Shown here: piece by piece, positions 1 to 64,000 of the stretch | Layout: every line of letters begins with the position of its first letter | How positions within the stretch are numbered: position 1 is the stretch's first letter | DNA from: Actinomyces sp. | Lineage (GTDB): Bacteria > Actinomycetota > Actinomycetes > Actinomycetales > Actinomycetaceae | NCBI RefSeq assembly: GCF_029851875.1 | Contig: NZ_JARKVC010000015.1 | Coordinates: 1-64,000, forward strand | DNA: 64,000 nt | Direction of reading: 5' to 3' | Made by a program: the position numbers and the translations under genes | The notes under the pieces: model-generated | Told to the model about the DNA's origin: nothing | The model's input: only the letters and a program-made list of their open reading frames with translations | The model's database searches: none

Positions 1-10
1 CGGTCGCGGG

Positions 11-78
11 GAGTGTGCCGGTGGGGGGGCGTGTGTGCACCTAGGACATGCACACTCACCCCCGCACCTGCACACTCG
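11..78. repeat. Dispersed ~70-bp palindromic element, copy 1
   Basis: Outer arms read GAGTGTGC and GCACACTC, around an inner GTGTGCAC/TGCACAC pair. The same plan recurs at 6292-6363, 42686-42757 and 42952-43023. This copy is the most diverged: its left arm is interrupted by a G-run. It lies just past the 3' end of uxaC and shows no coding potential. The element is defined here only by comparison of the four copies. Confidence 0.7.
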
Positions 79-143
79 TGGATGGAGAGGGAAGGAAAGC
101 GGAGATGACCGGGCCGACCGGCTCCAGCCCCGCCCCCACCGCC

Positions 144-1571
144 TCAGAGCTTGAAGGCCTGCGTGGGAATGGCGTCGACCAGGTCGCGCGAGAGCTGGAG
201 CGCGTCCTCTATCTCGATACGTCCCTCGGCCACGAGCCGCGCCAGGAAGGCAGAGTCACAACGCCGCGCGATGCCGTGGCGAGCCGGGATCGAGCAGAAG
301 GCCCGGGTGTCGTCGATGAAGCCCGAGGTCTTGTACAAGGTGGCGTACCCGGTCGTGGCCTCGCGGAAGCGCACGATGGCGTCCGGCTCGTCAATGAACC
401 ACCACGGCACGCCCACGTAAACCGCCTTGTACCAGCCGGCCAACGGCGCGATCTCGCGGGAGTAGACCGTCTCGTCCTGCGTGATGGGGATGAGGTGGAA
501 GCCATCAGCATTGCCGTAGCGCTCCAGCAGCGGCTGGAGGCTGCGGGTGAACTCGGTGGCCATCGGGATGTCGCCGCCCACGTCCGCGCCGTAGCGCTGG
601 AAGGTCTTGGTGTCGTGGTTGCGGTAGACGGCCGGGTGCAGGGTCATGACCAGCCCGTCCTCGACAGCCAGGGCCGCCTGGTCGTTGACCATGTGACGGC
701 GCAGACGGTCGGCGTCGCCGACCTCGATCCGCCCCGACAGCGCGCGGGCGTACAGCGCCTCTGCCTCGGCGTCACTCAGCCGCTCAGTGCCCGGGTCACG
801 GTGGGAGTGGTCGGAAGAGACCGCCCCGTGCTCCACGAAGTAGGACCGACGGCGGCGCATCGCCTCCAGGTGCCCGGCGTAGGTCGACACGTCAGCGCCA
901 CTGACCTCGCCCAGCTTCTCCACCAGCTCCTTCCAGCCCTCGCGAGCCGGCTCCAGGTAGGCGTCGGGTCGGAAGGTCGGCACCACGCGGCCCGACCAGC
1001 CTGGGTCCTCGGTCAGGGCCCGGTGCGCGGCCAGGTCCGAGCAAGGATCGTCAGTGGTGGCCAGCACCGTGATGTGAAAGCGCTCGTACAGGGCACGGGC
1101 AGTGAAGGCCGGGGTGTGGATGGCCTCGTTGACCTGGTCGTAGATCTCGTCGGCGGTCTCGGCGCTGGGGCGCACGCGTACTCCGAAGACGCCGTAGAAC
1201 TCCTCGGCGAACCAGGACTGCACCGGCGTGCCGGCCAGCTTGTCCCAGCTCTCGCACAGGCGGCGGAAGGCTGTGCGCGACTGGTCAGGCGTCATCGGGG
1301 TCCCCACCGGCACGCCCAGCTCGCTCAGCTCCACCCCGGCCAGGGAGTGCAGGAGGCGGTTGGTGTAGTGATCCGGGGTGAGCAGGAGGCTGGTGGGGTC
1401 AGCGAAGGTGACGTCCTCGGCCAGCCACTCCGGGGGGACGTGGCCGTGCGGGGAGACGATCGGGGCGTGCTCGACCTCGTCCAGCAGCTCGCGGGCGATG
1501 GCCCGGGTGGTGGGGTCCGCTGGTAGCAGGCGGTCTGGGTCCAGGGTCAGCGGCCTGGGGGAGTGGGTCAT
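144..1571 (-). CDS. uxaC: Glucuronate (uronate) isomerase
   Basis: The 475-aa product matches the length of uronate isomerases (about 470 aa). It would convert D-glucuronate to D-fructuronate (and galacturonate to tagaturonate) in the cytoplasm. The N-terminal S-P-H-G-H motif near residue 41 is the metal-binding H-x-H of this amidohydrolase-superfamily family, and the C-terminal half carries the family's HLIPITQDE and GWYKAVYVGVPWWF segments. The ATG lies one base after the stop of the LacI gene and has a good Shine-Dalgarno (AGGAG) inside that gene's 3' end, so the two are translationally linked. With uidA upstream it takes the glucuronate released from glucuronides. The next enzymes (fructuronate reductase, mannonate dehydratase) are not in the window. 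Confidence 0.95.
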   Translation of the reverse strand: MTHSPRPLTLDPDRLLPADPTTRAIARELLDEVEHAPIVSPHGHVPPEWLAEDVTFADPTSLLLTPDHYTNRLLHSLAGVELSELGVPVGTPMTPDQSRTAFRRLCESWDKLAGTPVQSWFAEEFYGVFGVRVRPSAETADEIYDQVNEAIHTPAFTARALYERFHITVLATTDDPCSDLAAHRALTEDPGWSGRVVPTFRPDAYLEPAREGWKELVEKLGEVSGADVSTYAGHLEAMRRRRSYFVEHGAVSSDHSHRDPGTERLSDAEAEALYARALSGRIEVGDADRLRRHMVNDQAALAVEDGLVMTLHPAVYRNHDTKTFQRYGADVGGDIPMATEFTRSLQPLLERYGNADGFHLIPITQDETVYSREIAPLAGWYKAVYVGVPWWFIDEPDAIVRFREATTGYATLYKTSGFIDDTRAFCSIPARHGIARRCDSAFLARLVAEGRIEIEDALQLSRDLVDAIPTQAFKL

Positions 1572-1572
1572 G

Positions 1573-2643
1573 TCAGCTGCTCCTCGGTGTGAGTCGTTGC
1601 GGTAGGACGGGCGGGGTGGCGGGCGCGGGCCCGACGCTCTCCCGGGTCTTGAGAGCCATGTCCAGGGTGGTGACCATGGCCTGAGACTGGGAACGGTGGC
1701 GCAGGTGGCGCACGACGGCGGTCGAGGCGCACGCTCCCAGCTTGCGTGAGCCGGTGGTCAGCGAGGTCAGCCCCGGGTCGGTGAGCGCGGACAGCCCGGC
1801 GTTGTCGATGCCGACGACGGAGACCTCCTCCGGCACGCGCAGCCCACGGGCGATGGCGGACTTCATGAATCCGATGGCGAGGATGTCGTTGTAGCCGACG
1901 ACGGCGGTGGTGGGGTGCTCGGCCCACTCCCCTGCGGCCTTGACGCCGCCGGCGACGGTGGGCGGGAAGGGGCCGATGCGCCGCAAGCGGATCCCCAGGT
2001 CCTGGCAGGCCAGGGTCAGGCCCTCCCAGCGAGCGCCGTTGGCCCAGGAGCCGGTGGGGCCGGACAGGTAGGTGATCTCGCGGTGACCGTGCGCCGCCAG
2101 GTGCTCGACGACGGTGCGCATGCCCTGGGTCGAGTTCGGCACGATCGAGGTCACGCCGGGCACCTGGCGGTTGAGGGAGACCACGGGCACGGCCCTGTTG
2201 AGCTGCTGGATGGTGGAGGTCGTCATCCGCGAGGCGGAGAGCACGATCGCGTCGATGAGGTGGAGAACCCGCTCGATCGCCGCCTTCTCCTCAGCAGCGT
2301 TCTCCCGCGAGTCCAGCAGCAGGACGGTGTACCCGCCCTCGGCGGCGTGCTCCTGCAGCCCGATCATGAGCTGGGAGAAGTAGGGGTTACCTACGTCTGC
2401 GATGACCAGAGCGATGACGAAGGTGTCGGTGGCCTGCGCCATGGGCCGGCGTGGAGCCGTGCGCTTGTAGCCCAGGGCGTCGGCCACCTCGTAGATCCGC
2501 TGGGAGGTCTCGTTGGAGACTCGTCCGGGGCGCGAGAGCGCCCGTGAGACGGTTGAAGGGGCTACGCCTGCGAACTTGGCGATGTCATAGATCGTGACTG
2601 CCTTGCGACGAGCCGGTGTGCTGGCGCCGTCGTGAGAATTCAT
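1573..2643 (-). CDS. LacI-family transcriptional regulator of the glucuronide cluster
   Basis: The 356-aa protein has the N-terminal LacI helix-turn-helix at about residues 17-43 (TIYDIAKFAGVAPSTVSRAL) followed by the hinge and a periplasmic-binding-protein-like effector domain (VIALVIADVGNPYFSQLM; VGYNDILAIGFM). It lies between uidA (44 bp upstream) and uxaC (1 bp downstream), so it is probably co-transcribed and autoregulated. By position it should repress uidA-lacI-uxaC and perhaps the divergent symporter, with glucuronate, fructuronate or a glucuronide as effector. Family is certain; target and effector are inferred. I could not find a convincing central-CG palindrome in the divergent promoter region. 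Confidence 0.9.
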   Translation of the reverse strand: MNSHDGASTPARRKAVTIYDIAKFAGVAPSTVSRALSRPGRVSNETSQRIYEVADALGYKRTAPRRPMAQATDTFVIALVIADVGNPYFSQLMIGLQEHAAEGGYTVLLLDSRENAAEEKAAIERVLHLIDAIVLSASRMTTSTIQQLNRAVPVVSLNRQVPGVTSIVPNSTQGMRTVVEHLAAHGHREITYLSGPTGSWANGARWEGLTLACQDLGIRLRRIGPFPPTVAGGVKAAGEWAEHPTTAVVGYNDILAIGFMKSAIARGLRVPEEVSVVGIDNAGLSALTDPGLTSLTTGSRKLGACASTAVVRHLRHRSQSQAMVTTLDMALKTRESVGPAPATPPVLPQRLTPRSS

Positions 2644-2687
2644 CGTGCCTCCTTCAGGGGATCCTGTGACCGGTGGAGGGAGCGGGG

Positions 2688-4496
2688 TCAGAAGCCGAGC
2701 CGCTCGCGCATGGCGAGCCAGCGCTCACGCACGACGAAGGCGTTCTGCTTCGGCTCGCGCGACCGGGTGAACATCCCCTTCTTGTTACCACCGACGCGGA
2801 TGATTCCCACGGCAGTGGCGAAGTCGGCGAAGTTCCACATCTGCTCGCCGACCACGTGCGGGTAGTCGTCGAAGACGCGGTGGTGCATGGAGAGCATGGC
2901 GCTCTGGAAGTCCTCGCTCCAGGGACGGGCGAACAGGTCGCGGGTCCCGGCCATGGTGTCCGGGCCGTACTCGGTGAAGATGATCGGCTTGTCCGGGGCC
3001 ATGTCCACCCAGGCGTCCAGCTCAGCGCGCAGGTGCTTCTCCGCCGAGGCCAGGTCCCCGGTGTCCACGTACCAGCCGTAGTAGCGGTTGAGCATGACGA
3101 CGTCGAGCAGGTCCCAGACCTTGTCCCTGTCCGGCGTCGCCATGATGACGTTGACGATGCCCACGGGCCGGGTCGGGTCGCACTCGCGGGCCACCTGGAC
3201 CAGCGGCTCGAAGTAGGCGCGTGACTCGGGGCTGGTGGTGTCCGGCTCGTTGGCGATCGACCACAGGACCACGCAGGGGTGGTTCTTGTCCCGCGCGATC
3301 AGCTCGCGGATCTGCGCCGCGTGGGCCTCACGCGTGGCTTCGTTGACGGTGTCGGGGGAGAAGGTCGGCACCGCCTGGGCACCGGTGAGCCCCGCCATGA
3401 TCCCGGTGTTGAGCCCCACGGCCGGGGTCTCGTCGATGACGACGAGGCCGCGCTCGTCGGCGTAGTCCATCACCTCCTCGGCGTAGGGGTAGTGGGAGGT
3501 GCGGAAGGAGTTGGCCCCCTGCCACTCCATGAGCTCGAAGTCGTGGACCATGAGGGCGGTGTCGTGGCCCTTGCCTCGGACGAGGTTGTCCTCGTGGCGT
3601 CCGTAGCCGCGGAAGTAGAAGGGCTCGCCGTTGATGAGCAGCTGGGCGTCCTTGACCTCCACGGTGCGCACCCCAAAGCGCTGGGGGTAGACGTCCTCGG
3701 TGCGTTCCTCGCCCTGGCCGGCGACGGCGTGGACCTCCAGGGTGTAGAGGTAGCCGGCGCCCGGCCGCCACAGCGTGACGTCAGGGATACGGACCTGGCC
3801 GGCTGCGCCGTCGGCCTGCGCGACCTGGGTGCCCTCAGCGTCCAGGACGCGCACGGACACGCTCGCCGCGCCGTCGGTCTCGATCTGGTAGTCCACGGTG
3901 CCGGTGGAGCCCTCGGTGCCGGTGGTCACGGTGACGTCGGTGACGGCGACGGCGGGGCGCGTGCAGAGCAGGACCGAGCGGTGGATGCCGGCGTAGTTGT
4001 AGAAGTCGTGGTAGTACCGCTGCACGGTGCGGCCGGCTGCGGTGGTGGTGAGGAAGCCTGGGGGCAGGGTCTGCCAGGACAGGCGGTTGTCGACGGCGAT
4101 GGTCAGGCGGAAGGTCTCGCCGGGACGCACGTGCTCGGTGACGTCGGCCTCGAAGGGCAGGTAGCCACCGGTGTGGGTGGCTACCTCGACGTCGTCGACC
4201 CAGACGGCGGCGGCGTGTGTGACTGAGCCCAGGCGCAGGACGAGCCGGTCGGTGCCCAGGAGACGGGGGACCTGGACCTGGCGCTGGTACCAGGCCAGGC
4301 CCACGTGGTCGTGGACCTCGGTGTCGGTGGTGATGTCGTTGTAGGAAGCCGGCACGGGCATGGGACGTGGGGAGGGCAGGGCGGCGGCGAACCATCGCGC
4401 CCTCAGCCCGGCGTCCTGGTCGGGGTCAAGCTGGAAGCTCCACACGCCGTCGAGGCTGCGGATGTCGCGAGAGGAAGAGCTGCGGGCGCTGAGCAT
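2688..4496 (-). CDS. uidA: Beta-glucuronidase (GH2)
   Basis: The 602-aa product is essentially the length of E. coli UidA (603 aa). It has the three GH2 domains: sugar-binding jelly roll, immunoglobulin-like domain and TIM barrel. The acid/base is E417 (SIANEPDT) and the nucleophile E509 (FTEYGPDT). N571-K-K573 is the N-x-K motif that contacts the glucuronate carboxylate and separates beta-glucuronidases from beta-galactosidases. The start is placed at the ATG at 4496 because AAGGGA precedes it by about 7 nt and MLSARSSSSRDIRSLDG begins the conserved fold; the open frame continues 39 codons upstream with low-complexity residues. No signal peptide, so cytoplasmic. First gene of an operon with the LacI regulator and uxaC. 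Confidence 0.96.
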   Translation of the reverse strand: MLSARSSSSRDIRSLDGVWSFQLDPDQDAGLRARWFAAALPSPRPMPVPASYNDITTDTEVHDHVGLAWYQRQVQVPRLLGTDRLVLRLGSVTHAAAVWVDDVEVATHTGGYLPFEADVTEHVRPGETFRLTIAVDNRLSWQTLPPGFLTTTAAGRTVQRYYHDFYNYAGIHRSVLLCTRPAVAVTDVTVTTGTEGSTGTVDYQIETDGAASVSVRVLDAEGTQVAQADGAAGQVRIPDVTLWRPGAGYLYTLEVHAVAGQGEERTEDVYPQRFGVRTVEVKDAQLLINGEPFYFRGYGRHEDNLVRGKGHDTALMVHDFELMEWQGANSFRTSHYPYAEEVMDYADERGLVVIDETPAVGLNTGIMAGLTGAQAVPTFSPDTVNEATREAHAAQIRELIARDKNHPCVVLWSIANEPDTTSPESRAYFEPLVQVARECDPTRPVGIVNVIMATPDRDKVWDLLDVVMLNRYYGWYVDTGDLASAEKHLRAELDAWVDMAPDKPIIFTEYGPDTMAGTRDLFARPWSEDFQSAMLSMHHRVFDDYPHVVGEQMWNFADFATAVGIIRVGGNKKGMFTRSREPKQNAFVVRERWLAMRERLGF

Positions 4497-4602
4497 GTGA
4501 TGTCCCTTCGTCTGACGGAGCGGGCGACGGTGCGCGCTCCTCCAAGCTCTCCCGATTGTGGCCACTGCCCAGCGGCATCGCGCTGAGTTGCCTTTAGCTG
4601 CC

Positions 4603-4631
4603 ATCCTTCGCACAACGATCTGTCAGGACAA
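4603..4631 (-). promoter_or_regulatory. Candidate uidA operon promoter
   Basis: On the minus strand TTGTCC (4626-4631) and AAGGAT (4603-4608) are separated by 17 bp, in an A/T-richer patch (about 4560-4660) of an otherwise very G/C-rich divergent intergenic region. Two direct AACTGG copies at 4631-4636 and 4650-4655 lie at its upstream edge and could be regulator contacts. Prediction by eye only. Confidence 0.4.
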
Positions 4632-4795
4632 ACTGGTGGAAACAGAAACAACTGGCAACACAGGGGGCCGGCGTGGGCGGGGAGGGACGCTGTCACGCAG
4701 CGAACGGCACACGCCAGGACGCAACCGGCGGTACATCCCGATCCGCACGGTCTGTTTGCTCCGCAATGACGCGACAAGACAGGAGACGTAACCCC

Positions 4796-6265
4796 ATGTC
4801 CACCTCCTCCACGAGCCAGTCGCCCGCGGCGGCTGCGGGCAGCGCCAAGCGCCCCTTCGGCCTGCGCGACAAGCTGGGATACATGTTTGGTGACTTCGGC
4901 AACGACTTCACCTTCGTGCTCCAGATGGCCTTCTTCATGGTCTTCTACACCAACGTCGTAGGGATCAAGCCTGCGCACGTGGGCACGCTGCTGCTGGCGG
5001 CCCGCGTGGCCGACGGCTTCACGGACGTGGGTATGGGCATGCTAGTTGACCGCCTGCCCGGAGCCCGCAAGGGAGAGAAGTTCCGCCGCTGGATCAAGTT
5101 CATCTGCGTCCCTGTGGCCGTGGCCTCGGCGCTGATGTACATGTCCTTCGTGGCTGACTTCGGCTCCTACGGCGCCAAGCTGACCTGGATGGTGGCCTCC
5201 TACTTCCTGTGGGGCTCGGTCTGCTACACCGCCATCAACATCCCCTACGGCTCGATGGCCTCGGTGGTCTCCCCGGACCCCGACCACCGCGCTGACCTGT
5301 CCGTCTTCCGCTCCACCGGTGCGACGCTCGGCAACATCGCGATCATGACGATCCTGCCCCTGGTGGTCTACCGGACCAACGCCGAGGGCGTCTCCGTCCT
5401 GGACGGACCGTCCATGACCATGGGGGCGGTGGCCTGCTCGGTGCTCGCTGTCATCTGCTACATCCTGTGCTACTTCCTGGTGGAGGAGCGCGTGGAGTCC
5501 AGCACCAGGTCCAAGGCTGAAGGAGGCATGGGGCTGGGGACGATGCTCGCCTCGATCTTCTCCAACCGTGCGCTGCTGGGCCTCATCGCCTGCGCGCTGC
5601 TGCTGCTCGTGTCCTCGATGTTCGCCTCGGGCATGCTCAGCTACCTGTTCCTCAACTACTTCGGCAACGGCAAGCTGCAGTCCCCGGCCTCCATGGCGGC
5701 GCTCGTGCCCACCCTGGTCCTCGTCCTGGTCTGCCCGTGGCTCTCGCGCCGCTTCGGCAAGGCTGAGGTGGGTGCTGCTGCCACGAGTGTGGCCGGCGTC
5801 ATCATGATCGCTGCCTACTTCCTGCACATCCAGTCCGCCACCGTGTGGATCGCGGTCTACGGCGTGGCCGCCTTCGCGATGGCGATCTTCACCTACCTCG
5901 TGTGGGCCTTCATCACTGACGTCATCGACTACCAGGAGGTGCGCACCGGCCAGCGTGACGACGGCACCGTGTACGCCGTCTACTCCTGGTCCCGCAAGCT
6001 CGGTCAGGCGCTGGCCGGTGGGCTGACGGGCTGGGCGCTTGGCTGGGTCGGCTTCGACCAGGTTGCCGCCAAGGCTGGCGCGGTCCAGACCGACGCTGTC
6101 AACGACGGCATCTACATGCTGGCCAACCTGGTGCCGGGCGTGGGCTACCTGCTCGTGGCCGCGGCGATCCTCCTCCTCTACCCGCTGAAGAAGAAGGTTG
6201 TGGACGGCAACAACGCGATCCTCCAGGAGCGTCGCGCTGCTGCTGCCGTCGCTGCCGCCAGGTGA
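4796..6265 (+). CDS. GPH-family sugar:cation symporter, probable glucuronide carrier
   Basis: The 489-aa membrane protein has about 12 hydrophobic segments. Its N-terminus (KLGYMFGDFGNDFTFVLQM) and the D-x-x-x-D stretch after the second helix (ARVADGFTDVGMGMLVDR), with INIPYGSMASVVS, are typical of glycoside-pentoside-hexuronide symporters such as UidB and MelB. The ATG at 4796 is preceded by ACAGGAG about 8 nt upstream, and the conserved family start follows; an in-frame extension to 4673 lacks conserved sequence. It is divergent from uidA-lacI-uxaC, so import of beta-glucuronides is the simplest role. The family is clear; the substrate is inferred from context, and another hexuronide or oligosaccharide is possible. 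Confidence 0.85.
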   Translation: MSTSSTSQSPAAAAGSAKRPFGLRDKLGYMFGDFGNDFTFVLQMAFFMVFYTNVVGIKPAHVGTLLLAARVADGFTDVGMGMLVDRLPGARKGEKFRRWIKFICVPVAVASALMYMSFVADFGSYGAKLTWMVASYFLWGSVCYTAINIPYGSMASVVSPDPDHRADLSVFRSTGATLGNIAIMTILPLVVYRTNAEGVSVLDGPSMTMGAVACSVLAVICYILCYFLVEERVESSTRSKAEGGMGLGTMLASIFSNRALLGLIACALLLLVSSMFASGMLSYLFLNYFGNGKLQSPASMAALVPTLVLVLVCPWLSRRFGKAEVGAAATSVAGVIMIAAYFLHIQSATVWIAVYGVAAFAMAIFTYLVWAFITDVIDYQEVRTGQRDDGTVYAVYSWSRKLGQALAGGLTGWALGWVGFDQVAAKAGAVQTDAVNDGIYMLANLVPGVGYLLVAAAILLLYPLKKKVVDGNNAILQERRAAAAVAAAR

Positions 6266-6291
6266 GGCTGGCTGGGGCTGATTTTCTTCTT

Positions 6292-6363
6292 GCGAGTGTG
6301 CAGGTGTGTGGGTGGGTGTGCACCTTGCGGGTGCACTGTCGCCTGCGCACCTGCACACTCGCG
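6292..6363. repeat. Dispersed ~70-bp palindromic element, copy 2
   Basis: Perfect 14-bp outer arms (GCGAGTGTGCAGGT and ACCTGCACACTCGC) enclose an inner GGGTGTGCACC/GGGTGCAC stem. It starts 26 bp after the stop of the symporter gene, where it could act as a 3' hairpin, and runs directly into the GGTCGG-rich block at 6400-6620. Same family as 11-78, 42686-42757 and 42952-43023. Confidence 0.8.
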
Positions 6364-6399
6364 TGGGCGGGGGTGGTGGTGAGGCCGGACGACGGCGGA

Positions 6400-6620
6400 G
6401 TCTGCTCTCGACCGACCACCTGCGCCTCGACGGAGCACGCATGTTCCGACCGACCGTCTGCGCTGCCTTCGACCACCTGTAGTCCGACCACCAACGCTGC
6501 CGTCGACTACCTATGTGCCGACCGCCCTCCTGGGCCTCGCCCGACCACGGCATTCACGCGAATCTAGTGGTCCGTCGGGGTTTGTGCGGTCGGTCGGTGC
6601 TTGAGTGGTCGGTCGGGCTC
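6400..6620. repeat. GGTCGG-rich composite repeat, copy A (diverged)
   Basis: Many CCGACC/CGACCACC words fill the left half, a core reads CATTCACGCGAAT (near 6550), and GGTCGG words fill the right half. The whole block is therefore an imperfect inverted repeat about its core. The same architecture and core occur at 8410-8760 and 13338-13557. No convincing reading frame. It occupies most of the gap between the symporter gene and the 3' end of the ClC gene. Confidence 0.65.
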
Positions 6621-6631
6621 CAGGCTCTGGC

Positions 6632-8155
6632 TCAACACCGAGCAGCTCGGCGCCGCGCCCAGGCTCGTTCCGCCTCACCTGCCGCCAGGCACCCGACGGC
6701 GAGCGCGCCCAGCGTCCACACCGGCCCCTGCGCCAGCTCCCAGACGAACACGGCGGCAAACCACGGAGCACGCTGCGTCACCGCGAGCGTGACCCCCGCG
6801 CCGACCAGTGCCATCGCGGGCACGCTGACCGCCATCCCCGCAGACGCCAGCCCCACCGCTACCGCCGCTCCGACGCTCGCGCCCAGGCTGAAGGAGGGAG
6901 CGAGCAGCCCGCCAGTGGCACCTGCCCCGAGCGTGGCGGCGGTAAGTACCGGCTTGAGGATAACCACCCCGAGCAGGGCGAGCGCCGCCGTCGTTGTCAC
7001 GGGGGAGGAGACGGCCGCCTGAAACGCGTCCTTGCCGTTGCCTGGCAGGACCACGAGCCACAGCGAGGCCAGGCCCGTGAGCGTCCCGGCCCCGGCGATC
7101 GCCAGCGGCAGGCTCCAGGCGTCAGGCAGCCGGTGGCGGCGCACCCACGCCCACAGCGCGCGAGCGGCCACGCCAGCCAGGCCGGCCGCGACGACCACGG
7201 GCAGGCTCGCAGCCAGGGTCGGCCAGGTCAGGGGCGAGGCCGGCATGGCGATCGAGGCCTCGGCGTGGGAGTGCAGCCAGGACACGCAGGTGGCCAGCAC
7301 GCTGACTGGCACGGCGAGCAGCAGCCCACGGCGGCGGGTACCGGTCAGCATCATGATCTCGACGGCGTAGGCGGCCCCGCCCAGGGGCGCGTTGTACATC
7401 GCGGCCAGCCCTGCACCGGCGGCCGAGGCCGCGAGCAGCGCCATCCACTGCGGCTCAAGGCCGAGCCAGCGCGCCAGTCGTACGGCGACGGCGCCCGCGG
7501 CCAGCCTCGGGGCCCCCTCTCGGCCCACGGAATTGCCGCCGCCCACGGTGAGGACCTGGACGACGGCGTCGCCGAATGGACGCAGGAGCCCGATGCGCCG
7601 GGATGCGGGGCGGGCGGGGGCGGTCGGCGCTGGGGAGGCTGACGTGGTGGAGAGGGGCTCCTGCACAGGTTCGACAGGGTCCGTGGGATCAGCTGGTGCG
7701 GTGGGCGTCACCGGTGCCTCGGGCCGTGGGGCGCTGGCCTCGGCGACGACGGCCTCGACGCTGACGACCCCGCCGGTTGCGCGTTGCCACCACCACAGGG
7801 CACCGGCGATCAGGCCGGCGGCGGCCGGGGCGGCGACGCGTCGCCAGGCGGGGGCCGCAGCCACGCGCTCGGGCAGTGTGCCGTGGGCGACGCCGTAGAA
7901 GAGCCACTCGAAGGCTTCGAGCAGATACGCCATCGCGATGCCGATGAGGCCCGCTGCCAGGCCGGCGAGTACCGCGGCCAGGACCAGGCGGGCGGCGGGG
8001 TGAGGCCCGCGTGCGAAGGAGGGCTGGCCTGGAAGGTCCGGGAAGCCGGGACCGGTGCTGGCCGGCGTGGCGGGCCCAGTGGTGTTTGAGGCGCTGGGGT
8101 CGTAGGGGCGCCTGGGAGATGGGCGGTTGGTGGCGTCGGCGGAGGAGGCAGGCAT
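6632..8155 (-). CDS. ClC-family chloride channel or H+/Cl- antiporter
   Basis: The 507-aa product is a multi-helix membrane protein with the ClC selectivity motifs. GNSVGREGAP contains the gating glutamate, and GGLLAPSFSLGA corresponds to the GGxFxP motif; NAPLGGAAYAVE matches the usual NAPLAGxxFxxE. A roughly 60-residue Pro/Ala/Thr-rich insertion (about residues 145-200) sits in an early loop, unusual for bacterial ClC proteins, and the N-terminal 50 residues are also low-complexity. No Shine-Dalgarno is visible. TATCGT lies 8 nt before the ATG, suggesting a leaderless mRNA. Channel versus antiporter cannot be decided without alignment of the proton glutamate. Confidence 0.88.
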   Translation of the reverse strand: MPASSADATNRPSPRRPYDPSASNTTGPATPASTGPGFPDLPGQPSFARGPHPAARLVLAAVLAGLAAGLIGIAMAYLLEAFEWLFYGVAHGTLPERVAAAPAWRRVAAPAAAGLIAGALWWWQRATGGVVSVEAVVAEASAPRPEAPVTPTAPADPTDPVEPVQEPLSTTSASPAPTAPARPASRRIGLLRPFGDAVVQVLTVGGGNSVGREGAPRLAAGAVAVRLARWLGLEPQWMALLAASAAGAGLAAMYNAPLGGAAYAVEIMMLTGTRRRGLLLAVPVSVLATCVSWLHSHAEASIAMPASPLTWPTLAASLPVVVAAGLAGVAARALWAWVRRHRLPDAWSLPLAIAGAGTLTGLASLWLVVLPGNGKDAFQAAVSSPVTTTAALALLGVVILKPVLTAATLGAGATGGLLAPSFSLGASVGAAVAVGLASAGMAVSVPAMALVGAGVTLAVTQRAPWFAAVFVWELAQGPVWTLGALAVGCLAAGEAERAWARRRAARC

Positions 8156-9108
8156 CGCGCACGACGATAGCGGGCAGCGCCGTCAGGCGGATGGCACAAG
8201 TGGTTGGTGCAAGCCGTGGTGGGTTTGCGGGAAGGGGCTGGTGCCTACTGCGGGTCTGTGCTTAAGGGGGGGCGGCTCACCGTGGGCTACACGGCGGACG
8301 GGCAGCAGTGCGGGTCTGCGCTTAGGGGCGCCGGGGCCGGTGGTGGTTCCTGCGGTGAATCCTGCAGCGGTGCCCGTGGCGTCCCGCTGTCGGCTATTCG
8401 TGCCTCGAGCGACCGCCAAAGTGCCCACGGCCTCTGTGCCACCTCCGCCTGTCAAAGCCCCGACCGACCACCAAAACACCCACAGACCCCCTGTGCCGCC
8501 CCCGACCGCCAGATCCACCTCCGACCGCAGAATTCACGCGAATACCACGGTCGGAGGTGGCATAGACGGTCGACCAGAACACAGGCAGTCGGTGGGGGCA
8601 CAAGTGGTCGGGCCACGAGTGGTCGGAGGTGGCACAGGCGGTCGGCGGGGGCACGGGCGGTCGGGCCACGAGCGGTCAGAGGCGGTGCAGGCGGTCGGTG
8701 GGGGCACAGGCGGTCGGTGGGGGCACAGGTGGTCGGGCCGGGGCGTTGACGGCAGGCTGGGGCGTTGAGCGGTCGGTGAAAGCCTGCGATCGGCGCAGCG
8801 TGCGACGGCCGAAGGCCACGGTCCGCTCCCGCGCTTTCACTCAACCCTCACGTGGTGTCGTGGTCGACGCCGCACCACCTGCCCATTCCCTGATGAGCCG
8901 TCATAACGGTAGCCTCGTCTCTCGCCGAGGCGGCGGATCGTTGTTGTGCGGGGTCGCCCTGCGGGGCTGTCCGAGGGACGCCACGTGGCCGACTCGCCGG
9001 CGCGCCCGCCCTGGGTGCCCTGTCTACCTCTGACGCCGTCAACCCCTCAGCGCTGCCTCGGCACCGTGCTGTCTCGTGTTTGTCAGTCCTGGATCCACGG
9101 AAGAACCT
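8156..9108. other. Long intergenic region with repeats upstream of the ABC exporter
   Basis: This 953-bp gap between two diverging genes holds composite repeat copy B and tandem GGTCGG units to about 8760. From 8760 to 9108 I see no gene. A TAGCCT hexamer at about 8909 could be the -10 of the exporter operon, and GCCTCG/CGAGGC forms a small stem right after it. Open frames here are Gly/Arg/Trp-rich translations of the repeats and are not believed. Confidence 0.6.
8410..8760. repeat. GGTCGG-rich composite repeat, copy B, with tandem extension
   Basis: Positions 8410-8629 match the reverse complement of 13338-13557 with about 17 differences in 220 bp counted by eye (about 92%). The core is GAATTCACGCGAATACC. 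Left of it the strand is rich in CCGACC, right of it in GGTCGG, so the block is an imperfect palindrome. From 8630 to about 8750 extra units follow, including a 19-bp tandem period (GTCGGTGGGGGCACAGGCG). Together with copy C it brackets the two ABC genes as inverted repeats. Confidence 0.8.
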
Positions 9109-10842
9109 ATGCTCCTGTCACTGTTGCGCAGCTATCTGCGCCCTTACCGGGCTCTCCTGCTCGGCGTCCTCATTCTGGAGGCCACGCAGGTGATGGCCTC
9201 GCTGTACCTGCCCAACCTCAACGCCGACATCATCGACACCGGCGTCGCCCAAGGGGACACCGCCTACATCTGGCGCACCGGCTCCCTGATGCTCCTGGTC
9301 TCCGTGGCCCAGGGCACCTGTGCGGTCGGCGGCACCTGGTGCGCGGCCAAGGCCGCGATGTCCATGGGCCGTGACCTGCGCAGCCAGCTCTTCCGCCGGG
9401 TGGGCGACTTCTCCGAGCAGGAGGTCTCCCGCTTCGGCGCCGGATCCCTCATCACCCGCACCACCAACGACGTCCAGCAGGTCCAGACCCTGGTCCTCCT
9501 GGGATGCACCATGCTCGTGACCGCTCCGATGTACGCCGTGGGCGGCGTGGTCATGGCGGTGTCCCACGCGCCCAGCCTGTCCTGGCTCATTGCCGTGGCC
9601 GTGCCGGTGCTGCTGGTCATCGTGGGCGTGACCGTGGCCAAGATGCTGCCGCTCTTCCGCGTCTACCAGGACAAGCTTGACGCCATCAACCGCACCATGC
9701 GCGAGCAGCTGACCGGTATCCGCGTCATCCGCGCCTTCGTGCGCGAGGAGGCTGAGACTGAGCGCTTCCGCGACGCCAACGCGGACATCACCCGTGTGGG
9801 GGAGAGGGTCGGCCAGCTCTTCGTCTTCCTCTTCCCGATCACTATGCTCGTGCTCGACGTGACGATGGTGGGCGTCATCTGGTTCGGCGGTCACCAGGTC
9901 GGTGACGGCCGGGTGGAGGTCGGCACCCTCGTGGCCTTCATGACCTACCTCATGCAGATCCTCATGGGCATCGTCATGGCCTCGTTCATGACCATCATGA
10001 TCCCGCGCGCCACGGTGTGCGCCGAGCGCATCAGCGAGGTGCTGGCCACTGACCCCTCCATCGAGGTGGCCGACGACGCCACCACCGCCTTCCCGGCCCC
10101 TGGCGCTGTGGAGATGCGCGGCGTCTCCTTCACCTTCCCGGGCGCTGACGCCGCCGTGCTGGAGGAGATCACCTTCCGCGCCGAGCCTGGCCAGACCGTG
10201 GCCGTGGTCGGCTCGACCGGCTCGGGCAAGACCACGCTGCTCAGCCTGGTAGCCCGTCTCATCGAGCCCACCCGAGGTCAGGTGCTGGTGGGCGGTGTGG
10301 ACGTGATGACGGCGGAGCCCGAGGCCCTGTGGTCCCAGATCGGCCTGGTTCCTCAAAAGCCCTTCCTCTTTGCCGGCACGGTGGCCTCCAACCTGCGGCT
10401 GGGCCGTGAGGACGCCACCGAGGACGAGCTGTGGCGGGCGCTGGAGATCGCCCAGGCGGCAGACTTCGTCAAGGAGATAGAGGGCCAGCTCCAGGCCCCG
10501 ATCGCCCAGGGCGGCACCAACGTCTCGGGCGGCCAGCGCCAGCGCCTGTCCATCGCCCGCGCGATCGTGCGTCGTCCGGCGCTCCTGCTGCTGGACGACT
10601 CCTTCTCGGCCCTGGACGTGGCCACCGACGCCCGCCTGCGTGCAGCGCTCACCCAGGCCACCGAGCAGGTGACCAAGCTCGTCGTCGCACAGCGCGTGTC
10701 CACCGTCATCGACGCCGACCTCATCCTGGTCCTGGACGAGGGCCGTCTGGTCGGCGCCGGTCGCCACGACGAGCTCGTCACCACCAACGAGACCTACCGT
10801 GAGATCGTCACCTCCCAGCTTGGAAGCGAGGCCGCAGCATGA
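9109..10842 (+). CDS. Heterodimeric ABC exporter, degenerate-site subunit
   Basis: The 577-aa protein has six N-terminal membrane helices and a C-terminal nucleotide-binding domain: Walker A GSTGSGKTT, signature VSGGQRQRLSIARA and Walker B LLLLDDSFSALD. The residue after Walker B is Asp rather than the catalytic Glu, and the switch histidine is replaced by Gln (VVAQRVSTV). This is the usual mark of the degenerate half of LmrCD/TM287-288-type exporters. The ATG at 9109 has GGAAG 6 nt upstream and MLLSLLRSYLRPYR is the conserved start; an in-frame extension to 9076 is not supported. Its last codon overlaps the next gene by 4 bp (ATGA), so the two are co-translated. Substrate unknown (drug, lipid or peptide). 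Confidence 0.92.
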   Translation: MLLSLLRSYLRPYRALLLGVLILEATQVMASLYLPNLNADIIDTGVAQGDTAYIWRTGSLMLLVSVAQGTCAVGGTWCAAKAAMSMGRDLRSQLFRRVGDFSEQEVSRFGAGSLITRTTNDVQQVQTLVLLGCTMLVTAPMYAVGGVVMAVSHAPSLSWLIAVAVPVLLVIVGVTVAKMLPLFRVYQDKLDAINRTMREQLTGIRVIRAFVREEAETERFRDANADITRVGERVGQLFVFLFPITMLVLDVTMVGVIWFGGHQVGDGRVEVGTLVAFMTYLMQILMGIVMASFMTIMIPRATVCAERISEVLATDPSIEVADDATTAFPAPGAVEMRGVSFTFPGADAAVLEEITFRAEPGQTVAVVGSTGSGKTTLLSLVARLIEPTRGQVLVGGVDVMTAEPEALWSQIGLVPQKPFLFAGTVASNLRLGREDATEDELWRALEIAQAADFVKEIEGQLQAPIAQGGTNVSGGQRQRLSIARAIVRRPALLLLDDSFSALDVATDARLRAALTQATEQVTKLVVAQRVSTVIDADLILVLDEGRLVGAGRHDELVTTNETYREIVTSQLGSEAAA

Positions 10843-12989
10843 GCACGAAGAACCCTCAGTCCGCGGCGCACGAGCCCCAGGAGCCGCAGGCGAGCACGGC
10901 GGGCGGCGAGCTGGCAGCGTCAGGCGCGGCTGCGTCGTCGGCCTCCGAGGAGACGACGGCGAGGCCCGCCCCCGCCCTGGAGGTCACCGACGAGGACCAG
11001 GCCCTGGCAGCAGCGGCCCTGGCCGGGGCCGACGACTGGACCGCCGGACCGCCCCCGGGCAAGGCCACCGCCTTCTGGCCCTCCTTCAGACGCATGATCG
11101 GCCTGCTGCTGTCCTACAAGGGGCACCTGGCGATCGCCGCGGTGGCCTCGGTGTCCTCAGTGGTGATGGCCGTGGTCGCGCCCAAGGTGCTGGGGCGGGC
11201 CACGAACCTCGTCTTCGAGGGTGCGATCAGCTCGCGCCTGCCGGAGAACCTGACCAAGCAGCAGGTCGTGGACGGCATGCTGGCTGCCGGCCAGGACAGG
11301 ATGGCCCAGATGGTCCAGGCCATGAACCTCGTGCCCGGGGCCGGGATCGACTTCGAGGCCCTGTCCCGTGTGCTGCTGACGGTCCTGGCCCTCTACGTCT
11401 TGTCCGCGCTGGCGGGCTGGCTGGAGGGCTACGTCCTCAACCGCGTCATGGTGCGGGCGATGTTCCGTCTGCGCGCGGAGGTGGAGGACAAGATCCACCG
11501 CCTGCCGTTGTCCTACTTTGACAAGGTGCAGCGTGGTGAGCTGCTCAGCCGTGTCACCAACGACATCGACAACGTCACCAACACCCTCCAGCAGTCGCTG
11601 TCCAGCGCAGTGACCTCGGTACTCACCGTGATCGGCGTGCTGGCGATGATGCTGTCAGTGTCCTGGAGGCTGACGCTGGTGGCCCTCATCATCCTGCCGC
11701 TCATGGGCGTGCTCTTTGGCATCATCGGGCCGCGCTCGCAGAAGGCCTTCACCCTGCAGTGGGCACGTACGGGCAGGCTCAACGCCCGCGTGGAGGAGTC
11801 CTTCTCCGGGCACGCCCTGGTGCGTACCTACGGGCGGACCGAGGGCTCGCGCGCCGACTTTGACTCGGAGAACGAGGAGCTCTTCGCGGCGGGCCTGCGG
11901 GCGCAGTTCCTGTCCGGCATCATGATGCCGATCATGCAGGTGGTGGGGAACCTGGGGTACGTGGCCATCGCGGTGGTCGGCGGGCTCATGGTCTCGGGCG
12001 GCTCGCTGCGCCTGGGCGACGTGCAGGCCTTCATCCAGTACTCCCAGCAGTTCTCCCAGCCGCTGGCACAGCTCGGTGGCATGGCCACGGCCGTGCAGTC
12101 CGGGACGGCCAGCGCCGAGCGGATCTTCGAGCTGCTCGACGCCGAGGAGGAGCAGGCAGACCGCTCTGGTACCCAGGCGCTCGCGCCGGCGGGCTCCGGG
12201 GAGGCCAGCGGTGGGGCCGACGGCGCTGCCGGCACCGGCGCCGGGGTGATCGAGATGGAGCACGTGCGCTTCTCCTACGACCCCGACTCCGATCTCATCA
12301 CGGACCTGTCCCTCAAGGTCGAGCCTGGCCAGACGGTGGCGATCGTCGGGCCGACGGGCGCGGGCAAGACCACCCTGGTCAACCTGCTCATGCGTTTCTA
12401 CGAGATCGACGGCGGCCGGATCACCCTGGACGGTGTGGACACGGCGGCCATGCGGCGTCGGGACGTACGTGCGCGTACGGGCATGGTGCTGCAGGACCCG
12501 TGGCTGTTCGCCGGCACGATCCGGGAGAACATCCGCTACGGGCTCCCGGGCGCCAGTGACGAGCAGGTCGAGGCCGCGGCCCGCGCCTGCTACGTGGACC
12601 ACATCATCCGGGCCCTGCCCGAGGGCTACGAGACGGTGCTGGACGAGGACGCCGCCAACGTCTCGGCCGGCGAGCGTCAGCTGCTGACGATCGCCCGTGC
12701 CTTCATCGCCGACCCGGCCGTCCTCATCCTCGATGAGGCGACGAGCTCGGTGGACACGCGTACCGAGCTGCTGGTCCAGCACGCGATGGCGGCCCTGCGT
12801 GAGGGACGTACGAGCTTCGTCATTGCTCACCGACTGTCCACGATCCGTGACGCGGACACGATCCTGGTCATGGAGCACGGGGACATCGTGGAGCAAGGTA
12901 CCCACGAGGAGCTGCTGGAGCGTCGGGGTGCGTACTGGACGCTCTACCAGAGCCAGTTCGCCGGCGCCACGGAGGACACCGCGGCCTGA
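10839..12989 (+). CDS. Heterodimeric ABC exporter, catalytic subunit
   Basis: The 716-aa partner of the preceding gene starts with a roughly 85-residue Ala/Glu-rich cytoplasmic extension, then six membrane helices and a nucleotide-binding domain with Walker A GPTGAGKTT, a full Walker B plus catalytic Glu (VLILDEATSSVD) and switch His (FVIAHRLSTI). Its signature motif is non-canonical (VSAGERQLLTIARA). In the heterodimer this altered signature faces the partner's degenerate Walker site, so one ATP site is active and one is not. An Ala/Gly-rich linker near residues 440-470 joins the membrane and ATPase parts. No regulator gene accompanies the pair. Confidence 0.92.
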   Translation: MSTKNPQSAAHEPQEPQASTAGGELAASGAAASSASEETTARPAPALEVTDEDQALAAAALAGADDWTAGPPPGKATAFWPSFRRMIGLLLSYKGHLAIAAVASVSSVVMAVVAPKVLGRATNLVFEGAISSRLPENLTKQQVVDGMLAAGQDRMAQMVQAMNLVPGAGIDFEALSRVLLTVLALYVLSALAGWLEGYVLNRVMVRAMFRLRAEVEDKIHRLPLSYFDKVQRGELLSRVTNDIDNVTNTLQQSLSSAVTSVLTVIGVLAMMLSVSWRLTLVALIILPLMGVLFGIIGPRSQKAFTLQWARTGRLNARVEESFSGHALVRTYGRTEGSRADFDSENEELFAAGLRAQFLSGIMMPIMQVVGNLGYVAIAVVGGLMVSGGSLRLGDVQAFIQYSQQFSQPLAQLGGMATAVQSGTASAERIFELLDAEEEQADRSGTQALAPAGSGEASGGADGAAGTGAGVIEMEHVRFSYDPDSDLITDLSLKVEPGQTVAIVGPTGAGKTTLVNLLMRFYEIDGGRITLDGVDTAAMRRRDVRARTGMVLQDPWLFAGTIRENIRYGLPGASDEQVEAAARACYVDHIIRALPEGYETVLDEDAANVSAGERQLLTIARAFIADPAVLILDEATSSVDTRTELLVQHAMAALREGRTSFVIAHRLSTIRDADTILVMEHGDIVEQGTHEELLERRGAYWTLYQSQFAGATEDTAA

Positions 12990-13696
12990 GCGCGGGCGCG
13001 GGCGTGCTGGGGGTGAGGGTGCGGGCGCGGGCCTGCTGCGGAGGGGCACGTGTGCTGTCCGACGCCGACCCCACCCAGCCACCGGGCTCCGCCCCGAGGA
13101 CAAGGCTACCTGCGCCGGCCTGGAGCTGGTCCTGGAGGAGGGCGAGCCGGTGCGGGTGCTGATGACGGCGTGCCTAGAGGGCGTGGCGGCGTGTTCTCAG
13201 TGCCGCCCACCGAGGTAGTGCGCTGGACTTTCCCAGCCGAAGCCTGCCTGACCCGGCTCGAGGTGCTGTCAGCCCGAGGTCCGAGCGTCCTCGCCGAGCC
13301 TGATGCTTGCCTGAGCCTGTCTCGCGCTTTGCTAGCCCCTCTGACCACTCGTGGCCCGACCGCTTGTGCCTCCGCCGACCGTCTGTGTTCTGGCCGACCG
13401 TCTGTGCCGTCTCCGACCGTGGTATTCGCGTGAATTCTGCGGGCGGGGGTGGATCTGGTGGTCGGGGGTGGCACAGGTGGTCTGTGGGTGTTTTGGTGGT
13501 CGGTCGGCGCTTTGACAGGCGGAGGTGGCACAGGGGCCGTGGGCACTTTGGCGGTCGGTCGGGGCACAAGTGGTCGATCTCCCCCCCCCGGGGAGGAGGA
13601 GTGAGGGACGCAGGCAGTTGCCGGCACTGCCCCGGTGCCCGACGCCTCCCAGCGCCCGAGCACTACTGGCTCATCGCCGCCGCAGTGCCAGCCGGC
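12990..13696. other. Intergenic region with repeat copy C and a possible gene remnant
   Basis: This 707-bp gap separates the ABC exporter from the convergent phosphofructokinase gene. 13100-13218 reads on the plus strand as a short coding-like stretch (GLELVLEEGEPVRVLM...) ending in a stop, with no visible start, and may be a gene remnant. 13338-13557 is repeat copy C. At 13581 a run of nine C followed by five G (CTCCCC...GGGGAG) could form a short hairpin. Nothing else is recognisable. Confidence 0.5.
13338..13557. repeat. GGTCGG-rich composite repeat, copy C (inverted relative to B)
   Basis: Reverse complement of 8410-8629 at about 92% by eye, including the core, here read as GGTATTCGCGTGAATTC. 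It lies beyond the 3' end of the ABC pair. B and C are therefore about 5 kb apart, inverted, with only the two exporter genes between them. Confidence 0.8.
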
Positions 13697-16072
13697 CTAC
13701 TCGCCAGCCGGCCCGAAGGTCGGCACCTGCTCAGGGGCCAGCGTGCCGGTGGAGTGGCTGACCAGTGACACCGCCTCGCGCAGCCCCATCCACCACTGCT
13801 CGTTGGGACGGCGCGAGTCGCGATCAAGCTGGTCGTACATGCGCTCCAGCGGGTGGTGAGTGATCGTGCCCTCAACCAGCCCCACATAGCTGGACCGCGT
13901 GCCACCACGCTCCAGCTCCTCAGCCAGCAGCCCGAGGGCGTTGTGCACGAGCTTGGTCGCCATGATGCGGTCAAAGGGCGTGGGGTCCCCACCCTGCTGG
14001 ACGTGCCCGATGATCGCCTGGCGCACGTCGTACAGGCCCTGACCCTCCTGCGCGAAGATCTTGGCCAGCACGTCCGTGGTGTAGTTCTCGCTGGCCCGCT
14101 CGTTGCGCACCACGAGGTAGAGCTTGCGCCCAGAGCGGAAGGACTCCACCATCCGCTCAGAGTCCGCGGCCAGCTGGCTCAGCGTGATCCCCTCCTCGTG
14201 GAGGTAGACCTGCTCGGCCCCGGCGGCGATGGCGCTCATGAGGGTGAGGTACCCGCACTTGCGTCCCATCGTCTCGGTGACGAAGCACCGGTGCGAGGCC
14301 GCGGCCGACTGCTTGACGGCGTCCAGGGACCGCACGGCGTTGTTGAGCGCCGTGTCCGCGCCGATGCTCAGCTCGCTGCCGGGCAGGTTGTTGTCGATCG
14401 AGGCGGGCACGCACACGATCGGGATGTTGAAGGCGGGGTAGCGGTCCCGCTCACGCACCAGCAGGTGGGAGGCCAGGTAGGCGTTGTACCCGCCGATGAC
14501 GAGCAGGGCGTCGATCCGGAGGGACTCGATGGAGCGGCCCAGGGTGTAGAGCTGCTCAACCGTGGGAATCTCGCGGCGCGTGCCGAGCTCGGCCCCGCCG
14601 TCCCCGACCCATCCCTCGACGTCGTCCCAGCTCAGCTCGCTGACCCGCCCGTCGATCAGGCCCGGGAAGCCGCCGTGCACGCCGAGCATGGTCATCCCGT
14701 GGTCCAGCCCCAGGCGCACCGCGGCGCGCGCGGCGGTGTTCATACCTGGCGCCAGCCCTCCGGCGTGGATGATCGCCACGCGCCGGGCCGCGGCGAGCTC
14801 GCTGGCCGACGGCGCAGCCGCCTCGTGGTGCAGCTCGCCCAGTGCCGCGGGGTCGAGCTCGGGCGGGGTGGACATGGTCTCGAAGATGGAGAGCATCTGG
14901 CCGAAGCTGCTTCCGCGTGCGGCCACCGCCCCCTCGAAGTCCTGGGCTGCCACGAGGTCCTTGACGGCACGCGTGGCGGCGATCTGCTCCATCATGGGCA
15001 GGCGGTGGATGCGGTTGTGGCGCTCGGCGATGATGACCGGCTCGCAGTCGGTGGTGGCGGTGAGCACCTCACGGGCGGCTGCGCAGCCCAGGAGCGTGGA
15101 CATCCAGCGGTCGTAGGCGCTGGGCTGGCCACCGCGCTGGACGTGACCGAGGATCGTCACGCGGGCGTCCTCCCCCAGGCGGTCCTTGAGGATGACGCGC
15201 ACGTCCTCGGCGGTGATGCGGTTGCCCTCGCGGTCGGTGGCGCCCTCGGCCACGATGACCATGGACTCGCGGCGTCCGGCCTGGCGTCCCTTGTGGAGCT
15301 TGAGGCACATGTCCTCCTCCCACCCCTCGCCCGGCGGGAGCTCGGGAACGAGCACGTAGTCACAGCCCCCGGCCACGGCCGCCATGAGGGCGAGGTAGCC
15401 GCAGTGACGGCCCATGACCTCGACCACGAAGGTGCGCTGGTGGGAGGCGGCGGTCGACGAGATGTCGTCGATGGCCTCCAGGATGCGATGGAGGGCGGAG
15501 TCGGTGCCGATGGTCATGTCCGCGCCCACGAGGTCGTTGTCGATCGAGCCGACGATCCCGGTGACGATGAGCACGGGGTGGGCGGCGCCAACCTCAGCGC
15601 TCACCCGTCCGCTGGCCACGAGCTCGTCCACGAGGCCAGGCCAGTTGCGGCGGAACTCGTTGGTGCCGGTCAGTGAGCCGTCGCCCCCGATGACCACGAG
15701 CCGGTCGATGCCGTGCTCCAGCAGGTGGGCGGCGGCGTCGAGCTGGCCGGAGCGCTCGCGGAACTCGGCTGAGCGGGCGGTGCCGATGATCGTGCCGCCC
15801 TTGTGGAGGATGGAGCCCACGGAGTCCCACTCCAGGGGGCGGATGCCCTCTCCGCCGGCCACGGCCCCGGCCCACCCCTCCATGACGGCGTAGGGCTGGG
15901 TGCCCATGCGCAGGGTGGCACGGACGACGGCGCGTACAGCCGCGTTCATTCCCTGGGCGTCCCCGCCGGAGGTGAGGATGCCGACCCGCACGCGCTCGCC
16001 GTCGGGCGTGAGGATCGCCTCCTGGCTGGTCGTGGGCTCGGGGGTGGTGGCGCGCGTGGTGTGCTGGTCCAT
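13697..16072 (-). CDS. Tandem (double-domain) 6-phosphofructokinase
   Basis: The 791-aa product holds two consecutive phosphofructokinase domains, twice the usual bacterial length of about 320-340 aa. The N-terminal half (about 28-390) has GILTSGGDAQGMNAAV, the ATP-type GGDGSLTG and the catalytic VGSIDNDLVGADMTIG, so it should phosphorylate fructose-6-phosphate with ATP; PPi enzymes have GGDD and K-T-I-D-N-D instead. The C-terminal half (about 410-790) has AGGLAPGMNTAA, a changed nucleotide loop GGYNAYLASHLL and SIDNNLPGSELSIGADTALN, resembling the regulatory half of eukaryotic PFK. The start is the ATG at 16072 with GGGAAGGA upstream; longer frames run antisense to sucC. It diverges from sucC. 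Regulation through the second half is inference. Confidence 0.9.
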   Translation of the reverse strand: MDQHTTRATTPEPTTSQEAILTPDGERVRVGILTSGGDAQGMNAAVRAVVRATLRMGTQPYAVMEGWAGAVAGGEGIRPLEWDSVGSILHKGGTIIGTARSAEFRERSGQLDAAAHLLEHGIDRLVVIGGDGSLTGTNEFRRNWPGLVDELVASGRVSAEVGAAHPVLIVTGIVGSIDNDLVGADMTIGTDSALHRILEAIDDISSTAASHQRTFVVEVMGRHCGYLALMAAVAGGCDYVLVPELPPGEGWEEDMCLKLHKGRQAGRRESMVIVAEGATDREGNRITAEDVRVILKDRLGEDARVTILGHVQRGGQPSAYDRWMSTLLGCAAAREVLTATTDCEPVIIAERHNRIHRLPMMEQIAATRAVKDLVAAQDFEGAVAARGSSFGQMLSIFETMSTPPELDPAALGELHHEAAAPSASELAAARRVAIIHAGGLAPGMNTAARAAVRLGLDHGMTMLGVHGGFPGLIDGRVSELSWDDVEGWVGDGGAELGTRREIPTVEQLYTLGRSIESLRIDALLVIGGYNAYLASHLLVRERDRYPAFNIPIVCVPASIDNNLPGSELSIGADTALNNAVRSLDAVKQSAAASHRCFVTETMGRKCGYLTLMSAIAAGAEQVYLHEEGITLSQLAADSERMVESFRSGRKLYLVVRNERASENYTTDVLAKIFAQEGQGLYDVRQAIIGHVQQGGDPTPFDRIMATKLVHNALGLLAEELERGGTRSSYVGLVEGTITHHPLERMYDQLDRDSRRPNEQWWMGLREAVSLVSHSTGTLAPEQVPTFGPAGE

Positions 16073-16324
16073 GGGTGTCCTTCCCGCAGGGTCGTCAGCC
16101 CCATTGTGGTCGCTCGGGTGCCGGGCGTCACCTTTCGCTGGCTGCCAGGTGGGACGACGTCGCCGCTCGCCCTCGTGCGTTGCGGACCTTGGTCCCAACT
16201 TCGGGTCGCGTTTGGACCCGCGTGACGGGCGTCTCGCGCTAGGCTCGTGCGCGGGTCGTCCCGGTGCGGCGCAGCCAGGCCGCCGCGGCCAGAGGGGGAC
16301 CGGAGCCGGAAGGACATGACGTCG

Positions 16325-17536
16325 ATGGACCTCTACGAGTACCAGGCGAGGGAGCTGTTCGCGAAGCACGGGGTTCCCGTGCTCGGCGGGCAGGTCGCCA
16401 CCACCCCCGAGCAGGCCGAGCAGGTGGCCGCCGAGCTTCTCGACCGCGGCAACGACCTCCTTGTGGTCAAGGCCCAGGTCAAGACCGGCGGACGAGGCAA
16501 GGCCGGTGGCGTCAGGCTCGCCCGCTCGGCCGCCGAGGCCCGCCAGCACGCTGAGGCGATCCTCGGCATGGACATCAAGGGCCACACCGTGCGCACGGTG
16601 CTCGTCTCCGAGGGCGCGGACATCGACTCCGAGTTCTACTTCTCCATCCTCCTGGACCGCGCCGAGCGCCGTTACCTGGCCATGTGCTCGCGCGAGGGCG
16701 GCATGGAGATCGAGACCCTGGCCAAGGAGCGCCCCGAGGCGCTGGCCCGCGTGGCCGTGGACCCGCTCGAGGGCGTGACTCCTGAGTGCGCCGCGCGCAT
16801 CACGGCCGAGGCCGGCTTCGAGCCCGGCCCTGTGGCCACGAGCGTGGCCGAGGTCATCGGCCGTCTGTGGGAGGTCTTCACCGCTGAGGACGCCACCCTC
16901 GTGGAGGTCAACCCCCTGGTCCTGACCCCGAGCGGCACGGTGCTGGCCCTGGACGGCAAGGTGAGCCTGGACGACAACGCCTCCTTCCGCCACCCTGAGC
17001 ACGCTGCCCTCAAGGACGCCTCGGCGGCTGACCCGCTGGAGACGCGTGCCAAGGAGGCCGGGCTCAACTACGTGCGCCTGACCGGTGAGGTGGGCGTGCT
17101 CGGCAACGGCGCGGGCCTGGTCATGTCCACCCTGGACGTGGTGGCGGGCGCAGGTGAGCGCCACGGCGGGATGCGTCCGGCCAACTTCCTGGACCTAGGC
17201 GGCGGCTCCTCGGCTGAGGTCATGGCTACCGGTCTGGAGGTCGTGGCGAGCGACCCTCAGGTGCGTGCGATCCTCGTCAACGTCTTCGGCGGGATCACCT
17301 CGTGTGACACGGTGGCCAACGGCATCGTGACCGCGGTCGGCGCCCTGGAGGGCTTCGACAAGCCGGTCGTGGTGCGCCTGGACGGCAACAACGCCGCGCT
17401 GGGACGCCAGATCCTGGCCGAGGCCGCGATCGACGGCGTCACGGTGGTGGACACGATGGACGGCGCGGCTGACGTCGTCACCGCCCTGGCCGAGAAGATC
17501 GGTCAGAGCGCAGCAAGCAGCGAGCAGGGAGCCTGA
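16325..17536 (+). CDS. sucC: Succinyl-CoA synthetase (ADP/GDP-forming), beta subunit
   Basis: The 403-aa protein starts with [19 protein letters not shown], the standard SucC N-terminus, and has the ATP-grasp segment ([15 protein letters not shown]) and the C-terminal CoA-ligase part with [17 protein letters not shown]. With SucD it interconverts succinyl-CoA and succinate with nucleotide phosphorylation in the TCA cycle. The ATG at 16325 is preferred over that at 16316: GGAAGGA ends about 10 nt before the former but only 1-2 nt before the latter. The gene leads the conserved block sucC-sucD-perM-purN; five bases separate it from sucD. Confidence 0.97.
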
Positions 17537-17541
17537 GGACC

Positions 17542-18474
17542 ATGAGCATCTTTCTTGACGAGTCTGACCGCGTCGTCGTCCAGGGCATGACCGGTTCGGA
17601 GGGACGCAAGCACACCCGCCGCATGCTGGGCGCGGGGACCAAGGTGGTCGCGGGCGTCAACCCCCGCAAGGCTGGCACCACGGTGGCCTTTGACGTTGAG
17701 CCCATCGGCCCCGGTGCCGGCGCGGTGGAGGCTGGCCAGGTCGAGGTCCCGGTCTACGGCACGGTGGCGCAGGCCCGCCAGGCCACGGGTGCCACAGTCT
17801 CGGTGGTCTTCGTGCCCCCGGCCTTCGCCAAGGGCGCGGTCATCGAGGCGGTGGACGCTGGCATGAGGCTCGTCGTGGTCATCACCGAGGGCATCCCGGT
17901 GGCGGACGCGACTTACTTCCGTTCCTACGCCGCCTCCAGGGGCGTGCAGGTCATCGGCCCGAACTGCCCGGGCATCATCTCCCCGGCCCGCTCGAACGTG
18001 GGCATCACTCCGCCGGACATCACCGGCCCTGGACCGATCGGCCTGGTCTCCAAGTCCGGGACCCTGACCTACCAGCTCATGCACGAGCTGCGGGACCTGG
18101 GCTTCACCACCTGCATCGGCATCGGCGGTGACCCGGTGGTGGGGACCACGCACATTGACGCCCTGGCCGGCTTCGAGGCGGACCCGGACACCAGGCTCGT
18201 GGTCATGATCGGTGAGATCGGTGGCGACGCGGAGGAGCGGGCAGCGGCCTACATCAAGGAGAACATGACCAAGCCGGTGGTGGCCTACGTGGCTGGCTTC
18301 ACCGCCCCTGAGGGCAAGACCATGGGGCACGCGGGTGCGATCGTCTCCGGCTCCTCGGGCACGGCGGCTGCCAAGAAGGAGGCCCTGGAGGCCGTGGGCG
18401 TGCGCGTGGGACGCACCCCCACCGAGACCGCGGACATCGCCCGCGAGCTCTACCGCGCGCTGCAGCAGCGCTAG
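17542..18474 (+). CDS. sucD: Succinyl-CoA synthetase, alpha subunit
   Basis: The 310-aa protein has the CoA-binding Rossmann N-terminus ([19 protein letters not shown]) and the C-terminal ligase domain. The phosphorylated histidine lies in [37 protein letters not shown] is another family signature. It starts 5 bp after the sucC stop with GAGG ahead of the ATG, so the two are one transcript. A strong hairpin at 18492-18535 follows it. Confidence 0.97.
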
Positions 18475-18491
18475 GAGCCGGCAGAGCAGGG

Positions 18492-18535
18492 GCCCGGCCT
18501 GGCAGGTGACGCGCCGACGTCCTGCCGGGCCGGGC
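18492..18535. terminator. Hairpin after sucD, possible terminator or attenuator
   Basis: GCCCGGCCTGGCAGG (18492-18506) pairs with CCTGCCGGGCCGGGC (18521-18535) in 14 of 15 positions, leaving a 14-nt loop. There is no T-tract, as is common in high-GC actinobacteria. It lies in the 145-bp gap between sucD and the perM-like gene. Confidence 0.55.
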
Positions 18536-18619
18536 CTGCCGACCTCGGCTGGTCCGGCCTGCCTGCGCCCGGTGGGCCTGCTCCTCGCGGTAGTCTGACG
18601 GCTGCCCAGGTCGGAGGGG

Positions 18620-20194
18620 TTGACGGCGTCGCCCGCAGCAAGGGAAGGCAGAGCACTGAAGAGCGCACTGAAGGACAACTCGCTGCTCACACGTGCCGTC
18701 GCCCGCACGCGCTCCCTGCGCCTGCCTGTCCTCCACCTGCCGTCTGACTGGCCCTTCGCCGTGCGCGCGGGCGCGGAGGCGGTGCTCGGCAGCTGGCTCG
18801 TGGTCATCGTGCTGACCCTCGCGGTCTACATGGCCACCTCCTCCATGGATGCCGCTGCCGCCCTGTCCGTGGGCACGGCTCTGCGCACGGGAAGCGCCCT
18901 GTGGTCGCTGGGCCTGGGTGGTGGTTACGGCTCGCCTGCGGAGGCGGCCGGTGCCATCGAGTTGCCGCTGCTGGGCCTGACCCTCCTGCACCTCCTCCTC
19001 ACGCGCTCGGCCGTGCGCCGTGCCCACCTGCGCACCGCAGCCTCCGGTGCCCTGGTCGTCTTCACGACGACGGCGCTGGCCGCCTTCCTGCTCCTGCTCA
19101 CCTCTCCGGCGGGCTCGCGTACCTGGCCGGCGGTCCTGGGAGCGGCCGCGGTCAGCGCCCTTGTCGTCGGTAGCGACCTCCAGCGCCGGGGCCTGGGATC
19201 CCAGCGCCTGACGAGCTGGTGGCACGAGCGCCCAGCCTGGGTGAGCCCGGCCCTGGTGCTCACGCGGGACACGGCAGCGGCGCTGCTGGGCGCCAGCGTC
19301 CTGGTTCTCCTGGCGGCGGCGGTCGACGGCGCCGCGCGCGTCTCGCGCCTCCATGACGCCCTGGCCGGGGGAGGGCTTGTCGCCTCGCTCGGCCTGGTGC
19401 TCCTGCAGCTGGGCTGGGTGCCGACCGCGCTCGTGTGGGCCCTGTCCTGGCTGGCGGGTCCGGGCTTGAGCGTGGGCGCGGGATCTGTTTTCACTCCGGA
19501 CCACGTGGTGGCCGGTGCCGTGCCGACCCTGCCGCTGCTGGGCCTGCTGCCCACCGGGCCGGTGGGGGGCGAGGGCTCCAGCGCCGGCCTGTACCTGCCG
19601 ATGGTGCTCACGGCGGCTGCGCTGGTCATCGTCTGGGTGCACCGACGGCGTCTGCGGGCGCTGCCGCTGGCCCAGGCGGTTATTGCCGCGGTGGCTGCGG
19701 CGCTGCTGGTGGCGCTCGGGGCTGGCGCCTGCTGCCTGGCCGCCTCAGGCTCGATCGGTCCGGGCAGGCTCACTGAGGTCGGCCCGAACACGCTCATGAC
19801 GGTGGTCCTGCTGCTGGTGGAGCTTGGCGTGGGCCAGGTGGCGGCTGCGGTGCTGGTCCACCCACGTACCCGCGTGGCCACCGAGCACGGTGTGCGTCAG
19901 ACGGTGGCGGCGGCCGGCTCGGCTGCAGCGAGCACGCGCGAGAAGGTGGAGGCCGGTGCGCGTGCGGCCCAGGAGCGGCGAGAGCGCGTGCGCACCGAGC
20001 GGGAGGCTGCGCAGGCCGCCAGCTCTGACGTCGCCGAGCCGTCCCGCTCCGCCGACACCAAGGAACCTGGTGCTCAGGCTCTTGGTGCTCACGCGCGCGG
20101 TGCCCAGGCCCCTCGTACTGAGGTGATCGAGGACCAGGCGGACGTGGCTACCGCCGAGCTGGCCCAGGTGAGGAAGGAAGGCAGGGATGCCTGA
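18620..20194 (+). CDS. perM: PerM-like (DUF6350) integral membrane protein
   Basis: The 524-aa protein has about eight to ten hydrophobic helices followed by a charged, Ala/Arg/Glu-rich cytoplasmic tail (about residues 430-524). Position is the main clue: between sucCD and purN, exactly where Mycobacterium tuberculosis has perM (Rv0955), a divisome-stabilising membrane protein. The start is TTG at 18620 with GGAGG about 4 nt upstream. Its 3' end overlaps purN by 8 bp. The molecular function of the family is poorly defined; a role in cell division is inferred from the mycobacterial member. Confidence 0.75.
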   Translation: MTASPAAREGRALKSALKDNSLLTRAVARTRSLRLPVLHLPSDWPFAVRAGAEAVLGSWLVVIVLTLAVYMATSSMDAAAALSVGTALRTGSALWSLGLGGGYGSPAEAAGAIELPLLGLTLLHLLLTRSAVRRAHLRTAASGALVVFTTTALAAFLLLLTSPAGSRTWPAVLGAAAVSALVVGSDLQRRGLGSQRLTSWWHERPAWVSPALVLTRDTAAALLGASVLVLLAAAVDGAARVSRLHDALAGGGLVASLGLVLLQLGWVPTALVWALSWLAGPGLSVGAGSVFTPDHVVAGAVPTLPLLGLLPTGPVGGEGSSAGLYLPMVLTAAALVIVWVHRRRLRALPLAQAVIAAVAAALLVALGAGACCLAASGSIGPGRLTEVGPNTLMTVVLLLVELGVGQVAAAVLVHPRTRVATEHGVRQTVAAAGSAAASTREKVEAGARAAQERRERVRTEREAAQAASSDVAEPSRSADTKEPGAQALGAHARGAQAPRTEVIEDQADVATAELAQVRKEGRDA

Positions 20195-20819
20195 TCACAC
20201 CACTGTTGCTCGCGACGCGGCTTCTTCTCCAGCGCGCGATCCTGCCCGGCTCGTGGTCCTCGTCTCGGGCACGGGATCCAACTTGCTGGCCCTGCTGCGC
20301 GCCTGCCAGGACCCGGCCTACGGCGCCTGCGTGGTAGGCGTGGTGGCGGACAAGGAGTGTGCCGGTGCGGACCACGCTCGCGCCGCCGGGGTGCCTGCCG
20401 TGGTGGTACCACCACGGGACTACGCAGATCGTGCCGACTGGGACCGTGCCCTGGCGGAGGCTGTGGGAGGCTGTGAGCCCGACCTTGTGGTCTGTGCCGG
20501 ATTCATGCGCCTGCTGGGCGCGCCCTTCCTGGCGCGCTTTGAGGGCCGTGTCCTCAACACCCACCCCTCGCTGCTGCCCGACTTCCCGGGTGCGCACGCT
20601 GTGCGTGACGCCCTGGCGGCCGGTGCCAGGCGCACGGGTGCCTCGCTGTTCTGGGTGGATGCGGGTGTGGACACCGGTGCGCTCGTGGCCCAGGTGGAGG
20701 TGGCGGTGCTGGAGGGGGACACCGAGGAGAGCCTCACCGCGCGGGTCAAGGCCGCCGAGACCCCGCAGCTGGTGGAGCAGGTCGGTCGCCTGGCCCGCTG
20801 CCTGACGCGTGGGCACTGA
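20187..20819 (+). CDS. purN: Phosphoribosylglycinamide formyltransferase
   Basis: The 210-aa protein transfers the formyl group of 10-formyl-tetrahydrofolate to GAR in purine synthesis. It has the phosphate loop VSGTGSNLLALL near the N-terminus, the N-T-H-P-S-L-L-P catalytic segment (Asn and His of the active site) and the family's GAHAVRDAL and D-A-G-V-D-T-G motifs. The first 20 residues precede the fold and are poorly conserved. It overlaps the perM-like gene by 8 bp. purH is in the same neighbourhood but separated by two minus-strand envelope genes. Confidence 0.96.
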   Translation: MPDHTTVARDAASSPARDPARLVVLVSGTGSNLLALLRACQDPAYGACVVGVVADKECAGADHARAAGVPAVVVPPRDYADRADWDRALAEAVGGCEPDLVVCAGFMRLLGAPFLARFEGRVLNTHPSLLPDFPGAHAVRDALAAGARRTGASLFWVDAGVDTGALVAQVEVAVLEGDTEESLTARVKAAETPQLVEQVGRLARCLTRGH

Positions 20820-20845
20820 GACGAGCCAGGCAGGGGCACCGGCGC

Positions 20846-21526
20846 TCACACGCGGGTAGGGAGGAGTGATGAGGGGCCGTGTGCCCTGAGCCGGTCGTCG
20901 GAGTAGAAGAGCGACGGGGAGCTGTTGTCTCCCCGGAAGTCTGCCGGGGACTGGTGGAGGTAGACCTGGATCGTGATCGCCTGGCGGGCGGTGGCGCCTG
21001 TACGGCTGAGCTCTAGGTTGAGGGTGCTCGTATTGAAACCGGTGCACTCGGAGTCGGGGACTGGACGCACGAACTCCACCAGGAGGTAGCTGGTGCTGAC
21101 GGAGAGCACCGTCCAGTGTCCCGGCCCGTTCGCGGCCGCGATGGTGTCCCCCGAGTGCAGCGGTGTCGTCGTCCCGTCGTTGGTGAAGTCGCTGCCCAGG
21201 ATGGTTCCGGGCGCGCCGCCGGCCGGGGCGTTGAAGACCGTCCCCAGGTCAAGGCCTGACTCCTTGGTGGCGCGCAGCTCGATCCTGACCCGCCGCTGAT
21301 CTGCGGGAACGGCGCACACGTCCTCCTGGTGCTCGGCCCACAGCCGGGGCGTGAGGCTGAGGAACAGGCCGTCGTTGCCTCCGACCTGTACGTCAGTGTT
21401 GAGGTTGACGTGGATGCCTCCCTGACGGCCGCTCAAGGCCGTGGCGGGGGCGGCCGCTGCCACGGCCAGGACGGGGACGCTCCAGGTCAGGCCCTTGACA
21501 ACGGATCGACGGGGGGGGGGAAGCAT
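20846..21526 (-). CDS. Exported protein with Tat-type signal, function unknown
   Basis: The 226-aa product begins MLPPPRRSVVKGLTWSVPV, a twin-arginine motif (R-R-S-V-V-K) with a hydrophobic stretch and a likely signal-peptidase site near ATALS. The mature part is predicted beta-rich, has two well-separated cysteines, and matches no family I can name. Codons 3-6 are encoded by ten consecutive C (G10 on the plus strand, 21511-21520); loss or gain of a base would shift the frame just after the start. No Shine-Dalgarno precedes the ATG. A candidate promoter with 28-bp-spaced direct repeats lies 40-70 bp upstream. The local base composition there is far more A/T-rich than its surroundings. Confidence 0.7.
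   Translation of the reverse strand: MLPPPRRSVVKGLTWSVPVLAVAAAAPATALSGRQGGIHVNLNTDVQVGGNDGLFLSLTPRLWAEHQEDVCAVPADQRRVRIELRATKESGLDLGTVFNAPAGGAPGTILGSDFTNDGTTTPLHSGDTIAAANGPGHWTVLSVSTSYLLVEFVRPVPDSECTGFNTSTLNLELSRTGATARQAITIQVYLHQSPADFRGDNSSPSLFYSDDRLRAHGPSSLLPTRV
21511..21520. repeat. G10 homopolymer inside the start region of the exported protein gene
   Basis: Ten G on the plus strand (ten C in the coding strand) begin four bases after the adenine-thymine-guanine start triplet's first base pair group, spanning codons 3-6. Such tracts slip during replication, and a one-base change would abolish the reading frame including the Tat signal. See the findings for the second G10 at 23445-23454. 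Confidence 0.6.
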
Positions 21527-21556
21527 CAGCGTGACTCATTGGTCGAGGTACCAACA

Positions 21557-21595
21557 GGTATAGGTAAGTTTAATTGCAGTAATTGGTATAGGCAA
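21557..21595 (-). promoter_or_regulatory. A/T-rich promoter with direct repeats for the exported protein gene
   Basis: On the minus strand TTGCCT (21590-21595) and TAAACT (21567-21572) are 17 bp apart. Two copies of GGTATAGG(T/C)AA at 21557-21567 and 21585-21595 are spaced 28 bp, close to three helical turns, and overlap the -35 region and the predicted transcription start. They look like regulator half-sites. Confidence 0.5.
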
Positions 21596-21749
21596 TTAGT
21601 GTGCTGACGCCTCGCCCCCCGGCGGTGCCTCACTGGTGCGCACAGCCCCCTCCTCCGCTCAGCGGCGGAGCCCTCCTGGGCGGACCTGGCCTCCCGCTGT
21701 GCACGACAGCACCCCGTACATGTCGCGCTTCATGGGGCTGCTGTGACGC

Positions 21750-23225
21750 TTACCCCGCCTCGATCTCCTGCGGTGCGTCCTGCTGACGAAGGAGGCTGAA
21801 GCGGCCGGTAGCGGGGTCGTAGGCGAAGACCGCCTCCTGGATGCTGCCGTCCTCGGCGTAGTCAGCGTCCGCACCCTGGCCGATCACCACCTCGATGACG
21901 CCGTCGACCGTCTGCGCCGCGACGGGGGTGTCAAAGGGGTCAAGGCCCAGGTCGGACTCCGGCCCGGTGGCGTGCGGGAGAGCCGTCTGCGTGAAGGTGG
22001 CGCCCCCGTCCTGCGTGATCGCCAGAGAGCCAAGGTCGTTCCCAAAGATCCCCAGGCTCGGACTCACCCAGGTCGCCAGCGTCATGTCGTGGGTGACGCT
22101 GCTGGGCACGGGCACCTCCTGCCAGGCCAGCCCGGCGCCGGGCGCCTCGGCGTCAACCGTGGCCCGCCACGCGCCGTAGTACGAGGAGCCCAGCGCCCGG
22201 TCCACCGCGAAGCCCACGCCCACGACGCCCTCGGCGTAGGAGACGAAGGACGTCTGCAGGTCACCTGAGCCGATCAGGCTGCGCTGCCAGGTGGCACCCG
22301 CGTCCAGGGAGTAGAGCAGGCTCACGTCCTGACCCTCTCCGTCGTCGGCGCCGTAGGAGAGGAAGCCCGTGAACTCGGCCGAGACCACGTAGCCTCCCCG
22401 CTCCAGACTGGTCCGGGGAGACACACCGGCGGCGGCCACGCCCTCGTAGCCGCCAGGGACGGTGGTCCAGGTCGCCCCACGGTCGTAGGTGACGGCAAGC
22501 TCACCCTCCCGGATCCGGTAGGTCGCGGGCACGGAGGTGTCCGGCAGGAGCTCGGTCGGCTGCTCCTCCCGCAGGCTCGGGTCGGTGTCGACCTGGTGGC
22601 GGACAGGCGTGCTGACGGTGAGGATCCGGTAGCCCCCGCTGGTGGGGGACAGCCCGAGCACCAGCTGCCCACGGACCTGGGAGCCCTCGCGGTAGAGCGC
22701 CGTGGTCCCGCCGGTGGAGGCTGAGTCGGTCAGCTGCTCGATCGCGGGCACGCGTGGGCGGAGCACCACGTCCACCTGGACCCAGGCCTGGACGCCGCTG
22801 GCCTCCTGGATCCGCTCGTCAGCCTCACCGAGCCACTGGACCTGGGGGGCCGAGCCGCCAGAGAGCTGGAAGCGCGGGGAGACCGTCAGCGACCGGTGCT
22901 GGTTCACCCACTGCTCGAACCACCGCCTGACGGCCGGAAGCACGCTGGCCTCGTCCAGCGCAGGCGTGCGCTGCGCCGCCGCTGTCTCGCCCCCGTCCTG
23001 CGCACCGGGGCCGCCGACGCCGGAGCCTGCCGCCCCGTTGCCCTCTTCCGTGGCGCTGAGGGCGGCAATGAGCTGGCCAGGAATGCCGGGCTCCTCGTAG
23101 CGCAGCCAGAAGGCGCTCAGGACCGCGACGGCGCTGAGGAGGAGCGTGAGGAGGACGGTGCAGGCCAGCAGGAGCGGGCGCACACGCCTGCGCTGCGAGT
23201 GCTGTGTCTCTGGCCGGCCTACCAC
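21750..23225 (-). CDS. Membrane-anchored extracellular protein with Asp-box-like repeats
   Basis: About 491 aa. A basic N-terminus (QRRRVRP) precedes one membrane helix (about residues 17-40), then a long extracytoplasmic region. At least three BNR/Asp-box-like motifs occur (YDRGATWTTV, SLDAGATWQRS, TQDGGATFTQT), the signature of sialidase-type and YCF48-type beta-propellers; catalytic sialidase residues are not evident, so a structural or binding role is as likely. The start is uncertain: GTG at 23225 directly precedes the basic segment and overlaps the stop of a short upstream frame; GTG at 23273 is an alternative. Neither has a good ribosome site. A Gly/Ala-rich linker follows the helix. 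Confidence 0.6.
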   Translation of the reverse strand: MVGRPETQHSQRRRVRPLLLACTVLLTLLLSAVAVLSAFWLRYEEPGIPGQLIAALSATEEGNGAAGSGVGGPGAQDGGETAAAQRTPALDEASVLPAVRRWFEQWVNQHRSLTVSPRFQLSGGSAPQVQWLGEADERIQEASGVQAWVQVDVVLRPRVPAIEQLTDSASTGGTTALYREGSQVRGQLVLGLSPTSGGYRILTVSTPVRHQVDTDPSLREEQPTELLPDTSVPATYRIREGELAVTYDRGATWTTVPGGYEGVAAAGVSPRTSLERGGYVVSAEFTGFLSYGADDGEGQDVSLLYSLDAGATWQRSLIGSGDLQTSFVSYAEGVVGVGFAVDRALGSSYYGAWRATVDAEAPGAGLAWQEVPVPSSVTHDMTLATWVSPSLGIFGNDLGSLAITQDGGATFTQTALPHATGPESDLGLDPFDTPVAAQTVDGVIEVVIGQGADADYAEDGSIQEAVFAYDPATGRFSLLRQQDAPQEIEAG

Positions 23226-23535
23226 GCTGGAGCCTGAGAGGCAGGCAGGAGCGAGGGCTTGGCGGGCAGCCACGACGACCGGGCCCGCACGACGTGCCCG
23301 GCGTCCTGGAGCGGGGAGCCGTGGTCAGCGTGGGCACGGCGAGGGCGCCTGGGGGAGTGGGCGAGCACAAGGACCTCCTTGTCGTGGAGGCAGGCACTGT
23401 CTGCCGGCCCCTGCGAAGAGTGTATGTTCTCAAGCCCCAGCGCCGGGGGGGGGGCGGCACGGGGTCCTCGCACCCGGACGGCGAACCGGCCTCGTCCTCA
23501 TGTGACCTGGTGGCACGATCCGCGATATACTTTGC
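23226..23535. other. Divergent region between the Asp-box protein and purH
   Basis: On the minus strand TACACT (23419-23424) is a possible -10. Its -35 area abuts a G10 tract (23445-23454, plus-strand reading). Downstream, AAGGAGGT stands 4 nt before GTG at 23368, a near-perfect Shine-Dalgarno. The frame it opens is 49 codons, Arg/Pro-rich, and stops at 23219, overlapping the GTG at 23225. It may be a leader peptide coupled to the main gene. The same Shine-Dalgarno stretch is a 7-bp-arm palindrome (ACAAGGA/TCCTTGT). Confidence 0.4.
23526..23531 (+). promoter_or_regulatory. purH promoter -10 (TATACT)
   Basis: A near-consensus TATACT lies 10 bp before the P1 stem of the riboswitch, so transcription would start at or next to the first base of the aptamer. 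A weak -35 (GTGACC, 23502-23507) is 18 bp upstream. Confidence 0.65.
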
Positions 23536-23615
23536 GCGGTCGTGACTGGCGAGGGTGGGGCACCACCGGGGAGCGACCGCGATCCACCGAAGGGGCGTCG
23601 CCCGCCTGGGCGCCC
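23536..23615 (+). promoter_or_regulatory. ZTP (pfl) riboswitch controlling purH
   Basis: The sequence fits the ZTP riboswitch. P1 is GCGGTCG (23536-23542) paired with CGACCGC (23574-23580), enclosing the conserved TGACTGGCGA and ACCACCGGGGAGCGAC segments. After a linker comes the conserved pseudoknot module CCGCCTGGGC (23602-23611). ZTP/ZMP is the 10-formyl-tetrahydrofolate alarmone and an AICAR (ZMP)-derived signal, and PurH consumes ZMP, so ligand and gene agree. The 30-nt tail to the ATG contains the ribosome site (AGGAG), suggesting translational control; no terminator is obvious. Confidence 0.92.
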
Positions 23616-23642
23616 TGCCGACCGATCGCACCAGGAGAGCGC

Positions 23643-25394
23643 ATGACCACGCCGTCCGTTCCCGCCGCAGCCCAGGCTGTGCCCACCAGGCCTGTCCCCA
23701 CGGAGGGACTGGTCAACCCCGAGCAGGTTCCTGTGCGTCGGGCGCTCGTCTCCGTCTACGACAAGACGGGCCTTACCGAGCTCGCCACCGCCCTCGTGGA
23801 CGCCGGCGTCGAGATCGTCTCTACCGGCTCCACCGCCGCCACCATCGCCGGAGCGGGCCTGCCCGTCACGCCCGTCGAGCAGGTCACCGGCTTCCCCGAG
23901 TGCCTGGAGGGTCGCGTCAAGACCCTCCACCCCCGCGTCCACGCCGGCATCCTCGCCGACCGCCGCAAGCCTGAGCACATGGCCCAGCTGGGCGACCTGG
24001 AGGTCACCCCCATCGACCTCGTCGTCGTCAACCTCTACCCCTTTACCGACACCGTCGCCTCCGGTGCGCCCTTTGACGCCTGCGTGGAGCAGATCGACAT
24101 CGGCGGCCCCTCGATGATCCGCGCCGCCGCCAAGAACCACCCGGCCGTCGCCGTCCTCACCGACCCTGCTGAGTACGCCGAGGCCGTCCAGGCCGTCCAG
24201 GCCGGAGGCTTCAGCCTCGCGCAGCGTCGGTGCCTGGCGGCAGCCGCCTACGCCCACACCGCCGCCTACGACGCCGCCGTCGCCACCTGGTTCGCGCAGC
24301 AGACCGAGGAAGAGGCTGACGCCTCCGCTCCGGCCGTGCCCGCCCGCTACGTGGGGGTGGGCTACGAGCGCCTGGCCACGCTGCGCTACGGTGAGAACCC
24401 CCACCAGGCCGCCGCCGTCTACCGTGCCGTCGGCGAGCGCGGGGGAGTGGCTGGCGCCCGTCAGCTCCACGGCAAGGCCATGAGCTACAACAACTACACG
24501 GACACCGACGCCGCCGTGCGTGCCGCCTACGACCACGGCCAGGCCGTGACCGTCGCCGTCATCAAGCACGCCAACCCCTGCGGTATCGCCGTCTCCGCCT
24601 CCGGGGACGTGGCCGAGGCCCACCGCCTGGCCCACGCCTGCGACCCCGTCTCCGCCTACGGTGGCGTCATCGCCACCAACGCCACCGTCACCGCCGAGAT
24701 GGCCCGCCAGGTCAAGCCCATCTTCACCGAGGTCGTGGCCGCACCCGCCTTCGAGGACGAGGCCGTCGAGATCCTGTCCGCCAAGAAGAACCTGCGCCTG
24801 CTGGTCGTCGAGCCGCCCACGCGCGAGGGCTACGAGATCAAGCAGGTCTCCGGCGGCGCCGTCGTCCAGGAACGCGACACCTATCAGGCTGACGACGCTG
24901 ACCCCGCCACCTGGGAGCTCGTCGCCGGCGAGGCTGCCGACGAAGCGACCCTGGCGGACCTGCGCTTCGCCTGGGAGACCATCCGCTCCGTGCGCTCCAA
25001 CGCCATCCTGCTTGCCAAGAACGGGGCGACCGTGGGAGTCGGCATGGGACAGGTCAACCGCGTCGACTCCTGCAGGCTCGCCGTCGAGCGCGCCAACACC
25101 CTGGGGCTGCGCTCCACCGGGGACGCCGCGGCCGACAAGCAGGACAAGGACGCCGTCGGCGGGGCTGACGCCTCCAAGGTCCTGGAGGCCGAGGCGCCTG
25201 AGCGCGCACGTGGGGCCGTGGCAGCCTCCGACGCCTTCTTCCCCTTCGCCGACGGTCTCCAGGTCCTCATCGACGCCGGCGTCAAGGCTGTGGTCCAGCC
25301 CGGCGGCTCCATCCGTGACGAGGAGGTCATCGCTGCGGCCACGGCTGCGGGCGTGACCATGTACCTCACCGGCAACCGGCACTTCGCCCACTGA
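23643..25394 (+). CDS. purH: Bifunctional AICAR formyltransferase / IMP cyclohydrolase
   Basis: The 583-aa enzyme catalyses the last two steps of IMP synthesis. The N-terminal cyclohydrolase domain (about 35-230) has [11 protein letters not shown] and [13 protein letters not shown]. The C-terminal transformylase domain has [21 protein letters not shown] and the K-H-A-N-P-C-G active-site segment. It is about 50 residues longer than typical PurH, from an N-terminal extension of about 30 residues and a charged insertion near [14 protein letters not shown]. The ATG at 23643 has AGGAGAG 4 nt upstream and follows the ZTP riboswitch. purN lies nearby upstream, but purH has its own promoter. Confidence 0.97.
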
Positions 25395-25518
25395 GGTCTG
25401 TCGGGGCGCGGCGGCTGCCGACGCGGCGTGCTGCGGATAACGGTGCTGTACTGCGGTTCCTGACCTGTGCCGTGCCACCATGGACCCGTCGCGCTGTCCC
25501 CACGGTGAGGAGCTTGTC

Positions 25519-26526
25519 ATGACCCAGGCGCTGTTGGCTGCACCACTTGTCCTCGCGGTCGTCCTCGGCGGGGCAGGGGCCGCCAAGCTCGGCGACGACG
25601 ACGCGCGCGTCGCACGGGAGTGGGACCTCATGCGTGTTCCTGAACGGCTCAACCGGCGCTGGCTGCGACGTCTGCATCCTTGGGGCGAGATCCTCCTGGC
25701 AGGGATGCTGGTGGCCTGCGCAGGCGCGCCCGGGGTGCTCGTCGCGTGCGCCGCCCTGGTGCTGTGCCTGGCCTACACCGCTGTCGTCGTGCGGGCGCTG
25801 AAGGTGCCTGGTGCCGCGTGCACCTGCTTCGGCTCCAGGCACGCGGTTGCTTTGACCTGGCGCACTGTGCTGCGCAACGTCATGCTCGTCCTGCTCTCCG
25901 TGCTGGCCGTGGTCTCGGCGGCGCGCCAAGGCTCACTGCTGGCGCAGGCTGTGACCGACTCGACGGTGAGGGCCTGGGTGGTCGCGGTCGTCGTCGCGAT
26001 GGTGGTCGCTTACCTGGTAGCAGACCCCGGGAGAGCGGGGGAGGCTGCCCCAGCCGGACAGACGGTGCAGGAGCCTGCCGGTGAGCAGGGTGAGGCCGAC
26101 GCCGAGATGGAGGACTACATCCGGACGCTGACGCCCCGTGCCAGGGTCCAGGAGGCGGACGGGACGCCGGTGGACCTGCTCCAGGTCTCGCAGGGACAGG
26201 CCCAGCTGCTGCTCTTTGTCGATCCTGGGTGCGGCCACTGTGAGGCCGTGGCGGCGCGTGTCGGTCAGTGGCGGGCCATGATGCCGCAGATCGGCATCCA
26301 CTTCGTCGTGGGCGGCACGGCCTCGTGGCTCAAGGACCGCAGACCTGAGTGGGTCGAGCACGCCTGGTACGACGACGACCGTGCTGCTGCTCAGGTGCTT
26401 CAGTGCGAGGCGACCCCCTCGGCCGTCCTGCTCGGTACGGATGGGATGCTGGCCGGAGGACCGGTGTCTGGCGACTCGTCTGTGCTCGACTTCGTCGAGG
26501 AGATACACCAGCAGCTCCAGGCGTAG
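25519..26526 (+). CDS. MauE-like membrane protein fused to a thioredoxin-like domain
   Basis: The 335-aa product has about five membrane helices (residues 5-175) including the A-C-T-C-F-G cysteine pair typical of MauE/DoxX-like proteins. After an acidic linker comes a thioredoxin-like domain with FVDPGCGHCEAVAARV, a C-G-H-C redox motif as in DsbA-type oxidoreductases. It probably moves thiol electrons across the membrane or supports disulfide formation; partner unknown. The ATG at 25519 is chosen because GAGGAG precedes it by about 7 nt; another in-frame ATG at 25480 has none. It stands alone between purH and a DUF3017 gene. Topology places the redox domain either side depending on helix count, which I could not settle. 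Confidence 0.75.
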   Translation: MTQALLAAPLVLAVVLGGAGAAKLGDDDARVAREWDLMRVPERLNRRWLRRLHPWGEILLAGMLVACAGAPGVLVACAALVLCLAYTAVVVRALKVPGAACTCFGSRHAVALTWRTVLRNVMLVLLSVLAVVSAARQGSLLAQAVTDSTVRAWVVAVVVAMVVAYLVADPGRAGEAAPAGQTVQEPAGEQGEADAEMEDYIRTLTPRARVQEADGTPVDLLQVSQGQAQLLLFVDPGCGHCEAVAARVGQWRAMMPQIGIHFVVGGTASWLKDRRPEWVEHAWYDDDRAAAQVLQCEATPSAVLLGTDGMLAGGPVSGDSSVLDFVEEIHQQLQA

Positions 26527-26586
26527 TGCCTCGGCGCGCCGCCGCGGGTCGTCACTCACGCAGGCCGGATCGTTACCATGTCCTGC

Positions 26587-26931
26587 GTGAGTGAGGGGCA
26601 GGGGCGTGAGCCAGCAGGCAAGAAGACCTGCCTGCGCCACAAGCGGCCCGGCTGGGCCGAGCGCCACCACGAGCCCTACTCCACGCTCGCCGTCGTGGCC
26701 ACGGCCGTAGCCACCCTGCTCGTGCCCCTCATCGCTGTGCTCGGCTACAACCGCGTCGCCGTCATCTGGCTGGGGCTGGAGATCCTCGTCCTGGCCGTCG
26801 TGCGCGTCATGCGCCCCGACGGCACCTGGATCGCCGCCCGCTCGCGTGGCTTCGACGTCGCCTTCGGCATCCTGCTGGGGCTGGCGGTCCTGGCGCTGAG
26901 CTGGTACGCCACCCTGCCCGCCAGCGTCTGA
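26587..26931 (+). CDS. DUF3017 small membrane protein
   Basis: About 114 aa with three hydrophobic helices. The stretch VMRPDGTWIAARSRGFDV between helices two and three is the hallmark of DUF3017, an actinobacterial family of unknown function often found in folate/purine neighbourhoods. The N-terminus is basic (KKTCLRHKRPGWAERHH). TACCAT lies 7 nt before the GTG at 26587, matching the leaderless pattern seen elsewhere in this window; the ATG at 26578 is the alternative and adds three residues. Confidence 0.8.
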   Translation: MSEGQGREPAGKKTCLRHKRPGWAERHHEPYSTLAVVATAVATLLVPLIAVLGYNRVAVIWLGLEILVLAVVRVMRPDGTWIAARSRGFDVAFGILLGLAVLALSWYATLPASV

Positions 26932-27095
26932 GCAATTCCTGTGCGGTCCCTCGTCCGCCGTGTGAGGCGGCGCACGACCTCCTAGGCTGCTGCTCGCCAC
27001 GCGAAACCCCTCGCCGTGATCAGCCGCCGGTGTGCGATGCTGCCCCACAGGGCGCTTGTTTGCCGCCCGCTCCCAACCCGACCGGAAGGCGCTCC

Positions 27096-28496
27096 ATGTC
27101 GAGCACGCAGACTCCCTCCCAGACCACCAGCCCCTCCGCCCTGCGCCGGCTCCTCGCCAAGGGCGGGATCCTCGTGTGGGTCATCTTCGCCATCATCCTG
27201 GCGCTGGTCCTCGGCTCCATCAGGGTCGGCGGCAGCCCGCTGGTGCCCGAGGTGATCGGCCGCATCTTCGCCACCTTCTCCGCCCTGTTCAGCCAGTTCC
27301 TCAGCTTCTCCATCCCGCTGATCATCATCGGCCTGGTCACCCCTGCCATCGCGGACCTCGGGCGCGGGGCGGGCAGGTGGCTGGGCGTCACCACGGCGAT
27401 CGCCTACGGCTCCACGCTCTTCTCCGGCTTCCTGACCTACCTCGTGTGCGCCACCGTCTTTCCCTCCCTGCTGGGTGGACACTCCCTGGACGACGTCGAG
27501 GAGCCCGGCAGCGCGCTGTCGACCTACTTCACCGTGGAGATGCCCGCGCCGGTGGGCGTGATGACGGCGCTGCTGCTCAGCTTCGTCATCGGCATCGGGA
27601 TGTCGATGGTGCCGCGCGGCGTGCTGCGCAAGGGCTTCATCGAGTTCCGTGCCATCATCACCACCCTCATCGAGAAGATCATCATCCCGCTGCTGCCGCT
27701 GCACATCTTCGGTATCTTCCTCAACCTCACCTACACCGGTGAGGCCTGGGCCGTCATGCGCACGCTGCTGCGCGTGGTGGTCGTGGTGCTGGTGCTGGAG
27801 GTCGTCATCCTCGGCGTGCAGTACGGCGTGGCCGGGGCGATCGGGCGCAGGAACCCGGTCAAGGCTCTGGTCACCATGCTGCCGGCCTACCTCACGGCCC
27901 TGGGGACCTCCTCCTCCGCGGCCACCATCCCGGTCACGCTCGCCCAGACCAGGAAGAACGGTGTGTCGGAGGCGGTGGCCTCCTTCACCGTGCCGCTGTG
28001 CGCCACGATCCACCTGGCTGGGTCCACCTCGAAGATCTTCGCCTTCGCCTTCGCCATCTGCCTGACCCAGGGGATTGACGTCTCCGTGGCGCAGTGGGCC
28101 GGCTTCATCTTCATGCTCGGCATCACCATGGTGGCCGCGCCCGGCGTGCCCGGTGGCGCGATCATGGCCTCCACGGGCCTGCTGTCCTCGATGCTCGGCT
28201 TCAACGACGCGCAGGTAGCGCTCATGATCGCCACCTACATCGCGCTCGACTCCTTCGGCACGGCCACCAACGTCACCGGTGACGGCGCCATCGCCATCGT
28301 CGTGGACAAGATGGCCGGCGGCCAGATCGGCGACGAGGGCGACCCGCAGAACACTCGCGAGCTCTCCTTCGACGGCGTGGCCTACCTCAGCCGTGTGGCC
28401 GTGGACGGCGTGGTCAGCCCCGAGGAGCTGACGGCCTCGGCACAGGCCAACGGCCAGGCCGGTGGCGCTGCGGGCAGCACCGGGCCGAGGCACTGA
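27096..28496 (+). CDS. Dicarboxylate/amino acid:cation symporter (DAACS, SLC1-type)
   Basis: The 466-aa integral membrane protein has about eight helices plus re-entrant loops. TALGTSSSAATIPVTL is the serine-rich hairpin-1 motif of glutamate/dicarboxylate transporters. The following FTVPLCATIHLAGS and, late in the protein, DSFGTATNVTGDGAIAI (cation and substrate site) also fit. It imports glutamate, aspartate, serine/threonine or a C4-dicarboxylate together with Na+ or H+; the substrate cannot be read from the sequence. GGAAGG lies about 6 nt before the ATG at 27096. The gene is monocistronic and converges on the iron-boxed ABC pair with a 23-bp gap. Confidence 0.88.
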   Translation: MSSTQTPSQTTSPSALRRLLAKGGILVWVIFAIILALVLGSIRVGGSPLVPEVIGRIFATFSALFSQFLSFSIPLIIIGLVTPAIADLGRGAGRWLGVTTAIAYGSTLFSGFLTYLVCATVFPSLLGGHSLDDVEEPGSALSTYFTVEMPAPVGVMTALLLSFVIGIGMSMVPRGVLRKGFIEFRAIITTLIEKIIIPLLPLHIFGIFLNLTYTGEAWAVMRTLLRVVVVVLVLEVVILGVQYGVAGAIGRRNPVKALVTMLPAYLTALGTSSSAATIPVTLAQTRKNGVSEAVASFTVPLCATIHLAGSTSKIFAFAFAICLTQGIDVSVAQWAGFIFMLGITMVAAPGVPGGAIMASTGLLSSMLGFNDAQVALMIATYIALDSFGTATNVTGDGAIAIVVDKMAGGQIGDEGDPQNTRELSFDGVAYLSRVAVDGVVSPEELTASAQANGQAGGAAGSTGPRH

Positions 28497-28519
28497 GCCG
28501 GGCGCTGGCAGGCGCGTCG

Positions 28520-30298
28520 CTACCGCCCACGTGCCGACAGGGTACGCAGCGGCCCCTCCTGGTGCGCAAGCACGGCAGGATCGCCTTCCTGCACCACCCG
28601 ACCCTGGTCCAGGACCACCACGTGATCGGCCTGCTCCGACCACTGCAGGCGGTGGGTGATCTCCAGGACCGTTGTCCCGGCCAGCCGCTCACGGACAGCC
28701 GCACGAACCTGCGCGTCCAGCGCCGGGTCGAGGTGGCTGGTGAACTCGTCCAGGATGACCAGCCCCGGCCGGGCCAGCAGCGTGCGAGCCAGGGACAGGC
28801 GCTGGCGCTGACCACCGGACAGGGACTGCCCGCGCTCACCTACCAGGGTGTCGTAGCCCTGAGGCATAGCCCGGATCTCAGTGTCGATCCCAGCCGCGCG
28901 GCAGGCCTCGTAGACCTCCTCCTGACTCGCCTGAGGTGCCGCCAGGCGCAGGTTGTCCATAACCGAGGCGCGGAAGAGGTGAGAGCGCTGAGAGACCAGG
29001 CCCAGCTCGCTGTACAGGCTGTCCGCGCTGAGGGTGGCCAGGTCCTGACCGTCGACCAGGACCCGACCCTGGCTGGGGGAGTCGAAGCGCAGGGCGAGCT
29101 GCGCCGTCGTCGTCTTGCCCGAGCCGGAGGCTCCTACCAGGCAGGTCCACTGCCCGGCGCGGGCGGTGAGGCTGACGTCGTCAAGGGCCAGGGTCTCGGC
29201 TCCCGGGTAGGAGTAGCTCACGTGCTCCCAGGTGATCTCGTGCGCTCTGTGCTCAGGCAGCCGTGCCTGGCCGTCGGCCACCTCGACGGGGGCGTGCGTG
29301 AGCCGCCAGATCCGCTCGGCCGAGGCGAAGGAGGCGCTCAGCGCCCCGGCAAGCTCCTCGACCCCGCGCACCGTCTCGGTCAGGCGCAGACCAGCCGCGG
29401 CTGAGGCGGCCAGAGCCACCGCGGAGACGGTGCCCTTGGCGGCCGCCCCTGCCCCGAGAACGACGACGGCGATCGGCGTGCCGAAGGTGAGCAGGGCGAT
29501 GAGGGCACGGCGAGCCCCCGCCCAGGTGCGCGAGGGACGCATGCGGCGGGCCACGTCGTCGTCGATCTGCGCCATCTGGGACATGCGCTCGGCGCTGCGC
29601 CCGTAGCCCAGGACCTCGTTCATGCCCTGGACGGTGTCCGTGACGTGCTGGGTGAGTCGGGCGCGCTCGGCGGAGGCGGCACGGGAGGCGCGCAGGGAGG
29701 CGCCTGCGCCGAGCCAGACCGCGGAGGCCGCGCCGGCCCACATGAGCGCGAGCACCGCCAGCGCCACCGGCCAGCTCGCCCAGGCGCCGATGGCCAGGCA
29801 GGTCACCAGCGGCACGAGGACCGCCGAGACCACCGGGGCAAAGGTGTGGGCGAAGAAGACCTCAACCCGGTCCACGTCCTTGGTGGCGGTGGCCAGCACC
29901 TCCCCGGAGCGCAGGGTCATCGAGGCGTGAGGAGAGCGGGGCAGCAGCGTGCGGAAGATCTCCCCGCGCAGCAGCTCCAGGGCCCTGAAGGCCACGAAGT
30001 GGCCAGCCAGCTGCTCGCCGTAGCGAAGGCCTGCCTTGAGCAGGGAGATGACTGCCATGACCGCCAGCAGGGGCCACAGGGCCGCCGGGGCCTGGCCGTG
30101 AGCGATCGCGGTGCCGGCCTCGACCACGCTGGCGGTCGCCAGCGCGAACAGGGCCACGCCCGCCAGCAGGTCGATGACGCGGCACACGGTGGAGACGAGC
30201 AGCGGGGCCAGCACCGGGCGGGTGACGGAGATGAGCCACGCGGCCACGGTGCGACGGGTGACGGACGAGGTGGCCGTGGTGGGGGTCGTCGTGCTCAT
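28520..30298 (-). CDS. ABC transporter, fused membrane-ATPase subunit 2 (CydC/IrtB-like)
   Basis: The 592-aa product has six membrane helices and a complete nucleotide-binding domain: Walker A GASGSGKTT, signature LSGGQRQRLSLART, Walker B LVILDEFTSHLD and the switch His in EITHRLQW. Its ATG overlaps the stop of the upstream gene by 4 bp, so the two are co-translated and presumably form a heterodimer. Sequence type resembles CydC/YbtQ/IrtB. Because the operon carries a DtxR-type iron box (32133-32151), import of a ferric siderophore by exporter-fold proteins is more attractive than cytochrome bd assembly; no cydAB is present. Substrate unproven. Confidence 0.8.
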   Translation of the reverse strand: MSTTTPTTATSSVTRRTVAAWLISVTRPVLAPLLVSTVCRVIDLLAGVALFALATASVVEAGTAIAHGQAPAALWPLLAVMAVISLLKAGLRYGEQLAGHFVAFRALELLRGEIFRTLLPRSPHASMTLRSGEVLATATKDVDRVEVFFAHTFAPVVSAVLVPLVTCLAIGAWASWPVALAVLALMWAGAASAVWLGAGASLRASRAASAERARLTQHVTDTVQGMNEVLGYGRSAERMSQMAQIDDDVARRMRPSRTWAGARRALIALLTFGTPIAVVVLGAGAAAKGTVSAVALAASAAAGLRLTETVRGVEELAGALSASFASAERIWRLTHAPVEVADGQARLPEHRAHEITWEHVSYSYPGAETLALDDVSLTARAGQWTCLVGASGSGKTTTAQLALRFDSPSQGRVLVDGQDLATLSADSLYSELGLVSQRSHLFRASVMDNLRLAAPQASQEEVYEACRAAGIDTEIRAMPQGYDTLVGERGQSLSGGQRQRLSLARTLLARPGLVILDEFTSHLDPALDAQVRAAVRERLAGTTVLEITHRLQWSEQADHVVVLDQGRVVQEGDPAVLAHQEGPLRTLSARGR

Positions 30299-32154
30299 CG
30301 GACAGGCTCCTGCCTCTGGGCGGGGCGCAGCCAGGTCGTGTCCTTGGCAGGTGCGCTCACCTCGGTCACGCCTGACTCCGCCACGCGTACCACTCGGTCG
30401 GCGCCGACGAGCGCGCCGGCGCGGTGAGAGACCGTGACCACGGTGCGGGTGCGTGCCACCTGCTCGATCGCCTCCTGGATCGCAGCCTCGCTGGCCAGGT
30501 CCACCTGGCTCGTGGGCTCGTCAAGCAGCAGCAGGTCGCGGCCGCTGAGCACCGCGCGCGCCAGGGACAGCCGCTGGGCCTGACCGCCCGACAGCCCCGT
30601 CCCGCCCTCGCCGACCGGCGTGTCCAGGCCCAGCGGCATCCGGCGGACCTCCTCGTCCAGGTGGGCGGCTGCCAGCGCCTGCCACATCTGACCGGCCTGC
30701 GCCTCGGGCGCTGCCAGGCGCAGGTTGTCCGCGATCGTCCCGGTAAAGAGCCAGGTGGTCTGGGCCACCCGCGCGCTCGCGGCGCGCACGAGGTCCTGGG
30801 TGGCGGGCGTGAGCGTGACGCCCTTGATGGTGGCCGTACCGGCGGTGGGCAGCAGGTCACCGGCCAGGACGGACATGAGCGTGGACTTGCCCGCGCCGGA
30901 CGGGCCGACCACGGCCAGGCTCTCCCCGGTGTCGACCTCGAGGCTGACTCCGGACAGGACCGGATCTCCCTGCACCTGCCAGGCGACCTCGAGCCCGGAC
31001 AGGCTGATGGTGGCGCAAGGGGCGGAGGAGGCGGGGCCAGGGGTGGTGAGCGTCGTCGTCCCGGAGCCGGGGGCGGCGGTGAGGTGTGAGCCTGAGGCTG
31101 CGTCGTCGTCGCAGCCGGGACGCTCGCGCGCCAGCAGGGCGCCCAGGGCCCGCTGGTTGGCCAGGCCTGACATGCCCACGTAGAAGAAGGCGCCGACGTG
31201 GTCGAGCGGCTCCAGCAGCATGTAGGCCACCAGCACGATGGCCAGCGCGTCACCCACGGTGATCGCGCCCGAGCCCAGGCGCGCCAGGGACAGTCCGGTG
31301 GCGGCGGTGACGAGGAAGAGGGAGAACAGGGCGTCGGTGATGAGGATGACCAGCTGGTTGCCGGCCAGGACCTGCATGACGGCGCGGCGGTTGGTCTCGC
31401 CCTGGCGGCGCAGCTCCTGGCTACGACGGCGTGCGGCGCGGGCCAGGGTCAGGGTGGGCAGGCCCTGGATGGCGTCGAGGTACTCGGCGGCCAGGCGCGT
31501 GCGGGCGCGCCGGGAGCGGGAGGAGGAGGTGCGCAGGCGGGAGTGGGAACCGACGATGAGCGCCGGCGTGAGGACGGTGGCGACGGCCAGCACGAGCGCC
31601 GTCAGCCGGTCCACGCTCACGCCGAGCACGAGGAGGCTGAGCGCTGGGCCGAGTGCGGCGGCGACGGTGGGGGCGAGGAAGGTCTGGCGGTACAGGGCGA
31701 CGCGCTCGGCGCCGTCGGTCAGCAGGCTCACGGTGGATCCGGTGCGTTCCTGCGTGGCTCGCACGGGGCCGAGGTGGAGCAGGTGGCGCAGCGCGCGGCT
31801 GCGGATAGCGGCTTCCAGACGGGCGGCGGAGGCGCGGGCGACGGCCTGGGCCGCCCAGTGCGCGCCGGCAGCGACGACGACGCAGACTGCGGCCTGGACG
31901 AGCATGGAGCCACGGTCCGGGGTGGCCGGTGCGGCGGCGAGGGAGGTGGGGGTGACGAGGCTGCCGAGGGCGCGGCCCAGGCAGATCAGTGCCCAGGTCT
32001 GTGCCAGGCCGGCGACGGCAGTGAGGGTGAAGGAGAGCCAATTGTCGCGGGAGCTGGCAGGGGTGGCCAGCGCGGGGGCGCTGCTGGAGCGGTTGGCGCC
32101 GGTGGGGCGTGGCCCGCGCGTCGACAGCACCTTAAGGTAAGGCTTACCTCTCAT
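30295..32154 (-). CDS. ABC transporter, fused membrane-ATPase subunit 1 (CydD/IrtA-like), iron-regulated
   Basis: The 619-aa product has six membrane helices and a nucleotide-binding domain with Walker A GPSGAGKST, signature LSGGQAQRLSLARAV, Walker B LLLLDEPTSQVD and switch His VVTVSHRAGAL. The start is the ATG at 32154: TAGACT (32161-32166 region, minus strand) lies about 8 nt before it, so the mRNA is probably leaderless. An in-frame extension to 32331 is not needed. The iron box covers codons 2-8 directly after this start. It lacks the siderophore-reductase domain found in mycobacterial IrtA. It overlaps the next gene by 4 bp. CydD-like function cannot be excluded. Confidence 0.8.
   Translation of the reverse strand: MRGKPYLKVLSTRGPRPTGANRSSSAPALATPASSRDNWLSFTLTAVAGLAQTWALICLGRALGSLVTPTSLAAAPATPDRGSMLVQAAVCVVVAAGAHWAAQAVARASAARLEAAIRSRALRHLLHLGPVRATQERTGSTVSLLTDGAERVALYRQTFLAPTVAAALGPALSLLVLGVSVDRLTALVLAVATVLTPALIVGSHSRLRTSSSRSRRARTRLAAEYLDAIQGLPTLTLARAARRRSQELRRQGETNRRAVMQVLAGNQLVILITDALFSLFLVTAATGLSLARLGSGAITVGDALAIVLVAYMLLEPLDHVGAFFYVGMSGLANQRALGALLARERPGCDDDAASGSHLTAAPGSGTTTLTTPGPASSAPCATISLSGLEVAWQVQGDPVLSGVSLEVDTGESLAVVGPSGAGKSTLMSVLAGDLLPTAGTATIKGVTLTPATQDLVRAASARVAQTTWLFTGTIADNLRLAAPEAQAGQMWQALAAAHLDEEVRRMPLGLDTPVGEGGTGLSGGQAQRLSLARAVLSGRDLLLLDEPTSQVDLASEAAIQEAIEQVARTRTVVTVSHRAGALVGADRVVRVAESGVTEVSAPAKDTTWLRPAQRQEPVR
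32133..32151 (-). promoter_or_regulatory. DtxR/IdeR iron box
   Basis: TAAGGTAAGGCTTACCTCT on the plus strand matches the TWAGGTWAGSCTWACCTWA consensus at 17 of 19 positions, with a perfect central AGGTAAGSCTTACCT core. It begins immediately inside the predicted leaderless coding start of the ABC gene, covering the transcription start. Fe2+-DtxR binding there should repress the ABC pair when iron is plentiful. mdh diverges about 220 bp away and is unlikely to be controlled by it. Confidence 0.88.
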
Positions 32155-32357
32155 GATTGCTGAGTCTAGGACCTGACTCGGTGTCATCACAGGCGGCGGC
32201 CGTGTGACGTGGATGACGCCGCGGGCGAACGTCGAACTGCCCGTCGTCCCTGACGCTTGCGGCCCCGGGGCCGTAGGCTCTTTCCGTGGGCTGCGTCCGG
32301 CGCGGCCCACGTGGCAGGGCCGTGCGCGCACGACCTGGTCAGTCCAACCAGTCCTAG

Positions 32358-33359
<1,002 letters not shown>

Positions 33360-33370
33360 GTCGCCCGCTC

Positions 33371-33387
33371 CACGCTCTGTGAGCGTG
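33371..33387. terminator. Short hairpin after mdh
   Basis: CACGCTC (33371-33377) and GAGCGTG (33381-33387) form a perfect 7-bp stem with a TGT loop, 11 bp after the mdh stop and followed by TGTGAG. Compatible with a weak intrinsic terminator. Confidence 0.5.
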
Positions 33388-33416
33388 TGTGAGCCCGAGC
33401 GCTGGGCTTCCTTCGC

Positions 33417-33479
33417 TTCAGGCCCTGGACAGTCGGTTCCCATGCTGTGTGCCATGTGATCGACTGTCCAGGGCCTGAA
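33417..33479. repeat. Perfect 19-bp inverted repeat after mdh
   Basis: TTCAGGCCCTGGACAGTCG (33417-33435) is the exact reverse complement of 33461-33479, around a 25-nt spacer. A perfect 19-bp match exceeds what a terminator needs, and it has no T-tract. It could be a bidirectional terminator, a palindromic element or the trace of a mobile unit. Nothing else in this window carries the same arm. Confidence 0.75.
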
Positions 33480-33533
33480 TCGACGGGACGGGGCGGGTGT
33501 AGGGCGGCGGAGCGCCGAGCTAGAGTCGGACTC

Positions 33534-33824
33534 ATGGCCAGGCGAACCTCCAAGCGTCCCTACAGCGGCGGGCACATCCCGCTGCGGATGGAACGTCTGT
33601 CCTCGATGCCACGTACCCAGACCGGTCCTGGGGGAGCCGACTTCACCGTTCGTCACGTCTCGGGCGGCTCCAAGCCGTACACCTGTCCTGCCTGCAACCG
33701 CACGATCAGCGTGGGGACGCCACACGTGGTGGCCTGGTCCAACGAGTCACTCTTCGGGGATGACCGGGGACTGGAAGAGCGCCGGCACTGGCACACCTCC
33801 TGCTGGGAGCGCCATCTGTGGTGA
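33534..33824 (+). CDS. Small conserved actinobacterial protein with putative zinc site
   Basis: The 96-aa protein (MARRTSKRPYSGGHIPLRMERL...) matches a widespread actinobacterial family usually annotated only as hypothetical or ATP/GTP-binding. It has Y-T-C-P-A-C-N and later H-W-H-T-S-C-W-E-R-H, consistent with a small zinc ribbon or HNH-like fold of the C-x2-C ... H-x-H type. Function unknown. TAGAGT lies 7 nt before the ATG at 33534, so the mRNA is probably leaderless; an in-frame extension to 33447 would run through the 19-bp inverted repeat and is rejected. Confidence 0.75.
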   Translation: MARRTSKRPYSGGHIPLRMERLSSMPRTQTGPGGADFTVRHVSGGSKPYTCPACNRTISVGTPHVVAWSNESLFGDDRGLEERRHWHTSCWERHLW

Positions 33825-33973
33825 GTGCCGCGCACCTGGCTGCTGGCGTGCGTGCGCTGGGGGCGTGGGGTAGGCCGTGACGAGCGTGGCGTGCGTGCGC
33901 CGTCGTCCTAGGCAGGCCTGAATCGGGGACGGACGCACTTATGGGTAGGGGCGGGCGCCCCGGCGGCCCAGCC

Positions 33974-34447
33974 TCAGGGCAGGGGCTCGGGAGAGCGCTC
34001 CTCCCAGCCTGGCAGCAGCCGGTCCAGGGCGAAGCGCAGCGGCACGACGTCCCCGTCGCGCCCGCCCTCGCCGATCGTCATCGGGGCCGGCTCGGCCGCC
34101 GGCTTGGCGCCCATGAGCTTCTCGCGCAGCGACAGGCGCATGGACAGCACGTAGAAGCGCCCGTCGGTGTCGATCCCGACGGTCTGGTCAGCACGCAGGT
34201 ACCAGCCGCTCAGCTCGGTGCGCGCGCTGCCGCCGCCGTAGCCCTGCACGCGCAGCGGCTGGGGCTCGAGCCCCTCGGCGCGGGCGACCTGGAGAAAGAG
34301 TGCGATGATGCGTCCGGCGCGCTCGTGCTCAGCCGCCTGGCGGGCCTGGAGCAGCCGGGCACGCTCGGCAGCGGCCTCACGACGGCGCGCCGCCCAGTCC
34401 TCGCTGGAGGCGTCAGGGGTCTGGGGCGTAGGGGAGTCGGCGGTCAT
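33974..34447 (-). CDS. Conserved hypothetical protein
   Basis: The 157-aa soluble protein has an Ala/Arg/Glu-rich helical N-terminus (about 15-55), then a small alpha/beta part (GWYLRADQTVGIDTDGRFYVLSM) and a Pro-containing tail. I do not recognise the family. TACGCT lies 6 nt before the ATG, suggesting a leaderless transcript; GAGG is too close to be a normal ribosome site. It diverges from the GntR-type regulator at 34572 across a 124-bp gap. Confidence 0.6.
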   Translation of the reverse strand: MTADSPTPQTPDASSEDWAARRREAAAERARLLQARQAAEHERAGRIIALFLQVARAEGLEPQPLRVQGYGGGSARTELSGWYLRADQTVGIDTDGRFYVLSMRLSLREKLMGAKPAAEPAPMTIGEGGRDGDVVPLRFALDRLLPGWEERSPEPLP

Positions 34448-34571
34448 GACCTCAGCGTAGAGGGCGACGGCGCAGGCTCAGCGCACTGCCACAGGGCGGT
34501 AGGTGCAGGCTCAGCGCTGTCTCGGACGCGGCCAGCGCACGAGGGCGTCCGGGGTGGCGCACACTGGTGCC

Positions 34572-34937
34572 ATGACGACCTCCCCGGACCTTGCCCTCGC
34601 AGTTGACCCCGTCTCCGCCGAGCCGGTCTTCGCCCAGATCTGCCACGACCTGCGCCGTCAGGTGGAGGAGGGGAGCCTGGCAGCCGGTACCCGCCTGCCG
34701 TCCACGCGCGCCCTGGCCGACCGTCTGGGGCTGGCCGTCAACACGGTGGCCAAGGCCTACCGGACCCTGGAGGCCGAGGGCGTGATCGAGGGGCGTGGAC
34801 GCCTGGGCACCTTTGTCCGCGACCAGTCGGGTTCCCAGGCGCAGCAAGCGGCCTCCGCCTTCGTGACCCAGATGCGTGCTCTGGGAGTCAGCCAGGACGA
34901 GGCCGCTGAGCTGCTTCGGCGTGCCTGGAGGGCCTGA
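34572..34937 (+). CDS. YtrA-type GntR transcriptional regulator
   Basis: The 121-aa protein has the GntR winged helix-turn-helix at residues 15-80 (VFAQICHDLRRQVEEGSLAAGTRLPSTRALADRLGLAVNTV) and only a short C-terminal helical pair, as in the YtrA subfamily. Such proteins usually control a neighbouring ABC transporter, but none is adjacent. It may act on its own promoter or on the divergent hypothetical gene. The start ATG at 34572 has no ribosome site; CACACT lies 6 nt upstream. An in-frame extension to 34503 is unlikely. It converges on the coiled-coil gene with an 8-bp gap. Confidence 0.85.
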   Translation: MTTSPDLALAVDPVSAEPVFAQICHDLRRQVEEGSLAAGTRLPSTRALADRLGLAVNTVAKAYRTLEAEGVIEGRGRLGTFVRDQSGSQAQQAASAFVTQMRALGVSQDEAAELLRRAWRA

Positions 34938-34945
34938 GCGGGGCT

Positions 34946-36424
34946 TCAGGCCTCGGTCGCCTCCTGCGCGGCGGTGTCCTTGGGCTGCTCGGTGCGCAGG
35001 CTCGCAACGGACAACGGCTCGGTGTTCTGCCCGTCCTCGCCCGGAGCGGCAGCCAGGTCCGCCTCGGTCGGTGCGGGGGCCGGCGTGCTCGTCTCCTCAG
35101 GCGAGGCCGCAGAGGCCGGCTCGGTGGGGCGCAGGGCCTGGTTGATGACCTCGGAGAAGACCGGCGCCTGCGGCACCGCGTTGCCCAGGACCCCGCGCAT
35201 CTCCTCCAGGTAGCCCGACACCGAGTCGCGCTGGCGCTCGAGCTCCTCAACCTGACGCTCGGCGGCAGACAGGCGTGCCTCGCCGTCGGCGCGTGCGGAC
35301 TCGAGCATCTCAGCCGCCTCCGCCCGAGCGGCCTGCAGGATCTGCTCCGACTGGCGCTCAGCCTCGGCCTGGCGGTCGCGGGCCTCAGCATCGGTCCGCG
35401 CACGCACGGCCTCGGCACGCTCAAGAGCCTCCTGGAGACGGGCCTCAGCCTCCTCAGCCTGCTGCTGAGCCTGCTCGTTCATGACGCGGATGCGCTCGGC
35501 GGCGGCCTTGTGGGCGTCGGAGTCCTCCTGGGCGGCAGCCTCGTGCTGGGCCGCGATCTCCAGGCTGGTCTGCTGACGCAGCTCGGTGGCCTCCGCGCGA
35601 GCGGCCTCGGCCTCAGCGGTGGCCTCGCGGCGCAGCGCCGTCGTCTCCTCCTTGGCCTCACGGCGGAGGGTCTCGGCCTCCGCGCGGGCCTTGTCCAGCA
35701 GCGTCGAGGCCTCAGCCGCCGTGGTGGAGCGAAGCTTCTCCGCCTCCTCGGTGCTCGTGGCACGCAGCTCGTCGGCCTCGCTCGTGGCGGCGCGGCGGGT
35801 CTCAGCGGCCTCACGCTCAGCGGAGATCTGCAGCTCGGTGGCCTCCTTCCTCGCCTGGGCGACGACGAGCTGGGCCTCACGTTCAGCGCTGTCACGCACG
35901 GTGGTGGCCTCGGCCTGCGCCTCGGAGGTGACCTGGTCGGCCTTGCGCTGGGCCGAGGCCACCATCTCCTCGGCCCGGGCCGTGGCGTTGGCCAGCGTCG
36001 TGGAGGACTCCGCCTCGGCCTGCGAACGCAGCTCGGCGGCGTCGCGTCGGGCGTCGGACAGGAGCGTGGCGGACTCAGTGGAGGCCTGCTCGCTCACGCG
36101 CCTGGCGTTGGCGCGTGCGCGGGCGAGGAGGGTCTCGGCCTCGGCGCTGGCCTTGGACAGGACCGTGGCTGACTGCTCCTCGGCGCTGCGCAGCAGCTGC
36201 TCGATGCGCGATCCGAGGCCCGCGTAGGAAGGAGTGTCCGTCTCGCGCAGGCGGCGCTGAGCGTCGGCAAGCTCGCCGGCCAGCGTCATCGTGCGCTGGT
36301 CCAGGCTCTCGACCTCGCGGCGGGCGTCAGCGAGCTGACGCTGCAGGGTCTCGATCCGCTGGTCGACCTGGGCGCGGTCGTAGCCGCGCATCGTGATCGT
36401 GAAGGCCTCGGTCCCGTCGGTCAC
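34946..36424 (-). CDS. DivIVA-domain long coiled-coil protein (Scy/FilP-like)
   Basis: About 492 aa. The N-terminus TITMRGYDRAQVDQRIETLQRQL is the DivIVA/Wag31-type membrane-curvature motif. A nearly uninterrupted Ala/Glu/Arg-rich coiled coil follows to about residue 430, with periodic E-A-E/A-R-A-E-A units, and the end is an acidic Pro/Thr-rich tail. In Streptomyces such proteins (Scy, FilP) organise polar growth and cytoskeletal assemblies, so a polarity or cell-shape role is likely. The start is GTG at 36424 with GAGAGGGGAC about 10 nt upstream; longer frames lack conservation. A TACTCT hexamer near 36478 may be its -10. Confidence 0.75.
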   Translation of the reverse strand: MTDGTEAFTITMRGYDRAQVDQRIETLQRQLADARREVESLDQRTMTLAGELADAQRRLRETDTPSYAGLGSRIEQLLRSAEEQSATVLSKASAEAETLLARARANARRVSEQASTESATLLSDARRDAAELRSQAEAESSTTLANATARAEEMVASAQRKADQVTSEAQAEATTVRDSAEREAQLVVAQARKEATELQISAEREAAETRRAATSEADELRATSTEEAEKLRSTTAAEASTLLDKARAEAETLRREAKEETTALRREATAEAEAARAEATELRQQTSLEIAAQHEAAAQEDSDAHKAAAERIRVMNEQAQQQAEEAEARLQEALERAEAVRARTDAEARDRQAEAERQSEQILQAARAEAAEMLESARADGEARLSAAERQVEELERQRDSVSGYLEEMRGVLGNAVPQAPVFSEVINQALRPTEPASAASPEETSTPAPAPTEADLAAAPGEDGQNTEPLSVASLRTEQPKDTAAQEATEA

Positions 36425-36809
36425 GTCTGTGTCCCCTCTCCTGACGGCTCCTGACGGCCGCGCGCCGTCTGCCAGGACAGAGTATCGGGGTCGGACGAGG
36501 CTGTGCTGTTTCGCTGCTGGCTGGCGTGGCCGAGCTGGCGGCTGCACGCTTCCCGGACCGGCTGGCACCGTCAGGGTGAGCGGGCCGCTCGGGATGGAAC
36601 GGGGCCGTGAGTCGTTCTGCTCAGGGCGCAGGATCCTGTGATCTTGCCCGCGGCTGCTGCGCTCAGGCCGCTCGCATGGGATTCTGGATTGCCCGAAGTG
36701 CCCAGGTGGACCCGGGAGCACGCCTCCCGTGCGGCCACCTGACCTCGCCCCGGCCGCCGCCGCGGCGGGTGCGTCGGGCCCCTGTCCGTGAGAGCAAGGA
36801 GACCGAGTC
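36425..36809. other. Divergent intergenic region between the coiled-coil gene and a membrane protein gene
   Basis: 385 bp. Near 36475-36490 the minus strand reads GATACTCT, a plausible promoter for the coiled-coil gene. An AAGGAG ribosome site ends the region on the plus strand. I see no gene, repeat or RNA motif in the rest. Confidence 0.5.
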
Positions 36810-38012
36810 GTGAACCGACGTATCGTGAGTGCGATCGCCGCTGTCCTAGGACTGGTCGTCATCGCCCTGGCCGTGTGCTCCGCCACCGTGTGGCGTCCGA
36901 GCTCGACCGCCGAGGCGACCCTTCCAACCACTCCCGACCAGCCCTACGCCCTGGTCGAGCCCGGCGTCCTGGGACTGGTCAACTCTGACGTCACCGTCAC
37001 CGCGACCTCACAGGGCCAGGACGTCACCCTGGCCGTGGGCTACTCCGCCGACGCCCGCGCCTGGCTCGCTGACGACCCGTACCTCTCGGTCACCGGTCTG
37101 AGGGACTGGAAGACCCTGGCGACCACCGAGGTCACCGAGCGCTGTGAGGCAGACTCGGCCACGGCCACGGCCACGGCGACGGCGAGCGCCGGTGCCACTG
37201 ACGCTGCTTCTCCCGCCGCCACGCAGGAGGCCACCGAGACCGCCTCCGCCGCACCGAGCAGCTCCGCCACCGCCTCCGCGGGCTGCACGGCCCTGACCGC
37301 CTCGGGCGCTGACCCGGCAGGCGCGGACGTGTGGCAGACCTCGGTGACCAAGGCGGACACCGCGACCATCGACCTGGACGCCACGGACTCAGACCTCGTG
37401 ATCCTGGCTGCCACGGACGGCAGCGCCGCCGCGCCCACGCTCACCCTGACCTGGTCCCGCTCGGTGTCCACCCCCTGGCTCGTCCCGGGCCTGGTGCTTG
37501 GCGGCGTCCTCATCCTGGTGGGCGTCTTCGGCCTGCTGCTGGACATCCAGATGCGTCACGCTGACGAGCAGCGCCGTCAGCGCGCGGCCGAGCGCGCTGC
37601 CCGTCTGGCCACCGCCGACTCCACCGCCACCATGGGCATCCCCGCCGTCAACGATCCCAACCGTCCGCTCACCCGCCGCGAGGCGCGGGACAAGGAACGC
37701 GCTGAGGCCGCCGGCGAGGAGTGGATCGACCCGCGCACCGGCGTCGTCTACGTCGACGGCGTGGCTGCCCCGGCCGTCCCGCAGGCCGACGAGGGCACTG
37801 GCTCCTCCCAGCCGGCTGACGCTCAGGGGGCCGACGGCGAGGCGACGGCGGAGGATGAGCCGCCTGCCGAGCCTGTCACGGACGAGGAGGCCCTGGAGGC
37901 CGCAGGCGCGTCGCGAGGCTCCGCCGTCGTCCCGGGCCTGGACGAGGAGACGGTGCGCGCCCTGCGTGCCGGCCGCGAGCCGGAGACCACCGAGGCTGAG
38001 GAGAACGCCTGA
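36810..38012 (+). CDS. Membrane protein with extracytoplasmic Ala/Thr-rich domain
   Basis: The 400-aa protein has two membrane helices (about 5-28 and 210-235). An exposed region lies between them, including a Thr/Ala/Ser-rich linker and two cysteines (SERCEAD and SAGCTAL) that could form a disulfide. The cytoplasmic tail (about 240-400) contains REARDKERAEAAGEEWIDPRTGVVYVDG and is acidic. I do not recognise the family. The GTG at 36810 has AAGGAG 9 nt upstream. Its stop codon shares a base with the start of the lipoprotein gene (TGATG), so the two are co-translated and probably act together at the envelope. Confidence 0.75.
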   Translation: MNRRIVSAIAAVLGLVVIALAVCSATVWRPSSTAEATLPTTPDQPYALVEPGVLGLVNSDVTVTATSQGQDVTLAVGYSADARAWLADDPYLSVTGLRDWKTLATTEVTERCEADSATATATATASAGATDAASPAATQEATETASAAPSSSATASAGCTALTASGADPAGADVWQTSVTKADTATIDLDATDSDLVILAATDGSAAAPTLTLTWSRSVSTPWLVPGLVLGGVLILVGVFGLLLDIQMRHADEQRRQRAAERAARLATADSTATMGIPAVNDPNRPLTRREARDKERAEAAGEEWIDPRTGVVYVDGVAAPAVPQADEGTGSSQPADAQGADGEATAEDEPPAEPVTDEEALEAAGASRGSAVVPGLDEETVRALRAGREPETTEAEENA

Positions 38013-39025
38013 TGACTACCCGCCGCCACTTCCTTCTCGGCGCCGCGGCCACCGCTGCTGCCACCACGCTTGCCGCCTGCTCGCAGGAGCTGCCTGCTGC
38101 GCTGTCGGTGACCACGAGCGCGACCCCGCGCCCGGTGCTTGACGCCGACCGCCTCACTGCGATCCTGGAGCGTATCGGCAAGGGGCTGTCCTCGGCGGAC
38201 TCGGCCAAGAACGGCGAGGCTCTGGCCGGCTACCTCACCGGTCCGGCGGCGCGCGTGCGCGTGGCTGAGTACGCCGTCGCCCAGGCCACGGGAGACGACT
38301 CCCTCATCCACACCTTCTCCACCACCAGCCAGGCCGGTGCGGTGGGGCTGACCGCTGGCTTCCCGCGCGCGGCCGTGACCATCACCGAGCCCCTCTCGGA
38401 CACGGAGCCTCCCTACCTGCTCGTCCTGTCCCAGGACACGGCCCGCGACAGCTTCGAGCTGTGGTCCTGGGCGCGCCTGTTCGCAGGCGTCGAGGTGCCG
38501 GCGACCTCCACCGCCTCCGTGGGCTCGGAGCAGATCGAGGCCGGCTCCACGGGCCTCGTCGCCACCCCGCAGGAGGTTCTGGAGGCTTATGTCGCCCTCC
38601 TCAACGACCCGGAGGGTGGCAACTCCCTGGGCTTTGCTGACGACTCCCTGCGCCAGCGCGTGGCCTCCGAGCGCGGCGTCGACCTGTCCGGCATGGGCAC
38701 GGTCTCCGTCACCGCCACCGCCGGCAAGGACGGCTTCAAGGGTCTGCGCACCACCGAGGGCGGTGCCCTGGTGTCCACGACCCTGTCCTTCAGCACCGTC
38801 TACACCAAGACCGTGGCAGGCTCGACGCTCAACGTCGGCGGGAACGTCGGTAAGCTTCTGGGCGGGGACACCGAGGTGCGTGGCACCGTGACCGCCTCCT
38901 ATGACGTCATGATCGCCTTCTCTGTCCCCTCGGCTGAGGCCGGGGGACCTGCGGTGGCGCTGGGCGCGGACCTCGTGCTCGCCTCGGCCTCGCGTGACGA
39001 CGCCGCCGCGCCCTCAGGAGCCTGA
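38012..39025 (+). CDS. Tat-exported lipoprotein, function unknown
   Basis: The 337-aa product begins MTTRRHFLLGAAATAAATT, a twin-arginine signal (R-R-H-F-L), with a lipobox L-A-A-C at about residues 20-23, so it should be folded in the cytoplasm, exported by Tat and lipid-anchored. The mature part has no motif I can assign. Its ATG overlaps the stop of the preceding membrane protein by one base. An 82-bp gap separates it from the thioredoxin-like gene. Confidence 0.8.
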   Translation: MTTRRHFLLGAAATAAATTLAACSQELPAALSVTTSATPRPVLDADRLTAILERIGKGLSSADSAKNGEALAGYLTGPAARVRVAEYAVAQATGDDSLIHTFSTTSQAGAVGLTAGFPRAAVTITEPLSDTEPPYLLVLSQDTARDSFELWSWARLFAGVEVPATSTASVGSEQIEAGSTGLVATPQEVLEAYVALLNDPEGGNSLGFADDSLRQRVASERGVDLSGMGTVSVTATAGKDGFKGLRTTEGGALVSTTLSFSTVYTKTVAGSTLNVGGNVGKLLGGDTEVRGTVTASYDVMIAFSVPSAEAGGPAVALGADLVLASASRDDAAAPSGA

Positions 39026-39107
39026 GGGGATCAGGGCTCTCGCCCGGTGGCGCTGCCAGACCGGGGCCAGCTGTGGCTACAGGACCAGGAAGAAAGAAGA
39101 ACTTCAG

Positions 39108-40076
39108 ATGAGCATGTTCGGAGCCGTTGACCTGTCCTCCCTCGCACCACGCCAGGGCGAAGGCGCTGGTGGCGGTGCGGCTGGATCCACGGGTGGGGTG
39201 GCAGGCGCCGGTGGAGCGCAGGCCGAGGCAGCCGGCGGTGAGGGACCGGTCCTGCCGGCCCCGCTCGTCGTCGACGTTGACGCCACGAACCTGCGTGACG
39301 TCGCTGAGCTCTCCACTCAGGTGCCGGTGCTCCTCGTCCTCCACACCCCGCGCTCGCAGGCCTCCACGGAGCTGGTGAGCCTGCTGGAGAGGCTGGCCAC
39401 CGAGTACGGCGGCCGCTTCGAGCTGGGGAGGGTCGACGTCGACGCCGCCCCTGAGGTGGCTCAGGCGCTGCAGGCCACGGCCGTGCCGACGGCGATGGCC
39501 CTGCTGGCCGGCCAACCCATGCCGCTGTTCCAGGGCGCTGTGCCCGAGGACCAGCTGCGCGGGCTGCTTGACCAGCTCCTGCAGGTGGCTGCGGCCAACG
39601 GTGTGACCGGGCGGGTCGCTGTCGACGGCGACGGCCGGGAGGCCGAGCCGGCGGAGCCTGAGGAGACCGAGGTCGAGCGCGAGGCCCGCGAGGCGATTGA
39701 GCGCGGTGACTTCGACGCCGCGATCGAGGTCTACGACCACGCCGTGGCCCAGAACCCTGGTGACGACCAGCTCAAGGTCGCGCGTGACCAGATCCGTCTG
39801 CTCGCGCGGATGGACGGTAAGGACCCGTACGCGCTGCTGGCTGCGGCCGACGCTGACGGGGCCGACGTCGAGGCCGAGCTGGCCGGTGCCGACGCCGCGC
39901 TGACGCTGGGGGACGTGGACGCCGCCCTCGGGCGTGCCCTGGAGGCCGTGCGCTCGCGCAGCGGGGAGGAGCGGGAGACGGCGCGTGTACGGCTGCTCCA
40001 GTTCTTCGACGTCATCGGGCAGCAGACCCCCGAGGTCGCCCGGGCTCGCCGCCAGCTGGCCACGCTGCTGTTCTGA
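39108..40076 (+). CDS. Thioredoxin-fold/TPR co-chaperone-like protein lacking the CXXC motif
   Basis: The 322-aa protein starts with a Gly/Ala-rich segment (to about 40), then a thioredoxin fold (LVVDVDATNLRDV...; cis-Pro in ATAVPTAMALL) and a C-terminal tetratricopeptide-like region (AREAIERGDFDAAIEVYDHAVAQNPGDDQLKVAR). This is the plan of YbbN/CnoX, a holdase that hands proteins to GroEL or DnaK. The usual W-C-G-P-C is replaced by P-R-S-Q-A-S, so it has no thioredoxin redox activity. The ATG at 39108 follows AGAAAGAAG; an in-frame extension to 38994 overlaps the lipoprotein gene. A strong bidirectional hairpin follows it. Confidence 0.85.
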   Translation: MSMFGAVDLSSLAPRQGEGAGGGAAGSTGGVAGAGGAQAEAAGGEGPVLPAPLVVDVDATNLRDVAELSTQVPVLLVLHTPRSQASTELVSLLERLATEYGGRFELGRVDVDAAPEVAQALQATAVPTAMALLAGQPMPLFQGAVPEDQLRGLLDQLLQVAAANGVTGRVAVDGDGREAEPAEPEETEVEREAREAIERGDFDAAIEVYDHAVAQNPGDDQLKVARDQIRLLARMDGKDPYALLAAADADGADVEAELAGADAALTLGDVDAALGRALEAVRSRSGEERETARVRLLQFFDVIGQQTPEVARARRQLATLLF

Positions 40077-40090
40077 GCACAGAAGCGGCA

Positions 40091-40135
40091 CATCAGGGGC
40101 CGGCACCTACAGAGCGTAGGTGCCGGCCCCTGATG
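40091..40135. terminator. Bidirectional terminator hairpin, 20-bp perfect stem
   Basis: CATCAGGGGCCGGCACCTAC (40091-40110) pairs perfectly with 40116-40135 across a 5-nt loop, between the convergent co-chaperone-like gene and glgP. ATTGT follows on the plus strand. The clearest terminator in the window. Confidence 0.85.
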
Positions 40136-40191
40136 ATTGTGCCGGTGCCGGGCGAGAGGCGGCCGGTGGCCGCTGTCGCCCGGCTGGCGGA

Positions 40192-42558
40192 TCAGGCGAT
40201 CGGCTCCGGGGTCAGCCTCCACACCTCACGGGCGTAGTCGCTGATCGTGCGGTCGGAGGAGAAGCGGCCCGAGCGGGTGATGTTGACCCAGGCCTTGCGC
40301 TGCCAGGCGCGCTGGTCGGCGTAGTCGGCCGCCATGCGGTCCTTGGCCTCGCGGTAGGCCGCGAAGTCGCCGAGCACGTAGTAGACGTCGGCCGGCTCGT
40401 GGCTGGGCTCGAGCAGGCTGCGGCGCAGGTCGGCGAACCAGCCCGAGCCGTTGTCGTGGAGCGTGCCGTCGGTCAGGGCGTCCAGGACGCGCTTGAGACC
40501 GGGGACCGTCTGGTAGGTGGCCACCGGGTCGTAGGTAGCGCGCAGGGTGGGCAGCTCGTCGTCGGTGGCGCCGAAGATGTAGGCGTTCTCGTCGCCCACG
40601 GCGTCCAGGATCTCGACGTTCGCGCCGTCGAGCGTGCCCAGCGTCAGCGCCCCGTTCATCATGAACTTCATGTTCGAGGTACCCGAGGCCTCCTTGCCGG
40701 CCATCGAGATCTGCTCGGAGACGTCCGCGGCCGGGATGATGTGCTCAGCCGGGGAGACGTTGTAGTTGTGGATGAAGACGACCTTGAGCGTCTGGGAGAC
40801 CACCGGGTCGTTGTTGACGAGCTCAGCGATGGCGTTGATGAGCTTGATGATGGCCTTGGCGCGGATGTAGCCGGGGGCGGCCTTGGCGCCAAAGATGAAG
40901 ACGCGCTTGGGCACCTCCAGCGTCGGGTCCTCCTTCATCCGGAAGTACAGGTCCAGGATGTACAGGGCGTTGAGGAGCTGGCGCTTGTACTCGTGCAGGC
41001 GCTTGATCTGGACGTCGAAGACGGCGTCGGGGTCGATCTCCACGCCCTCGCGTGCGGCCACCCAGGCGGCGAAGTCAACCTTGTTGGCGTGCTTGACCTG
41101 TGCCAAGCGGTCCAGGACGGCGTCGTCGGCGGCGTCGGTGTACTGAGCCAGGACCGACAGGTCACGCACCCACTCGTCCGAGCCCGTGACCTCGTCCAGC
41201 AGGGCGGACAGACGCGGGTTGCACTGACGCAGCCAGCGGCGCGGGGTCACGCCGTTGGTCTTGTTGTTGAAGCGCTCAGGCCAGATCGCGTGCCACTCCT
41301 TGAGGGTGTCACGCTTGATGATCTCGGTATGCAGCGCGGCCACGCCGTTGATGGAGTAGGAGGCGTAGCAGGCGATCCAGGCCATGTGGACCATGCCGCT
41401 GTGGACCGGGGACATGTAGTCGATGGTGGCCTCGTCCACGCCGCGCTCAGCCAGGTCCAGGCGGAAGCGACGGTCGATCTCGTAGATGATCTCCAGCACG
41501 CGCGGGAACAGGCGCTCGAAGATGGAGATCTCCCAGGTCTCCAGGGCCTCGGCCAGCACGGTGTGGTTGGTGTAGGCGAAGGTCTTGGTGACCTCGGCCC
41601 AGGCGTCGTCCCAGCCCAGGCCGTGCTCGTCCATGAGGATGCGCATGAGCTCGGGGATGGCGAGCACCGGGTGGGTGTCGTTGAGCTGGACGGCGTTGTA
41701 GTCGGAGAACCCGCGCAGGTCCTCACCGTGGTAGGTCACGTAGTTCTCGACGATCTCCTGCAGGGAGGCCGAGCAGAAGAAGTACTGCTGGCGCACGCGC
41801 AGGAGCTTGCCCTCGTAGGTGGTGTCGTTGGGGTAGAGGACGCGGGAGATGTCCGCGGTGCGCTCGCGCTCGACGATGGCGTCGGTGAAGCGCTGGGAGT
41901 TGAAGGCGTCGTAGTCGAACTCCTCCATGCTCTCGGCCTTCCACAGGCGCAGGGTGTTCACGTTCTTCGTGCCGTAGCCGGTGATCGGCATGTCGTAGGG
42001 GATGGCGCGCACGGTCAGGTCGTTGTAACGGACGATGCGCTGAGCCTCCTCGCGGCGGATGACGAAGGGGTAGCCCTCCTCCATCCAGGCGTCAGGGTGC
42101 TCGGTCTGGAAGCCGTCGGAGAAGAGCTGCTTGAACAGGCCGTAGCGGTAGAGGATGCCGTAGCCGGCCACCGGCAGGTCCAGGGTGGCGCAGGAGTCGA
42201 GGAAGCAGGCGGCCAGGCGGCCTAGGCCTCCGTTGCCCAGCGCTGCGTCAGGCTCCTGCTCCAGGACGTCACTGAGGCTGCGGCCGAAGGAGTCCACGGC
42301 CTTGGCGGCCTCGTCAACGAGCCCGAGGTTGGTCAGGTTGTTGAGCAGGGCACGTCCCATGAGGAACTCGGCGGAGAAGTAGTGCTCCATGCGGCCGGCC
42401 CGGTAGCGCTGTTCGGTGGCGTACCAGTTGTCCGCGATGGCATCGACGACGGCGGCCGACAGCCCCTGCCAGACCTCCATCTCGGTGGAGGCGCCAGCGG
42501 GGTGCCCGGAAACCGCCCGCACCTGAGAGGGCACGGTGGAGGCCAGGTTCTGCGTCAT
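40192..42558 (-). CDS. glgP: Glycogen/maltodextrin phosphorylase
   Basis: The 788-aa enzyme releases glucose-1-phosphate from alpha-1,4-glucan ends using phosphate. The pyridoxal-phosphate lysine is in EASGTSNMKFMMNGALTLGTLDGANVEI-type sequence (G-T-S-N-M-K), and the N-terminal half has GNGGLGRLAACFLDS and the H-P-V-L-A-I-P-E-L-M segment. Length and the MEHYFSAEFLMGR start region fit the GlgP/MalP family. AAGGGA precedes the ATG by about 8 nt. A 13-bp-arm palindrome upstream (42588-42615) resembles a MalR operator. Monocistronic, ending at the bidirectional hairpin. Confidence 0.97.
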   Translation of the reverse strand: MTQNLASTVPSQVRAVSGHPAGASTEMEVWQGLSAAVVDAIADNWYATEQRYRAGRMEHYFSAEFLMGRALLNNLTNLGLVDEAAKAVDSFGRSLSDVLEQEPDAALGNGGLGRLAACFLDSCATLDLPVAGYGILYRYGLFKQLFSDGFQTEHPDAWMEEGYPFVIRREEAQRIVRYNDLTVRAIPYDMPITGYGTKNVNTLRLWKAESMEEFDYDAFNSQRFTDAIVERERTADISRVLYPNDTTYEGKLLRVRQQYFFCSASLQEIVENYVTYHGEDLRGFSDYNAVQLNDTHPVLAIPELMRILMDEHGLGWDDAWAEVTKTFAYTNHTVLAEALETWEISIFERLFPRVLEIIYEIDRRFRLDLAERGVDEATIDYMSPVHSGMVHMAWIACYASYSINGVAALHTEIIKRDTLKEWHAIWPERFNNKTNGVTPRRWLRQCNPRLSALLDEVTGSDEWVRDLSVLAQYTDAADDAVLDRLAQVKHANKVDFAAWVAAREGVEIDPDAVFDVQIKRLHEYKRQLLNALYILDLYFRMKEDPTLEVPKRVFIFGAKAAPGYIRAKAIIKLINAIAELVNNDPVVSQTLKVVFIHNYNVSPAEHIIPAADVSEQISMAGKEASGTSNMKFMMNGALTLGTLDGANVEILDAVGDENAYIFGATDDELPTLRATYDPVATYQTVPGLKRVLDALTDGTLHDNGSGWFADLRRSLLEPSHEPADVYYVLGDFAAYREAKDRMAADYADQRAWQRKAWVNITRSGRFSSDRTISDYAREVWRLTPEPIA

Positions 42559-42587
42559 TGTCTATCCCTTGTCCATGCGACGGATGA

Positions 42588-42615
42588 ACGTTGCTGCAAG
42601 TGCTTGCAGCAACGT
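42588..42615. promoter_or_regulatory. Candidate MalR-type operator upstream of glgP
   Basis: A perfect inverted repeat with 13-bp arms (ACGTTGCTGCAAG and CTTGCAGCAACGT) separated by TG lies 30-57 bp before the glgP start. It contains CTGCAAG and CTTGCAG, the half-site word bound by the Streptomyces MalR/Reg1 repressor of maltose and amylase genes. No malR gene is in the window. Confidence 0.75.
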
Positions 42616-42685
42616 GTACAGCCTACCCGCTGTGGCTGACATTCGCCTGCGCACAAGGCCCAGACGGCGACGACCCGCCCAGACG

Positions 42686-42757
42686 GCGAGTGTGCAGGTA
42701 CGCGCATGAGTGTGCACCCTGGGACTGCACACACAGGCGCGTACCTGCACACACGCG
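42686..42757. repeat. Dispersed ~70-bp palindromic element, copy 3
   Basis: Outer arms GCGAGTGTGCAGGTACGCGC and GCGCGTACCTGCACACACGC (one mismatch) enclose a TGTGCACCCTGGGACTGCACA inner hairpin. It flanks the gene fragment at 42764-42951 on one side; copy 4 flanks it on the other. Confidence 0.85.
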
Positions 42758-42763
42758 GGCGCA

Positions 42764-42951
42764 TGGGTGCGTGGTCTTGAGGCGGTACAGGCTCGTGCTG
42801 CGCACCCGCGCGGGGCAGGCCTCGTTGAGGTCTGCCGCGTCCTTGAGCGAGCCGCACTGGGTGACGAAGTCGGCTGACGCCAGTGCCTCGGACTTGTACC
42901 TGCTGACGTCGGGAATCTGGAAGCCGCTGCCCACGGAAGTCAGAGCCAGTC
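42764..42951 (-). pseudogene. Coding-like gene fragment between two palindromic elements
   Basis: About 62 codons on the minus strand read ALTSVGSGFQIPDVSRYK..., mixed-charge, with Tyr, Phe, Lys and two Cys, and roughly 87% G/C at third positions by hand count. No start, stop or ribosome site belongs to it: the frame runs directly from element copy 4 into copy 3. It looks like an internal or C-terminal piece of a secreted or soluble protein, not identified. Bracketing by two element copies suggests it was carried or left behind by them. Confidence 0.45.
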
Positions 42952-43023
42952 GCGAGTGTGCAGGTGTGTGGTCGGCTGTGCACCCTGGGACTGCACACTC
43001 ATGCGCGTACCTGCACACTCGCG
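42952..43023. repeat. Dispersed ~70-bp palindromic element, copy 4
   Basis: Perfect 14-bp outer arms (GCGAGTGTGCAGGT and ACCTGCACACTCGC) and the inner GTGCACCCTGGGACTGCAC hairpin, which is identical in copy 3. It ends 27 bp before the glgB stop codon, where it could also serve as a 3' hairpin for the glgE-mak-glgB operon. Confidence 0.85.
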
Positions 43024-43049
43024 GTCATAGACGGCCCCGCCCGTCGTCC

Positions 43050-45293
43050 TCAGTCCCGGCTGGGACGCAGGAAGACCGCGCCCATCGGGGGGACGCGCAG
43101 GCGCACCGAGGCGGGCCGACCGTTCCACGGCAGGTCCTCGGCCTCGACGTGCCCGAGGTTGCCCACGCCCGAGCCGCCGTAGTCCACGGCGTCGGTGTTG
43201 ATGACCTCGTCCCAGCCTCCGGCAAAGGGCAGACCCACGCGGTAGCCCTCGTGCGGGGTGCCAGCGAAGTTGATGATCGCCACCGCCAGGTCCGCCTGGC
43301 CGTCCGGTCCGACCCCCTTGCGCAGGTAGGACAGGACGTTGTGGTCCCCGTCCCCGGCCTCGATCCACTCAAAGCCACGGTGGGAGAAGTCGTCCGCCCA
43401 CAGCGCAGGGGAGTCCTGGTAGAAGGCGTTGAGGTCACGCACCAGGTGGAGCAGACCCTGGTGACCCGGATCATCCAGGATCCACCAGTCCAGCGAGCTC
43501 TCCGCGTTCCACTCCGCGCCCTGGCCGAACTCCTGCCCCATGAAGAGCAGCTGCTTGCCCGGGTGTGACCACTGGTAGGCGTACAGGGCCCGCAGACCAG
43601 CCAGCTCCTGCCAGGGATCGCCTGGCATCTTCGACAGCAGCGAGCCCTTGCCGTGGACGACCTCGTCGTGGCTCAGCGGCAGGACGAACTGCTCGGAGAA
43701 GGCGTAGACCAGGGAGAAGGTCAGCTCTCCGTGGTGGTAGCGCCGGTTGATGGGCTCCTCAGAGAGGTAGCGCAGGGTGTCGTTCATCCACCCCATGTTC
43801 CACTTCAGCCCGAAGCCCAGGCCCCCGTACTCGGTGGGTGCGGTGACGCCCGGCCAGGCGGTGGACTCCTCGGCGATCATGATGATCCCCGGGTTCTTGC
43901 GGTAGGCGGTGGCGGTGGCCTCCTGCAGGAAGCTGATGGCCTCCAGGTTCTCCCGGCCCCCGAACTGGTTGGGGTGCCACTGGCCTTCCTTGCGGGAGTA
44001 GTCGAGGTAGAGCATCGAGGCCACCGCGTCCACGCGCAGGCCGTCGATGTGGAACTCCTGCAGCCAGTACAGGGCGTTGGCCACCAGGAAGTTGCGCACC
44101 TCGTTGCGCCCGAAGTTGAAGATGTAGGTGCCCCAGTCCGGGTGCTCCCCGCGCTGGGGGTCCGGGTCCTCGTACAGGGCCGTGCCGTCAAAGCGCGCCA
44201 GCGCCCACTCGTCCTTGGGGAAGTGGGCTGGCACCCAGTCCAGGATGACGCCGATGCCGGCCTGGTGGAGCTGGTCCACGAGGTAGCGGAAGTCGTCAGG
44301 GGTGCCGAAGCGCGCCGTGGGGGCGTAGTAGCCGGTCACCTGGTAGCCCCAGGAGCCGCCGAAGGGGTGCTCGGCTACCGGCATGAACTCCACGTGGGTG
44401 AAGCCGGCCTCCTTGACGTAGGGCACGAGCTCGTCCGCCAGACCCCGGTATCCCAGTCCCTGGCGCCAGGAGCCGATGTGCACCTCGTAGATGCTCATCG
44501 GACCGGCGTGGGGGTCCGCCTGGCTGCGCCTGTCCATCCACTCCTGGTCCTCCCAGGAGTGGAAGAGGTCCGTGACCACCGAGGCGGTGGCCGGAGGAAC
44601 CTCGGTGGCCCGCGCCATCGGGTCAGCCTTCTGGTGCCAGGACCCGTCCGCGAAGCACAGCTCGTACTTGTAGCGGGCACCCACACCTACACCCGGGATG
44701 AACAGCTCCCACACGCCGGAGGAGCCGAGCGAGCGCATAGCGCTGGCCGTACCGTCCCAGTAGTTGAAGTCACCGACCACGCGCACGGCCCGGGCGTTGG
44801 GGGCCCACACCGCGAAGGCGGTTCCCTCGACCTCGCCCATGGGGCCGTTGTAGTGCTTGACGTGGGCGCCCAGCACCTCCCACAGCTCCTCGTGGCGGCC
44901 CTCGGAGATGAGATAGGTGTCCATCTCACCCAGCGTCGGCAGGAAGCGGTAGGGGTCGTCCACCCGTGTGGTCTCCTCGCCGTAGGTGACGTCGAGGCGG
45001 TAGTCCGGGACCGTGTCCCCGGGCAGGACGGCGACCCACACTCCCTCCTGCTCGTGACGGGCCGGGTAGGTGCCGTCCTGGGTGACGACGGCGACGGCGT
45101 CGGCCAGGTGACGCACGGTGCGTACCGTGACGCCGTCCTCGCCCACGTGGGCGCCCAGCACCCCGTGGGGGTTGTGGTAGCGGGCGTAGGCCACGTCTGA
45201 CAGGACCCAGGACTCGACGGGAACAGGCTGCGCTCCGGCGGCGTCGGGGCCGGTCGGCAGGTCAGCAGCGTAAGAGGGCGTGACGTCGTTCAT
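43050..45293 (-). CDS. glgB: 1,4-alpha-glucan branching enzyme (GH13_9)
   Basis: The 747-aa enzyme introduces alpha-1,6 branches. It has an N-terminal extension with two beta-sandwich (CBM48-like) domains, as usual in actinobacteria, and then the GH13 barrel. The nucleophile is in [12 protein letters not shown], the acid/base in [11 protein letters not shown], and the third carboxylate in [12 protein letters not shown]. The ATG overlaps the mak stop by 4 bp. Order glgE-mak-glgB in one operon means the branched glucan is built from maltose-1-phosphate. Confidence 0.97.
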
Positions 45294-46807
45294 GCCTCCA
45301 CTCTCCCACGGGCAGAGTCCTCAGCGGGGGACTTTGTGCCGATGACCTGCCTGATCCCGGCCAGCGGGATCCCGAGCCAGGCCGGACGGTTGCGAGCCTC
45401 GTAGACGGCCTCGTACAGGGCCTTGTCCAGCTCCAGGGCCGCCAGCAGCACCTCGGTGCGGTGACGCTCCTCAACCGTGCCCGCCGGCCGCACCTCGCGG
45501 TAGCCGGCTGTGAAGGCCTCACGCACCGCCTCCAGCCACCGCGGGTCGCGGGCCTGGCCGACGGCGGCGGCGTAGTCGAAGGAGCGCAGCATCCCGGCCA
45601 CGTCCCGCAGCGGCTGGTCGGCCCGACGCCGGTCAGCCAGCGGGCGCAGCGGCTCACCCTCGAAGTCCAGGACGTACCAGCGCCCCGGCTCCTGGTCCTC
45701 GTGCAGGGTCTGGCCCAGGTGGTAGTCGCCGTGCACGCGGGTAGCCGCCTCCAGACGGTCCAGAGCCGCGACGGCGTCCAGGACCCGGGTGACGTGGCCG
45801 GCCAGGCCCGGCAGCTGCTCCTGGAGGGCGGGGACCTCGGCCAGCGCCCAGCGGGCGCGCTCAGCCAGGGCGCGGCGCAGCTGGGCGGGGCTGGCCGGCT
45901 CGCTGACTCCCAGGGAGGAGGCCAGGTGCGAGTGCATCTGGGCGGTGGTGGCCCCCAGGTCCCGGGCCAGCCCGGTGGCGAGCAGGCGGCGCGGCCCGTC
46001 GTCGCCGTCGTCGTCCGCCGCCAGGGCGCAGAAGAGCTCGAAGCCGTCCGTGGCCTGGGGGACGAAGGTGGTGGCGACGGCGCCGTCGGCGGTGAGGGCC
46101 CCACCGTCCTCCCCGGTGCCGGGCAGCTCCAGGACGGACCAGGCCACCGGCGTGCGCACCCGGTCCCACCCGCCGCGGGCCAGGGCCACGGAGACCTCGA
46201 CATCAGGGTTGCGTCCCGGGGCGAGCACGCGGAAGAGCTTGACGATGAGGTCGCCGGTGGCCTGGTCCTCGGGCAGGGCGGCGGCTGCGGCGTCGGCAGG
46301 CTCGGCGACGGGCGCAGGCAGGATGACGCTCGTGTTCGACTGCTCCCCGGTGGTCACGTGCAGGCGCTCAGCGCGCTGGATGATCGCGGTGGCTGCCTGC
46401 TCGCTCAGCGTGGAGCCGGCGGCGATCGCCGCGCGAGCCCAGGCCTGCCAGAAGGCCGGGTGGTGGGGCGCGTCCACGATCGCGCTCGTCCCGCCCTCCA
46501 GGACGAAACCTGCCGCCTGGGCGTCCTCCTTGGGGCCGGTCAGGCGTGCCAGCGCGTCGACCTCCTCCACCACGAGCGGGACGTGGAGGAGGACCTCGTC
46601 CGCTCCGGCGGCCTCGCCCCGGGAGGAGCGAGGCAGCGCCAGGACCAGGTCGTGGATACCGGGGGCAAGCTCGGCGTCCACCACCACGCGCGTGGTGGAG
46701 GCCTGCGGGGCAGGGCCGGACTTGAGTGGGAACCAGCGGCGCGTGGCCGCCCAGGTCAGCAGCTCGGGCAGGATCTGGGCCGTTCCCGGCCAGGGGCGCG
46801 GGCTCAT
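45290..46807 (-). CDS. mak: Maltokinase
   Basis: The 505-aa enzyme phosphorylates maltose with ATP to make maltose-1-phosphate, the GlgE substrate. The C-terminal kinase part has [12 protein letters not shown] (catalytic Asp) and [13 protein letters not shown] (metal-binding Asp), as in mycobacterial Mak/Pep2 and aminoglycoside-phosphotransferase-like kinases. The N-terminal Mak-specific domain has WFPLKSG. It overlaps both glgE (4 bp) and glgB (4 bp). No treS is fused or adjacent, so the source of maltose lies elsewhere. Confidence 0.93.
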
Positions 46808-48930
46808 CGCAGGGGCTCCACGTGCAGCACGTGGGCGGCTCGGCCGGCGTAGGGGTCTAGCCGCACGTAGCTGACGGCTCCCCAGGTGAAGACCTCGCCG
46901 GTCAGCTCGTCGGTCACCCGCAGGCCGCAGTCCGGCGGGAGCCCGAGCCGTGCCATGTCCAGGTAGACCTGGCCCTCGCGAGCGTGGTGGGGGTCAAGGT
47001 TGACCACCGTGAGGACCACGTCCTCGCGGCCGGTGGGTGAGTGGGCAGCCTCCACACGCTTGGAGTAGGCGATGAGGGCGTCGTCGCTGGTGCCGTGGAA
47101 CCACACGTCCCGCAGCTGGCGCAGGGCCGGGTGCGCGGCGCGGGCGGCGTTGAGGCGGGTGAGCAGGTCCTCGATGCCGTTGGCCCGGGCCGCGGCGAAG
47201 TCACGTGGCTTGAGCTCGTACTTCTCGTTGTCGATCTGCTCCTCGTAACCCGGGCGCGGGGTGGACTCGGCCAGCTCGTAGCCGGAGTAGATGCCCCAGG
47301 TGGGGGACAGGGTGGCGGCGAGCACGGCCCGCAGCTTGAAGGCCGGCACCTTCCCGTTGGTCATGAAGGGGGTGAGGATGTCGTGCGTGGTGGGCCAGAA
47401 GGCCGGGCGCAGGACGTGGGCGGTGTCCTGGGAGAGCTCGACCATGTACTCGGTCAGCTCCTCCTTGGTGTTGCGCCAGGCGAAGTAGGTGTAGCTCTGG
47501 TGGAAGCCGATCTTGCCCAGCGTGCGCATCATCGCCGGGCGGGTGAATGCCTCGGCCAGGAAGAGCACCTCGGGATGGGCGAGGCGGACCTCACGCAGCA
47601 GCCGCTGCCAGAAGCTGAGCGGCTTGGTGTGGGGATTGTCCACACGGAAGATCGTCACCCCGTGCTCGATCCAGGTCTCCACCACCTCGCGGACGGCCTG
47701 GTAGATGCCCTCCGGGTCGTTGTCGAAGTTGAGGGGGTAGATGTCCTGGTACTTCTTGGGCGGGTTCTCGGCATAGGCGATGGAACCGTCGGCCAGGACC
47801 GTGAACCACTCCGGGTGCTCGACCACCCACGGGTGGTCGGGGGAGCACTGCAGGGCCAGGTCCAGGGCCACCTCCATGCCGAGCTCGCGTGAGCGCGCCA
47901 CCAGGGCGTCAAAGTCCTCGAAGGTGCCCAGCTCGGGGTGGATGGCGTCGTGCCCGCCGTCGGGGGAGCCGATGCCGTAGGGCGAGCCCGGGTCGCCCTC
48001 GCGAGCGGTGAGGGTGTTGTTGCGACCCTTGCGGTTGGTCACGCCGATCGGGGAGATGGGCGTGAGGTAGAGGACGTCGAAGCCCATGGCGGCGATGCGG
48101 TCCAGGCCCTTGATCGCCGTGCGCAGGGTGCCGGACGTCCATCGCCCGTGCTCGTCCACGCGCGCGCCCAGCGAGCGCGGGAAGATCTCGTACCACGAGC
48201 CGGTCAGGGCCCGGGGACGGTCCACCTGCAGGGGGTAGGTGGCCGACGGCGAGACGTGGTCGCGCAGGGGCAGACGTTCCAGGGCCTCGGTGACCTGCGG
48301 GCCGGTGCCTGCGCCCAGGCGCTCGTGAGCCGGCCGGGCCTCGTCACGCAGGGCAGCGGCCGCCGAGCGCAGGACCGTGACGTCCTCGCCGTCGCGGCCG
48401 GGGACCTCGGCGGCGCGGGTGAGGACGCGAGCGCCCTCCTCCAGCATGAGGGCGACGTCGATGCCGGCCGGGACCTTGATCTCGGCGTCGTGGCGCCAGG
48501 TGGCGTAGGGATCAGACCAGCCCTCCACGCGCAGGCCCCAGCTGCCGGGCTCGTCCGCGGCCAGGCGGCCCTCGTAACGGTCCAGGCCAGGGGCGATGTC
48601 CACCATGCGCACGCTGGGGCCCTGGGTGCCGTCGGGGCGGATGAGGACAGCGGTGGCTCCGAAGCGGTCATGGCCCTCACGGAAGACGGTGGCGCGCACG
48701 GGGAAGACCTCACCGACCACCGCCTTGGAGGGCCAGCGCCCATCCTCGACCACGGGGAAGACCTCAGTGACCGGGATACGCCCGATGAGGGAGAAAGGCG
48801 CAGGCTCAGGAGACGCCTCGACGCAGACCCGGGCGGCAGGGACGGCCTGTCCCCCTGCGGCGGCCGCGGCCGGGGGAGCGTCCTGGTTGGTGGAAACGGA
48901 ACGGGGCTTGGAACTGGTGTTGTGCGTCAC
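46804..48930 (-). CDS. glgE: Alpha-1,4-glucan:maltose-1-phosphate maltosyltransferase
   Basis: The 708-aa GH13_3 enzyme extends alpha-glucans with maltosyl units from maltose-1-phosphate. The nucleophile lies in FRVDNPHTKPLSFW and the acid/base in FLAEAFTRPAMM, both diagnostic of GlgE; DLALQCSPDHPWV also fits. The N-terminal domain (GRIPVTEVFPVVEDGRWPSKAVVGE) is the GlgE-specific one, preceded by a 35-residue low-complexity extension. The start is GTG at 48930. TAGCCT lies 7 nt before it and no ribosome site exists, so the mRNA is probably leaderless. First gene of glgE-mak-glgB. Confidence 0.97.
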   Translation of the reverse strand: MTHNTSSKPRSVSTNQDAPPAAAAAGGQAVPAARVCVEASPEPAPFSLIGRIPVTEVFPVVEDGRWPSKAVVGEVFPVRATVFREGHDRFGATAVLIRPDGTQGPSVRMVDIAPGLDRYEGRLAADEPGSWGLRVEGWSDPYATWRHDAEIKVPAGIDVALMLEEGARVLTRAAEVPGRDGEDVTVLRSAAAALRDEARPAHERLGAGTGPQVTEALERLPLRDHVSPSATYPLQVDRPRALTGSWYEIFPRSLGARVDEHGRWTSGTLRTAIKGLDRIAAMGFDVLYLTPISPIGVTNRKGRNNTLTAREGDPGSPYGIGSPDGGHDAIHPELGTFEDFDALVARSRELGMEVALDLALQCSPDHPWVVEHPEWFTVLADGSIAYAENPPKKYQDIYPLNFDNDPEGIYQAVREVVETWIEHGVTIFRVDNPHTKPLSFWQRLLREVRLAHPEVLFLAEAFTRPAMMRTLGKIGFHQSYTYFAWRNTKEELTEYMVELSQDTAHVLRPAFWPTTHDILTPFMTNGKVPAFKLRAVLAATLSPTWGIYSGYELAESTPRPGYEEQIDNEKYELKPRDFAAARANGIEDLLTRLNAARAAHPALRQLRDVWFHGTSDDALIAYSKRVEAAHSPTGREDVVLTVVNLDPHHAREGQVYLDMARLGLPPDCGLRVTDELTGEVFTWGAVSYVRLDPYAGRAAHVLHVEPLR

Positions 48931-49118
48931 AGGGACAAGGCTACCCGACGGCGCGTACTCGCAGGTCCAGCGGCACGACCTCGGGGGCGCGCTCGGACAG
49001 GGCCGAGCCCGGGCGGGCCCGAGCCCACCTTCGCAGCAGTGAGCCGGCGTCGTGATTCCAGGGGAGAGCAGCGCGCCGGTCCGTTGGTGCAGGCGAGGGG
49101 CCCGGGGCGTGGCAGGAG

Positions 49119-50246
49119 TCAGTAGTCCATGTGCATCGCGGTGCGCACGGCGTCCAGGGTCTGGCTCGCCACCGCGCGGGCACGCTCGTTACCGGCGTGC
49201 AGCACCTGCAGCAGGTAGTCCTCGTTCGCGGCCAGCTCGGCCCGACGCGCACGGATGGGCGCGAAGAACTCGTTGACTGCCTCGGTGGTGACCTTCTTGA
49301 GGGTGCCGGCGCCACCGTCACCGATGCGCTCGGCGATCTCCTCGGGCGTGCCCGCGCCGCACAGGGAGGCCAGCACGAGCAGGTTGGAGACCTCCGGGCG
49401 AGCGGCAGGGTCGTAGGTGATGACGCGGTCGGAGTCCGTCTTGGCCTTCCTCAGCGCCTTGGCGGTCTCGTCCGCGCTCATGCGCAGCTCGATGGTGTTG
49501 TGGCGCGACTTGCTCATCTTCTCCCCGTCCAGGCCCAGCAGCAGCGGGGCCTCGGACAGCAGGGCCTCGGGGCGGCGGAAGACAGGGTGCTCCTTGACCG
49601 CGCGCCCGTAGCGCTTGTCAAAGCGCTGGGCGATCAGACGCGCCTGCTCCAGGTGGGGGAGCTGGTCCTTGCCCACAGGGACGAGGTTGGCCTGGCAGAA
49701 GAGGATGTCGGCCGCCTGGTGGACGGGGTAGGTGAGCATGAGGCCGGTCATCGCGCGGCCGTCGGTGGCCTCCAGCTCAGACTTGACCGTGGGGTTGCGG
49801 TGCAGCTCGGACTCGGTGACCAGGGAGAGGAAGGGCAGCATGAGCTGGTTCTCCTCCGGCACCGCCGAGTGCGCGAAGATCGTGGAGCGCTCGGGGTCCA
49901 CGCCCACGGCCAGGGAGTCCGCCACCAGGGACAGGACGCGCTCGCGGATAGGGCCCACGCCGTCGCGGTCCGTGATGACCTGGTAGTCGGCCACGAGGAT
50001 CCAGGTGTCTACGCCGCGGTCCTGGATCTTGGCCCAGGAGTGCATGGTGCCGAAGTAGTGCCCCAGGTGCATGTTGCCGGTAGGACGCACGCCGGTCAGC
50101 ATGCGGTAGCGGCCGGGGTTGACGTCCAGGTCGGCCTCGATCTCGGCGCTGCGGGCCATGGAACGGGCGAGGGAGGCGTCAGAGGTGGCGCCGGCGAGCG
50201 CCTCCTCGGCCTTGGTGGGGGCGGTGGGCTCCGGAGTCTGCGTCAT
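49119..50246 (-). CDS. trpS: Tryptophanyl-tRNA synthetase
   Basis: The 375-aa class Ic synthetase charges tRNA-Trp. It has the HIGH-type motif (RPTGNMHLGHYFG) and KMSKS (GLDGEKMSKSRHN). The N-terminal 40 residues precede the conserved part and are Ala/Thr-rich. TAGGAT lies exactly 6 nt before the ATG, with no ribosome site, a textbook leaderless arrangement. It lies between glgE and glgX without a functional link; its mRNA probably ends before glgE in a 188-bp gap. Confidence 0.96.
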   Translation of the reverse strand: MTQTPEPTAPTKAEEALAGATSDASLARSMARSAEIEADLDVNPGRYRMLTGVRPTGNMHLGHYFGTMHSWAKIQDRGVDTWILVADYQVITDRDGVGPIRERVLSLVADSLAVGVDPERSTIFAHSAVPEENQLMLPFLSLVTESELHRNPTVKSELEATDGRAMTGLMLTYPVHQAADILFCQANLVPVGKDQLPHLEQARLIAQRFDKRYGRAVKEHPVFRRPEALLSEAPLLLGLDGEKMSKSRHNTIELRMSADETAKALRKAKTDSDRVITYDPAARPEVSNLLVLASLCGAGTPEEIAERIGDGGAGTLKKVTTEAVNEFFAPIRARRAELAANEDYLLQVLHAGNERARAVASQTLDAVRTAMHMDY

Positions 50247-50524
50247 GGCGCCATCCTAGGCGAGGGCACACCTGCTTCCAGCAGAGGGATCGATGCCGGG
50301 GCTGGCCGTGGGTGCCCAGGTGTCCTGGGCCGGTGAGCGGCAGCGGGCCGACGACAACGGTCTGGCAGCTTGTGGGCCGAGGTGCGGCGGCCTTGGGCGC
50401 CGTGGTGCCACGATAACGGCGTGCTTGGGCGACTGTGGCGTGCATCGGTGACGACGGCGTGCCTACCCACGGCCTGTGTGGGCAGCGGTTCCTGGCGCGA
50501 GACGCCGGTTCCCGATTGCTACGA

Positions 50525-50583
50525 GCCTCGTTGACTGGTGCGTGGATCCCAGCGCCTGGCCGGTACGCACCAGTCAGCGAAGC
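50525..50583. repeat. Long stem-loop, 12-bp perfect core
   Basis: TGACTGGTGCGT (50532-50543) pairs with ACGCACCAGTCA (50565-50576). The pairing extends outward to about 50525/50583 with one G-T pair and one mismatch, giving a stem of about 19 bp with a 21-nt loop. No T-tract. Confidence 0.65.
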
Positions 50584-50620
50584 GCCGGTCTCATCAGCAA
50601 GGCACGCCCCGACCAACTCG

Positions 50621-50724
50621 ATGCACGCCGCGACCTGGTCCATGCACGCCGCGAAGCCGGGGACGTGGATCAATGAACCCTGCCGCCGTGGTGGGGGCGC
50701 GAATGCACGCCGCGAAGCCGGGAA
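50621..50724. repeat. Three direct copies of ATGCACGCCGCGA
   Basis: Copies start at 50621, 50642 and 50703. The last two extend to ATGCACGCCGCGAAGCCGGG plus a further shared AC after one variable base. Spacings are 21 and 61 bp. Confidence 0.7.
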
Positions 50725-50824
50725 CGCGGAACTAGGCAGACCGGCATCAGCAGGCAGACACGCCGCCAGGCCCGTCCCCACTCCCGGTAGCGTTGACAAC
50801 CTCCCGAGGAAGGACACCTGGAAC

Positions 50825-53146
50825 CTAGACCAGATCCTCCCCGGAGAGGTAGATCCGCAGGCTCAGCGCGTCCAGGGTCGTGGTGTCCCCAGGGCGGTCC
50901 TGACGGCAGTCCGTCATTCCGGTCCGCGCGGCCCTGGCCTCTGCCGAGGCGGCCACGTGCGCCCGCCCGGCGGGTCCGCGCCCGACCCGGCGGGCCAGCG
51001 CGAAGGCCGAGGTGTGCGGGCGGGGCACCGCCCACGAGGAGTCCCAGGTCAGGTGCCAGTCGCGACCGTGCCCGCCAGGCAGCGTCACCTCCACCTGGTC
51101 CAGCGCGCCGTTGATGACCACGAGCAGGTCGTCGTCACCCACGGGAGCGCCCGAGCGCAGCATCTGGACCACGCGCGTGTGCGGGTCGTGCCACTGCGCG
51201 GTCTCCATCGCCTCGCCGTCGCCGCGGTACCAGGCCAGGTCCGCGATCGTGTCCCCGTCCACCGGCTGACCGGTGGCGAAGGCGGTAGGACGCATGACGG
51301 GGTGCTCGCGGCGCAGCCGCAGCAGGTAGCGGGTGGTGGCCAGGATGTCACGCTGCCAGGTGGCCAGGTCCCAGTCGTACCAGGACACCGGTGAGTCCTG
51401 GCAGTAGGAGTTGTTGTTCCCGCCCTGGCTGCGGCCGATCTCGTCCCCGCCCAGCAGCATGGGCGTGCCGGCCGAGACCAGGAGCGTGCCCAGCACGTTG
51501 CGGGTGGAGCGGCGCCGCAGCACCTCGATCGGGCCGCCGTCCATCCCCTCGGGCACAGGCCCCTCGAAGCCGTGGTTCCACGAGCGGTTGTCGTCGGTGC
51601 CGTCGCGGTTGTCCTCGCCGTTGGCCTCGTTGTGCTTGTAGTCGTAGGAGACCAGGTCGCGCAGGGTGAAGCCGTCGTGGGCGGTGACGAAGTTGACGCT
51701 GCCCAACGGCCCTCGCCCTCCGGGGTACTCCCCGCCGGAGAACAGGTCCGCGCTGCCTGACAGCCGCGTGGCCAGGTCACGCAGGTCCGAGCCGGGCAGG
51801 CCCTTGGCCAGGGCGGAGGCGTCGGCGAGCCAGAAGGAGCGCACGGTGCTGCGGTAGCGGTCGTTCCAGTCGTGGAAGGGGTCCGGGAACTCACCGGTGC
51901 GCCACCCGCCCGGTCCCACGTCCCAGGGCTCGGCGATGAGCCTGGCGCGCTGGAGCACCGGGTCCGTGGCCATGCCGATCAGCAGGGCGTGGCGCGGGTT
52001 GAACTCTGAGCCCTCACGCCCCAGCGTCGCCGCCAGGTCGAAGCGGAAGCCGTCCACCCCGATCTCACTGACCCAGTAGCGCAGGGAGTCCAGCGCGAGC
52101 TGGACGGCCCGGGTGGAACGGAAGTCCACGGTGTTGCCGGTGCCCGTGACGTCGGCGTACTGGGCTGGGCGACCGGGGGAGTGGAGGTAGTACTCCAGGT
52201 TGTCCAGGCCGCGCAGGCTCAGGCTCGGCCCGTCCACGCCCGACTCGCAGGTGTGGTTGTACACCACGTCCATGATGACCTCGAGCCCGGCCTCGTGGAG
52301 GATCGAGACCATGCCCCGCAGCTCGTCGAGCACGGCCTGGGGGCCGGCCTCGCGCGCGGCGGCGGTGGCGTAGGAGGCCTCGGGGGCGAAGTAGCTGAGC
52401 GTGGAGTAGCCCCAGTAGTTCGTGCGCGAGTGCCTGAGGAGGAAGACCTCGGAGAAGGAGGCCTGGATGGGCAGCAGCTCGATCGCGCTCACCCCCAGGG
52501 AGGTGAGGTAGCTGATCGTGGCCGGGTGGGCCAGGCCCGCGTAGGTACCGCGCAGCTCGGGAGGCACCCCGGGCATGTCGTGTGTCAGGCCCTTGACGTG
52601 GGTCTCGTAGACCACCGTCTGCTCCGGCGCCGTGCGCGGGCCGGGCACCACCGGGAAGGTCGCAGGGCCGGTGACCACACCGACGGCCACGTGGCCGGCA
52701 GAGTCCAGGGACGACGGCGTCATCGGCTGGGACAGCGGGCGCAGCTGCTCGTCGACCTCGTGGGCGAAGATCTCCGGACCGAGGGTCGGCGTCCCCTCCA
52801 ACGCCCGGGCGTAGGGATCGAGCAGAAGCTTGTTCGGGTTGGCGAGCACACCCTCCTGCGGGCTCCACGGCCCGTGGACGCGGTAGCCGTAGCGCTGGCC
52901 CGCCCCTACGCCGGGGACGAAAGCGCCCCACGCCCCGCGCTCAGGCCCGTGCATGCCGACCCGCTGCTCGGCCAGGACCCGGCCGGTGCCGTCGGTGTGC
53001 AGCAGGCACAGGTCGACGGCGGTGGCGTGCGGGGCGACGACGACGAAGCTGGTCCCGTCGGCCTCGACGGCGGCGCCCAGGCGCGTGCGGTCACGGGCGT
53101 CCTCGGGGCTGAGGACTGCAGGCAGCACGGTGGGCAAGTCAGACAT
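50825..53146 (-). CDS. glgX: Glycogen debranching enzyme (isoamylase type)
   Basis: The 773-aa GH13_11 enzyme hydrolyses alpha-1,6 branches, usually after phosphorylase trimming. It has an N-terminal CBM48 domain (TSFVVVAPHATAVDLCLLH), the catalytic barrel with nucleophile VDGFRFDLAATLG, acid/base LIAEPWDVGPGGW and NFVTAHDGFTLRDLVSYDYKHN, and a C-terminal beta domain. GACAAT lies 7 nt before the ATG at 53146, fitting a leaderless start; ATG 53155 and TTG 53182 are alternatives. GlgX rather than TreX is preferred from the glg context. It diverges from etfB. Confidence 0.93.
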   Translation of the reverse strand: MSDLPTVLPAVLSPEDARDRTRLGAAVEADGTSFVVVAPHATAVDLCLLHTDGTGRVLAEQRVGMHGPERGAWGAFVPGVGAGQRYGYRVHGPWSPQEGVLANPNKLLLDPYARALEGTPTLGPEIFAHEVDEQLRPLSQPMTPSSLDSAGHVAVGVVTGPATFPVVPGPRTAPEQTVVYETHVKGLTHDMPGVPPELRGTYAGLAHPATISYLTSLGVSAIELLPIQASFSEVFLLRHSRTNYWGYSTLSYFAPEASYATAAAREAGPQAVLDELRGMVSILHEAGLEVIMDVVYNHTCESGVDGPSLSLRGLDNLEYYLHSPGRPAQYADVTGTGNTVDFRSTRAVQLALDSLRYWVSEIGVDGFRFDLAATLGREGSEFNPRHALLIGMATDPVLQRARLIAEPWDVGPGGWRTGEFPDPFHDWNDRYRSTVRSFWLADASALAKGLPGSDLRDLATRLSGSADLFSGGEYPGGRGPLGSVNFVTAHDGFTLRDLVSYDYKHNEANGEDNRDGTDDNRSWNHGFEGPVPEGMDGGPIEVLRRRSTRNVLGTLLVSAGTPMLLGGDEIGRSQGGNNNSYCQDSPVSWYDWDLATWQRDILATTRYLLRLRREHPVMRPTAFATGQPVDGDTIADLAWYRGDGEAMETAQWHDPHTRVVQMLRSGAPVGDDDLLVVINGALDQVEVTLPGGHGRDWHLTWDSSWAVPRPHTSAFALARRVGRGPAGRAHVAASAEARAARTGMTDCRQDRPGDTTTLDALSLRIYLSGEDLV

Positions 53147-53347
53147 GCCTGCCATTGTCTCGGTAGTCCGGGGGACGGACAACCGCTAGGGAGTGCGGTG
53201 CCGCACGTGCTGCAGGGCGTGGTCCTCCTCGCGGCCGCTCTGCCGGGCCAGACCGGGGTCGTGAGCGAGCGCGTGAGCGGGATGCGGTGCGTCTCAAGCG
53301 GCCACGGCCCCCTGGCGCCGCGGAGCGGGTATGGCAACCTTGGCTGC

Positions 53348-54160
53348 ATGAAAATCGTCGTCTGCATCAAGCACGTCCCCGACGTCCAGTCCGAGCGCCG
53401 CATGGAGGACGGACTCCTCGTGCGTGGCGAGGAGGACGTCCTCAACGAGCTTGACGAGAACGCCGTCGAGGCCGCCGTCGCCCTGGTCGAGGACCTGGGT
53501 GGGGAGGTGGTGGCCCTGACCATGGGGCCGCAGGACGCTGAGGACGGCCTGCGCCGCGCCCTGCAGATGGGAGCGGACTCCGGCGTGCTGGTGAGCGACG
53601 AGTCCCTGGCGGGCGCCGACGTCGTGGCCACCGCCCGCACGCTGGCCGCCGCGGTCGCACGCATCGGCGGGGTGGACCCGGCGGCGGCGCGTGAGGAGGG
53701 CCAGGCTGCTACCGGTGACGTCGACCTCGTCATCACGGGCATGGCCTCGCTGGACTCGATGACCTCGATGCTCCCCGGCGCTCTCGCCGCGGCCCTGGGC
53801 GTGCCGGCTCTCACCCTCGCCAGCGCCCTGGAGGCTACCGACGACGGCGAGGTGCTGGTCACGCGTGCCACGGGTACCCTGCGCGAGGTCCTGGCTGCGC
53901 CGACCCCGGCGCTGGTGTCGGTGACTGACCAGGCCAACGAGCCGCGCTACCCCAACTTCGCCGCCATGCGCGCGGCCAGGAAGAAGCCCGTGGACACCTG
54001 GGACCTGGCCGATCTGGGCCTGGAGGCAGGAGCCGGGCCTGCGATCGCCGTCGTCGGCTCCGAGGCCCGACCGGCTCGTGAGGCCGGCATCATCCGCACC
54101 GACGCCGGCGAGGCCGGGCGTGACCTGGCTGCCTGGCTGGTGGACAACAAGCTGGTGTGA
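53348..54160 (+). CDS. etfB: Electron transfer flavoprotein, beta subunit
   Basis: The 270-aa protein starts MKIVVCIKHVPDVQSERRM, typical of EtfB, and contains the adenosine-phosphate loop region (VALTMGPQDAEDGLRRALQMGAD) and DLVITGMASLDSMTSMLPGALAAALG (family signature). With EtfA it carries electrons from flavin dehydrogenases. No ribosome site is visible; CAACCT lies 7 nt before the ATG. etfA follows after 45 bp. No acyl-CoA dehydrogenase, fixCX or ETF dehydrogenase lies nearby, so its electron partner is unknown. Confidence 0.95.
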   Translation: MKIVVCIKHVPDVQSERRMEDGLLVRGEEDVLNELDENAVEAAVALVEDLGGEVVALTMGPQDAEDGLRRALQMGADSGVLVSDESLAGADVVATARTLAAAVARIGGVDPAAAREEGQAATGDVDLVITGMASLDSMTSMLPGALAAALGVPALTLASALEATDDGEVLVTRATGTLREVLAAPTPALVSVTDQANEPRYPNFAAMRAARKKPVDTWDLADLGLEAGAGPAIAVVGSEARPAREAGIIRTDAGEAGRDLAAWLVDNKLV

Positions 54161-54205
54161 GCCGGGCCCGCCCTGCCTGCCCGCACGCGAGAGACTGAAG
54201 AAGCG

Positions 54206-55264
54206 ATGACTGACATGCTCACTGACCCGATCCTCGTCCTGGTCGATCTCGAGACCCCTGCCGACGCCCCCGGCGGCCTGGGGGCCGCTCAGACCACTGA
54301 CGCCCGTCCCACCGGCCCTGCGCTCGACCTGCTTGCCGGCGCGCGGCACCTGACCAGCGGCGAGGTCGTCGCCCTCGTGCTGGGGACGGTGGGGGCCGAC
54401 GCCTCGGCCCTGCTGGCGGCCGCCGGTGCCACGCGCCTGCTCGCCGCCGAGCTGGAGGGCGCCGAGGCGCTGGCCGGGGTGGCGGCGGACGCCCTCGTGG
54501 CGGCCGTGCGTCGCGTGCACCCTGCTGCCGCCCTCGTGGTCTCGGACTACCGGGGCAAGGAGCTGGCGGGCCGCGCCGCCGTCGTGCTGGGCTCGGCTGC
54601 CACCTGTGACGTGGCCGAGGTCGAGGTGCGTGACGGTGCGCTGCACGCCTCCAAGCTCGTGCTGTCCGGCTCCTGGTCGACGACGACGCGCCTGGCTGCC
54701 GTCGGCGAGGCTGCCGTGGTCCTGGCCGTGCGGCCTGGTGCTTTCGCGGCTTCGGGTATCGAGGGCGGGGACCTGGAGGACGAGACGCGACCCGAGCCGC
54801 TGGCCGTGGAGGTGCTTGACCCCGCGATCAGCCCGCAGTCCCTGTCCGTGCGCCTGGTCTCGCGTGAGCAGGCCTCGCTCGCCTCCGGGCCGGACCTGGC
54901 TGAGGCGAGGACCGTGGTGGTCGGTGGCCGCGGTGTCGACGGCGACTTTGACCTCGTCCACTCGCTGGCGGACCCGCTGGGCGCAGCCGTGGGGGCGACG
55001 CGTGTGGCCTGTGACGAGGGGTGGGTCGAGCGCAGCGCCCAGGTCGGCCAGACCGGGCTGTCGATCGCCCCGCGCCTGTACATCGGCCTGGGTGTGTCTG
55101 GTGCCGTGCACCACACCAGCGGTATCCAGGGTGCGGGCACGATCGTGGCCGTGTGCGACGACGCTGAGGCGCCGATCTTCGAGATGGCGGACTACGGCGT
55201 CGTCGGTGACGTGCAGGAGGTCGTCCCGCAGCTGGTCGAGGAGCTGGCTCGGCTGCGCGGGTGA
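54206..55264 (+). CDS. etfA: Electron transfer flavoprotein, alpha subunit
   Basis: The 352-aa protein has a divergent N-terminal domain and the conserved FAD-binding C-terminal domain: VVGGRGVDGDFD, GATRVACDEGWVERSAQVGQTG, LYIGLGVSGAVHHTSGIQGAGTIVAV and PIFEMADYGVVGDV. The usual I-x-G-x-I-Q-H-L-x-G segment reads SGAVHHTSG, a conservative change. It follows etfB in one transcript. The iron box at 55343 lies just after it and controls the next gene. Confidence 0.95.
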   Translation: MTDMLTDPILVLVDLETPADAPGGLGAAQTTDARPTGPALDLLAGARHLTSGEVVALVLGTVGADASALLAAAGATRLLAAELEGAEALAGVAADALVAAVRRVHPAAALVVSDYRGKELAGRAAVVLGSAATCDVAEVEVRDGALHASKLVLSGSWSTTTRLAAVGEAAVVLAVRPGAFAASGIEGGDLEDETRPEPLAVEVLDPAISPQSLSVRLVSREQASLASGPDLAEARTVVVGGRGVDGDFDLVHSLADPLGAAVGATRVACDEGWVERSAQVGQTGLSIAPRLYIGLGVSGAVHHTSGIQGAGTIVAVCDDAEAPIFEMADYGVVGDVQEVVPQLVEELARLRG

Positions 55265-55342
55265 CGCGGGCCGGCCCGGCGGACGAGGAACGTGAGCGCT
55301 GAGCTCCGGGGGGCGGGGAGGGGCCTGGCGGGACCGCGAGTG

Positions 55343-55361
55343 CCAGGCTAGCCTTACCTCA
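55343..55361 (+). promoter_or_regulatory. DtxR/IdeR-like iron box
   Basis: CCAGGCTAGCCTTACCTCA matches 15 of 19 positions of TWAGGTWAGSCTWACCTWA, including the whole TAGCCTTACCT right half. It lies 28 bp before the GTG of the next gene, over a plausible promoter (CATACC at 55360-55365 as -10). Confidence 0.75.
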
Positions 55362-55388
55362 TACCTTAGTCGTCCCAGGAGCGCTCCC

Positions 55389-56294
55389 GTGACCTCTTCC
55401 GCCCAGCCGACGCAGCCGGACCGCCACGCCCGGCCGGCGCCCGAGCCCGCTGTCGCCTCCCGTCGCATGGCGCGCCGCCTGCTGTCCGGCGCCGGATGCG
55501 CCACCGTGACCGCCTACCGCTTGCCCCAGGCCGAGTCGCTCATCGCGCTGCACGCCCTGGACGCTGACGGACGGGTCCTCGTGGCCGCCCACCCGGGACC
55601 GGCGCACGCCCTGGCGCAGGTGGGGTGCGACGTCGTCACCGACGTCCGCCTGGACGTCACCCTGGAGGCGGCAGAGGCGGGCCTGCGCATCACGACGGCG
55701 AGCGCCCACCTGCTCGGCACCCTCACCTGGCTGGACGCCTCCCAGGCCTCTGAGGTGCTGGTGGGGCAGAGCGCTGGGTGCCACTGCCCGATCGCCGGTG
55801 AGGACCCGCGCTCCGCGCTGGCGTCGCTGTCCTGCGCGCCCGGCGGACGGCTCGGGGTCATCGAGACGGAGCGGGTCATGGTGCACGACGCCCTGGGGGT
55901 GTCCGGGCACACCGTGAGCGAGGTGCTGGCCCCTGGTGCCGGGGAGGGGCCGGCCCTGCTGTGGAGCGCCTTCGACGAGGTCAGCGCCCAGGAGGAGGTC
56001 GGCGACCTTGGTGACGTGGCGCTGGACGTCCTGTGCGGCGGCGTGCTGGAAGGCGTCGTTCCCGGTCTGGTGTGCTCCCACCGTCCGGCTCAGGGCCTGT
56101 GCTCCTCGCTGTGGGGGCGGGTGCTGTGCGTGGACGTCGCGCCGGACGCGGTGACGCTCATGCGGCTGGGCCGCAGCTGTGTGGACACGGTCCTCGTCCA
56201 GCTGCCGGCAGGTACCCAGCGGGCCTGTCAGGTGGCGCCGCTCCTGCGGCAGATGGTCCAGGACGCCCTGGTGGCCCAGCTGCTCGGTTCCTGA
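55389..56294 (+). CDS. Iron-regulated protein of unknown function, possibly split-barrel/DUF2470-like
   Basis: The 301-aa soluble protein has an Arg-rich helix then RRLLSGAGCATVTAYRL...LIALHALDADGRVLVAAHPG. This arrangement recalls the pyridoxamine-oxidase-like split barrel of HugZ and DUF2470 proteins that handle heme; the similarity is weak and by eye only. It contains several scattered cysteines (about 11). AGGAG precedes the GTG at 55389 by 7 nt. A DtxR-type box upstream suggests expression in iron starvation, which supports but does not prove a role in heme or iron use. It converges on the DUF1540 gene. Confidence 0.65.
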   Translation: MTSSAQPTQPDRHARPAPEPAVASRRMARRLLSGAGCATVTAYRLPQAESLIALHALDADGRVLVAAHPGPAHALAQVGCDVVTDVRLDVTLEAAEAGLRITTASAHLLGTLTWLDASQASEVLVGQSAGCHCPIAGEDPRSALASLSCAPGGRLGVIETERVMVHDALGVSGHTVSEVLAPGAGEGPALLWSAFDEVSAQEEVGDLGDVALDVLCGGVLEGVVPGLVCSHRPAQGLCSSLWGRVLCVDVAPDAVTLMRLGRSCVDTVLVQLPAGTQRACQVAPLLRQMVQDALVAQLLGS

Positions 56295-56299
56295 GAGGC

Positions 56300-56572
56300 T
56301 CAGCGGGCCTCGTAGGACAGGCAGGCGGCCTTGTCCTGGCTGATCGAGATCGCCTCGGCGGTGCACATGAGGTCGCTGTTGTGAACGCACTCCAGGCGCT
56401 GGCAGGCTCCGACGTGGGCCTGGGCGACGGGCAGCCCGCCGCGGGCGTCGAGGTTGATGAAGGTCGAGCAGGCGGCCTCGCCGTCGACGGTGATCGCGAA
56501 GGCGGTGCAGCCGTCGTGGTTGAAGGCGCAGGTGGTCGTGGCGCAGGACTTGATCGTGGTGACGGTCGACAT
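56300..56572 (-). CDS. DUF1540 double-domain small cysteine-rich protein
   Basis: The 90-aa protein contains two DUF1540 units: C-A-T-T-T-C-A-F-N-H-D-G-C-T-A-F-A-I with a following A-C-S-T-F, and C-Q-R-L-E-C-V-H-N-S-D-L-M-C-T-A-E-A-I with A-C-L-S-Y. That is eight regularly spaced cysteines, probably a metal-binding mini-domain in tandem. Function unknown. The ATG at 56572 is set by AAGGAGAGGAAC upstream; an in-frame extension to 56746 runs through the A/T-rich promoter. It ends 6 bp from the convergent iron-regulated gene. Confidence 0.85.
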   Translation of the reverse strand: MSTVTTIKSCATTTCAFNHDGCTAFAITVDGEAACSTFINLDARGGLPVAQAHVGACQRLECVHNSDLMCTAEAISISQDKAACLSYEAR

Positions 56573-56639
56573 AGCAGGTTCCTCTCCTTGTGGCCGTTGG
56601 CCGGTGCGGTTGTCGTCACCTGAGAGTGGCGCGGTGTCC

Positions 56640-56745
56640 GGCGGCGGGCAAGTAACGAAATTCGTGAGTGTCTTTAAGTCAAATAAAACATTGCAATGAC
56701 GCGCAAAAATGACCTTGATAACTAAGGTGACGGACCTTTTTCGCA
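56640..56745 (-). promoter_or_regulatory. A/T-rich control region of the DUF1540 gene
   Basis: A sharp drop in G/C content, unique in the last 10 kb. It contains CATTGCAATG (perfect 10-bp palindrome near 56692), a minus-strand TTGACT near 56675, and ACCTT/AAGGT arms 7 bp apart (56712-56728). Candidate promoter and operator elements; regulator unknown. Confidence 0.45.
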
Positions 56746-56846
56746 AAACCGGATGCCGGTTCTTGCGTGTGCTCGGTATGTCGTAATGAGATGAGCCGAG
56801 CCTTGTTGAGGGGAGCCTGTCCTGAAGGAGGAAGGCGGCACGGTCC

Positions 56847-57860
56847 TCAGGAGGGGGACGGTGAGGAGCATCCGCAGGACTCCCCGATGTCCAGCTCCAT
56901 GGGGAAGAGCGTCAGCGTGGCCTCACGCTGCGGCTGGGTGACGGCGTCGACGGCGGCCGCGGCCATGGCCTCGAAGGGCTGGGTCAGGGTGGTCAGCCGC
57001 GGGGTGCTCATGAGGACTGACTCGGTGCCGTCGGTGGACACCAGGGCCGTGTCCCGGGGCGTGCTCATGCCACGCTCCCACAGCGCTCGCAGGGCTCCCA
57101 GGGCCAGCAGGTCAGAGCCGGCGAGCACCGCCGTCGGCGGCGTGGGGGCGTCCAGGAGCCGGAGCATGGCGCGGTAGCCGGCGACCCGGCTCCACTTGCT
57201 GGTCTCGATGAGGACCTGGGGCAGGCCGTGCTCGGCCAGCGCGGCCCTCCAGCCCTGGACCCGGCCGTTGAGGTCCCAGGGGTCGAGCGGCGCCATGAGC
57301 AGGGCAACGTCGGTGTGTCCGTGACCGATGAGGTGGCAGACCGCTCGTCGGGCGCCGTCCTCAAGGTCGGCCCCGATCGTGTGGTGGCTGGCTGAGGGGG
57401 CGGCGCACAGCAGCGCGGTGGGCAGGTGCCGCGTGAGGTGGTCGTAAGCCTGTGGCGCCTTGGTGGGGCAGATGATGAGCCCGTCCACGCCGCGGTCGAT
57501 GAGCGCGGTGACGAGCTCCTCCTCGCGCCGGGGCGAGGCGTCGGTGGTCATGAGGAGGGTGCCGTACCCCGCCTGCTCGGCTGCGGCCGCCACGTGCTCG
57601 ACCAGCTCGGCGTGATAGGGGTTGCGCGCTCCGGGCACGTATACGCCCAGCAGCCGAGAGGCTCCTGAGCGCAGGGCCCGTGCTGAGGCGTTGGGGCTGT
57701 AGCCGAGCGCCTGGATCGCTGCCTCCACGCGCTCGCGGGTCTCAGGGGAGACCGGGCGGGGGCCGTTGTTGACCACGTAGGAGACGACGGCGGTGCTCAC
57801 GCCGGCCGCGCGGGCGACGTCGGCCTGGGTCGGTGAGGCGGGGCGGTGGTCCGTGGTCAT
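56847..57860 (-). CDS. LacI-family repressor of the alpha-galactosidase gene
   Basis: The 337-aa protein has the LacI helix-turn-helix at residues 11-37 (TQADVARAAGVSTAVVSYVVNN), hinge (ALRSGASRLLGVYVPGARNPYHAELV) and sugar-binding domain. It ends in a Cys-containing tail (ESCGCSSPSPS). The ATG at 57860 has GAGGAAC 9 nt upstream; the frame extends to 58055 without conservation. It diverges from the alpha-galactosidase gene and the intergenic region holds a near-perfect LacI operator (57954-57967). Galactose or an alpha-galactoside is the likely inducer (inference). Confidence 0.9.
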   Translation of the reverse strand: MTTDHRPASPTQADVARAAGVSTAVVSYVVNNGPRPVSPETRERVEAAIQALGYSPNASARALRSGASRLLGVYVPGARNPYHAELVEHVAAAAEQAGYGTLLMTTDASPRREEELVTALIDRGVDGLIICPTKAPQAYDHLTRHLPTALLCAAPSASHHTIGADLEDGARRAVCHLIGHGHTDVALLMAPLDPWDLNGRVQGWRAALAEHGLPQVLIETSKWSRVAGYRAMLRLLDAPTPPTAVLAGSDLLALGALRALWERGMSTPRDTALVSTDGTESVLMSTPRLTTLTQPFEAMAAAAVDAVTQPQREATLTLFPMELDIGESCGCSSPSPS

Positions 57861-57953
57861 CCTCGTGGTTCCTCGGAGGTGGTGGCGGGTGCGGGCAGCC
57901 TGGCTGGGACGGTGGAGGCGCAGGCCCGCGGCTACGGGGTTTCCGCGACGCAT

Positions 57954-57967
57954 TCTATGCGTATAGA
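57954..57967. promoter_or_regulatory. LacI-type operator between repressor and alpha-galactosidase
   Basis: TCTATGCGTATAGA is symmetric about a central CG at 12 of 14 bases (one mismatched pair), the standard form of LacI-family operators. It sits in the divergent region, 94 bp from the repressor start and 91 bp from the alpha-galactosidase start, so it can control both. Confidence 0.85.
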
Positions 57968-58057
57968 GTTCGGGGTGCGACCGGGAGAGGTCGCCGCCGG
58001 CGGCGTCGAGGCGGACGGCCGCTCTTGGATGAGGGCTCACTAGGACAAGGACCACGC

Positions 58058-60244
58058 ATGAAGCTGACTCGTACCGTGCACCTGCGCCATGACGGCACCT
58101 CGCTCGTGCTGGCCACCGACCCCTCGGGCCTGCCCACGGTTCCCTACTGGGGCGGCGACCTCGGCCCGCTGGATGAGGAGGGGCTGGCCGCGCTGCTGGA
58201 GGTGACCACCCCGATGAAGGTGGGCAACGATCCTGACCTCGTCACGGCGCCGAGCATCCTGCCTGCGGCCTGGACCGGCTGGTCGGGGCGGCCGGGGCTG
58301 GTCGGGCACCGCGCGGACGGCACCGCGTGGTCCCCGCGCCTGGTGGTGACCAGGGTGGTGGCTCGCGGCGCTGAGGGCGGCGAGGAGGAGGTCGAGGAAG
58401 GGGCTGCTCGAACCCTGGAGGGAGGCGGTCTCGTCATCGAGATGGCGGACGCCGGTGCCGGGCTGTCCCTCTCCGTTGAGCTGGGCGTGGCGCCTGGTGG
58501 CAGCGTCCAGGTGCGGGCCACGCTGACCAACGAGGGCGAGGGGGGCTACGCGCTGGAGGAGCTGAGCCTGGCGCTGCCGGTGCCCCTGGAGCACGATGAG
58601 GTGCTCGACCTCACCGGCCGGTGGGGGCGTGAGCGCAGTCCTCAGCGCCACCGCGCCACCTTCGGCACCTACCTGCGCGAGGGACGTCACGGCCGCACCG
58701 GATTTGACGCCACCGGCGTCCTGGTGTGCGGTCAGGAAGGCTTCAGCTTCCGAGGAGGCGAGCTGCGCGGGCTGCACGTGGCCTGCCCCGCCAACCACCG
58801 CACCTACCTTGACCGCCTGCCTGAGGGCTACCAGGTCCTCGGGGGCGGCGAGCTGCTCATGCCCGGTGAGGTCAGCCTCGCGCGCGGCGAGTCCTACACC
58901 GGCCCGTGGCTGCACTTCGTCCACGGCACCGGCCTGGATGAGGCGGCCCAGCGCCTGCACGCCTGGCAGCGCAGCCTGGACACCTCGCCGTCGCCCGAGC
59001 GCCCGGTGACCCTCAACGTGTGGGAGGCCGTCTACTTCGACCACTCCCTGCCCACCCTCCTGCGCCTGGCGGATCTTGCTGCACAGGTCGGTATCGAGCG
59101 CTACGTGCTCGACGACGGCTGGTTCGGCTCCCGGCGCGACGACACCTCCGGCCTGGGTGACTGGGTGGTCTCCGAGGAGGTGTGGCCCGACGGCCTGGGG
59201 CCGCTGGTGGACCACGTCACCGGCCTCGGGATGCAGTTCGGGCTCTGGTTCGAGCCGGAGATGGTCAACCTCGACTCTGACGTCGCCCGGGCCCACCCTG
59301 AGTGGATCATGGCGGCGGGCGAGGAGCTGCCGCTGAGCTGGCGCCACCAGCACGTCCTCAACCTGGCGGTCCCCGAGGCCTGGGAGCACGTGCGCTCGCA
59401 GATGGACGCGCTGCTGAGCGCCTACCCGATCTCCTACATCAAGTGGGACCACAACCGTGACGTCTTCGACGGCGGGGACCGCACGCGCGGTGGGCGCGCC
59501 AGCGTCTCGGCACAGACCCGGGCGGCGCTGGCGCTCATGGACCGTCTGCGCGCCGACCACCCAGGGCTGGAGATCGAGTCCTGCTCCTCGGGCGGGGCGC
59601 GGGTCGACCTGGAGATGGTGCGCCACACCCAGCGCTTCTGGGTCTCGGACGACATCGACCCGCACGAGCGCCAGTCGATCGTGCGCTGGACCCAGCAGCT
59701 CATCGCCCCGGAGCGCCTGGGGACCCACGTGGCCTCTCACCGCTCGCACACCACCGGCCGCCAGCACGACGTGAGCTTCCGTGCCTGCACCGCCCTGTGG
59801 GGGCACATGGGGGCCGAGTGGGACCTGACGAGCGTGAGCCAGGACGAGCTCGACGTCCTGGCGCTGTGGATCGACTACTACAAGAAGCACCGCCGCACCC
59901 TGCTGACCGGCAAGGTCTACCGCGACGAGGTCGGGGACGCCAGCATGTGGCTGCACGGCGTGGTCGCGCAGGACGGCTCGGAGGGTGTCTATGAGGTGGC
60001 CTGCCTGGAGCGCAGCCCGCTGGCGCACCAGGGGGCGATCCGCCTGCCGGGCCTGGACGGTCGGTCGCGCTACCGCGTGCGTCCGCGTGTGCTGGGGCAG
60101 GAGCCGAGCGGCCTGGTGGCCCCGCCGTGGTTCAACGACGGCGATGGCGTGGTGGTCAACGGAGCCGTCGCAGGGAGCGTGGGCCTGGTGGCGCCGGTTC
60201 TCAACCCTGACCAGGCGCTGCTCATCGAGGTCGAGCGGGTCTGA
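58058..60244 (+). CDS. Alpha-galactosidase (GH36)
   Basis: The 728-aa cytoplasmic enzyme hydrolyses terminal alpha-1,6-galactosides (melibiose, raffinose). It has the N-terminal beta-supersandwich domain, the barrel with LDDGWFGSRRDDTSGLGDWV, nucleophile Asp in SYIKWDHNRD and acid/base Asp in FWVSDDIDPHERQSIVRW, and C-S-S-G-G-A-R in between, all GH36 signatures. Length is typical for the roughly 730-residue bacterial group. AAGGA lies 9 nt before the ATG at 58058; an in-frame extension to 57833 would cross the operator. Divergent LacI repressor. Confidence 0.95.
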   Translation: MKLTRTVHLRHDGTSLVLATDPSGLPTVPYWGGDLGPLDEEGLAALLEVTTPMKVGNDPDLVTAPSILPAAWTGWSGRPGLVGHRADGTAWSPRLVVTRVVARGAEGGEEEVEEGAARTLEGGGLVIEMADAGAGLSLSVELGVAPGGSVQVRATLTNEGEGGYALEELSLALPVPLEHDEVLDLTGRWGRERSPQRHRATFGTYLREGRHGRTGFDATGVLVCGQEGFSFRGGELRGLHVACPANHRTYLDRLPEGYQVLGGGELLMPGEVSLARGESYTGPWLHFVHGTGLDEAAQRLHAWQRSLDTSPSPERPVTLNVWEAVYFDHSLPTLLRLADLAAQVGIERYVLDDGWFGSRRDDTSGLGDWVVSEEVWPDGLGPLVDHVTGLGMQFGLWFEPEMVNLDSDVARAHPEWIMAAGEELPLSWRHQHVLNLAVPEAWEHVRSQMDALLSAYPISYIKWDHNRDVFDGGDRTRGGRASVSAQTRAALALMDRLRADHPGLEIESCSSGGARVDLEMVRHTQRFWVSDDIDPHERQSIVRWTQQLIAPERLGTHVASHRSHTTGRQHDVSFRACTALWGHMGAEWDLTSVSQDELDVLALWIDYYKKHRRTLLTGKVYRDEVGDASMWLHGVVAQDGSEGVYEVACLERSPLAHQGAIRLPGLDGRSRYRVRPRVLGQEPSGLVAPPWFNDGDGVVVNGAVAGSVGLVAPVLNPDQALLIEVERV

Positions 60245-60430
60245 CGCCTTGGCCGTGACCTGGACCTGCCTCCGCCACGTACCAGGACTGGCCTAGGCCG
60301 GCCGCGCTGCTTCCCTCTGTCGGCGGCTCGGTGTGAGTCCCCTGGAAACTGCGTTTTCCGGCGGCTCCGCACCGGGCCGCAGGTCTGTCTGCCTTGGGGG
60401 AGAGGTTGACGAGGACAGCCAATTGTGTCA

Positions 60431-60452
60431 CTGTATTAATGCACTAATACAG
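60431..60452. promoter_or_regulatory. YtrA-type operator overlapping the GntR-ABC promoter
   Basis: CTGTATTA and TAATACAG are perfect 8-bp inverted arms around a 6-bp spacer. Together with TTGTGT (60423-60428), the right arm's TAATAC (60445-60450) makes a promoter with a 16-bp spacer, so the site covers the -10. Typical autoregulation site for YtrA-family GntR proteins. Confidence 0.85.
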
Positions 60453-60472
60453 ATGGGAGGTGGGGGAGCCCG

Positions 60473-60853
60473 ATGCAGATTGACGACTCTCGCCCGATCT
60501 GGGTCCAGCTCGTCGCCGAGCTCCGCCTGAGGATCGTCTCGGGCCGGTGGGCGCCGGGAAGCAGGATCCCCAGCGTGCGCGAGCTGGCCTCAAGCGCCGG
60601 GGTCAACCCCAACACGGTCCAGCGTGCGCTCGCCGAGCTCGACCGCACGGGGCTCACCGCGGCCGAGCGCACCGCCGGACGCTTCGTCACCGCCGACGCC
60701 GCCGTCCTGGAGGCCGTGCGCGCCGAGCTGGCCACCGAGGCCACCGACGCCTACCTCGCCTCGCTTAGCGGGCTGGGTCTCAGCCTGGACGAGGTCACCC
60801 ACCTGCTTGCGGCGCGCTGGCACGTCCGCGACACCGAAGGAGAACACTCATGA
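60473..60853 (+). CDS. YtrA-type GntR regulator of an ABC operon
   Basis: The 126-aa protein has a GntR winged helix (PIWVQLVAELRLRIVSGRWAPGSRIPSVRELASSAGVNPNTV) and a short helical C-terminus, as in the YtrA subfamily. GGGAG precedes the ATG by about 9 nt. It overlaps the ATPase gene by 4 bp (ATGA). A palindromic operator overlaps its own promoter, so it should repress the operon until an inducer, often an antibiotic or envelope stress signal in this subfamily, is present. Confidence 0.93.
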   Translation: MQIDDSRPIWVQLVAELRLRIVSGRWAPGSRIPSVRELASSAGVNPNTVQRALAELDRTGLTAAERTAGRFVTADAAVLEAVRAELATEATDAYLASLSGLGLSLDEVTHLLAARWHVRDTEGEHS

Positions 60854-61680
60854 GCCCGATCGACCCACGTCTGACAGACCCCCGAGGTGAGGGCGCGCCG
60901 TCGTCCCCTGCTGGCGGGGAGCGGACGGCGCCGCCTGCCACCCAGCCGCTCAGCCTCACCATCCCGCCGGTTCCTGGCAGCCGGGGCGAGGCGGCCGTCG
61001 TCGTGAAGCACCTGACCAGACGCTTCGGGAGCCTCACGGCGCTGGAGGACCTCAGCCTCACCCTGCCGGCGGGCCGCGTCACCGGCCTCATGGGCTCCAA
61101 CGGCTCGGGCAAGACCACCTTGCTCAAGATCCTGGCCGGCGTGCTCTCTGACTACGACGGCGAGGTCAGCGTCGCCGGCTACGCGCCGGGACCGGCCTCC
61201 AAGGCTCGGGTCTCCTTCCTCCCCGACGCCGCCTTCCTGGCGCAGTCACTGACCGCGCCGGCGGCCATCGAGCAGTTTGCCCGGCTCTTCGCTGACTTTG
61301 ACGCCGCCAAGGCGCGCAGCCTCGTCCAGCGCTTCACGCTGCCCGAGGACCGCACGCTCAAGGAGCTGAGCAAGGGCATGGGCGAGAAGCTGCGGATCGC
61401 CCTGACCATGTCCCGCCGTGCCCAGGTCTACCTCCTTGACGAACCCATCTCCGGCGTCGATCCCGCCGCCCGTGAGGTCCTGCTTGACGGCATCCTGACC
61501 GACTTTGACCCTGAGGCCCTCCTGCTCATCTCCACCCACCTCATCGCTGACCTCGAGCCCGTCGTGGACTCGGCCGTCTTCCTGCGGGACGGCCGGCTCC
61601 TGCTGGCTGGTGACGCTGACGACCTGCGTGAGGCTCACGGCATGGGCCTGGACGCGCTGTTCCGGAAGGAGTACCGCTGA
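60850..61680 (+). CDS. ABC transporter ATP-binding protein
   Basis: The 276-aa ATPase has a 45-residue Pro-rich N-terminal extension, Walker A GSNGSGKTT, a degenerate signature LSKGMGEKLRIALTMSR, Walker B VYLLDEPISGVD and switch His LISTHLIAD. It belongs to the CcmA/YtrB class of drug or envelope-related ABC systems. It overlaps the regulator by 4 bp and the permease by 1 bp, giving a YtrABC-like three-gene operon. Confidence 0.92.
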   Translation: MSPIDPRLTDPRGEGAPSSPAGGERTAPPATQPLSLTIPPVPGSRGEAAVVVKHLTRRFGSLTALEDLSLTLPAGRVTGLMGSNGSGKTTLLKILAGVLSDYDGEVSVAGYAPGPASKARVSFLPDAAFLAQSLTAPAAIEQFARLFADFDAAKARSLVQRFTLPEDRTLKELSKGMGEKLRIALTMSRRAQVYLLDEPISGVDPAAREVLLDGILTDFDPEALLLISTHLIADLEPVVDSAVFLRDGRLLLAGDADDLREAHGMGLDALFRKEYR

Positions 61681-62507
61681 TGCTTGCCACTCTTGTCAAG
61701 GAAGAGCTCCTCTCCAAGGGGCGTACCTATCTCCAGGTCTTCGCCATCCTTGCCGCGACGGGCCTGGGAGCCTCGGGGATCGGGGCGGTGCCGACGCTCC
61801 TGGGAGCCGATGTCCTGGCCACCTTCACCTTCGTCGCCGCCGTCGTCGCCTTCCTCGTGGCCGTTCCGATCGTGGCGGTCAACGAGCTGATCGACTACTG
61901 GCAGTCGATGTACGGCCAGCGTGGCTACCTCACGATGACCGTTCCCGCTCGTGGACGCGAGGTCTTTGGCGCCAAGGTGGTCTTCAGCCTGGCAGCAACC
62001 CTGCTCTCCGTGGTCTTCGCGGCCCTTGGCCTGAGCGCCACGGTCATGGCCAGCGCCTGGCTGCGCGGGGTGGAGGTGGCCAGCCTCGTCGCCCCGCTGC
62101 GGGAGATGGCCGAGTACCTCGGGGCAGGGTTCGTCTGGGGCCTTGCCACCTTCCTGGTCCTGCAGCTGCTGTCCTGGATCGTCATCATCGAGGCCGTCAT
62201 GTCCATCGGCGCCCAGGCCAGGTGGAACCGCATGGGAGCCGGTGCTCCGGTGATCGGCGTGTTCGCGGTCTACCTCATCGGCCAGGTGCTCACGGTGCTG
62301 GCCATCATCCTTGTGCCGGTCGGTTTGGACCTGACGAACCACCAGATCGTGTGGGAGGGCTCGCTGCCTTCCATGATGGCGACGTGGGGGAGCGGCGAGG
62401 ACCCCTCGGTCCTGGGGCTGGGCTTCCTCCCGGTGCCGCTGGTCCTGGCTGGCGTGCTCGCCTGGCGGGCGGTGCCAGCGATCGAGAGGCACACGAGCCT
62501 GCGCTGA
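61680..62507 (+). CDS. ABC transporter permease
   Basis: The 275-aa protein has about six membrane helices with a cytoplasmic loop containing YGQRGYLTMTVPARGREVFGAKV, which is the coupling region of this permease type. It starts in the stop of the ATPase gene (TGATG). It pairs with that ATPase, substrate unknown. It converges on mnmA with a 21-bp gap. Confidence 0.85.
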   Translation: MLATLVKEELLSKGRTYLQVFAILAATGLGASGIGAVPTLLGADVLATFTFVAAVVAFLVAVPIVAVNELIDYWQSMYGQRGYLTMTVPARGREVFGAKVVFSLAATLLSVVFAALGLSATVMASAWLRGVEVASLVAPLREMAEYLGAGFVWGLATFLVLQLLSWIVIIEAVMSIGAQARWNRMGAGAPVIGVFAVYLIGQVLTVLAIILVPVGLDLTNHQIVWEGSLPSMMATWGSGEDPSVLGLGFLPVPLVLAGVLAWRAVPAIERHTSLR

Positions 62508-62528
62508 GCTGGCGCGGCGGGTCCCGGC

Positions 62529-63710
62529 TCAGGCGACGGTCGCCTGGGCCAGGACCTGCTCGCCGTCGTCCCCGCCGTAGACGACGACGCTCTGCCCGGC
62601 CGCCAGGCCGCGCAGCGGCTCGTGCAGGCGGGCACGCAGGGTGGCTGAGAAGGGGTCAACCGTGACGTCAGCCGGCACCGGGCGGCCGTGGGCACGCACC
62701 TGCACGGCGACGTCGTTCCAGCCCTGAGCCGGCGGTGTCTGACCGGGGCGGCTCCCGCCTGAGCCGGGGTGGCTCTCCCGGTGGGGAACAGCAGGGCCTT
62801 GCCCAGCCGGGTCCGCCAGGAGGACCAGGCCGTCAGCCTCGATCTCGTGGCGTGAGAGCAGCTCGCGCGGTCCGACGACGACCTCGCCTGTCGCCGGGCG
62901 CGTGGCAAGGACGTAGCGCGGACGGCCGTCAGGAGCCGGGCGGGTCAGGCCCAGACCCTTGCGCTGGCCGACGGTGAAGCCGAAGTACCCCGAGTGCGTG
63001 CCCAGCACCTCGCCGTCGGGGCTGACCAGCGTGCCCTCCTGGGGGCCGAGCGAGCGCTGGAGGAAGCCGCGGGTGTCGCCGTCGGCCACGAAGCAGATGT
63101 CATAGGAGTCAGGCTTGTCCGCCACCGGCAGACCGCGCTCGGCGGCCTCGGCACGCACCGCGGCCTTGGAGGGGACGTCCCCGAGCGGGAAGAGCGCGCG
63201 TGACAGGCCCTCACGCCCGGAGACGGCCAGCACGTAGGACTGGTCCTTGGCGGCGTCGGCCGCGCGGGACAGGCGCAGCCCGCGGGTGTCTCCCGGGCGT
63301 CCCGAGCCTGCGCCGCCGGTGAGCCTGGCGTAGTGTCCGGTGACCACGGCGTCGAAGCCCGTGGCCAGACCGCGTTCTAGCAGGGCGTCGAACTTGACCC
63401 GCTCGTTGCAGCGCACGCAGGGGTTGGGCGTGCGTCCGGCGCGGTACTCGGACAGGAAGTCCGCCACGACCCTGTCCTCGAACTCCTCGGACAGGTCCCA
63501 CACGTAGAAGGGGATACCGAGGATCTCAGCCGCCCAGCGTGCGTCCGCGGAGTCCTCGATCGAGCAGCACCCGCGCGAGCCCGAACGGGTCTGGGCGCGG
63601 TGACGGGTCAGCGCCATGTGCACGCCCACCACCTCGTGGCCGGCGTCCACCGCGCGCGCGGCGGCGACGGCGGAGTCGACTCCGCCCGACAGCGCAGCTA
63701 GTACCCGCAT
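62529..63710 (-). CDS. mnmA: tRNA-specific 2-thiouridylase
   Basis: The 393-aa enzyme makes 2-thiouridine at position 34 of Lys, Glu and Gln tRNAs. It has the PP-loop [14 protein letters not shown], the first catalytic Cys in [13 protein letters not shown] and the second in [16 protein letters not shown], plus [16 protein letters not shown] Pro/Gly-rich insertion of about 35 residues near residues 300-335 ([15 protein letters not shown] region) is not usual. It overlaps the upstream cysteine desulfurase gene by 13 bp; that enzyme supplies the sulfur, so the pair is functional. Confidence 0.96.
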
Positions 63711-64000
63711 GGCATCTCCTCTCGTCCTTGCAGGGCCCCGGCCCGACGTGCCACCTCCAGGGCGTGAGGTAGCGCCGCCAGCAGCCGGTCCACGTCCTCG
63801 GCCGTGGTCGCTCGCCCCATCGTGGCGCGCAGGGTGGAGCGCGCCGTCGCCTCGTCGTGGCCCATGGCGAGCATGACGGCGGAGGGCTGGGTCACCCCGG
63901 CATGGCAGGCCGAGCCGGCCGAGACGTCGATCCCGGCCAGGTCCAGGTCCATGAGCAGGGCCTCGGAGCCAGCCCCCTGACAGGTCAGGTGAACCGTGCC
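63698..64000 (-). CDS. Cysteine desulfurase, 3' part (continues beyond the window)
   Basis: The last 101 codons of a NifS/IscS-type PLP enzyme; the 5' part lies beyond 64000. The reactive loop [25 protein letters not shown] holds the catalytic Cys that carries the persulfide, and [20 protein letters not shown] is the standard C-terminal helix. It overlaps mnmA by 13 bp, so it is the likely sulfur donor for tRNA thiolation. Confidence 0.93.

Follow-up and report, generated by a model that had tools for sequence, protein, structure and literature searches.

Long intergenic hairpin elements flanking an ABC exporter operon in Actinomyces, a dispersed family with signs of local homogenisation

Two similar inverted repeats, B and C, lie on either side of a pair of ABC exporter genes in the window, a stretch of 64,000 nucleotides from a draft Actinomyces genome (G000; 2.45 Mb in 47 contigs). 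The exporter's closest named relatives are from Actinomyces. The repeats probably belong to a dispersed family of non-coding intergenic hairpins whose members look old in this lineage and seem to have stayed in place. According to this explanation, the 92% identity of B and C was produced by recent local gene conversion, and the elements likely have a role as hairpins at gene 3' ends. Old and apparently immobile intergenic repeats thus seem to swap sequence over kilobases, in direct or inverted orientation, while the genes between them remain unrearranged.

Anatomy of the elements

The elements and the genes around them are listed in Table 1. In a repeat search, positions 8390-8629 and 13338-13577 form an inverted pair of 240 nt, 90% complementary and spaced by 4708 nt. 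Direct comparison of B and C gives 23 differences over the 240 nt (90.4%), 19 of which are transitions. A sequence-only reading of the same DNA had described inverted copies of about 220 bp with about 17 differences; a count over 8410-8629 gives 17 (92.3%), in agreement with that description. At its outer edge the match fades across the last 20 nt, which hold six differences, and ends there. Towards the exporter genes, B has more GGTC units, up to about position 8776, that are missing from C. Inspection by eye revealed no target duplications flanking B or C, and plasmid records contained no DNA match.

Table 1. Elements and neighbouring genes in the window
Feature	Position	Strand	Remarks
Element A	6412..6616 (approximate)	+	Third, more diverged member; 63% to B; core hairpin 6533-6582
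CLC-type chloride channel gene	6632..8155	-	PF00654; left neighbour of B
Element B	8390..8776	+	Core hairpin 8513-8562; outward arrays of ~19-bp GGTC units; 8390-8629 is the part common with C
ABC exporter subunit 1	9109..10842	+	PF00664/PF00005; start from simple gene caller, ORF begins at 9076
ABC exporter subunit 2	10839..12989	+	PF00664/PF00005
GH92 glycosidase gene relic, 3' end	13093..13275 (boundaries approximate)	+	~71% nucleotide match to L148; junction alignment
Element C	13338..13577	-	Inverted copy of B; core hairpin 13405-13454
Phosphofructokinase (PFK) gene	13697..17164	-	PF00365; right neighbour of C

Each copy is also a long palindrome in its own right, a property that the sequence-only reading had not recorded. 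Nor had it recorded A, the third family member, which lies upstream of B and matches B or C at only 63-64%.

The two exporter genes had been thought to stand alone between the repeats. Both ABC exporter genes are indeed found there, but they share the interval with the relic of a GH92 glycosidase gene, which lies between them and C. The glycosidase gene itself is present at the corresponding place in G043, where it adjoins an assembly gap. PF07971 was found in L148, and a Pfam search of the window ORF at 13050-13433 gave no match.

The core of an element is a 50-nt hairpin of the form GACC N5 ATTC N4 GAAT N5 GGTC, with about 10 mostly paired bases on each side. Its tip, ATTC N4 GAAT, is nearly invariant, and its stem is formed by GACC and GGTC. 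On both sides of the core there are arrays of 19-bp units, each headed by GGTC and pointing outward. The commonest GGTC spacing is 19 bp (107 cases in one arm, 105 in the other), and the next commonest are 4 and 15, which sum to 19. Over the whole window, 13 of the 186 GGTC spacings up to 40 have this length.

Base pairing in the core is well maintained. In an ungapped alignment of 26 cores, 83.4% of the cells of the 23-pair hairpin are paired, although the cores were picked by a pattern with symmetric ends and part of the symmetry is due to that selection. Covariation is 0.275, compared with 0.137 in shuffles (none of 500 as high) and 0.05-0.11 when the pairing is slid. The weakest pairs include three that adjoin the tip stem, each unpaired in 8 to 14 of the 26 cores. 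In a palindrome, covariation could have its source in hairpin-templated repair instead of RNA function.

Folded as RNA, the plus strand of B has a z of -5.4 (0 of 200 shuffles as good) and that of C a z of -2.8 (2 of 200). A search of Rfam with window positions 6000-15000 returned five matches of 23-29 bits, all below the gathering scores of 78-100.

Copies and placement in the genus

The exact core pattern occurs in four of 49 genomes of the genus, and its reversed control in none. A core model has matches in 13 of the 49. Counted per strand, with at most 122 candidates scored per genome, which makes the counts lower bounds, there are at least 34 matches in G000, at least 38 in G043, at least 24 in G008, at least 49 in G030 and at least 6 in G036. 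Matches in the eight other genomes are fewer, or of a sibling type.

Sixty-eight copies were placed in these five genomes (17 in G000, 19 in G043, 10 in G008, 20 in G030 and 2 in G036). With genes called by a simple codon-usage method that had four window genes as its training set, no placed copy lies inside a called gene; two are at contig edges. Convergent gaps hold 31 of the 66 copies that were classed, codirectional gaps 22 and divergent gaps 13. The 124 element-free gaps of at least 60 bp in the same loci divide into 17 convergent, 75 codirectional and 32 divergent, and the enrichment in convergent gaps (31/66 against 17/124) has a Fisher p of 1.2e-6. The median distance of a copy is 87 nt to a stop codon and 228 nt to a start, and 19 of the 22 copies in codirectional gaps are closer to the upstream stop codon. 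B, which is among the 13 copies in divergent gaps, is not at a gene 3' end.

A role at gene 3' ends is suggested by the placement downstream of stop codons together with the maintained base pairing. The elements would likely act there as long two-way hairpins, which may protect transcript ends, support factor-dependent termination or insulate convergent genes from each other.

Intrinsic terminators were considered as an identity for the elements and rejected. A T-rich tail is found at 2 of 136 core ends against 41 of 12459 background positions (0.3%), a small excess in tiny numbers. A terminator pattern scan of positions 6000-14000 found four sites (1.3 in shuffles), two of which are short hairpins inside B and C.

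Origin of the match between B and C

Evidence on the age of the elements can be obtained from sister species. In G043, where the locus is in two pieces with assembly gaps, and in G008, the gene order is the same as in the window, with the CLC and PFK genes on the minus strand on either side of the two ABC genes. Gaps A and B hold elements in G000, G043 and G008, and gap C holds one in G000 and G043, where the alignment of the left flank of C between the two genomes reaches the element edge. G008 has no detected core at gap C, which is short and holds a different hairpin, and since that hairpin is there, no clean empty site for C was found. With the same gaps occupied in sister species, the copies in the window lineage appear to be old and stationary.

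B and C are only 65-69% identical to their best counterparts in the sister species. By blastn, over differing lengths, B matches the two B copies of G043 at 63-77%, and C matches C at 63-65%. The first exporter gene is 92.8% identical in nucleotides between G000 and G043. The right flank of B is only 66% alike over 283 nt between these genomes, so that the comparison of orthologues partly mirrors fast intergenic change. The six elements of G043 are 69-90% alike among themselves. Identity within a genome exceeds identity between orthologues, which makes past recombination between B and C probable.

The same preference is seen in other clustered elements. Of 17 clustered elements, 16 resemble a paralogue in their own genome more than the orthologue, and in 14 cases that paralogue is the neighbour within 6 kb. 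For isolated elements, a paralogue is closer in 8 of 25 and the orthologue in 17. These comparisons used segments of at most 200 nt, and an orthologous place was defined by matching genes on both sides or else on one side. The difference between clustered and isolated elements has a p of 7.9e-5, a value that overstates independence, since all 17 clustered elements were drawn from two loci in three species, with tandem duplicates among them.

At the second of these loci, the copies are in direct orientation. The pair at G000:C1 is 87.2% alike and the pair at G043:C67 87.7%, against best orthologues at 70.9% and 73.3%, respectively. Since this locus repeats the pattern, local gene conversion best explains the B/C match. 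The identity of B and C would then come from recent conversion between neighbours, through non-crossover recombination or template switching, rather than from recent transposition or from import of the exporter. Such conversion would act among close neighbours in either orientation.

Some observations weigh against conversion. A is not homogenised with B or C. The within-genome edge in G008 is small (71-77% vs 63-72%), and two of the four clustered elements there have a nearest paralogue that is not their neighbour. The 8 of 25 isolated elements that are nearer a paralogue weigh in the same direction.

The orientation of the elements was also compared. In G043 itself, the B copies point the opposite way to A and C. 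Between species, each G000 element (A, B or C) matches its G043 counterpart better in the same orientation, by a margin that ranges from slight to clear, and B of G008 matches the B sets of G000 and G043 slightly better when inverted. Because the elements are palindromic, their orientation between species is weaker evidence.

Alternatively, miniature transposons from one recent source may have inserted independently at B and C, with no gene conversion. A model for this can be found in a sibling lineage. In G014, G029 and G047, arrays of the same layout are built from a different unit (GGTCCAACGGGG...; seven loci). The exact sibling pattern has 37 copies in G014, 40 in G029 and 21 in G047, as well as 28 in G012, 5 in G038 and 3 in G005. 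Of 75 copies fetched from G014 and G029, 74 were classed: 28 in convergent, 34 in codirectional and 12 in divergent gaps. Eight of the 37 places in G014 match a G029 place by neighbouring genes (six on both sides), in a comparison of exact-pattern copies only, which may miss decayed ones. Sibling copies at unlinked places are up to 97% alike.

When two G014 loci were compared over their whole length, dispersed units of about 355-395 bp came to light, as did relatives that lack them. Uninserted places were found in G045 and G005 for one locus and in G047, G038 and G012 for the other; the place in G045 and G005 reads CGAG, not CTAG. The ends of the units are inverted repeats, mostly beside CTAG. 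Sixteen units were delimited in G014, G029 and G047, of which 14 contain the array by pattern and measure 261-412 bp. Identical 4-mers flank 10 of the 16 (nine CTAG and one CTGG). Both ends lie within 600 bp of the array in 19 of the 75 sibling copies, one end in 20 and none in 36. One such end in G047 is followed directly by a partial gene (175 aa within the stretch, its other end being outside) that matches the IS5-family transposase model NF033580 at 135 bits, against a cutoff of 110. The sibling units therefore have the hallmarks of IS5-type miniature elements, namely terminal inverted repeats, target duplication, uninserted relatives and an IS5 transposase with matching ends.

Around the 68 window-lineage copies, no such end was found to a distance of 600 bp (11-mer, one mismatch), nor was one found in the window and 55 scanned loci (18-mer, three mismatches). 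Thus, the design has been mobile in one lineage and is apparently immobile in the other. Independent insertion draws support from the mobility of the sibling family and from its relatives without the insertion. It is nevertheless unlikely for B and C, given that both gaps are already occupied in G043, with a matching flank at C, that IS5-type ends were not found in the window lineage, and that isolated copies with an orthologous place are closest to the orthologue in 17 of 25 cases.

The sequence-only reading had proposed that recombination between B and C inverts the operon or, alternatively, that the repeats are the ends of an imported module. Recombination between the two is probable, as described above, and it is the inversion and the import that are not supported. 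As an invertible segment, the 5-kb exporter block would be flipped by B/C recombination, switching it ON and OFF or changing its context. The length and identity of the repeats, and the recombination inferred between them, are in keeping with such a switch.

The gene order in the genus gives a different picture. A CLC gene was found in 35 of the 49 genomes, exporter subunit 2 or a relative in 48 and PFK in all 49. In 11 of these 35, the slot between CLC and PFK holds the exporter, always in a single orientation, and a second orientation was seen in none of these 11 assemblies, in which a minority inverted state may go unseen. The 332 nt upstream of the operon (8777-9108) are inside the segment, and a promoter there would presumably move along with it. 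Two thirds of the placed family copies (46/68) are unpaired. An invertible segment is, on this evidence, highly improbable.

The exporter is absent from the slot in the remaining 24 genomes, 21 of which have a CLC-PFK gap of less than 3 kb, and so it was gained or lost there. This presence and absence, like the location of the sibling arrays in IS5-type miniature elements, would suit a mobile or imported module with B and C as its ends. The exporter also occupies the slot in L009 and L010 with no core-model match at E up to 1, and the six further Actinomyces loci around the exporter, L011-L016, have no such match either. Among the eight other genomes with the exporter in the slot, some of which may share a species with L009 or L010, there is no model match in G016, G027, G028 and G041 and there are one to four, not all of them localised, in the other four. 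With exporters in the slot that have no core-model match, elements in gaps A and B of G008 and none detected in C, no second placed copy within 6 kb of 46 of the 68 copies and no IS5-type ends near them, such a module is the least probable of these explanations, and very improbable in itself. Similar inverted repeats flanking an operon do not necessarily imply phase variation or import.

Comparison with known systems

A wider hypothesis can be offered tentatively. Hairpin arrays with 19-bp phasing may be a feature of Actinomyces in which the layout is constant and the unit lineage-specific. Immobile arrays might be kept uniform by local gene conversion with their neighbours, and spreading ones by capture as cargo of IS5-type miniature transposons, with a conserved host factor recognising the layout at gene ends. 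Repeats that look mobile in one lineage and sedentary in another may offer a route to the origin of REP-like repeats without the usual transposase.

Invertible, phase-variable segments resemble the present locus in having inverted repeats that flank an operon. They differ in that B and C come from a dispersed family and the exporter has a single orientation in 11 of 11 genomes. IS5-derived miniature inverted-repeat elements are similar in that the arrays of G014, G029 and G047, which have the same layout, lie inside such units, whereas these ends were not found near the 68 window-lineage copies.

REP sequences and BIMEs, which are associated with RAYT transposases, are dispersed, extragenic, multicopy and palindromic, with inverted arrays and lineage-specific families, and the present elements share these properties. 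They differ in length (about 110-390 nt for core and arms together), in the arrangement of 19-bp GGTC units about a single core, and in number, since tens of copies were found here (as lower bounds) and not hundreds. The REP-type head is all but missing: of the 136 flanks of the 68 cores, taken on both strands, one has GTAG and one GTGG. The Y1 (IS200/IS605-type) transposase, PF01797, was found in none of the 49 genomes at E<=0.001, although it was present in 5 of 14 control genomes, and a RAYT route is therefore unsupported. Membership of the REP/RAYT system was rejected on these two grounds.

Among open-access titles and abstract openings, no account of such repeats in Actinomyces was found. 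The name Actinomyces is absent from the main text of PMC3733652 and PMC12306157, and Actinobacteria from that of PMC2817692.

CGTC-tagged palindromic repeats have been reported without a dedicated transposase, in a list of five phyla that does not include Actinobacteria (PMC3733652). The present elements are likewise palindromic, and CGTC is present at 39 of their 136 core flanks. For three other Actinomycetota genomes, thousands of palindromic elements and hundreds more candidates have been tabulated (PMC12306157), and REP-like palindromes are therefore not new in this phylum. The family of B and C is REP-like and ordinary in kind, though of unusual length, and its signature of local homogenisation is uncommon.

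A second palindromic intergenic family

A second family of palindromic elements lies between genes in these genomes, with the form TGTGCAGGT ... ACCTGCACA and a length that is mostly 61 nt. Among the genus genomes searched, the exact pattern occurs at 16 places in the genome of the window, at 13 in the sister species G043 and at one in the other sister species, G008; it has no match in the remaining 46. The gap equivalent to that of the window copy at 6292 holds a copy in G043 and a diverged copy in G008.

Two copies on separate contigs of the window's draft assembly (C38, 6297-6357, and C46, 8450-8510) differ by a single base. The pair may reflect a duplication or a strain mixture.

Hairpin arrays inside IS5-type miniature elements

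In G014, from the sibling lineage, two IS5-type miniature elements carry a hairpin array of 19-bp units (table). Uninserted places are found in G045 and G005 for the element in L218, and in G047, G038 and G012 for that in L203.

Coordinates of the features
Feature	Sequence	Position
Second-family copy	Window	9-81
Second-family copy	Window	6292-6364
Second-family copy	Window	42686-42758
Second-family copy	Window	42952-43024
IS5-type miniature element with array	L218 (G014)	2320-2710
IS5-type miniature element with array	L203 (G014)	2275-2625
GH92 glycosidase gene relic	Window	13093-13275

The ABC/PFK gap and other palindromes

Between the exporter genes and element C lies a relic of a GH92 glycosidase gene. 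The gene is present at the equivalent place in G043 (L148), where it adjoins an assembly gap; in G008 the equivalent gap is just 145 nt.

The ABC/PFK gap holds element C in the window and in G043, and a different hairpin, GGTCCACGGCGTCCC ... GGGACGCCGTGGACC, in G008 (L149 8108-8252).

Another intergenic palindromic element, with repeated GGTGAGGTCGC words, is found at a contig start in Actinomyces sp. S28M_Sa_3 (L009 1-75), and is perhaps a further member of the hairpin-array layout class.
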